NCBI GenBank assembly: GCA_003152325.1
Contig: PLZX01000336.1
Coordinates: forward strand, 58,159 to 90,291
Direction: 5' to 3'
From: Bryobacterales bacterium
GTDB lineage: Bacteria > Acidobacteriota > Terriglobia > Bryobacterales > Bryobacteraceae
DNA: 32,133 bases
Position 1 is the stretch's first letter. The number at the start of each line of letters is the position of its first letter. The translations under genes were made by a program, and so were the position numbers. The notes under the pieces are model-generated. The model had not been told where the DNA came from, did not search any database, and saw only the letters and a list, made by a program, of their open reading frames with translations. Below are positions 1-32,133 of this stretch, piece by piece.

Positions 1-2
1 TC

Positions 3-101
3 GGCAGACCGGTCGAGTCGAAGATCGAGGGTGCGCGCGTGGAATCGTTGCCGCTAGTCGGTGGCCTGCATCACCGGTACGTTTGGAAAACCGCCGCCTG
101 A
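3..101 (+). CDS. 3' end of a CDS truncated by the window start (C-terminus ...GRPVESKIEGARVESLPLVGGLHHRYVWKTAA*), possibly a transposase/integrase tail
   Basis: Open frame from nt 3 to TGA at 99-101. The protein-like tail ending in GGLHHRYVWKTAA is loosely reminiscent of transposase C-termini. Not in the ORF track because it has no start codon. Confidence 0.25.
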   Translation, partial: GRPVESKIEGARVESLPLVGGLHHRYVWKTAA

Positions 102-402
102 ACTGTCCGAGAGCTGGCGGACGCTCGCGGGGACAGGCTATCCGTGTGTCCCGACCCATCGTCTTGCCGTCGCGGTGGTCCATTTTCGACGCGCTTCGAG
201 GGATATCGCTGCCGAATCAAATCTCTCAGCGAGTTCCGAGGAGACCCGCATGGTGAGCCCGAGGCAGCGCGATTTACCGCAAAAAACAGTCCGGACGGAC
301 TTTTGGCGAGGGACAGCTATTCACCGTGAAAGAACTTCGGACGGATTCTTGGCGACGAACAGAGGGACAGGGCCCCGAAAAACGTCAACCGCGGCCTGGT
401 CG

Positions 403-2262
403 CTAATCCAGCACACATTCGACCCGCGTGCCGTCCTTGGAGAGGCTTGTGCGCACCGTCCTGGACTTACTTCCAGACTTGACTGCGATCTCGTAGTCGC
501 CCAGGAAGCCGCGGGCCGCGAAAGTGCCCTGCGCGCCGGTCTTCCCGCCCGCATTCGTCCACCACTGTTTGAAGACGAGGTTCTTGTAGACCTCGCCGTT
601 TGGCTTGAGGGACCAGTCGCGCCGCATCATCGCGCCCCTCGGCCTCCAGTGCGCACCCTCCCAGAAGCCCCACATCACGAACGCCTTCACCGAGGGCTGA
701 CTGAAGGTGGCAGTCAGGAAGTCGCGAGTGTAATCGGCCTGCGTGGCTTCGTCGGATGTGTCGATATCGAACTCGGTGATCTCCAGTTCGCGGCCGAATG
801 CCGCGAAACGGTCGATCCGCTTCATCAGTTCGTCCATCGGGGTGACCCGCGCCGGGAAGTGGCTTTGCAGTCCGATTCCTTCAATCGGCGCGCCCTGGTC
901 GATCAGATATTGAACGGTCGCAGCGTAGTCGTCTTGGTGTGCCTTGTCCTCGCCTTCCAGGATATTGAAGTCATTGATGTAAAGTCTGGCGTTCGGATCG
1001 CCCATTCGCGCCGCCTGGAACCAGTCCACCATGGCGTGCCGGCCCAAGATGTCCATGAAGTCGTGATTAGTGAAGGTCTCGTTGATGACGTCCCAGTCCA
1101 CGAAGCGCCCGCGCAGTCCGGTGGTGGTCTCGTTGATGTGATCGAGGATGACCTTCGCGAGCGCAGTGGAGTCCTCCCTGGCGTCCTGCGCGGCCTTCAC
1201 GTTGGTGTTGTTCCAGGAGGGCCACACCAGGTTATGGCCGCGAACCTGCAATCCGTTCTCGCGCAACCAGTCTAGGGTCGCCAGCGTGGCCGGGCGGGAC
1301 GCCACGTTCGCCCACTGGGGCCACTTGTTTTCGTTCTCCATCACCGCGAAATTGAAGAGCTGCGTGATTTCCTGTTTGTATCGTGCCAGGTCCTCCACGT
1401 TCATACGCCCACTGGAAAACGCGGCGCCGCTGACTGCCGTGCCGAATAGGAACGCATGCTTGCGCATCCGGACCGCGACTTCGGCCCCACGGACCGGCTT
1501 GCCGGCCTTGTCTTTCACGACCACCAGGAGATCGCCCTTCCGAGTTTTCTCGATGCGATCTTCGGCGGCTTTTCGCCAAGCGGCGCCCGGCTCGCTGCCG
1601 GCGTATCCGAGTTTGGTGAATGGCAGTTCGGCCACTTTCTTGCTGGTCCCATAGTTCAGCAGCTCGATGCCGCCAATTTCCACGGTCTGCTCGCGCAATC
1701 CCAGCGTGAAGAAGACGTCGGCTTCTCCCTTGTTGTAGGCCCGCGTCAGAGCGAACGGGAATTGAACCTTCTTCCATGCCGTCCCAGCCAGGGCGGGTGC
1801 GTTCAGCGCCGGCTGGCTGAACATTCCTCTTCCTCCTCTTCCCGGTGCTCCCGGCGCACCGGCTCTCCCCGCCGCTCCTGCGGGCGGCGCACCTGGCGCT
1901 CCTGCCGCTCCGGGCGCGGTGCGGAATCCGGCATCAATCGTCGCGTCGCCCGCCGCGCCGGAACGCATCCAAAACGAAACCAGCAGGACATCGCCGCTGG
2001 CCATGGCGGCGTCGACGGGAGTGGTGATCTGCACGTCGGCAGGACGCTGCGGCTTCTTGGTCACTTCAATGCGCAACGCTTTCGCGAACGGCTGGCCAGT
2101 GACGGTGGCCGTGGACATCTTCGCGAATTCGCCGGCGCTACTGCTCAGATGGAACGTGGAGACGGAGTCCACCGGCAGAAGGGACGTGGCGTCGGCTCCG
2201 TATGCGGTGCAGGCCAACGCCGTCAACGCTGCGCTCATTGCGATCGTATATACACGGCTCAT
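403..2262 (-). CDS. GH10 endo-1,4-beta-xylanase, secreted, with N-terminal carbohydrate-binding-like domain and Gly/Ala/Pro-rich insert
   Basis: Signal peptide; GH10 motifs such as RGHNLVWPSWNN, FVDWDVINETF (acid/base Glu) and LEITEFDIDT (nucleophile Glu). Confidence 0.93.
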   Translation of the reverse strand: MSRVYTIAMSAALTALACTAYGADATSLLPVDSVSTFHLSSSAGEFAKMSTATVTGQPFAKALRIEVTKKPQRPADVQITTPVDAAMASGDVLLVSFWMRSGAAGDATIDAGFRTAPGAAGAPGAPPAGAAGRAGAPGAPGRGGRGMFSQPALNAPALAGTAWKKVQFPFALTRAYNKGEADVFFTLGLREQTVEIGGIELLNYGTSKKVAELPFTKLGYAGSEPGAAWRKAAEDRIEKTRKGDLLVVVKDKAGKPVRGAEVAVRMRKHAFLFGTAVSGAAFSSGRMNVEDLARYKQEITQLFNFAVMENENKWPQWANVASRPATLATLDWLRENGLQVRGHNLVWPSWNNTNVKAAQDAREDSTALAKVILDHINETTTGLRGRFVDWDVINETFTNHDFMDILGRHAMVDWFQAARMGDPNARLYINDFNILEGEDKAHQDDYAATVQYLIDQGAPIEGIGLQSHFPARVTPMDELMKRIDRFAAFGRELEITEFDIDTSDEATQADYTRDFLTATFSQPSVKAFVMWGFWEGAHWRPRGAMMRRDWSLKPNGEVYKNLVFKQWWTNAGGKTGAQGTFAARGFLGDYEIAVKSGSKSRTVRTSLSKDGTRVECVLD

Positions 2263-2305
2263 GATTGTCCTTCACCCCTTGGGCCGCTGCTTCCGGCGGC
2301 CAAAC

Positions 2306-2330
2306 GGCGGAGCCTCCGTGAGGCTCCGCC
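2306..2330 (-). terminator. Strong hairpin between GH3 and GH10 (terminator or processing/attenuation element)
   Basis: GGCGGAGCCTC-CGT-GAGGCTCCGCC: perfect 11-bp stem with 3-nt loop, just downstream of the GH3 stop (2335). Only a weak U-rich stretch follows on the minus strand. Confidence 0.55.
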
Positions 2331-2334
2331 TTGG

Positions 2335-5115
2335 TTATCTGGGCAGTCTCTGTTCGCCCTGAATCTTCAGAGGCAGTTCGGCTCCGGCCGCGCCGGTTCC
2401 AGGCTGGCCAGCACCTAAGAACAGCTTATAGTCGCCGGCTGCCACCAGCCGGGTTCCTTCCTCATTCACCATGCTCAGATCGCGCGGATTCAGTGTGAAG
2501 CGCACGTGTTGTGTCTGGCCGGGGCGAACGCTCACGCGCTGGAAGGCGCGCAATGCCTTCAACGGAGCGCCGGGCAGTTTCGGGAACACGATGTAGGCTT
2601 GCACAACTTCGTCTCCCGCGACCGCGCCGGTATTGCGGACGTCGACATCCACCTGAAGATCGCTTCCGGCTTTGAGGGTGGCAGTGGAGAGCTTCGCGTT
2701 GTTGTAAGCGAACTTCGTGTAGCTCAGGCCGTAGCCGAACGGGTACAGCGGCTGCCCTTCGAAGTAGCGGTAGGTGCGGCCTTTCATCGAGTATTCATCG
2801 AAAGGCGGCAGGTCACTCAAGCTCTTGTAGAAGGTGACGGGCAGGCGTCCGCCGGGGTTGTTGGCGCCGGCTAGGGTCTCGGCAATGGCGGTGCCGCCTT
2901 CCTCACCGGGGTACCAGGCTTCAAGAATGGCATTGGCATTCTGATTGGCCCAATTGACGCTCAAGGCGCTGCCGTTCATCAGCACGACCACCAGGGGTTT
3001 TCCAGCGGTCTTCACGGCCTCGAGGAGCGCCTGCTCATCCTTGGGGAGGTCAATGGCAGTGCGGTCTCCGCCGAGGAAGCCTTCCGGCAGTGTGCGGCCG
3101 CCCATCTCTTCGCCCTCGACTTCTCTGGTAAGACCCACGAAGGCGATAACGACATCGGCCTGCTTAGCGGCGTTCACGGCAGTATCGACATCGGTAAGCG
3201 CCGACTGCCACCCGAGCGTCGGGGCCGAGGGGCCGAAGCCTCCGCGGCCACCACCCGCGCCACCACGGCCGCCGGCCGGCGGGGCCGCCGGTGCGCTGCG
3301 GAAGAACTCTACTTTGAGGGCGTAATCCTTGCCTTTTTCCAGCTTCATGACCGAACTCCGCGCCGCGGAAACGGCCGGATCCGGCGGCGCGCCACGGCCG
3401 GCGGCTGCGCGCTCGACCCAGTCGTCGATCACCAGTTTTCCGTCGATCCACACGCGGACGGCGCCCGCACCGTTGATCGAAAGGTTGTAGCTGTTGGACT
3501 CGACGGGCTTTAGGAAACCGGTCCAGCGAGCGGAGAAATCGCCGGTGCCGACACCATCGGGCAAGCGGCCACCTCCAAACGGACCGCCGCCTCCGCCCGG
3601 GCCTGCGGGCCCGATCTGGGTCTCGACGCGCGTCGCGGCCGGGGAACCGGAAAGATCCTTGCTATTGAAATAGACGGCCGCTACGCCAGGCTTGCCATCT
3701 TCGGTGTGGAGCGCCGCCGACGAAATCGTGATCGGGTTGCGCAGGAACTTCGATCCGGGTGTGTAGGTGACTTCGGCGGACGGGAACTGCTTGCGAATGC
3801 CGTCCACGGGCGTCACGTAGTGCGACGAAGTACCGTTATAGTTGCCCTCCAGGGCCGGAATGGAATCGGCCAGAGGACCCACGATGGCGATTTTCTTGAC
3901 GGTGGATTTGAGCGGCAGGAAGCCGTCGTTTTTCAGCAGAACCATCGCCTCGCGCGCCGCCTTGCGCGCCAGTTCGCGATTGGCGGCGCTGTCGTTTTCC
4001 GAGAACGGTATCTGCGCATACTTGACCATTGCGGGCGGGTCGAACATGCCCAGTTGGAAGCGCGCCTTGAACAAGCGCTTGAGGTTGAGGTCGAACTCTT
4101 TCTGGCTGATCAACCCCGTCTGGATAGCTGTAGCGTAGGCTTGCGTGTCGGCGCCGCAATCGAGGTCGGTCCCGCGTTTGAGCGAAATGGCCGCCGAATC
4201 CGGAAGCGCGGGCACGAACTTGTGATTGCGGTTGATGTCGCCGATGGCGCCGCAATCCGAAACCACATAGCCGCTGAAATTCCAAGCGCCGCGCAGCGTG
4301 TCTTCCAACAGGAACTTGTTGGCGCAGGCGGGCTCGCCGTTGATGCTGTTGTAGGCGCACATCACCGACTGCGCCTTGCCTTCCACGACGGCTTGGCGGA
4401 AAGCCGGCAGATAGGTGTCTTCGATGTCGTGGAGGGAAATCTTCACGTCGATGGCGTGCCGCGCGGGTTCGGGGCCGCTGTGCACGGCGTAGTGCTTGGG
4501 CGTGGAAATGGTCTTGAAGTACTTCGGATCGTCACCCTGCATGCCGCGAACGAAAGCCGTGCCGAGGCGCCCGGTGAGGAAGGGATCCTCCCCGTAGGTT
4601 TCATGGCCGCGGCCCCAGCGCGGGTCGCGGAAGATGTTGATATTGGGCGACCAGAAATCGAGGCCGGCCGGCCCCGGCCGCACACCCATGCCGGCGCCGG
4701 GCAGGGTGGCCCCGGCGGCGGGCGCAGCCACCTGCTTGCGCTCGTACTCGTGGAACTTGGCCCGCGCTTCGGTGCTGATGACAGTCGCCATGCGGAAGAT
4801 CAGGGGCTCGTCGAAGGTGGCGCCTAGGCCGATGGCTTGCGGAAACACCGTCGCAATACCTTGATTGGCGACGCCATGGAGCGCTTCGCTCCACCAGTTG
4901 TAGGCGGGAATCTGAAGACGCGGTATGGCAGCAGAAGTGCTACTGAACTGCGTAGCCTTCTCCTCGTTGGTCATTCGCGAAAGGAGGTCGTCCACTCGCT
5001 GGTCGGTCAGCAGCGCTGGATTCAAGTACGGCGGCCGTTCACCCGGTGGCGTCTGCTGGCCCACGACGGGTCCGATCGAAACAACCAGGAAGACTAGAGT
5101 GAGTTTTCGAGACAT
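2335..5115 (-). CDS. GH3 beta-glucosidase/beta-xylosidase with PA14 insertion and Gly-rich loops
   Basis: NWWSEALHGVA, FWSPNINIFRDPRWGRGHETYGEDPF, YVVSDCGAI and a fibronectin-III-like C-terminus. The annotated ORF starts at 5244, but the ATG at 5113-5115 begins a convincing signal peptide (MSRKLTLVFLVVSIGPVVGQQ). Confidence 0.93.
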   Translation of the reverse strand: MSRKLTLVFLVVSIGPVVGQQTPPGERPPYLNPALLTDQRVDDLLSRMTNEEKATQFSSTSAAIPRLQIPAYNWWSEALHGVANQGIATVFPQAIGLGATFDEPLIFRMATVISTEARAKFHEYERKQVAAPAAGATLPGAGMGVRPGPAGLDFWSPNINIFRDPRWGRGHETYGEDPFLTGRLGTAFVRGMQGDDPKYFKTISTPKHYAVHSGPEPARHAIDVKISLHDIEDTYLPAFRQAVVEGKAQSVMCAYNSINGEPACANKFLLEDTLRGAWNFSGYVVSDCGAIGDINRNHKFVPALPDSAAISLKRGTDLDCGADTQAYATAIQTGLISQKEFDLNLKRLFKARFQLGMFDPPAMVKYAQIPFSENDSAANRELARKAAREAMVLLKNDGFLPLKSTVKKIAIVGPLADSIPALEGNYNGTSSHYVTPVDGIRKQFPSAEVTYTPGSKFLRNPITISSAALHTEDGKPGVAAVYFNSKDLSGSPAATRVETQIGPAGPGGGGGPFGGGRLPDGVGTGDFSARWTGFLKPVESNSYNLSINGAGAVRVWIDGKLVIDDWVERAAAGRGAPPDPAVSAARSSVMKLEKGKDYALKVEFFRSAPAAPPAGGRGGAGGGRGGFGPSAPTLGWQSALTDVDTAVNAAKQADVVIAFVGLTREVEGEEMGGRTLPEGFLGGDRTAIDLPKDEQALLEAVKTAGKPLVVVLMNGSALSVNWANQNANAILEAWYPGEEGGTAIAETLAGANNPGGRLPVTFYKSLSDLPPFDEYSMKGRTYRYFEGQPLYPFGYGLSYTKFAYNNAKLSTATLKAGSDLQVDVDVRNTGAVAGDEVVQAYIVFPKLPGAPLKALRAFQRVSVRPGQTQHVRFTLNPRDLSMVNEEGTRLVAAGDYKLFLGAGQPGTGAAGAELPLKIQGEQRLPR

Positions 5116-5164
5116 GGGTTTTAGCGATGTAGCCTTTCGTCGACAATACTTGATATAGACATCA

Positions 5165-5284
5165 TGGTAGTGCCCAAGTCTGCCATGGTCTAGGTCTGTA
5201 CCGTATGCAGTGTTTAAGCCCCGCAGAATCTGTGTATTGAACATCGCTCCTGGATTCGTTCTAACGGTTAGGCTTGACCGTTAG
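5165..5284 (-). promoter_or_regulatory. Conserved operator plus leader module upstream of GH3 (operator 5261-5284 on minus)
   Basis: Minus strand CTAAC-GGTCAAGC-CTAACCGTTAG, then ATCCAG, CAGATTC, ATACGGTACAGACCTA and AGACTTGGGCAC. Same element order as upstream of GH51 and the TonB receptor. Confidence 0.6.
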
Positions 5285-5287
5285 AAC
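5258..5287. promoter_or_regulatory. Inverted repeat in the GH3/GH43 divergent promoter region
   Basis: GTTCTAACGGT-TAGGCTTG-ACCGTTAGAAC: perfect 11-bp arms with 8-nt spacer. Contains palindrome CTAACGGTTAG at 5261-5271. Confidence 0.7.
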
Positions 5288-5393
5288 CCCCTTCACCATG
5301 CGCGCCAGAGAAAAATCAGACCTATTTTTGCCGCAACTCGCGTACACTAAGACTCCAACCTCCCCAAATAAGGAGATCCCGAAGTACAGTTCT

Positions 5394-6896
5394 ATGCGCA
5401 CCGCTCTTCTAGCGACAGTTCTTGCCTTGGCCTCGATTGCCCTTGCGCTCGACGGCCAAATCGGGATCCACGATCCCTCCACCATCGTAATGTGCGACGG
5501 CAAGTTCTACACCTACGGCACCGGTGGTGGTTCTTTGGTCTCCGATGATGGCTGGACTTGGCGCAACGGCACCCGGCCCTCTCGCGCCGGAATGGCTCCC
5601 GACGTTATTCATCTTGGCAACCGCTACTACATGTATATCGCTCGGAACATCGGAGCGCAGCCCAAGGCCGAGATCAACATGATCTACAGCAATACCTTAG
5701 ACCCGAGTTCGCCGGACTACAAGTGGGAAGAAGGAGGCGTGGTCGCCTCATCCGACGGCGTCGAGGACTGCAATGCCATCGATCCGGGCGTCTTTCTGGA
5801 TCCCACCGACGGCAGGATGTGGCTAGTCTATGGCTCTTACTTCGGCTACATTCGGATGGTCGAGCTGGATCCCAAAACGGGCAAACGCCTCGATCCCAAC
5901 GACCACCCGCGTGACCTCGCCATCAATTGCGAAGCCTCCGACATGATCTATCACGATGGCTGGTATTACCTGCTGGCCACGCACGGCAGTTGCTGCCGCG
6001 GCGCCGACTCCGGATACAACATCCGCGTCGGACGGGCGAAGAAGGTGACCGGTCCCTTCCTCGATGTCGAGGGCACCGATATGATCCGCGGCGGCGGCAA
6101 GCTATTGATCGGCTCCGGCGGCCGGGTTGTGGGCGCCGGCCACTTCGGCCTCCTCGACTTGGGCGAGGGAGTTCAGAAGCTCTCCATGCACTGGGAGGCC
6201 GACCTGGACAGGGGCGGCGCCAGCGTGCTCGATATCCGCCCGCTGCTGTGGAAAGACGGCTGGCCCGCCGCGGGCGAGAACGCAAAGGAAGGCACGTACG
6301 AGATCGAATCCGTCCGTACCGGTACGGCGTTGGAGCTCAACGTCGAGGGAATGCCGGTCGGCGGTCCCCGCGGCAGAGGAGGCAGGGGAGGTGCGGGAGC
6401 GGGACCTGGCGGCGGTGTTCGAGGTGCGGTGGCGCCCGGCGGTGATGGGGCCGGACGAGGGATGTTCGGCGGCACCGGCGGCGTGATTCCGCCGCAGGAT
6501 GTGGCGCAGGTGTCGGCGAACTGGCCGGCGGGCAACATCGACTTGCGGATGGCCAACTACTTGTGCCAGGCTCAGCAGAAATGGGCGATTACGCCGGTCG
6601 CGAATGCCGGCGGCTACCCAGGTTCGCCGTATTTCAAGATCACCATCGCGGGCACGGATCGCGCGCTGGCCGCTATCGAAGACGCGGAACTGGTCGTTCT
6701 GCCCGCGTTCACCGGTGGGCCCGCACAGTTGTGGCGTTTCGACCAGCTTGCCGACGGCACGTGGCGCATCATGCCGAAGTTGGTCCCCAATTCCAAGGAA
6801 CCGTTGGCTCTTTCGGCCGTAGGCAGCAGTTTCGCTACACTGGCCAAATTCGATCCCAAGAGTGAGAAACAGCGCTGGCATCTCAAGACGCCGTGA
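5394..6896 (+). CDS. GH43 family glycosidase (arabinanase-like), secreted, with Gly/Arg-rich insert and C-terminal accessory domain
   Basis: HDPSTIVMCDGKFYTYGTG, CNAIDPGVFLDPTDGRMWLVYGSYFGYI. Signal peptide begins at ATG 5394 (MRTALLATVLALASIALA), not at 5274. Confidence 0.9.
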   Translation: MRTALLATVLALASIALALDGQIGIHDPSTIVMCDGKFYTYGTGGGSLVSDDGWTWRNGTRPSRAGMAPDVIHLGNRYYMYIARNIGAQPKAEINMIYSNTLDPSSPDYKWEEGGVVASSDGVEDCNAIDPGVFLDPTDGRMWLVYGSYFGYIRMVELDPKTGKRLDPNDHPRDLAINCEASDMIYHDGWYYLLATHGSCCRGADSGYNIRVGRAKKVTGPFLDVEGTDMIRGGGKLLIGSGGRVVGAGHFGLLDLGEGVQKLSMHWEADLDRGGASVLDIRPLLWKDGWPAAGENAKEGTYEIESVRTGTALELNVEGMPVGGPRGRGGRGGAGAGPGGGVRGAVAPGGDGAGRGMFGGTGGVIPPQDVAQVSANWPAGNIDLRMANYLCQAQQKWAITPVANAGGYPGSPYFKITIAGTDRALAAIEDAELVVLPAFTGGPAQLWRFDQLADGTWRIMPKLVPNSKEPLALSAVGSSFATLAKFDPKSEKQRWHLKTP

Positions 6897-6944
6897 TGCC
6901 ATCGAAAATGATCCACAGGCGAAAAGCAACGTGAAGGTTCTTCC

Positions 6945-7640
6945 ATGAATTTCCGTGGACGCTATATACCGGCACTCGCCGTTCTGCTCGGTTCCGCGGC
7001 TCTGGCGATAGTCGCCGCGTCCGGCGCCGGCGCCCAGACTGCTCCCGTCACTCTGACGAGTCCTGCCACGCGGGAGACAGCGCCCGGCGCCGACGGCTTC
7101 ATCCCGCGCTGGCTGCTGCTGGAGCCGATCGGCGTCAACGGTCTGACCGACAGCGTCGTCCAGGCGGCCGTCAAGAAGGAATATTTTCCTAATCAGTTCA
7201 CCGTCGTTCCGCACGACAGCGACAAGGTGACCGTCGGCGATGCGCAACTCACCTGGCACGCCGTGGACACGACGAACTACAACGTCAACCTCTATCATTT
7301 CGCCCACGCGCTGGGCAAACCGACATCCAATGTTCTATTCTGGGCCGTAACGATCGTCAACTGCCCACAGGAGATGCGCGGCGTGCGCCTGGCTATCGGG
7401 TCGAACGCGGCCTCGGTCTGGTGGGTCAACGGGCAGGAGGTCATCGGCATTTACGGCGATCGGCAGACCGTCATCGACGATGGCGTCTCGAAACGGCTCA
7501 CGCTCAAGAAGGGCGCGAACGTGGTGCACGCGGCGGTCGTCAACGGGGGCGGGGCGACGGACTTTTGCGCCCGATTTCTCGATGCGGAGGATAAGCCGCT
7601 CAGGGCGTTCACCGTGACCTTGACCGACGAACGCAGGTGA
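6945..7640 (+). CDS. Secreted stand-alone beta-sandwich protein resembling accessory domains of acetylxylan esterases; no catalytic domain visible
   Basis: Signal peptide; FIPRWLLLEPIGVNGLTDSVVQAAVKKEYFP...NVLFWAVTIVNCP...VWWVNGQEVIGIYGDRQTVIDDGVSKRLTLKKGANVV, a pattern typical of galactose-binding-like jelly rolls. Confidence 0.6.
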   Translation: MNFRGRYIPALAVLLGSAALAIVAASGAGAQTAPVTLTSPATRETAPGADGFIPRWLLLEPIGVNGLTDSVVQAAVKKEYFPNQFTVVPHDSDKVTVGDAQLTWHAVDTTNYNVNLYHFAHALGKPTSNVLFWAVTIVNCPQEMRGVRLAIGSNAASVWWVNGQEVIGIYGDRQTVIDDGVSKRLTLKKGANVVHAAVVNGGGATDFCARFLDAEDKPLRAFTVTLTDERR

Positions 7641-7665
7641 GTTTGCCTAAGATCGGATATGGCCC

Positions 7666-9324
7666 ATGGAGGTCCCGTTGTCTAGAGTTCGCACCCGCAT
7701 CGCCTTCAGGATTCTGACGGCCTGCCTCGCCGCCGGAACCGCCGCCACGCTTTGGCCCCAGGCAGCGCCGAAGCCGGCAGCGCCCGTTGTGGGCAAATCG
7801 GCGCGCTACTGCAATCCACTCCCCATCGAAGCGTCTTCCCGCGACGGCTCTCCGCAGGGTATCGGCCTTGGTGACGTCACCGTGGTGCGCGAGGCGAATA
7901 GATACTACTTGTTCGCCACCGGCGGCGGCGCCTGGGTTTCCCCGGACCTGGTGGACTGGAAGTACCAGGCGGTGGAAGTACGCGGCAGTCGCGTCCCCGT
8001 GGCGCCGCACGTAGTCAAGTACCAAGGTGCCTTCTACCTGGCGGGCAACAGCTCCCCGCTGTACAAGGCTGCGGATGTCCTCGGCCCCTACGAACTGGCC
8101 GGCCCCTGGAAGGACGAGAAGGGCCAGCCGTGGAAGGGCGTAACGAACGGCACGGCCTGGCAGAGTGGATTCGATGTCGACATTTTTGTCGACGACGATG
8201 GCAAGCCGTATCTGTACTTCCCCGGCAGATCGACGGAGGGAATCTATGTAGTGCCGCTGGACCCCGCCGACTTGAGCCGGTTCGCGAGCGCCCCCAAGCA
8301 TCTCTTCGGCTTCCAGAGCGCGCACAGCTGGGAGCGATGGGGTGAGTCGAACGAATACACCAACGTGGCATGGATCGAAGGCCCCTGGATGTTCAAGCAG
8401 AGCGGCATCTATTACCTGGAATACAGCGGGTCGGGCACGCAATGGCTGTCCTACGCCACCGGAGTGTACACCGCCCGCAGCCCGTTGGGACCGTTCACTT
8501 ACGCGCCCGGAAATCCTCTGCTGCGGAAAACGACCGGCATCGTGACGGGACCCGGTCATGGCTGTGCCGTGCAAGGTCCCAACGGCAACTGGTGGCAGTT
8601 CTACACCATCGTGATGTCGAATCCTCCGGGCGGGCGACGGCTGGGCATGGATCCCATCGGCTTCGACGCGAACGGCAACTTGTCCGTCCGTGTCAGCGAG
8701 ACGCCACAGTGGGCTCCTGGTGTGGTGGCCAATCCGGCGCGGGCCGGGGATTCCGGGTCCATTCCTCTGACGATCAACAAACTGCGCGCCATGAATCAGC
8801 GCGGCAAGTTCTCCAGCCAGCGTCCCGGCCACGACGCCGCTTACGCGCTGGACAACTCGAACGGAACGTGGTGGGAACCTGCGGAGGATGATGCCCAGCC
8901 GTCGCTAACCGTCGACCTGGGGTCCATCACCGAGTTCGAGAGCGAGCAATTGTTCACGGTGGATTCCAGCCGCATCGAATTCATCGCCGGCCGAGGCGGC
9001 TTCGGTGGCGCGGGCGGACGTGGCACAGGCCAGCAACCCGCGGCGCAGCAGCCCGCCACCCAGCGCGCGGGAGCCACGGCGTTCCGCTACAAGATCGAGA
9101 CCTCGCGCGACGGCCAGGCTTTCTCGACGATTCTCGATAAGACGGGCAACACCGTCACGAAGTACACGGAGTTTGACGAGCTGACTCCGACCTCGTGCCG
9201 GTACGTGCGGCTGACCATCACCGACTGGCCGCACATCGGCACTACCCCTCTGGGAATCACCGACTTCACGGTCTTCGGAAAGTCAGTAGAGGCCGAAAAA
9301 CCTAAGGTTGGTTCAGGAAGATGA
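7666..9324 (+). CDS. GH43 family glycosidase with C-terminal F5/8 type C (discoidin)-like domain
   Basis: GLGDVTVVREANRYYLFATGG, WIEGPWMFKQSGIYYLEYSGSGT, GPGHGCAVQGPNGNWWQFY; C-terminal ALDNSNGTWWEP...RYVRLTITDWP discoidin-like pattern. Confidence 0.9.
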   Translation: MEVPLSRVRTRIAFRILTACLAAGTAATLWPQAAPKPAAPVVGKSARYCNPLPIEASSRDGSPQGIGLGDVTVVREANRYYLFATGGGAWVSPDLVDWKYQAVEVRGSRVPVAPHVVKYQGAFYLAGNSSPLYKAADVLGPYELAGPWKDEKGQPWKGVTNGTAWQSGFDVDIFVDDDGKPYLYFPGRSTEGIYVVPLDPADLSRFASAPKHLFGFQSAHSWERWGESNEYTNVAWIEGPWMFKQSGIYYLEYSGSGTQWLSYATGVYTARSPLGPFTYAPGNPLLRKTTGIVTGPGHGCAVQGPNGNWWQFYTIVMSNPPGGRRLGMDPIGFDANGNLSVRVSETPQWAPGVVANPARAGDSGSIPLTINKLRAMNQRGKFSSQRPGHDAAYALDNSNGTWWEPAEDDAQPSLTVDLGSITEFESEQLFTVDSSRIEFIAGRGGFGGAGGRGTGQQPAAQQPATQRAGATAFRYKIETSRDGQAFSTILDKTGNTVTKYTEFDELTPTSCRYVRLTITDWPHIGTTPLGITDFTVFGKSVEAEKPKVGSGR

Positions 9325-11303
9325 AGATGTTCTTCTTTTCGGTAGTGGCAGCCCTCGCGCTGCTGAATGGGAATGCATTCGCCGCGCCGCCCCAGGAGAC
9401 TGCTCCGCTCCCATTCGTCAGCCCGATCTTCGGCGACAACATGGTGCTGCAACGCGGCAAACCCAACGTTGTCTGGGGATGGTCGCAGCCGGGAGACACG
9501 GTGCGCATGGAGATCGGGGAGAACTCGGCAACAGGCACCGCGGGGGCGGATGGCAAGTGGCAGGTGCGAATCCAGCCTCCCGCGCCGGGCGGGCCTTACA
9601 CGGTCAAGATCTCCGGCCGCCAGACCGTGGAGTTGCACGACGTGCTGGTGGGCGACGTCTGGATCTGCGCAGGCCAGTCGAATATGCAGTTCAGCCTCGG
9701 GCAGGCACGAAACGGGGCCGAGGAAATCAAGAACGCCAACTATCCTGACATGCGTTACTACCTAGTCGGCGAGCGCGCGTCCTATTCGCGCCAGGACGTA
9801 CCGCGCGGCGGCTCTTGGAGAGTGGTTTCGCCGACCACGCTGGGCGGCCGCGGAGGTGGAATTTCAGCGGCAGCATACTTCTTCGCCAAGAAACTGCGGG
9901 AATCCGTGAAAGTGCCGATCGGCCTGGTCCAGGAAGCCGTGGGCGGGATTCCGGCCGAGACATTCGTCAGCGTGGATGGCTTACGTCCGCTGAAAGACTT
10001 CGATGCGCGCATCGCGTTTCTCGAAAGCCAGAAGCAGAAGGGCGGCCGGGAATACGGCAACTACATCATGCCCTGGTACGACGAGTACGACATCGGCTCG
10101 AAGAACGGTTCCTGGGCGGATCCGGCGCTCGACGATTCGTCGTGGAAGACAGTTCCACTCCAGGGCGCCTTCAAGGAAATGGGCGTCTCCGATGTTCCCA
10201 GCCTCATCTGGTTCCGCAAGGAGATCACGCTTCCCGAGACGCTTCCGCAGGGCGCCGCCCGAATCTACCTCGGCAACATCGACAAGATGGACACGGTCTA
10301 CGTGAATGGTCAGCAGGTGGGCTCGAGTTCCTGGGTGGAGAACCCGCGAGTGTATGGCGTGCGGAGTTTGAAACCGGGACGGAACGTGATTGCCATCCGC
10401 TTGTTCAACGTCAAGCCCGACGGCGGATTCATCAGCCCGGCCGACACTCTTCGCATGGTTCTGGGCGACGGCACGGCGATCCCGTTGGCCGGTGTGTGGA
10501 AGGGCAAGGTAGCCGTGGACGGCCACCCGCCCCAACCGCTGCCCCCCGGATACGAAAGCGTGACGAGCATGGTGAGCGTTTTGTACAACGGCATGCTGGT
10601 GCCGATCGCACCCATCGCCATCACCGGCGCGATCTGGTATCAGGGCGAGTCCAACGCCGAACGCGGCTACCAATACCGCAAACTGCTCCCGGCCATGATC
10701 GCCGATTGGCGGAAACTGTTTGGCCAGGGCGATTTCCCGTTCTACATCGTCAGCCTTCCGGCGTACATGCACCGCAAGGAAGCCCCGGGTGACGACTCCT
10801 GGGCCGAGATGAGGGAAGCCCAGGCTCTGGTCGCGAAGACGGTAGCGAATTCGTGTGTCGCCATCACGGTCGATACGGGCGACCCCGACAACATCCACCC
10901 CATCGACAAGAAAGAAGTCGGCGACCGCTTGGGCCTCTGCGCCCTGGCCGGACATTACGGCGTCAAGGTTCCGTATTCCGGGCCGACCTTTTCCAAAGTG
11001 GAGCCGCTGCCTGACGCATTGAAACTCCACTTCGATCACGCCGACGGAGGACTGGTGGTGAAGGGCGACAAGCTGGGCGAGTTCGCGGTCGCCAGCGACG
11101 ATCACAAGTGGTACTGGGCGGAGGCGCGCATCGAAGGCGATTCGGTGATCGTGTCGTCGGCGGCGGTCCCCAATCCGAAGGCAGCGCGTTACGCCTGGCA
11201 ATCGAATCCGCTCGCCACGCTGTTCAACGGTGCGGGACTTCCGGCCGTGCCCTTCCGCACCGACGATTGGCCCGGCGTCACGGTAGGGAAGACGATCTAT
11301 TGA
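9321..11303 (+). CDS. Sialate O-acetylesterase family (SGNH/SASA) carbohydrate esterase
   Basis: Signal peptide, [33 protein letters not shown] (catalytic Ser), [13 protein letters not shown]. Overlaps the upstream GH43 by ATGA. Confidence 0.92.
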
Positions 11304-11310
11304 AGAGGCT

Positions 11311-13713
11311 ATGATACAGCTCCGGTCTTTATCCAATCTCCCCGTGTTCGCGTTGCTGGCCTGCGCAGGCCTGTGCCGTGCGCAGGATGACAATGCACTG
11401 AGGCTCTGGTACCGTCAACCCGCACAGCAGTGGGTGCAAGCGCTGCCGGTAGGCAACGGCCGCCTGGCCGCCATGGTCTTCGGTGACGTTCGAAAAGAGC
11501 ATCTCCAGTTGAACGAGGACACCGTCTGGTCGGGCGACAAGCACGACCGGAGCAATCCCGAAGCCGCCAAGTCCGTGCCGGAAATTCGACGACTGCTGAT
11601 GGAAGGACACCCCGCGGAGGCGCAGGCCCTGGCGGATAAGACCATGATCAGCATCCCCAAGGCGCTCCCCGTCTACCAGACGCTCGGCGACCTCTGGTTC
11701 GATTTCGGCGAACAGCCGGAGATCTCCAACTACCACCGCGAACTGAACCTGGATAGCGGCATCGCATCCGTGGAGTATTCAGCCGGCGGCGTCCGCTACA
11801 AACGCGAGATTTTCGCCTCCGCGCTGTGCCACTGCATCCTGGTGCGTCTGACTGCCGATAAGCCTGGCACCATTTCGTTCCGCGCCACGATGACCCGGCC
11901 CGCCGACGCCACCACCGAGTCGGAGGCCGGAAAGTTGATCATGACTGGCCAGGCGCTGCCGAAGAGAGCGCCGGGAGAAGTCAACTCAGGAGTTCGCTTC
12001 CGCTCCGAAATGAAGGCGACGGTTGCCGGCGGACACGTGGAGAACGCGGGCGACCATCTCGATGTGACCAAGGCCGACAGCGTAACTCTCGCCATCGTGG
12101 CCGCGACTGACTTCCGGGAGAAAGACCTTGCCTCCGCCTGTGTGCGGGATCTGAGCGGGTCCGCCCGCGCCTACGAGACCCTGCGGAAGGAGCACATGGC
12201 GGATCATCAGCACTTCTTCCGTCGAGTGCGACTGGAACTTCCGGTGGATGCGGCGACGCGCGCTCTCCCCACCGACGAGAGGTTGCAGCGCGTCCAGAAA
12301 GGCGCGACGGATGAGGATCTGGCCTCGCTCTATTTTCAATATGGAAGATACCTGCTGATTGCGAGCAGCCGTCCCGGCAGCATGGCGGCGAATCTTCAGG
12401 GCAAATGGAACGACAGCCTGACGCCGGCTTGGGGCAGCAAGTACACGATCAACATCAACACCGAGATGAACTACTGGCCGGCGGAAACCTGCAACCTCTC
12501 GGAACTGACCGATCCGCTGTTCAGCCTGATCGAGAGCGGACGGGAGAACGGCCGTCAGGTGGCCAAGTCCTACTACAACGCCGGCGGATTCGTCCTGCAT
12601 CACAACACCGATTTGTGGGGGGATGCCGTTCCGATCGATGGCGCGCGGTGGGGCGTCTGGCCAATGGGCGCTGCGTGGCTCTCGCTGCACCTGGCCGAGC
12701 ATTATGACTTCACGCGCGACCGCAGATTCTTGGCCGAGCGCGGCTACCCAGTGATGAAGGAGGCGGCGCAGTTTTTCCTCGATTACCTCGCCCCGGACGG
12801 AAAAGGTCACTTGGTGACAGGGCCTTCGACGTCACCGGAGAACGAATACCGGTTGCCCTCGGGGGAAAGGGCGGTCCTCACGATGGGGCCGACCATGGAC
12901 ACCGAGATTCTCCATGCGTTGTTCAGCCGTGTGATGGAGGCCAGCGAGGTTCTCGGGACCGACGCCGAGTTCCGCGCCAGGGTAGCGGCGGCCCGTGAGA
13001 AACTGCTGCCGCTGCGCATTGGGCGATTCGGCCAGATTCAGGAATGGCCGGAAGACTACGACGAAACGGAACCCGGGCACCGGCACATGTCGCAGTTGTT
13101 CGCACTGTTTCCCGGGAACCAGATCACGCGCCAAAAGACTCCGGAGCTCGCGGCCGCGGCCCGCGCCACCATCGAGCGGCGTCTGGCGAATGGAGGCGGC
13201 CACACCGGATGGAGCCGCGCATGGATCATCAACTTCTGGACGCGCCTAGCCGACAGGGACGAGGCCTACGAGAACCTGCTCGCCCTCTTCCGCAATTCCA
13301 CGCTGCCGAACCTTTTCGACAACCATCCGCCGTTTCAGATAGACGGCAACTTTGGAGCTACCGCCGCGATTGCCGAGATGCTGGTGCAGAGCCACGCCGG
13401 CGAACTCGAGTTGCTTCCCGCTCTGCCGCGGGCGTGGAGTGCGGGCAAGGTGAGCGGGCTGCGTGCGCGCGGCGGACTGGAACTCGACCTTGCGTGGGCG
13501 GATGGATTGCCCGCCACCGCGACCTTGAAGCCGCTGGTCGATAGTGTTCAGCAGCTTCGGATCGCTCCCGGCATCCGCATCCGCGTGATCCGGGATGGCC
13601 ACAGCGCGCTTCCCGCGGCGCCGGTGGCGAATGGAACAGCGCGGCTGAGCCTCAAAGCAGGGCACGTTTACAGCATCGAGTTCGGGAGGCAACAGGAGAG
13701 CCAAAAGAAATGA
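11311..13713 (+). CDS. GH95 alpha-L-fucosidase-like glycoside hydrolase
   Basis: [110 protein letters not shown]. Confidence 0.94.
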
Positions 13714-13807
13714 TGTTGCGTCGGCTCGAGGTCAGCAGGCAAGAGCACTGAAGATGCAGCAAAAAGTACATACCGGACACCAAATCTTTGAGAGGATTCT
13801 ACCGTTT

Positions 13808-16489
13808 ATGCTAAGTCACCAGCGATCCGTAGCTATAGGCGCCCTGTTATCGGGCCTGTCCCTGTTTGCCGCCGATTTCACCATGAAGGTGACGGACAGC
13901 GGCTACCTCAATACGCAGGGCTTCAGTGTCATGCTGTACGACAGCACTTATCACCCTGTCTTCGTCGACCAGAAGAACACCGCCATGGAGATGATTCTCC
14001 ACGGTCAGCGCATCGCCACCAACGGAGATGTGCGCCTGATGCCGACGCCGGAACAGTGGGACCTGGTGGCGCAGTTGAAGGGACGCCAGCACGATAAGGA
14101 CCGGCTCACCGCCAACCTGTCGTTTCCCAGCTTCCAGATGGACTACACCCTGGAAGTGGCCGCCGAGCCGGGTGGAGTGCGGGTCAGTGTGAACCTCGAT
14201 AAACCGTTGCCGGAGAAACTGGCTGGGCGCGCGGGCTTCAATCTGGAGTTTCTGCCCTCTATCTACATGGGCAAGACTTATGCAGTGGACAACGCTTCGT
14301 TCGGTGTGTTCCCACGCGTACCCCGGGACCCGATGATCAAGGTCTTGCCGCTCGCGGATGAACCGAAGAAGCTCTATTATTTGGAGGACTGGGATAAGGC
14401 AAAAGGCTATACGCAGCCGCTGCCGTTCGCCGAGGGGAAGAGCATTACCATGGCGGTGGATGACGCACAGGCCCGGATTACGATCCAGTCCGATACGGGC
14501 AACGTCGCCATGTTTGACGGACGCAACCGGGCGCAGAACGGCTGGTTCGTGCTGCGCACGTTGATTCCGGCAGGCAAGACGACCGGCGCTGTTGTGTGGC
14601 ACATCCGGCCGGACGTGATTCCGAACTGGACGCGGCCGCCGATGGTCGCTCATAGCCAGGTTGGCTACGCGCCGGACTTCCAGAAAGTCGCGGTGATCGA
14701 ACTCGATCCGAAGTTCAACGCACCCAAGACGGCCAGGTTGCTCCGCCTGACGGAGGACGGCTCTTTTAAGCCGGCATTCGAGGCTCCGATTTCGGCTGCT
14801 ACTCCCTTCCTCCGGTACGTTTATTCGAAGTTCGACTTCTCTTCGGTGAAGGACCCCGGCCTGTATGTGATCGAATACGCCGGCCAACGTACCCCGCCGT
14901 TCCCGATCGCCAAGGACGTTTATAGCAAGATCTGGCAGAACAGTCTGGCTGGCCACCTTGCCGTGCAGATGGACCACGTCTCCGTGCGAGAGGGCTATCG
15001 GCTGTGGCACGGGGCCTCGCACCTGGACGACGCCCGCCAGGCTCCGCTCAACGAGAATCACTTTGACGGATGGAGACAAGGCCCGACAACGGATTCCCCC
15101 TTCCAGCCCGGCGAGCACATCCCTGGCCTGAACGTGGGCGGATGGTATGACGCTGGCGATTTCGACCTCCCGGTAGGCAGCCAGTTCAGCGTCATTCAGC
15201 GCCTCGCCCTCGCTTACCGGGAGTTTAATCTGAAGTATGACGACCTCACCGTCGACGAGGAGTCGCGCGAAGTCGAGATGCACCGTCCGGACGGAATTCC
15301 CGACGCAGTCCAGCAGGTGAAGCACGGCGTCCTGTATATCCTCGGTCAGATCAAGGCCATCGGACACCCCATTCCGGGCATCAACGAGCCCTACCTCCGG
15401 GAGTACACGCACCTTGGCGATGGCGCTTCCAAGACAGATGGCCGCATTTACGATCCCAAGCTGGGCCCCAATGAAGTGAAGGGCGATTACTCCGGCAAGC
15501 CCGACGACCGCTGGGCGTTCACCAACAAGTCCGCCAACCTGCAGTGGGGCGCTGCTGCCTCGCTGGCAGCGGCGGCCGGCGCGCTGAAGGGCTGGGACGA
15601 TGCTCTGGCGAAGGAATGCCTGGACGCCGCGGTGAAGCTGTATAGCGACGAAAAGGCCAACCCCACCCCGATCGGTGGCCGCGGTGGTCGCGGACCGGGG
15701 GGAGCGGGCACGCCGGGAGCCCCGGGAGCCGCTGGTACGGCGGGAACTGCGGGCGGACGGGGCGGAAGGGGCGCACAGAATCCTCCTGCCGGACAGGCCC
15801 AGCCTGCCGCACCCGTCGGCGCACCTCCTGGATTTGGCGGACCGGGCGGTTTCGGCGGCGCCGCGCAGGATTGGAATGCAGCTCTGGAACTGCTGATTGC
15901 CACCAACGGCGCCGAGCCCTATATGTCTCGCGTGAAGGACCTGTTCCCCACTGTGGTGCAGCAGATCGGTAGAAACAACTGGAACGTGATCCGCGCGCTG
16001 CCGTACCTGGATGCCAGCGCAAAGGCGCAGGCCCACGAAGCCGTCCAGAAGTACATGGCGACTGTGGATCAGGAAATGGACGCCACGCCGTTCGGCGTTC
16101 CTCCCAGCCGCGGTACCTGGGGCGGATCTGGCGCCGTAGTGGAAATGGCTGTCCGGATGTACTTCCTGCACAAGACGTTTCCGGATCTCGTGAGTCCGGA
16201 ATACGCGCTTCGCGCAGTCAACTACATCCTGGGCACGCATCCAGTGTCGAGCACCTCGTATGTTGCGTCGGTAGGCACGGTATCGAAGCTGAAGATGTAC
16301 GGGAACAACCGCGCGGATAACACTTTCATTCCGGGTGCTGTGATCCCGGGCTACATCATCATCAGGCCGGACTTCCCCGAGTGCATCGACGACTTTGGGT
16401 TCCTGTGGTTCGAACACGAAGCTGTGGTCGCCGATTCCGCGAACTGGGTGATCGCCGGCAACGCCGCTGATGCGATCGTGAAAAAGTAA
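13808..16489 (+). CDS. GH9 family (cellulase/exo-glucanase-like) with N-terminal Ig-like domain and a collagen-like low-complexity insert
   Basis: GGWYDAGDFDLPVGSQ (GH9 DAGD motif), C-terminal FEHEAVVADSANWVIAGNAAD. The ORF extends to 13754, but ATG 13808 gives a better signal peptide. Confidence 0.85.
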   Translation: MLSHQRSVAIGALLSGLSLFAADFTMKVTDSGYLNTQGFSVMLYDSTYHPVFVDQKNTAMEMILHGQRIATNGDVRLMPTPEQWDLVAQLKGRQHDKDRLTANLSFPSFQMDYTLEVAAEPGGVRVSVNLDKPLPEKLAGRAGFNLEFLPSIYMGKTYAVDNASFGVFPRVPRDPMIKVLPLADEPKKLYYLEDWDKAKGYTQPLPFAEGKSITMAVDDAQARITIQSDTGNVAMFDGRNRAQNGWFVLRTLIPAGKTTGAVVWHIRPDVIPNWTRPPMVAHSQVGYAPDFQKVAVIELDPKFNAPKTARLLRLTEDGSFKPAFEAPISAATPFLRYVYSKFDFSSVKDPGLYVIEYAGQRTPPFPIAKDVYSKIWQNSLAGHLAVQMDHVSVREGYRLWHGASHLDDARQAPLNENHFDGWRQGPTTDSPFQPGEHIPGLNVGGWYDAGDFDLPVGSQFSVIQRLALAYREFNLKYDDLTVDEESREVEMHRPDGIPDAVQQVKHGVLYILGQIKAIGHPIPGINEPYLREYTHLGDGASKTDGRIYDPKLGPNEVKGDYSGKPDDRWAFTNKSANLQWGAAASLAAAAGALKGWDDALAKECLDAAVKLYSDEKANPTPIGGRGGRGPGGAGTPGAPGAAGTAGTAGGRGGRGAQNPPAGQAQPAAPVGAPPGFGGPGGFGGAAQDWNAALELLIATNGAEPYMSRVKDLFPTVVQQIGRNNWNVIRALPYLDASAKAQAHEAVQKYMATVDQEMDATPFGVPPSRGTWGGSGAVVEMAVRMYFLHKTFPDLVSPEYALRAVNYILGTHPVSSTSYVASVGTVSKLKMYGNNRADNTFIPGAVIPGYIIIRPDFPECIDDFGFLWFEHEAVVADSANWVIAGNAADAIVKK

Positions 16490-16505
16490 CGTCCGGGCTG
16501 CCAGT

Positions 16506-18167
16506 ATGAACCGGATTTGGCAGCAAAGCGTCGATCCGCTGGGTAACGCCTGGCTATCTACGCTAGCGGCGGCGATTCCTGTCTGCACGCTTTTCTTCCT
16601 GCTGGCGGTGAAGCGCTCTGCCGCCTGGCGTGCCGCCCTGTATGGCTTCGTGGCGGCGGTGATCGTCGCGCTGGCAGTATTCCACATGCCTGCCGTGATG
16701 GTAGCGGGCGCGGTGGCCGACGGCTTGGTGTTCGGTTGGTTCCGGATTGCGTGGATCGTCGTGGCGGCCGTGTTTGTTTACGACGTTTCGGTGGAGTCCG
16801 GCCAGTTCACGGTCATCAAGCAATCAATCGCGGCGATCTCGGATGACCGTCGTTTGCAGGTGCTGCTGATCGCGTTCGCATTTGGAGCGCTGCTTGAGGG
16901 CGCGGGCGGAGGCGGCGCGCCGGTCGCTGTCACGGGAGCCATGATGATCGGTCTCGGCTTCCCTCCCTTGCAGACGGCCTTGCTCTGCCTGATCGCAAAT
17001 TCCGCACCCGTCGCGTTCGGCGGCCTGGGTAATCCGGTGCGCTCCCTGGTGGCCGTCACCGGCTTGCCCGAAGCCGATTTCAGCGCCATGCTGGGCCGCA
17101 TTCTGCCGCTGACTACGCTGGTGCTTCCATTTTGGCTGGTCCGCGTCCTGACCAATCGGCGCGATACTCTTGCAGCGTGGCCCGGACTGCTCCTGTGTGG
17201 CGTCACCTTCGGCGGGATTCAGTTCTTCTGGTCGAATTTCATGGACGCGTCGCTGGTGGATATCGCCGGCGGATTGATCACGCTTCTGGTGCTGGCGTTC
17301 TTCTTCTGCAAGGTCTGGAGTCCGCGAAAGATCTGGCGCCATGACGAAGACCCGGCTCCCGCGAAAAAATCACCGCATCTCGCTGTCGGCCGCGTCATAT
17401 GGGCGTGGTCTCCGTTCCTGCTGCTAACGGCCTTCGTGGTGCTGTGGGGAGTGCCATCGGTGGCGAAGGTGCTCGAGAAGACCTCGTGGAAACAGCCTGT
17501 CCCGGGTCTTCACCTGCAGGTTTTCCGCATGCCCCCAGTGGTAGCCAAGCCGTATGCGGAATCGGCCTTCTTCGATATTTCCTGGCTCTCCACACCCGGT
17601 ACGGGGACCTTCATCGCCGGCATCCTGGCCGCCCTGGTTGCGGGTCTGCCCCTCCGCCGCACCTTGCGCATCTTCTTCATGTCGTTCTGGCGGCTCAGGC
17701 TGAGCTTGTTGGCAATCATGGCAATGCTCGGCGTCGGCTACATTACGCGCTACTGCGGGATGGACGCCACCATGGGGATGGCGATGGCTCGCACGGGAGT
17801 CCTGTTCCCGTTCTTCGGCACCATGATCGGCTGGCTCGGCGTGGCCCTCAGTGGAACCGACGCCGGCTCCAACGCCTTGTTCGGCAGTCTTCAGGTGATC
17901 ACGGCGAACAAGCTGGGCCTCAGCCCCATCCTGATGGGCGCTGCCAATAGCGCGGGCGGAGTGATGGGCAAGATGATCGCCGCTCAGTCGCTGGTCATCG
18001 GATGCGCCGTCACGGGGCAGGCCGGGCAGGAAGGCGCGTTGTTCCGCGCCGTGCTCAGACACAGCATCGCCCTGCTGGTACTGGTGGGGCTGATCGTGGT
18101 CGCCTACGCCTATGTCTTCCCCGGCGCCATCCCCAGTGGCCACCACTATTGGGGTTCCTCGCAATAG
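16506..18167 (+). CDS. LctP-family (L-lactate/glycolate permease-like) transporter
   Basis: Highly hydrophobic 553 aa; GALLEGAGGGGAPVAVTGAMMIGLGFPPLQTALLCLIANSAPVAFGGLGNP and SGTDAGSNALFGSLQ are LctP signatures. Confidence 0.9.
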   Translation: MNRIWQQSVDPLGNAWLSTLAAAIPVCTLFFLLAVKRSAAWRAALYGFVAAVIVALAVFHMPAVMVAGAVADGLVFGWFRIAWIVVAAVFVYDVSVESGQFTVIKQSIAAISDDRRLQVLLIAFAFGALLEGAGGGGAPVAVTGAMMIGLGFPPLQTALLCLIANSAPVAFGGLGNPVRSLVAVTGLPEADFSAMLGRILPLTTLVLPFWLVRVLTNRRDTLAAWPGLLLCGVTFGGIQFFWSNFMDASLVDIAGGLITLLVLAFFFCKVWSPRKIWRHDEDPAPAKKSPHLAVGRVIWAWSPFLLLTAFVVLWGVPSVAKVLEKTSWKQPVPGLHLQVFRMPPVVAKPYAESAFFDISWLSTPGTGTFIAGILAALVAGLPLRRTLRIFFMSFWRLRLSLLAIMAMLGVGYITRYCGMDATMGMAMARTGVLFPFFGTMIGWLGVALSGTDAGSNALFGSLQVITANKLGLSPILMGAANSAGGVMGKMIAAQSLVIGCAVTGQAGQEGALFRAVLRHSIALLVLVGLIVVAYAYVFPGAIPSGHHYWGSSQ

Positions 18168-18186
18168 CGGCAGCAGCGGGAGTCGA

Positions 18187-19812
18187 TTAGTTGGACTCCT
18201 CGATCACTTCTATCCCGTTCACGCACGCCATACTCGTAATCGGAACGAAGCTGAGGACGATCTTGCCTTGGGCGTTGGGCCGGATTCCGGTGAACGTCCG
18301 GTCCACCGGCCGGCCTTCACCGCCGGCCTGCTTGAAGATATCGAAGTTCCTCATCAGGGCTACGCCGTTGCTATACACGTCAAAGACGCGGCTGCCCAGC
18401 CCGCCGACGCCGGTGTTGCCGCGTCCGTAGTGGCCTTCGCAGAATCTCAACGTCACCTTATACCGGCCTTCCGCTACCGGAATCGCGTAGGTGAAGTGAC
18501 CCCAACGCTCGGCCGCGTAGATACCCATGTCCGGGAAAGAGTCGCTTTCACGGGCGGGATTCGTCGTGCGGACCAAGGCGTTGCCCCCCAGGAAATAGGA
18601 GTCGGCCTGCCACTGCTGTCCTCTGGCATCCTGCCACCCCGTGGTCCAGCCGGCCCGAATCCGGATGGGCCTGACTTTGCCGCGGCCGACGGGAATCAGT
18701 TCGATTCCGCTCAAGACCGCCGTGCCCCGGGACGGCGTAAAGTTCAGATGAAGCAACCCGTCCCCGGCCGGTGAGATGTCCCGGAAGATGCGCTCATCAG
18801 AGGTATTCGCACCGTCGGCGTCGGCCACCACGTCGAAGGACTGCAGAAGCGTCTTGCCATTGGCCGAGACGCTGAACAGGCGCTGCCCCTCACCGCTCGA
18901 TTCCGCGCTGATGAAATCCGCCAGACCCGTCTCGGCAAAATGAAGATGCAATTCGTAGTTGTCAGGCTGGAGCGGGATGTCGTACCGGAACTCACCCTGC
19001 CGCACATGCCGATAGATATCCGGATCGAGCGTCCGCAAGATCCTCGCCGAGGAACGGACAAAGAGGGAGCCGCCGGAAAAAAACTGGTCCGGCCCCCAGG
19101 GTCGGCCGCTGCGGTCACTGTAGACGTTGGCGGAACCTACGATGATCCGTACGGTCCCACTCACTGGGGTTGCTGCCAGAGCGCTACCCGCGACAGGCGT
19201 GACCTTGGCGTCACCGGCGACTGGCTTCGCCGCAGGCCACCTCCAGACAGCGATCGACGCGGCAATCACCAGAAACGTTGCGGCTAAGACCCACGCTGAA
19301 CGCTTGGAGGAAACCGGGGCCTCCAAGACTTGAGTCTCTGGCAGAACCTGAGTCTCCGCCGGCGCTACGACCTCTTCCGGAATCAAAACCTCTTCCGGAG
19401 GCTGCGTCACTGCGGCGGTTGCTCCCCACGCAAACTCCGCGCTATAGGATCCCGGAGGCAAGTCGATCCTCACCGCATGAGGGTTCCCATTTTCGGCCAG
19501 ATAGTGGCGGGCAAGCTTCTTCCGCACCTCGTTGGCGGTTACCCGAACGATCGTGTGCTCACCTGTATCGAAATCCGGCGGCAGATGGAAAAGTTCCACC
19601 CCAATCGAGCGCTCTTTCAGAGTGCCGCTCGGACCAGTCATGGTGTGCTGTACGGTGTACTCAAGGAACTCCCGGCATCGCTTGCTATTGCGAAACGTAG
19701 GGCTCTCCAGGAGGCGGCTGAGTTCCGCCCCCACAATCTGCTGGCGAGATTCGTCGAGCCCGGTCTGTTCTTTTTCGGGCATTCTGCAACCTGACGCCGA
19801 ATCATAACACAA
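18187..19812 (-). CDS. Membrane-anchored regulator-like protein: N-terminal acidobacterial-type regulatory domain, single TM helix, two malectin-like carbohydrate-binding domains
   Basis: N-term LSRLLESPTFRNSKRCREFLEYTVQHTM..LKERSIGVELFHLPPDFDTGEHTIVRVTANEVRKKLARHYLAENG..VRIDLPPGSYSAEF; TM AWVLAATFLVIAASIAVW; two malectin-like segments (VRIIVGSANVYSDRSGRPWGPDQFF..., IRIRAGWTTGWQDARGQQWQADSYF...). Start may be ATG 19812 or 19782. Confidence 0.75.
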   Translation of the reverse strand: MCYDSASGCRMPEKEQTGLDESRQQIVGAELSRLLESPTFRNSKRCREFLEYTVQHTMTGPSGTLKERSIGVELFHLPPDFDTGEHTIVRVTANEVRKKLARHYLAENGNPHAVRIDLPPGSYSAEFAWGATAAVTQPPEEVLIPEEVVAPAETQVLPETQVLEAPVSSKRSAWVLAATFLVIAASIAVWRWPAAKPVAGDAKVTPVAGSALAATPVSGTVRIIVGSANVYSDRSGRPWGPDQFFSGGSLFVRSSARILRTLDPDIYRHVRQGEFRYDIPLQPDNYELHLHFAETGLADFISAESSGEGQRLFSVSANGKTLLQSFDVVADADGANTSDERIFRDISPAGDGLLHLNFTPSRGTAVLSGIELIPVGRGKVRPIRIRAGWTTGWQDARGQQWQADSYFLGGNALVRTTNPARESDSFPDMGIYAAERWGHFTYAIPVAEGRYKVTLRFCEGHYGRGNTGVGGLGSRVFDVYSNGVALMRNFDIFKQAGGEGRPVDRTFTGIRPNAQGKIVLSFVPITSMACVNGIEVIEESN

Positions 19813-19837
19813 ACCTACCGCCGAAGCGACGGGGGCC

Positions 19838-19952
19838 TTAACTGTCCGAATTAACGGTTAATTGGAGAAATAGCCGGACCCCTGTTTTGGATTCCAACAG
19901 CAAGATTCCATTTGGTGGGGCCTGGCGGACACGGTACCAAACCTAGCCCGCC
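19838..19952 (+). promoter_or_regulatory. Conserved operator plus truncated leader module (operator 19838-19861)
   Basis: TTAAC-TGTCCGAA-TTAACGGTTAA; 15-nt palindrome AATTAACGGTTAATT at 19849-19863; then GCCGGACC, AAGATTCCATT, ACACGGTACCAAACCTA as in the other leaders. Confidence 0.6.
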
Positions 19953-20114
19953 TGGGATACAAATGGTACGCTGTCACCACAGGGCGAGATCATCGAAAAA
20001 GGCTTCATCCGCCTGCCGGAACGTGCTGGCATCGGGGTAGAATTGAACGAAGACGCCGCGCGAAAAGTGCAGGTGCCGGGAACTGCGTGGTTCGAACCGG
20101 CGGGAAGAGGATAA
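19947..20114 (+). pseudogene. C-terminal remnant of an enolase-superfamily (mandelate racemase/sugar-acid dehydratase-like) gene
   Basis: Frame after in-frame TAG at 19944-19946 reads PAWDTNGTLSPQGEIIEKGFIRLPERAGIGVELNEDAARKVQVPGTAWFEPAGRG*. The W.NG...G.I..KGFI.LPE..G.GVELNED pattern is typical of MR/MLE C-termini. No start codon and no N-terminal body; absent from the ORF track. Confidence 0.65.
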
Positions 20115-20120
20115 GACATC

Positions 20121-20216
20121 GTGAAAGGTCTCTGCGTGATCGGGTTGCCGGCCGCTTCGCTCGTTCCGCGAGTCGCGCAGGCGCAGCCCGGAGTCCCAAG
20201 GAGCTGTGGGTCTTAG
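20121..20216 (+). pseudogene. Possible 5' remnant of a secreted-protein gene (31-codon signal-peptide-like frame) or spurious short frame
   Basis: GTG start, VKGLCVIGLPAASLVPRVAQAQPGVPRSCGS*; signal-peptide-like with an AQA|Q cleavage-like site, then stop. Confidence 0.25.
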
Positions 20217-20239
20217 CACAGCCACCGCAGAGCCCTTAA

Positions 20240-21511
<1,272 letters not shown>

Positions 21512-21599
21512 CCGGAAAGGTCAGCAAACCGGGGTGCTACAGTCCCAGACTGGGCGCCCCGGGACCCTTCTTCGTTATCTGCCCCCGTCCCGAGCGCCC

Positions 21600-21768
21600 T
21601 TAACTCTCTCACCTAACCGTTAGCCCAGGGGAAATCCAGACTTTCTATCTGAAGCCAAACAATAAGATTCTATTGGCGTTAAATCCAGGATACCTGGCGC
21701 ACACCGTATGAAACCTATAACTCTCCGGACTTCGGTGTCAGACTGGCCCAAGCCAAGGTGGGAGCCAA
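21600..21768 (+). promoter_or_regulatory. Conserved operator plus leader module upstream of GH51 (operator 21600-21623)
   Basis: TTAAC-TCTCTCAC-CTAACCGTTAG; shares 21 identical nt (TCTCACCTAACCGTTAGCCCA) with the TonB receptor leader, then AAGATTCTATT, ACACCGTATGAAACCTA, GGACTTCGGTG, GGAGCCAA. Confidence 0.65.
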
Positions 21769-21848
21769 GTCCATAAGCTCTAGGGCAACGGAGGTCGGGT
21801 CCACTACTGCCGGCGACCTGCCGCTGCTTGCTTCTATCGCGGTTTTTT

Positions 21849-21880
21849 GCGCCGGGGGGCGGATTCACCTCCGCCGGCGC
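21849..21880 (+). other. Stable hairpin in the long 5' leader of GH51
   Basis: GCGCC-gggg-GGCGGA-ttcacc-TCCGCC-GGCGC; nested perfect stems of 5 and 6 bp separated by an asymmetric G bulge. Confidence 0.4.
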
Positions 21881-21994
21881 TCCCGGCTCGCGGTCACATG
21901 GTTTTCGAAGGACAGGTTGCTGAAGATTATCGCCGGAGGCGTCCGCATTCGCGGCTCTTGCAGTGCGGAGGCCCCGTCTGTCCGGAGGATTGAT

Positions 21995-24145
21995 ATGCAC
22001 AGCAATAGGCAATGGCTCTTCATCATAAGTTTGACTGCGTTTCTCACCGGAGTTGCGGCTGCGCAACCCGTATGGGCCAACATCGACGCCACTCGCACGG
22101 GTGTGCCGATCACGAGGTTGATGTTCGGCGGCTTTATGGAGCCGGCCACGACCGGGGTGTGGGCCGAAATGATCTCCGACCGCAAGTTCTTCAACGAGAT
22201 CACTTCCAAACCACAAGCTCAATCGACTGCGGGCGGGTTTGGCCGCAGGCCGCAGCGGCGATGGATGCCGGCCGGCGACGACGCGTGCGTGACCATGGAC
22301 ACTAAGAACCCATATGTGGGTGAATGGAGCCCGCTCATCCGGCTGGACGCGGCAACGCCGCACGGAATCGGCCAGTCGGGGATTCATCTGGTCGCCGGCA
22401 GGGCCTACACGGGACGCGTCGTGCTGGCAGGCGGCCCGGGCAGCAAGGTGTCCGTCAGTCTGGTCTGGGGTCCGAATCCCCAGGATCGTGAAACTGTGGC
22501 CGTCAACACGCTCGCCACGAACTACGCCAAAGTTCCTCTGAAGTTCATTGCGAAGGCGGACACCACCGAAGGCCGCTTGGAGATCCTCGGAACCGGCAGC
22601 GGGACATTCCACATCGGTGCGGCTTCTCTGATGCCCGCGGACAACATCTCGGGCTTCAAAGCCTCGAACATCCGTCTGCTGAAGGAACAGGGAATCTCGA
22701 TTGCGCGCTGGCCCGGCGGGAACTTCGTGTCCGCATTTGACTGGCGCGACGGAATCGGCGATGCCGACAAACGGCCGCCGCGGCGCGAACTGGCGTGGAA
22801 CGGCATGGAATCCAACGACATGGGCATCGACGACTTCATGACTTTCTGCCGGCTGATCGGTGCGGAACCCTATATCGCGGTGAACTCGGGACTCGGCGAC
22901 GCGCATTCGGCGGCCGAGGAGGTGGAATATGTCAACGGTCCCGCCACCAGCCGGCTGGGGCAGTTGCGCGCGGCGAACGGACATGCTGCACCGTACGGCG
23001 TCACCATTTGGGGCGTCGGCAATGAAATGTACGGGCCCTGGCAATGGGGCCACATGGCCGTCACCCAGTACCCGGAAAAACACAACTTGATCGTCAAGTC
23101 GATGAGAACGGTCGACCCGAAGGTCAAAGTGATCGCCTCCAGCGCGACGCCGGAAGAGCTGTCGTGGACTTATATTGAGAACCGCCAGTTAGGCAGCTTT
23201 CCGGGCCGCGAAGAAGTGAAGGACAAAGTGCCGTATGGCTTTGGCACGAAGTATGACTGGACGGGAGCGCTATTGGAGCGTTCGGCCGACAATATCGATT
23301 TTCTCGGCGAACACTTCTACGGCTACCCCAACCTGGCAATCGACGTCGAGAAGCAGGCATTCGTAGAGGCGGACGACCCGATCGTCGACAGAGTGCGCCG
23401 CATGCCGAACAAGGTCCAGATGAAGTTCGAAGCGTGGGAGGAGTACTTGAAGAGGATGCCATCGCTGAAAGGCAAAGACATCAAGTTCGCTTTCGACGAG
23501 TGGGCGCCCAGGAACCGGTCGGTCGGTCCGCCGAGTAGCGCTCCCGCCATCAATAATCCGATGTTGAATCCCATGACCAACGCTCTGGTCTACCACGAGT
23601 TCTTCCGTCACTCCGACATGGTGGCCCTGGGGGTCGCCACGGGCGGCATGGGAACGCTGGCGACGGACGCGCACGGTGACGCGATCGGCTACCGCCTGGA
23701 AGGGCTGGTGATCAAGGTCCTCCACGACCACTTCACCGGCGCCCTCCCGGTTGCGGTCACCGGGAATTCGCCGCAGCACGCCATCAAAGGTGCGCTTCTT
23801 GTGGACCTGCCGGCGCGACCATCCGGAAGTCCTACGTGGCCGATTGATGTCGTTGCCGCGCTGAGCGCCGACCGCAAGAAACTGGCGATCTCGATCGTGA
23901 ATCCCACGGAGACGGCGCAGGACTGCGACCTGAATCTGACCGGCGTCCAGCCAAGCGGGCCCGCCAGGCTCTGGCAACTGACCGCTCCCGTTACCGCAAC
24001 TCCGCCTCCCGCGGCCGGGCCCGGCCGGGGCGGTTTTGCTGGCCCCCCGGCGACGATGGCGGAGAGTTCGATGCCGCAGGCGCCGCGCAGGGTCACCCTG
24101 CCTCCCAGCAGCATCAGCGTCTACGAATTCGATCTGAGACCATAG
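21995..24145 (+). CDS. GH51 alpha-L-arabinofuranosidase, secreted
   Basis: ISIARWPGGNFVSAFDWRDGIG, TIWGVGNEMYGPWQ (acid/base GNE), IKFAFDEWAP (nucleophile). Start reassigned to ATG 21995 (signal peptide, GGAGG at 21984-21988); the listed 21758 start lies in the leader. Confidence 0.92.
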   Translation: MHSNRQWLFIISLTAFLTGVAAAQPVWANIDATRTGVPITRLMFGGFMEPATTGVWAEMISDRKFFNEITSKPQAQSTAGGFGRRPQRRWMPAGDDACVTMDTKNPYVGEWSPLIRLDAATPHGIGQSGIHLVAGRAYTGRVVLAGGPGSKVSVSLVWGPNPQDRETVAVNTLATNYAKVPLKFIAKADTTEGRLEILGTGSGTFHIGAASLMPADNISGFKASNIRLLKEQGISIARWPGGNFVSAFDWRDGIGDADKRPPRRELAWNGMESNDMGIDDFMTFCRLIGAEPYIAVNSGLGDAHSAAEEVEYVNGPATSRLGQLRAANGHAAPYGVTIWGVGNEMYGPWQWGHMAVTQYPEKHNLIVKSMRTVDPKVKVIASSATPEELSWTYIENRQLGSFPGREEVKDKVPYGFGTKYDWTGALLERSADNIDFLGEHFYGYPNLAIDVEKQAFVEADDPIVDRVRRMPNKVQMKFEAWEEYLKRMPSLKGKDIKFAFDEWAPRNRSVGPPSSAPAINNPMLNPMTNALVYHEFFRHSDMVALGVATGGMGTLATDAHGDAIGYRLEGLVIKVLHDHFTGALPVAVTGNSPQHAIKGALLVDLPARPSGSPTWPIDVVAALSADRKKLAISIVNPTETAQDCDLNLTGVQPSGPARLWQLTAPVTATPPPAAGPGRGGFAGPPATMAESSMPQAPRRVTLPPSSISVYEFDLRP

Positions 24146-24224
24146 CATCTGAAATACGATCTGGTCCCGTATCAAAGCGTGCCAAAGGGAATTGAAGCCA
24201 CTCATTTGCTCCTGACGGAACCCG

Positions 24225-25283
24225 TTACTGCTTCAACTCGTCGTCGAAGCAAACCGCCACCTTTCCGCACTTGCCCGACGCCATCACCTCATACGCATCG
24301 CTCGCCGTGTCCAGCGCGAAACGGTGGGTAATCAACTCTTGCGGATGCAGGTTCCAGGCAACCAGCCGTTCCACCAGTTCCTCCATCAGCCACGTCGATG
24401 TAACCCAGGAACCATAAATCGTCTTCTGGTCGTGAATGATGTCCGGCGACGGGTTGAACTCCACCCGGCCGCCTTCGCCGAGAAACACGATCTTGCCCCA
24501 CTTCCGTGTGGCGCGGATCGCCGTAGCGCGCGCTGCGTCGTTGGCGGAACAATCCACCGCACGCTCCACCCCGACGCCGCCCGTCAACGCCCGCACTTCG
24601 GTCACGTTGTCCGGACCACTTGCGATGGCCTCATCGCAAATGCCCAGATCTTTCGCCAAACGAATGCGCTCCGGAACGATATCGATTCCGATGATGCGAC
24701 GGGCCCCGAGCTTTCGGGAGAGCGCGGCCGTGGCCAGCCCGACCGGCCCAAGCCCGGTGATCAGTACCGCGTGATCGCCGCTGATCCCGATCTTCTGCAG
24801 CCCCTCATACACCGTGCCGAAGCCGCAGGCCACCTGCGCACCGTCCGCGTAGCTGAGTTGGCCCGGCAGGTAGATCAGGTCCTTCTCTTCGGCGAGCAGG
24901 TACTCGGCCATTCCGCCGTCGCGCTGCCAACCGTAGGCGCGCCGGTATTTCTCGCTGGTGCAGGAAATCATGTACCCGCGGCGGCAATCGTTGCAGACGC
25001 CGCAGCCGGAAATGTGATACACAATCACCCGGTCCCCCACCCCGAAACGGCGGCAACCCGGCCCGGCCTTCACAATCTGACCTGAAGGCTCATGTCCCGC
25101 AACCACGCCCTGATATCCTTCCGGCCCTTTGCCAAGATGCTGATGGTAAATACAGCGGATGTCCGAACCGCAGATCGTCGAGGCCTTCATCTTGAGCAGC
25201 ACTTCTCCGTGTCCCGGCTCAGGAACCGGCACGTCGCGCAGTTCCACAGTGCTGTTGCCTGGCAGAAACGCACCTTGCATCAT
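24225..25283 (-). CDS. Zinc-dependent medium-chain alcohol/polyol dehydrogenase
   Basis: STICGSDIR, GHEPSG, structural zinc Cys set CGVCNDCRRGYMISC, Rossmann GLGPVGLATAALSRKLGA. Start at ATG 25281-25283 (or 25278-25280) rather than 25340. Confidence 0.88.
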   Translation of the reverse strand: MMQGAFLPGNSTVELRDVPVPEPGHGEVLLKMKASTICGSDIRCIYHQHLGKGPEGYQGVVAGHEPSGQIVKAGPGCRRFGVGDRVIVYHISGCGVCNDCRRGYMISCTSEKYRRAYGWQRDGGMAEYLLAEEKDLIYLPGQLSYADGAQVACGFGTVYEGLQKIGISGDHAVLITGLGPVGLATAALSRKLGARRIIGIDIVPERIRLAKDLGICDEAIASGPDNVTEVRALTGGVGVERAVDCSANDAARATAIRATRKWGKIVFLGEGGRVEFNPSPDIIHDQKTIYGSWVTSTWLMEELVERLVAWNLHPQELITHRFALDTASDAYEVMASGKCGKVAVCFDDELKQ

Positions 25284-26296
25284 GATCGGATCACTCCATC
25301 CAGGTCCCACAGATCTTCCCAGCTCTGGTTCGGTTTCCACAAGAAAACCTGTCCCTTGATGAGCCTGCAGTTGCGGTCGATCGACGCGATCGCATGCATG
25401 TCCTGCGCCGTCAGGGGAGGTGTGGTGACACTTCTGAGATTAGCAATGTAGTGCGAAGGTTTGGTCGAGAACGGAATCGGCGTCTGACCACGCTGGGCAG
25501 CCCACTTGATGCACACAACAGCCGGATGCACGTCGATCCGCTCCGCGATGCGCACGATCACCGGGTCCTCGATGTCCACCGTGTCATCCGGCGTCCGGTC
25601 GCGGTCGGGTCGAGCCGGCGAACCCACCGGGCAGTACCCGATAGGCTCGATAGCTTGGGCGCGCACAAATGCGAACAGTTCCAGTTGCTGAAAGTGGGGA
25701 TGCAGTTCCATTTCGTTGGCCACCGGCCGGACCCGGGCATCGGCCAGCAACAACCGCAGCTTTGGAACCGTCATATTCGACGTCCCGATGTGCCGCACCA
25801 ACCCGAGATCCACGAGCTTCTCCATCTGCCGCCACGTCTTCATGAAATTCGCGTGGATATACGGCTGCGCCTCCGCGCTCCGTACCTCAACACCGCAGCC
25901 GGGCGGATGGAAATTCGGGAACGGCCAATGCACCAGGTACAAATCCAGGTACTGAAGCCCGAGGTCGGCCAGGGACTGCCGGCACGATAGGATCACATTC
26001 TCTTCACCGTGCTTGTCGTTCCATAGTTTGGAGGTGATCCAGAGGTCTTCCCGCCGGATGCCTTGAGCGAAGAGTCTCGCCAGCGCGGCGCCGATCTGCC
26101 TCTCGTTTCCGTACACGGAGGCGCAATCCACGTGCCGATATCCCGCCAGCATAGCTCCCTCCACGGCATCTGCGATTTCCTCGGGCGAAACGCGATCTGA
26201 GCCGAATGTGCCCAACCCAACGGCGGGTAGCTCGGCTCCTGTTGGTAATCTGCGTTTGGGGACTAACGCGGGGTCTACGGCGTAGATTTGCTGCAT
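25280..26296 (-). CDS. Aldo-keto reductase (aldose/xylose reductase-like)
   Basis: LPAVGLGTFGSD, AGYRHVDCASVYGNE, ITSKLWND, YLDLYLVHWPF (catalytic D-Y-K-H set). Stop overlaps the dehydrogenase start (ATGA). Confidence 0.88.
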   Translation of the reverse strand: MQQIYAVDPALVPKRRLPTGAELPAVGLGTFGSDRVSPEEIADAVEGAMLAGYRHVDCASVYGNERQIGAALARLFAQGIRREDLWITSKLWNDKHGEENVILSCRQSLADLGLQYLDLYLVHWPFPNFHPPGCGVEVRSAEAQPYIHANFMKTWRQMEKLVDLGLVRHIGTSNMTVPKLRLLLADARVRPVANEMELHPHFQQLELFAFVRAQAIEPIGYCPVGSPARPDRDRTPDDTVDIEDPVIVRIAERIDVHPAVVCIKWAAQRGQTPIPFSTKPSHYIANLRSVTTPPLTAQDMHAIASIDRNCRLIKGQVFLWKPNQSWEDLWDLDGVIRS

Positions 26297-26580
26297 TCCG
26301 ATAGGGGCTCCTTATGGGCACGCCAAATCAATTGTAGTCACGCCGGACGTGTGTGCGCCACCAATCCGAGGGGGTGCGTCGGCTGTTCCGGTGTCCGATG
26401 AGTCGTGCCCTGTTTCGGCGCTTATGTGCTGGGGCGACTAATAGACGGCGCTACGACAGCCGCGGGTCCCAAGCTGAGCGCGCGTGGCCCAACCCCAATA
26501 CCGGAGCTGGGGATGTGTTTTCTGCGGCCCCACGAGGTTTGCCGAGATTGGGTGGGCCCCCCTAGTCCGTCGGATCGTCC

Positions 26581-26761
26581 TTAACTGTCTTAACAGTCTC
26601 ACCTAACCGTTAGCCCAACAGCTGCCGGACCGTTCCATCAAAGCGTAATACTAAGATTTCATTATCCTTAATTCCGGAACACCGGCTCGACACCTGTCGA
26701 ACCTTTTCTTTTCTGGACTTTGGTGCCAGGATATCCCAGATCAACCCGGTCCCGGAGCCAA
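26581..26761 (+). promoter_or_regulatory. Conserved operator plus leader module upstream of the TonB-dependent receptor (operator 26590-26613)
   Basis: Near-perfect tandem TTAACTGTC/TTAACAGTC, then TTAAC-AGTCTCAC-CTAACCGTTAG, GCCGGACC, AAGATTTCATT, ACACCTGTCGAACCTT, GGACTTTGGTG, GGAGCCAA. Confidence 0.65.
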
Positions 26762-26793
26762 AATGGAAATCCCGGGGAGATGGAGAAGAAACA

Positions 26794-29700
26794 ATGGCTA
26801 AGAGGTTAGTCACGCGAACGTTTACTCAAGGACAGCGCACTGGCTTGGCGATGCTTGCCGCGGCGCTTGTACTCGGGATGTCGATTCCCCGGGCGGCTGC
26901 ACAATTGACTTTGGGGACGGTTTCGGGAACGATCCGGGACGCCCAGGCGGCGGCGGTGCCCGGCGTCACCGTCGGCCTCGTCAGTGAAACTCGAGGCACC
27001 CGGCGGCCCAATGCCGTCTCCTCGGCCGGCGGCGATTTCGTTTTTCCCGACGTGCCACCCGACACCTACACTTTGGAGATCGCTCACAAGGGCTTCAAGC
27101 CCCTCAAGCAAACGGGCATCGCCGTGAGCGCAGGCGACCGCGTCGGCCTCGGCGCCGTGACGATCGAGGTCGGCGGAGTGGCCGAGGCCGTCACGGTCAC
27201 CGCGGAAGCCACGCTCTTGCAGACGCAGAGTTCCGAACGGTCGACCACGATCACGGCGGCCGAGGTCAAGAACATACCGTTGAGCAACCGGAGTTTCCAG
27301 TACCTGCTGGCAGCACTTCCCGGCGTCAGCGGCAGCAGCACGACCCGGATAGGCGACCAGACCTCGTACTCGGGCGGCAACGCGAACATCATGATGGACG
27401 GTGTTTCGACCATGGACTCCGGCAACAACGCCGTCGCCATTTCGGTGAACACAGAGTCGATCGAGGAAATTAAGGTCCTGAGTTCGAATTACCAGGCGGA
27501 GTACGGCCGTCAAAGCGGCCTGCAGATCAGCGCCGTCACCAAGAGCGGCACGAACCACTTTCACGGCAGCGGATTTCTGAGAATGGCCCGGTCGAACTGG
27601 AATGCCACGAACATGGCCACTACGCTGAACGGCCAGATCAAGGCTACCAGCCGGGACAAAGATCTTGGCTTTACGGTCGGCGGGCCCATCGGGAAACCGG
27701 GACACAACAACAAGCTGTTCTTCTTCTACAGCCACGAGTTTGATCCCCGTTCCACAACGGTGAACGGCAACAGCGTTGCGAACTATCGAGTGCCGACAGC
27801 GCTGGAGCGCGCCGGCGATTTTTCGCAAACGCTGGACAACAACGGCGTCCTGTATCCCTACATCAAGGACCCGGCTTCTACCAGTCCGTGCTCGAGTTCC
27901 AATACTGCCGGTTGCTTTAAGGACGGCGGAGTACTGGGCAAAATCCCCGCCGCGAGCTTGTACCCTCTGGGGCTGAAGATCCTGAGCTTGTACCCCATGC
28001 CGAACTATACGGGTTCGACCACCTACAATTACCAGGGGGTGCTGCCGGTTCAAAGTCTCACCGCGCAGGAGCCGATTATCAAAGTCGACTACCAGCCCTT
28101 CACCAAGCTGAGATTCTCGGGCAAGTTGACCCTCTGGGAAGAGCCGGCCACTCTGCAGACCGGCACCCTGCCCGATTTCAACGATACCCAGGTGTACAAG
28201 AAGTGGTTTTATTTATGGGCCACCACGACTACCTACAGCCTTAATCCGACGACTTTCGTGGAGCTGACCGTCGGCCGCACGCGTAATGACTTGGCAGGGT
28301 GCTTTGGACCGACCAATCAGGTTTACGCGACCATCTGCGCAAGCGCAGTTCCCATGGACAAGATCGACAGCCTCTCCGGCGCCGGTCTGAGCGCGTTGCC
28401 GTCTCTTTATCCGAACTCCGGTGTGCTGGACAAGAACTACTATGCATATCAGGCCATGGAGACACTGAAGCCGCCCATGTGGGACGGAACCAAGATGAAC
28501 CTCGTTCCCAATTTCTCCTGGGGCTCCCGAGTGGCCAACGCACCCCCGAACGTCCCGTTCCCGGGCTGGCTGAATACCAACCAGAACAATGACTATACCG
28601 CCAGCCTCACGAAAGTAAAAGGCAGCCACACGCTCAAAGCCGGAGGTTACTTGACCCATAGCTACAAGGCACAGCAAACCCTGGCGGGGACGTGGCAGGG
28701 CAGTGTAAATTTTCAACAGGACACCAGTAACTCGCTGGACACGAGCTATGGCTACGCCAACGCGGCTGTGGGCGTTTTCGATACGTACAACCAGTTGTCG
28801 AAGTACGTCGAGGGGAGTTACGTTTTCAACAATGTCGAGTTCTTCGTCCAGGACAACTGGAGGGTTAATTCCAGGCTGACTCTGGACTACGGTGTGCGGT
28901 TCGTTCATGAGGACCCGCAACACGACAAGCTAGGGCAGGGCGTAAACTGGCTGCCCGATAAGTGGAGCCTGTCCAATGCACCGCTCTACTACTTGCCGGG
29001 ATGCGCCACTACCTACCCCTGCAGCGGCACCAACCGCCAGGCAAAGGACCCGCGCACCGGCGCTCTGCTGGGCATTAATACTGCCGTCGCAATTGGCACG
29101 CTGGTGCCGGGCACGGGGAATTTCCTCAACGGCCTGGTTCCGTCGGGAACGGACCCAGTACCCTCGGCCACCTACTACTGGCCGAAGCTGAGCCCGGGGC
29201 CGCGTTTCGGAGTCGCATATGATGTTACCGGCAAGCAGAAAATGATTTTCCGCGGGGGCATCGGACTCACGTTCGATCGTCCATCCGGCAACACCATTTT
29301 CAGTTTGATCTCGAACCCCCCCAACGAGGTAAGCCAGACCTTGTACTACTCCTCGTTCCAGACGATGGGTGGTCTCACCACGCAAGGCGCTGCCAACCTG
29401 AATGTCTACCAGCTCCACAGCAACTTGCCCAGCACCTGGAGTTGGAGCGGCGGCTTGCAGTATATGCTGCCGCAGGACACCATGCTCGATGTCTCCTACA
29501 CCGGCTTGCATGGCTACAACAACGTTGAACAGGTCAATATCAACACTGTCGATATGGGCGCCGCGTTTCTGGCTGCGAACCAGGACCCGACGGCCACCGC
29601 CTCGACGGTTCCGGGCACGACGGTAGTAACGCAAAACATGATGCGCTCTATCCGCGGCTACGGCAGCGTCACCATGATGATTCCGCGCGGCTGGACCACC

Positions 29701-30525
29701 ACGCATAATCTGCAGCTTGCGCTCACTCACCGCTTTGCCCACGGTCTGCAATTCAATATCAATGACACGATCGTGCTCCAGCAGAAGAACGACACCGGAG
29801 CGCGTATCCAGCACGACGCCAATGGCAACTGGTCCTATCGTTCCGACCAGGCGCAGGCAGACGCACTGCTGGGTGACTACATTCGAACGCGCCACACCTT
29901 CAAGGGCAATTTCGTGTATGCCATCCCCGGGCTGAAGAGCGTCGGCAACGGGGCCGCCAGACAGATCGTGAAGCAGGTCACCGGCGACTGGCAGCTCTCG
30001 GGTATCTGGAGCGCCAATTCGCCCACCGCCTACACGGTCGGGATGTCCTACCTGAGCGGCGGTAGTCAGAACCTTACCGGCTCGCCGGACTACGGCGTTC
30101 GGCCGGTCGTTCTTTCCAACCCCGGCTCTGGTTGCAGTAAGGACATCTACAAGCAGTTCAATACCGCCGCCTTTGGCCCGCCGGCGGTGGGCAGCGTGGG
30201 ACTCGAGTCCGGCCCGGACTACCTCCGCGGCTGCTGGTATCAGAACTACGATATGGCGATTACTCGCGAATTCCGTATGGGTGAGACCCGGAGGCTTTCC
30301 TTCCGGCTCGATGCTTTCAATGCGTTCAATCAGTCTCACATCACCAACCGGAACACGACCTATCAGGTGGCGAACACGACCAGTTCGACCGTCGCGAACA
30401 ACGTATTCGATGCCAGCGGCAACCTGCTTTCCTCCCGTCTGAGACCGAACAGCTCGGGCTTCGGCCAGGCAACTGCCTGGCAGACCGAGCGAAGGCTACA
30501 GGCGTGGCTCCGATTCACGTTCTGA
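26794..30525 (+). CDS. TonB-dependent receptor, Oar-like, with N-terminal carboxypeptidase-regulatory-like domain
   Basis: Signal peptide, GTVSGTIRDAQAAAVPGVTVGL..., plug-domain-like region (IMMDGVSTMDSG, LSSNYQAEYGRQSGLQISAVTKSGTNHFHGSGF), beta-barrel C-terminus ending LQAWLRFTF. Confidence 0.93.
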   Translation: MAKRLVTRTFTQGQRTGLAMLAAALVLGMSIPRAAAQLTLGTVSGTIRDAQAAAVPGVTVGLVSETRGTRRPNAVSSAGGDFVFPDVPPDTYTLEIAHKGFKPLKQTGIAVSAGDRVGLGAVTIEVGGVAEAVTVTAEATLLQTQSSERSTTITAAEVKNIPLSNRSFQYLLAALPGVSGSSTTRIGDQTSYSGGNANIMMDGVSTMDSGNNAVAISVNTESIEEIKVLSSNYQAEYGRQSGLQISAVTKSGTNHFHGSGFLRMARSNWNATNMATTLNGQIKATSRDKDLGFTVGGPIGKPGHNNKLFFFYSHEFDPRSTTVNGNSVANYRVPTALERAGDFSQTLDNNGVLYPYIKDPASTSPCSSSNTAGCFKDGGVLGKIPAASLYPLGLKILSLYPMPNYTGSTTYNYQGVLPVQSLTAQEPIIKVDYQPFTKLRFSGKLTLWEEPATLQTGTLPDFNDTQVYKKWFYLWATTTTYSLNPTTFVELTVGRTRNDLAGCFGPTNQVYATICASAVPMDKIDSLSGAGLSALPSLYPNSGVLDKNYYAYQAMETLKPPMWDGTKMNLVPNFSWGSRVANAPPNVPFPGWLNTNQNNDYTASLTKVKGSHTLKAGGYLTHSYKAQQTLAGTWQGSVNFQQDTSNSLDTSYGYANAAVGVFDTYNQLSKYVEGSYVFNNVEFFVQDNWRVNSRLTLDYGVRFVHEDPQHDKLGQGVNWLPDKWSLSNAPLYYLPGCATTYPCSGTNRQAKDPRTGALLGINTAVAIGTLVPGTGNFLNGLVPSGTDPVPSATYYWPKLSPGPRFGVAYDVTGKQKMIFRGGIGLTFDRPSGNTIFSLISNPPNEVSQTLYYSSFQTMGGLTTQGAANLNVYQLHSNLPSTWSWSGGLQYMLPQDTMLDVSYTGLHGYNNVEQVNINTVDMGAAFLAANQDPTATASTVPGTTVVTQNMMRSIRGYGSVTMMIPRGWTTTHNLQLALTHRFAHGLQFNINDTIVLQQKNDTGARIQHDANGNWSYRSDQAQADALLGDYIRTRHTFKGNFVYAIPGLKSVGNGAARQIVKQVTGDWQLSGIWSANSPTAYTVGMSYLSGGSQNLTGSPDYGVRPVVLSNPGSGCSKDIYKQFNTAAFGPPAVGSVGLESGPDYLRGCWYQNYDMAITREFRMGETRRLSFRLDAFNAFNQSHITNRNTTYQVANTTSSTVANNVFDASGNLLSSRLRPNSSGFGQATAWQTERRLQAWLRFTF

Positions 30526-30530
30526 GGACG

Positions 30531-30553
30531 GCATGCCGGCTGCATCGGCATGC
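30531..30553 (+). terminator. Hairpin directly downstream of the TonB receptor stop
   Basis: GCATGCCG-GCTGCAT-CGGCATGC: perfect 8-bp arms, 7-nt loop; no U-tract. Confidence 0.4.
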
Positions 30554-30571
30554 GCATGATTCAACTCCGTA

Positions 30572-30597
30572 CCGGCGGCTTCGCGCGAGGCCGCCGG
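30572..30597 (+). terminator. Second hairpin downstream of the TonB receptor
   Basis: CCGGCGGC-TTCGCGCGAG-GCCGCCGG: perfect 8-bp arms; no clear U-tract. Confidence 0.4.
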
Positions 30598-30697
30598 AAG
30601 GGAAGTTGTAATCCAACGCATGGAGCGCGCCGGGGGTCACCCCTGCCTAAACCCCACGTGTGATCGCAAACGATGTTTAATATCCTTGGAGTCTGCT

Positions 30698-32133
30698 ATG
30701 TTTGATCGTCAGAATAAGATGGGCCGGCTGCTCTTGGCGACCGCCACCCTCATCTTGCTTTTCGGCGTTAGCCGGGTTTCGGGTCAGCAATCCGGCGCCG
30801 GTTCCCAACCGGCGTATCTCAATCCATCGCTACCTATTGACCAGCGCGTTGACGACTTGGTCTCCCGCATGACCATGGAGGAAAAGGCCGGCCAGATGGT
30901 GAATACATCGGCTGCCATCCCGCGTCTGCAGGTTCCCGCCTACAACTGGTGGACTGAGGCCCTGCACGGCATCGTAACCAATAACGCTACGGTGTTCCCG
31001 CAGGTAATCGGATTGGGCGCCACCTTCGACGCACCGCGAATCCGTGAAATGGCGGTTGCCATCAGTACCGAGGCGCGGGCCCGGTTCCATGAATTGCAGC
31101 AGCAACAGGCCGGCGGTGCCGCGGCCGGGTTCGGCCGCGCGTTTGGCCTCGATTTTTGGGCGCCGAACATCAATATTTTCCGCGATCCACGCTGGGGCCG
31201 CGGCCAGGAAACTTATGGCGAGGATCCCTTCCTCACCGGCCGCATGGCCGTGGCATTCGTCACTGGAATGCAGGGCGACGATCCCAAGTACTTTCGAACC
31301 ATCGCCACTCCCAAGCACTTCGCCGTGCACAGCGGGCCCGAACCCACCCGGCACACCGTCGACGTGAAGATCTCCCTGCATGATGAGGAAGATACCTACC
31401 TGCCCGCATTCCGTGCGGCAATCGTGGAGGGCAAAGCCGATTCGGTGATGTGCGCCTACAACAACATAAACGGCCAGCCGGCATGCGCGAATCAATTCCT
31501 GCTGCAGGACATCCTGCGCGGAGCATGGGGGTTCCAGGGCTACGTGGTTTCCGACTGCGGCGCCATAGGTGACATCGCCAGCGGCCACCATTTCGTCCAA
31601 ACCAAGGCGGAGGCGGCGGCCATCTCGCTGAAGAGAGGAACGGACAACGATTGCGGCTCAGGGGACGTCCCGGCCTATCTCGAAGCCATGCAGAAGAACC
31701 TGATCAGCCAGCCGGAAGTGGACGTGAATCTCAAGCGCATGTTCAAAGCGCGCTTCCAGTTGGGCCTGTTCGATCCGCCTTCGATGGTGAAGTACACCGG
31801 GATTCCGGCATCCGAGGCCGATAGCGAAGCGCATCGCCAACTGGCGCTCCGGATATCCCGGGAAAGCATGGTGCTGCTGAAGAACGACGGCACCCTTCCG
31901 CTGAAGTCCACCGTTAAGAACATCGCCGTTGTGGGGCCTCTGGCCGATTCGGTGCAGGCGCTCCGGGGAAATTACAGCGGAACTCCGTCGCGCTCCACCA
32001 CGCTGATCGACGGCATCCGCAAGCAGTTCCCGGCGGCGAAAGTCACCTATAACCCCGGGACCACATTCCTGCGCGATCCGGTGGTGGTGCCCGCAACCGC
32101 ACTGCATGATCTGACGGCCGCGTATTTCAAGGG
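30698..32133 (+). CDS. GH3 beta-glucosidase/beta-xylosidase, second paralog, truncated by the window end
   Basis: ATG 30698: MFDRQNKMGRLLLATATLILLFGVSRVSGQQ...RVDDLVSRMTMEEKAGQMVNTSAAIPRLQVPAYNWWTEALHG...FWAPNINIFRDPRWGRGQETYGEDPFLTGR...YVVSDCGAIGDI; open to the last base. Not in the ORF track because no stop is present. Confidence 0.93.
   Translation, partial: MFDRQNKMGRLLLATATLILLFGVSRVSGQQSGAGSQPAYLNPSLPIDQRVDDLVSRMTMEEKAGQMVNTSAAIPRLQVPAYNWWTEALHGIVTNNATVFPQVIGLGATFDAPRIREMAVAISTEARARFHELQQQQAGGAAAGFGRAFGLDFWAPNINIFRDPRWGRGQETYGEDPFLTGRMAVAFVTGMQGDDPKYFRTIATPKHFAVHSGPEPTRHTVDVKISLHDEEDTYLPAFRAAIVEGKADSVMCAYNNINGQPACANQFLLQDILRGAWGFQGYVVSDCGAIGDIASGHHFVQTKAEAAAISLKRGTDNDCGSGDVPAYLEAMQKNLISQPEVDVNLKRMFKARFQLGLFDPPSMVKYTGIPASEADSEAHRQLALRISRESMVLLKNDGTLPLKSTVKNIAVVGPLADSVQALRGNYSGTPSRSTTLIDGIRKQFPAAKVTYNPGTTFLRDPVVVPATALHDLTAAYFK

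Follow-up and report, generated by a model that had tools for sequence, protein, structure and literature searches.

A gene in a 32,133-nucleotide stretch of a Bryobacterales bacterium genome (the window; C163:58159-90291 of genome G000, a 5.88-Mb assembly that is 82% complete) quite likely encodes a ToxR/CadC-like transmembrane regulator, which would bind a locally clustered operator, sense with a pair of periplasmic malectin domains, and activate its own gene together with neighbouring xylan and arabinan genes. Working from the sequence and from predicted models, we established the architecture of the protein, the predicted winged-helix layout of its N-terminal domain (N-domain), the local and conserved operator, and the linkage of this operator to the regulator's orthologues. 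The first-pass annotation of this DNA had suggested a ToxR-like one-component system, and the winged-helix prediction, the single transmembrane (TM) helix, the malectin pair, and the regulator-linked operator agree with it; the computational tests able to refute this reading had favourable or neutral outcomes and thus support it. The relatives of the window are found in Acidobacteriota, chiefly in Bryobacterales, Solibacter, and Terriglobia.

The gene of this predicted transmembrane one-component regulator lies on the minus strand at 18187..19782 and encodes 531 amino acids. A conserved extended -10 element of its own promoter (TGtTATGAT, hexamer at 19801..19806, minus strand), which reads TGTTATGAT in the window and TGTGATATGAT in close orthologues, is located between the two candidate start codons; because it separates the ATG from the TTG, we take the ATG at 19782 as the likely start. 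The TTG at 19812 was ruled out as a start, being upstream of the conserved -10. Of the possible start codons mentioned in the first-pass annotation, the ATG is the one retained. When the larger open reading frames were scanned, no other regulator family was matched in the window, in line with the earlier description of this gene as the only regulator-like one there; a LacI-type gene lies on the same contig, about 40 kb outside the window.

The operator, YTAAC-N8-YTAAC-N-GTTAR, is 24 bp long and has three half-sites, a palindromic 11-bp core (YTAACNGTTAR) and an outer half-site 13 bp off. Genome-wide tests of the motif were pattern searches, and they returned four exact copies of the operator in 5.88 Mb, all inside the window, where allowing up to 3 mismatches gave 7 matches against 0.68 expected. 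Copy a (CTAACGGTCAAGCCTAACCGTTAG, 5261..5284, minus strand) lies between two putative targets, a GH3 gene with a PA14 domain (2335..5244, minus strand) and a GH43 gene (5274..6896, plus strand), whose true start is probably downstream of 5274 because the listed TTG start falls inside the operator. Copy b (TTAACTGTCCGAATTAACGGTTAA, 19838..19861, plus strand) lies between the regulator gene and a divergent esterase gene (20249..21511, plus strand), its putative target, and is conserved upstream of the regulator's orthologues, in the close ones near an extended -10; it had been recognised in the first-pass annotation and is real, one of the four exact copies, though the motif now comprises three half-sites over 24 bp. 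Copies c (TTAACTCTCTCACCTAACCGTTAG, 21600..21623) and d (TTAACAGTCTCACCTAACCGTTAG, 26590..26613), both on the plus strand, are upstream of putative target genes for an alpha-L-arabinofuranosidase-like protein (21758..24145, plus strand) and a TonB-dependent-receptor-like outer-membrane protein (OMP_b-brl_4; 26794..30525, plus strand), respectively.

The 11-bp core occurs eight times in the genome, with six copies on C163, one inside an apparent tRNA gene, and one on C365. As this contig of about 90 kb makes up 1.5% of the assembly, the binomial probability of finding six of eight cores on it is near 4e-10. The cores on C163 adjoin genes for xylan and arabinan hydrolases, esterases, and TonB-type outer-membrane proteins. 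Two of them are outside the window: the core at C163:20123 (L064:123) has a GH43 gene on one side and an acetyl-xylan esterase/GH3 pair on the other, and the core at C163:32396 (L064:12396) precedes a gene for a second TonB-type protein. Judged by these sites, the putative regulon extends beyond the window, and from the genes beside the two extra cores we take the controlled set to be a hemicellulose (arabinoxylan-like) locus of about 65 kb.

In the promoter of the regulator itself, about 32 bp lie between the -10 hexamer and the closest upstream half-site, and at the target promoters the operator is farther upstream still. Sites so far upstream of non-consensus -35 regions suit activation better than repression, and CadC and ToxR are mainly activators; we infer that control is probably by activation. 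The opposite sign, in which the regulator represses and a sugar frees it from the operator, could fit autorepression at copy b, which flanks the regulator's own promoter, yet the position of the operator relative to the -10 makes it unlikely. Two further elements follow the operator on the target side: element A (AAGATTC; AAGATTCCATT at site b, from 19902) and element G (consensus CACCGTACCAAACCTA; CACGGTACCAAACCTA at site b, 19930-19945), which at this site are conserved and point toward the esterase on the plus strand. They are found at 5191-5232, 19902-19945, 21664-21717, and 26653-26704 of the window, and also on the divergent side of the orthologue loci L066-L075. At the target promoters, A stands 40, 40, 39, and 28 bp past the core and G 68, 78, 75, and 54 bp past it (the match to G at site d is weak), so that the spacings shift by about one helical turn (~10 bp). 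By inspection, G is directly upstream of an extended -10-like TGnTAnnnT at site b and in the orthologues. Two other roles for G were considered and rejected: it is not an element recognised genome-wide (18 matches at up to 3 mismatches vs 39 in the reversed control), nor, by inspection, a sigma-54 promoter, as no GC is conserved at the required spacing. In a separate observation, a conserved string like AACGCTATACCTGCTAC occurs upstream of Acidobacteriaceae regulators (L084, L093, L098, L103, L116, L119, and L124), where it is likely a divergent promoter or another site.

The N-domain (residues 11-119; 19426..19752, minus strand) is predicted to be a winged helix. Modelled alone with AlphaFold2, it reached a pLDDT of 87.5 and a pTM of 0.83, with helices at residues 11-25, 28-31, 34-49, 57-63, and 78-96 and a two-strand wing at 104-107/116-119; in the model, this is the helix and wing order of the OmpR/PhoB type, with a long loop of 14 residues between helices 57-63 and 78-96. 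The last of these is the predicted recognition helix (IVRVTANEVRKKLARHYLA; 19495..19551, minus strand), which in the alignment of 10 close orthologues is almost invariant. The domain matched no Pfam or NCBIfam model and fell below the curated cut-off of PF00486 (5 of the 78 family members match, only at E 0.09 or worse), a sequence search against solved structures gave two chance matches only, and Foldseek found no winged helix in the PDB at E<0.5 and no confident match for the model. Its top PDB match, weak and with a low TM score, was ScpB, itself a winged-helix protein, and the low-scoring matches in the PDB and a viral library, none of them confident, also include an OmpR/PhoB-type phage protein. 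When its profile was aligned to that of 13 Trans_reg_C domains from this genome, the score was 24.0, compared to a maximum of 20.7 among 150 column permutations (0/150 as good) and 11.7 for the reversed profile, and the alignment is in register, with recognition helix on recognition helix. The sequence relation to Trans_reg_C is thus weak but significant, and we take the N-domain to belong to the OmpR/PhoB winged-helix group but to have diverged strongly, outside the formal PF00486. The structure prediction that had been proposed as a check on this domain has returned a winged-helix topology.

The type of domain was said earlier to precede TPR modules, and in the same genome it indeed does so (L002-L008; the TPR tails include L007, L008, and others), and it also stands before other membrane-anchored, sensor-like tails. 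The same domain occurs at L228:2001-2303, and domains of this kind, for which there is no Pfam model, are found on 270 plasmid records, mostly rhizobial (Rhizobium, Sinorhizobium, and Agrobacterium), where the proteins are often annotated as adenylate cyclase; the N-domain may be an overlooked DNA-binding family. That annotation, the weak Foldseek matches, and the lack of a Pfam model would also suit a protein-interaction or signalling module, with another factor reading the operator. We consider this very unlikely in view of the predicted winged-helix topology, the significant Trans_reg_C match with the recognition helices in register, and the linkage of half-sites to the regulator family across genomes. 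Physical binding of the operator by the N-domain itself is, on the sequence evidence, very likely.

This linkage was followed first in a close set of ten orthologues (L066-L075, 62-66% identity) and one in G057; L075 is the contig of the G028 locus. Their genes adjoin orthologous arabinofuranosidase, esterase, GH9, GH43, GH95, or TonB-type genes. A strict search for the 24-bp operator in 12 relatives gave a single near-match, located in G027 about 240 bp before a malectin regulator; because the spacing varies, the 11-bp core was used for later comparisons. Counting the window and the 11 close-orthologue loci together, the exact core stands just upstream of 10 of the 12 regulator genes, with altered half-sites in the other two, and the G028 orthologue has GTTA half-sites only, in a changed layout. 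All 19 cores in these 222 kb are intergenic, whereas intergenic DNA makes up 9% (naive probability near 1e-20).

The distant set consists of 67 regulators, most of which share 35-45% identity with the window protein, some of them being closer to each other. An unbiased hexamer test of these against 220 further promoters from their loci put GTTACA, CCGTTA, GGTTAA, GGGTTA, and CGTTAA on top, with p down to 4e-23, a value uncorrected for kinship among the regulators. Here the half-sites are direct repeats, most commonly spaced by 10-11, 20-23, 32-33, and 42-43 bp, with a period of 11.1 bp (R=0.60 vs a null maximum of 0.24, kinship likewise uncorrected). The half-site layout of the close group is inverted 6 plus direct 13, that of the others direct 10-11. 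The proposed tie between the regulator and a YTAAC regulon is therefore borne out in the sense that the motif is local, conserved, and linked to the regulator's orthologues, the enrichment being a measure of linkage.

The LacI-family regulator at C163:16595-17596 (L065) was considered as the protein that binds the operator, with the malectin protein as a bystander. LacI proteins bind palindromes, the core is palindromic, the LacI gene adjoins core site e as well as arabinofuranosidase and GH43 genes, and the protein is present at 52-65% identity in 9 of the 11 close-orthologue genomes. However, G062 and G057 have no LacI orthologue (best 30-33%) but have retained the core in front of the malectin regulator, no more than 2 of the orthologue loci retrieved contain a LacI match, and the half-sites of the distant regulators are 11-bp-phased direct repeats rather than palindromes. 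Since the two genomes keep the operator without it, we regard LacI as highly improbable in this role, and, taken with the half-sites seen across the family, the retained core speaks for the malectin regulator as what reads the operator; L065 may be another regulator acting on this locus. That the operator is a general promoter element of Acidobacteriota TonB-type outer-membrane genes, unconnected to the regulator, could be thought of because many malectin regulators are divergent from a TonB-type gene and have an intergenic region in common with it, but it is scarcely credible given that, in four genomes, 30 TonB-type promoters average 1.0 half-site in 300 bp whereas the regions upstream of regulators average 4.5, three or more half-sites within 50 bp occur in 1/30 (3%) of these promoters against 77% of regulator upstream regions (again uncorrected for kinship), and the genome has at least 59 TonB-type family matches for 8 core sites. 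The OMP_b-brl_4 TonB-type proteins are much expanded, with at least 41-59 matches per genome (G000, G009, G027, and G036).

The full-length AlphaFold2 model, built with 78 natural relatives, has a mean pLDDT of 86.7 and consists of the N-domain, a linker that is disordered at about residues 123-162, one helix, and two beta-sandwich domains. The TM helix that was expected to join the N-domain to the malectin pair is present as a single hydrophobic helix, both by hydropathy (residues 162-180; 19243..19299, minus strand) and in the model (165-179). There is one such helix and no second between the N-domain and the malectins. The cytoplasmic N-domain and periplasmic malectins proposed earlier fit this single helix, while the charge bias is slight (K+R before/after the TM 2.94/2.49), so that the orientation is assigned mainly from the domain types.

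Malectin domain 1 covers about residues 206-365 (18688..19167, minus strand) and domain 2 about residues 372-528 (18199..18669, minus strand; best stretch 385-505). A Pfam scan of the protein matched malectin only, PF11721, in two stretches (126 bits with a cut-off of 23, E=1.8e-36), and in Foldseek the best solved matches of the ectodomain were the tandem malectins of FERONIA, ANXUR1, and ANXUR2 (E about 7e-20; 6.9e-20 to 5y92). The two malectin domains named in the first-pass annotation are thus seen in the Pfam stretches, the modelled beta-sandwiches, and the fold matches alike. Domain 2 has aromatics at positions equivalent to those of the glycan-contact residues of animal malectin; position 427 (W427) is aromatic (W/F/Y) in 75 of 78 family members, with only part of the contact residues mapped. 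In plant tandem malectins the canonical sugar site is absent and tested oligosaccharides were unbound (PMC6038381), so sugar sensing cannot be assumed here. In one orthologue (L074:3897-5483), the family sequence of the second malectin is lost midway, which looks like a frameshift.

In the mechanism that we propose, a TonB-type protein would admit externally released oligosaccharides to the periplasm, where the malectin pair, most likely through domain 2, would sense one of the arabinoxylan-type hemicellulose. The identity of the ligand as a hemicellulose oligosaccharide is only slightly favoured, and the ligand step, reached by inference, is the weakest part of the mechanism. The flexible linker and the one TM helix would couple the malectins to a cytoplasmic, diverged OmpR/PhoB-type winged helix that binds YTAAC-N8-YTAAC-N-GTTAR, and ligand-bound malectins may alter a dimer in the membrane such that the winged helices then occupy the tandem half-sites. 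The activated set would comprise the regulator's own gene and genes for GH10, GH3, GH43, arabinofuranosidases, esterases, GH95, GH9, and TonB-type outer-membrane proteins.

The protein resembles ToxR/CadC-like regulators (PF00486, TM helix, and periplasmic sensor) in being single-pass, with a predicted N-terminal winged helix that would be inside and a sensor that would be outside, one protein doing both jobs, but its N-domain is below PF00486 and in no curated family, and its sensor is a malectin pair; a survey of regulators of this type (PMC10269533) does not bring up malectin in its main text. The helically phased GTTA half-sites recall the tandem binding of the PhoB/OmpR type. With the CrRLK1L receptor kinases FERONIA, ANXUR1, and ANXUR2 it has in common a single pass and a tandem malectin ectodomain, whereas their intracellular part is a kinase, for which the Pfam scan of the regulator gave no match. 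Animal malectin, in contrast, is an ER lectin of one domain with no DNA-binding part, while both domains here match PF11721. SusR-like regulators of Bacteroides are activators of glycan loci whose sugar is bound in the periplasm and whose genes often adjoin that of the outer-membrane transporter, and their sites are repeated on one face of the DNA, whole helical turns apart (PMC3878776). The repeated sites at whole helical turns and the glycan locus with an outer-membrane transporter are alike in our case; however, SusR-like proteins are maltose sensors of a Bacteroidetes family with an unrelated, C-terminal DNA-binding domain, where the regulator described here ends in malectin.

The protein seems to be a ToxR/CadC-like regulator that combines a FERONIA-like sensor with a predicted winged helix of no curated family, and this kind seems common in Acidobacteriota. 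We lean toward the view that this phylum has its own class of glycan-locus regulators, in which membrane-spanning tandem-malectin receptors would read plant-wall oligosaccharides by a FERONIA-like ectodomain and directly control the neighbouring TonB/hydrolase locus by way of an unrecognised family of winged helices, every paralogue having its own layout of GTTA half-sites; such a class would be a counterpart of the Bacteroides SusR and hybrid two-component systems. Acidobacteriota are major soil decomposers, and how they choose which plant-polysaccharide genes to express is poorly described. A regulator family with its DNA code and target loci could make regulons readable from many genomes, the uncurated domain that is widespread in rhizobial "adenylate cyclase" proteins is suggested to be DNA-binding, and a bacterial tandem-malectin sensor offers a test case for whether such an ectodomain binds sugar, which is disputed. 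We found no account of malectin regulators in the open literature searched. It is also of interest that G027 has four full-length malectin regulators (C45, C62, C73, and C83) and that three of these have a TonB-type gene close by, which suggests that the regulators expanded along with glycan loci.
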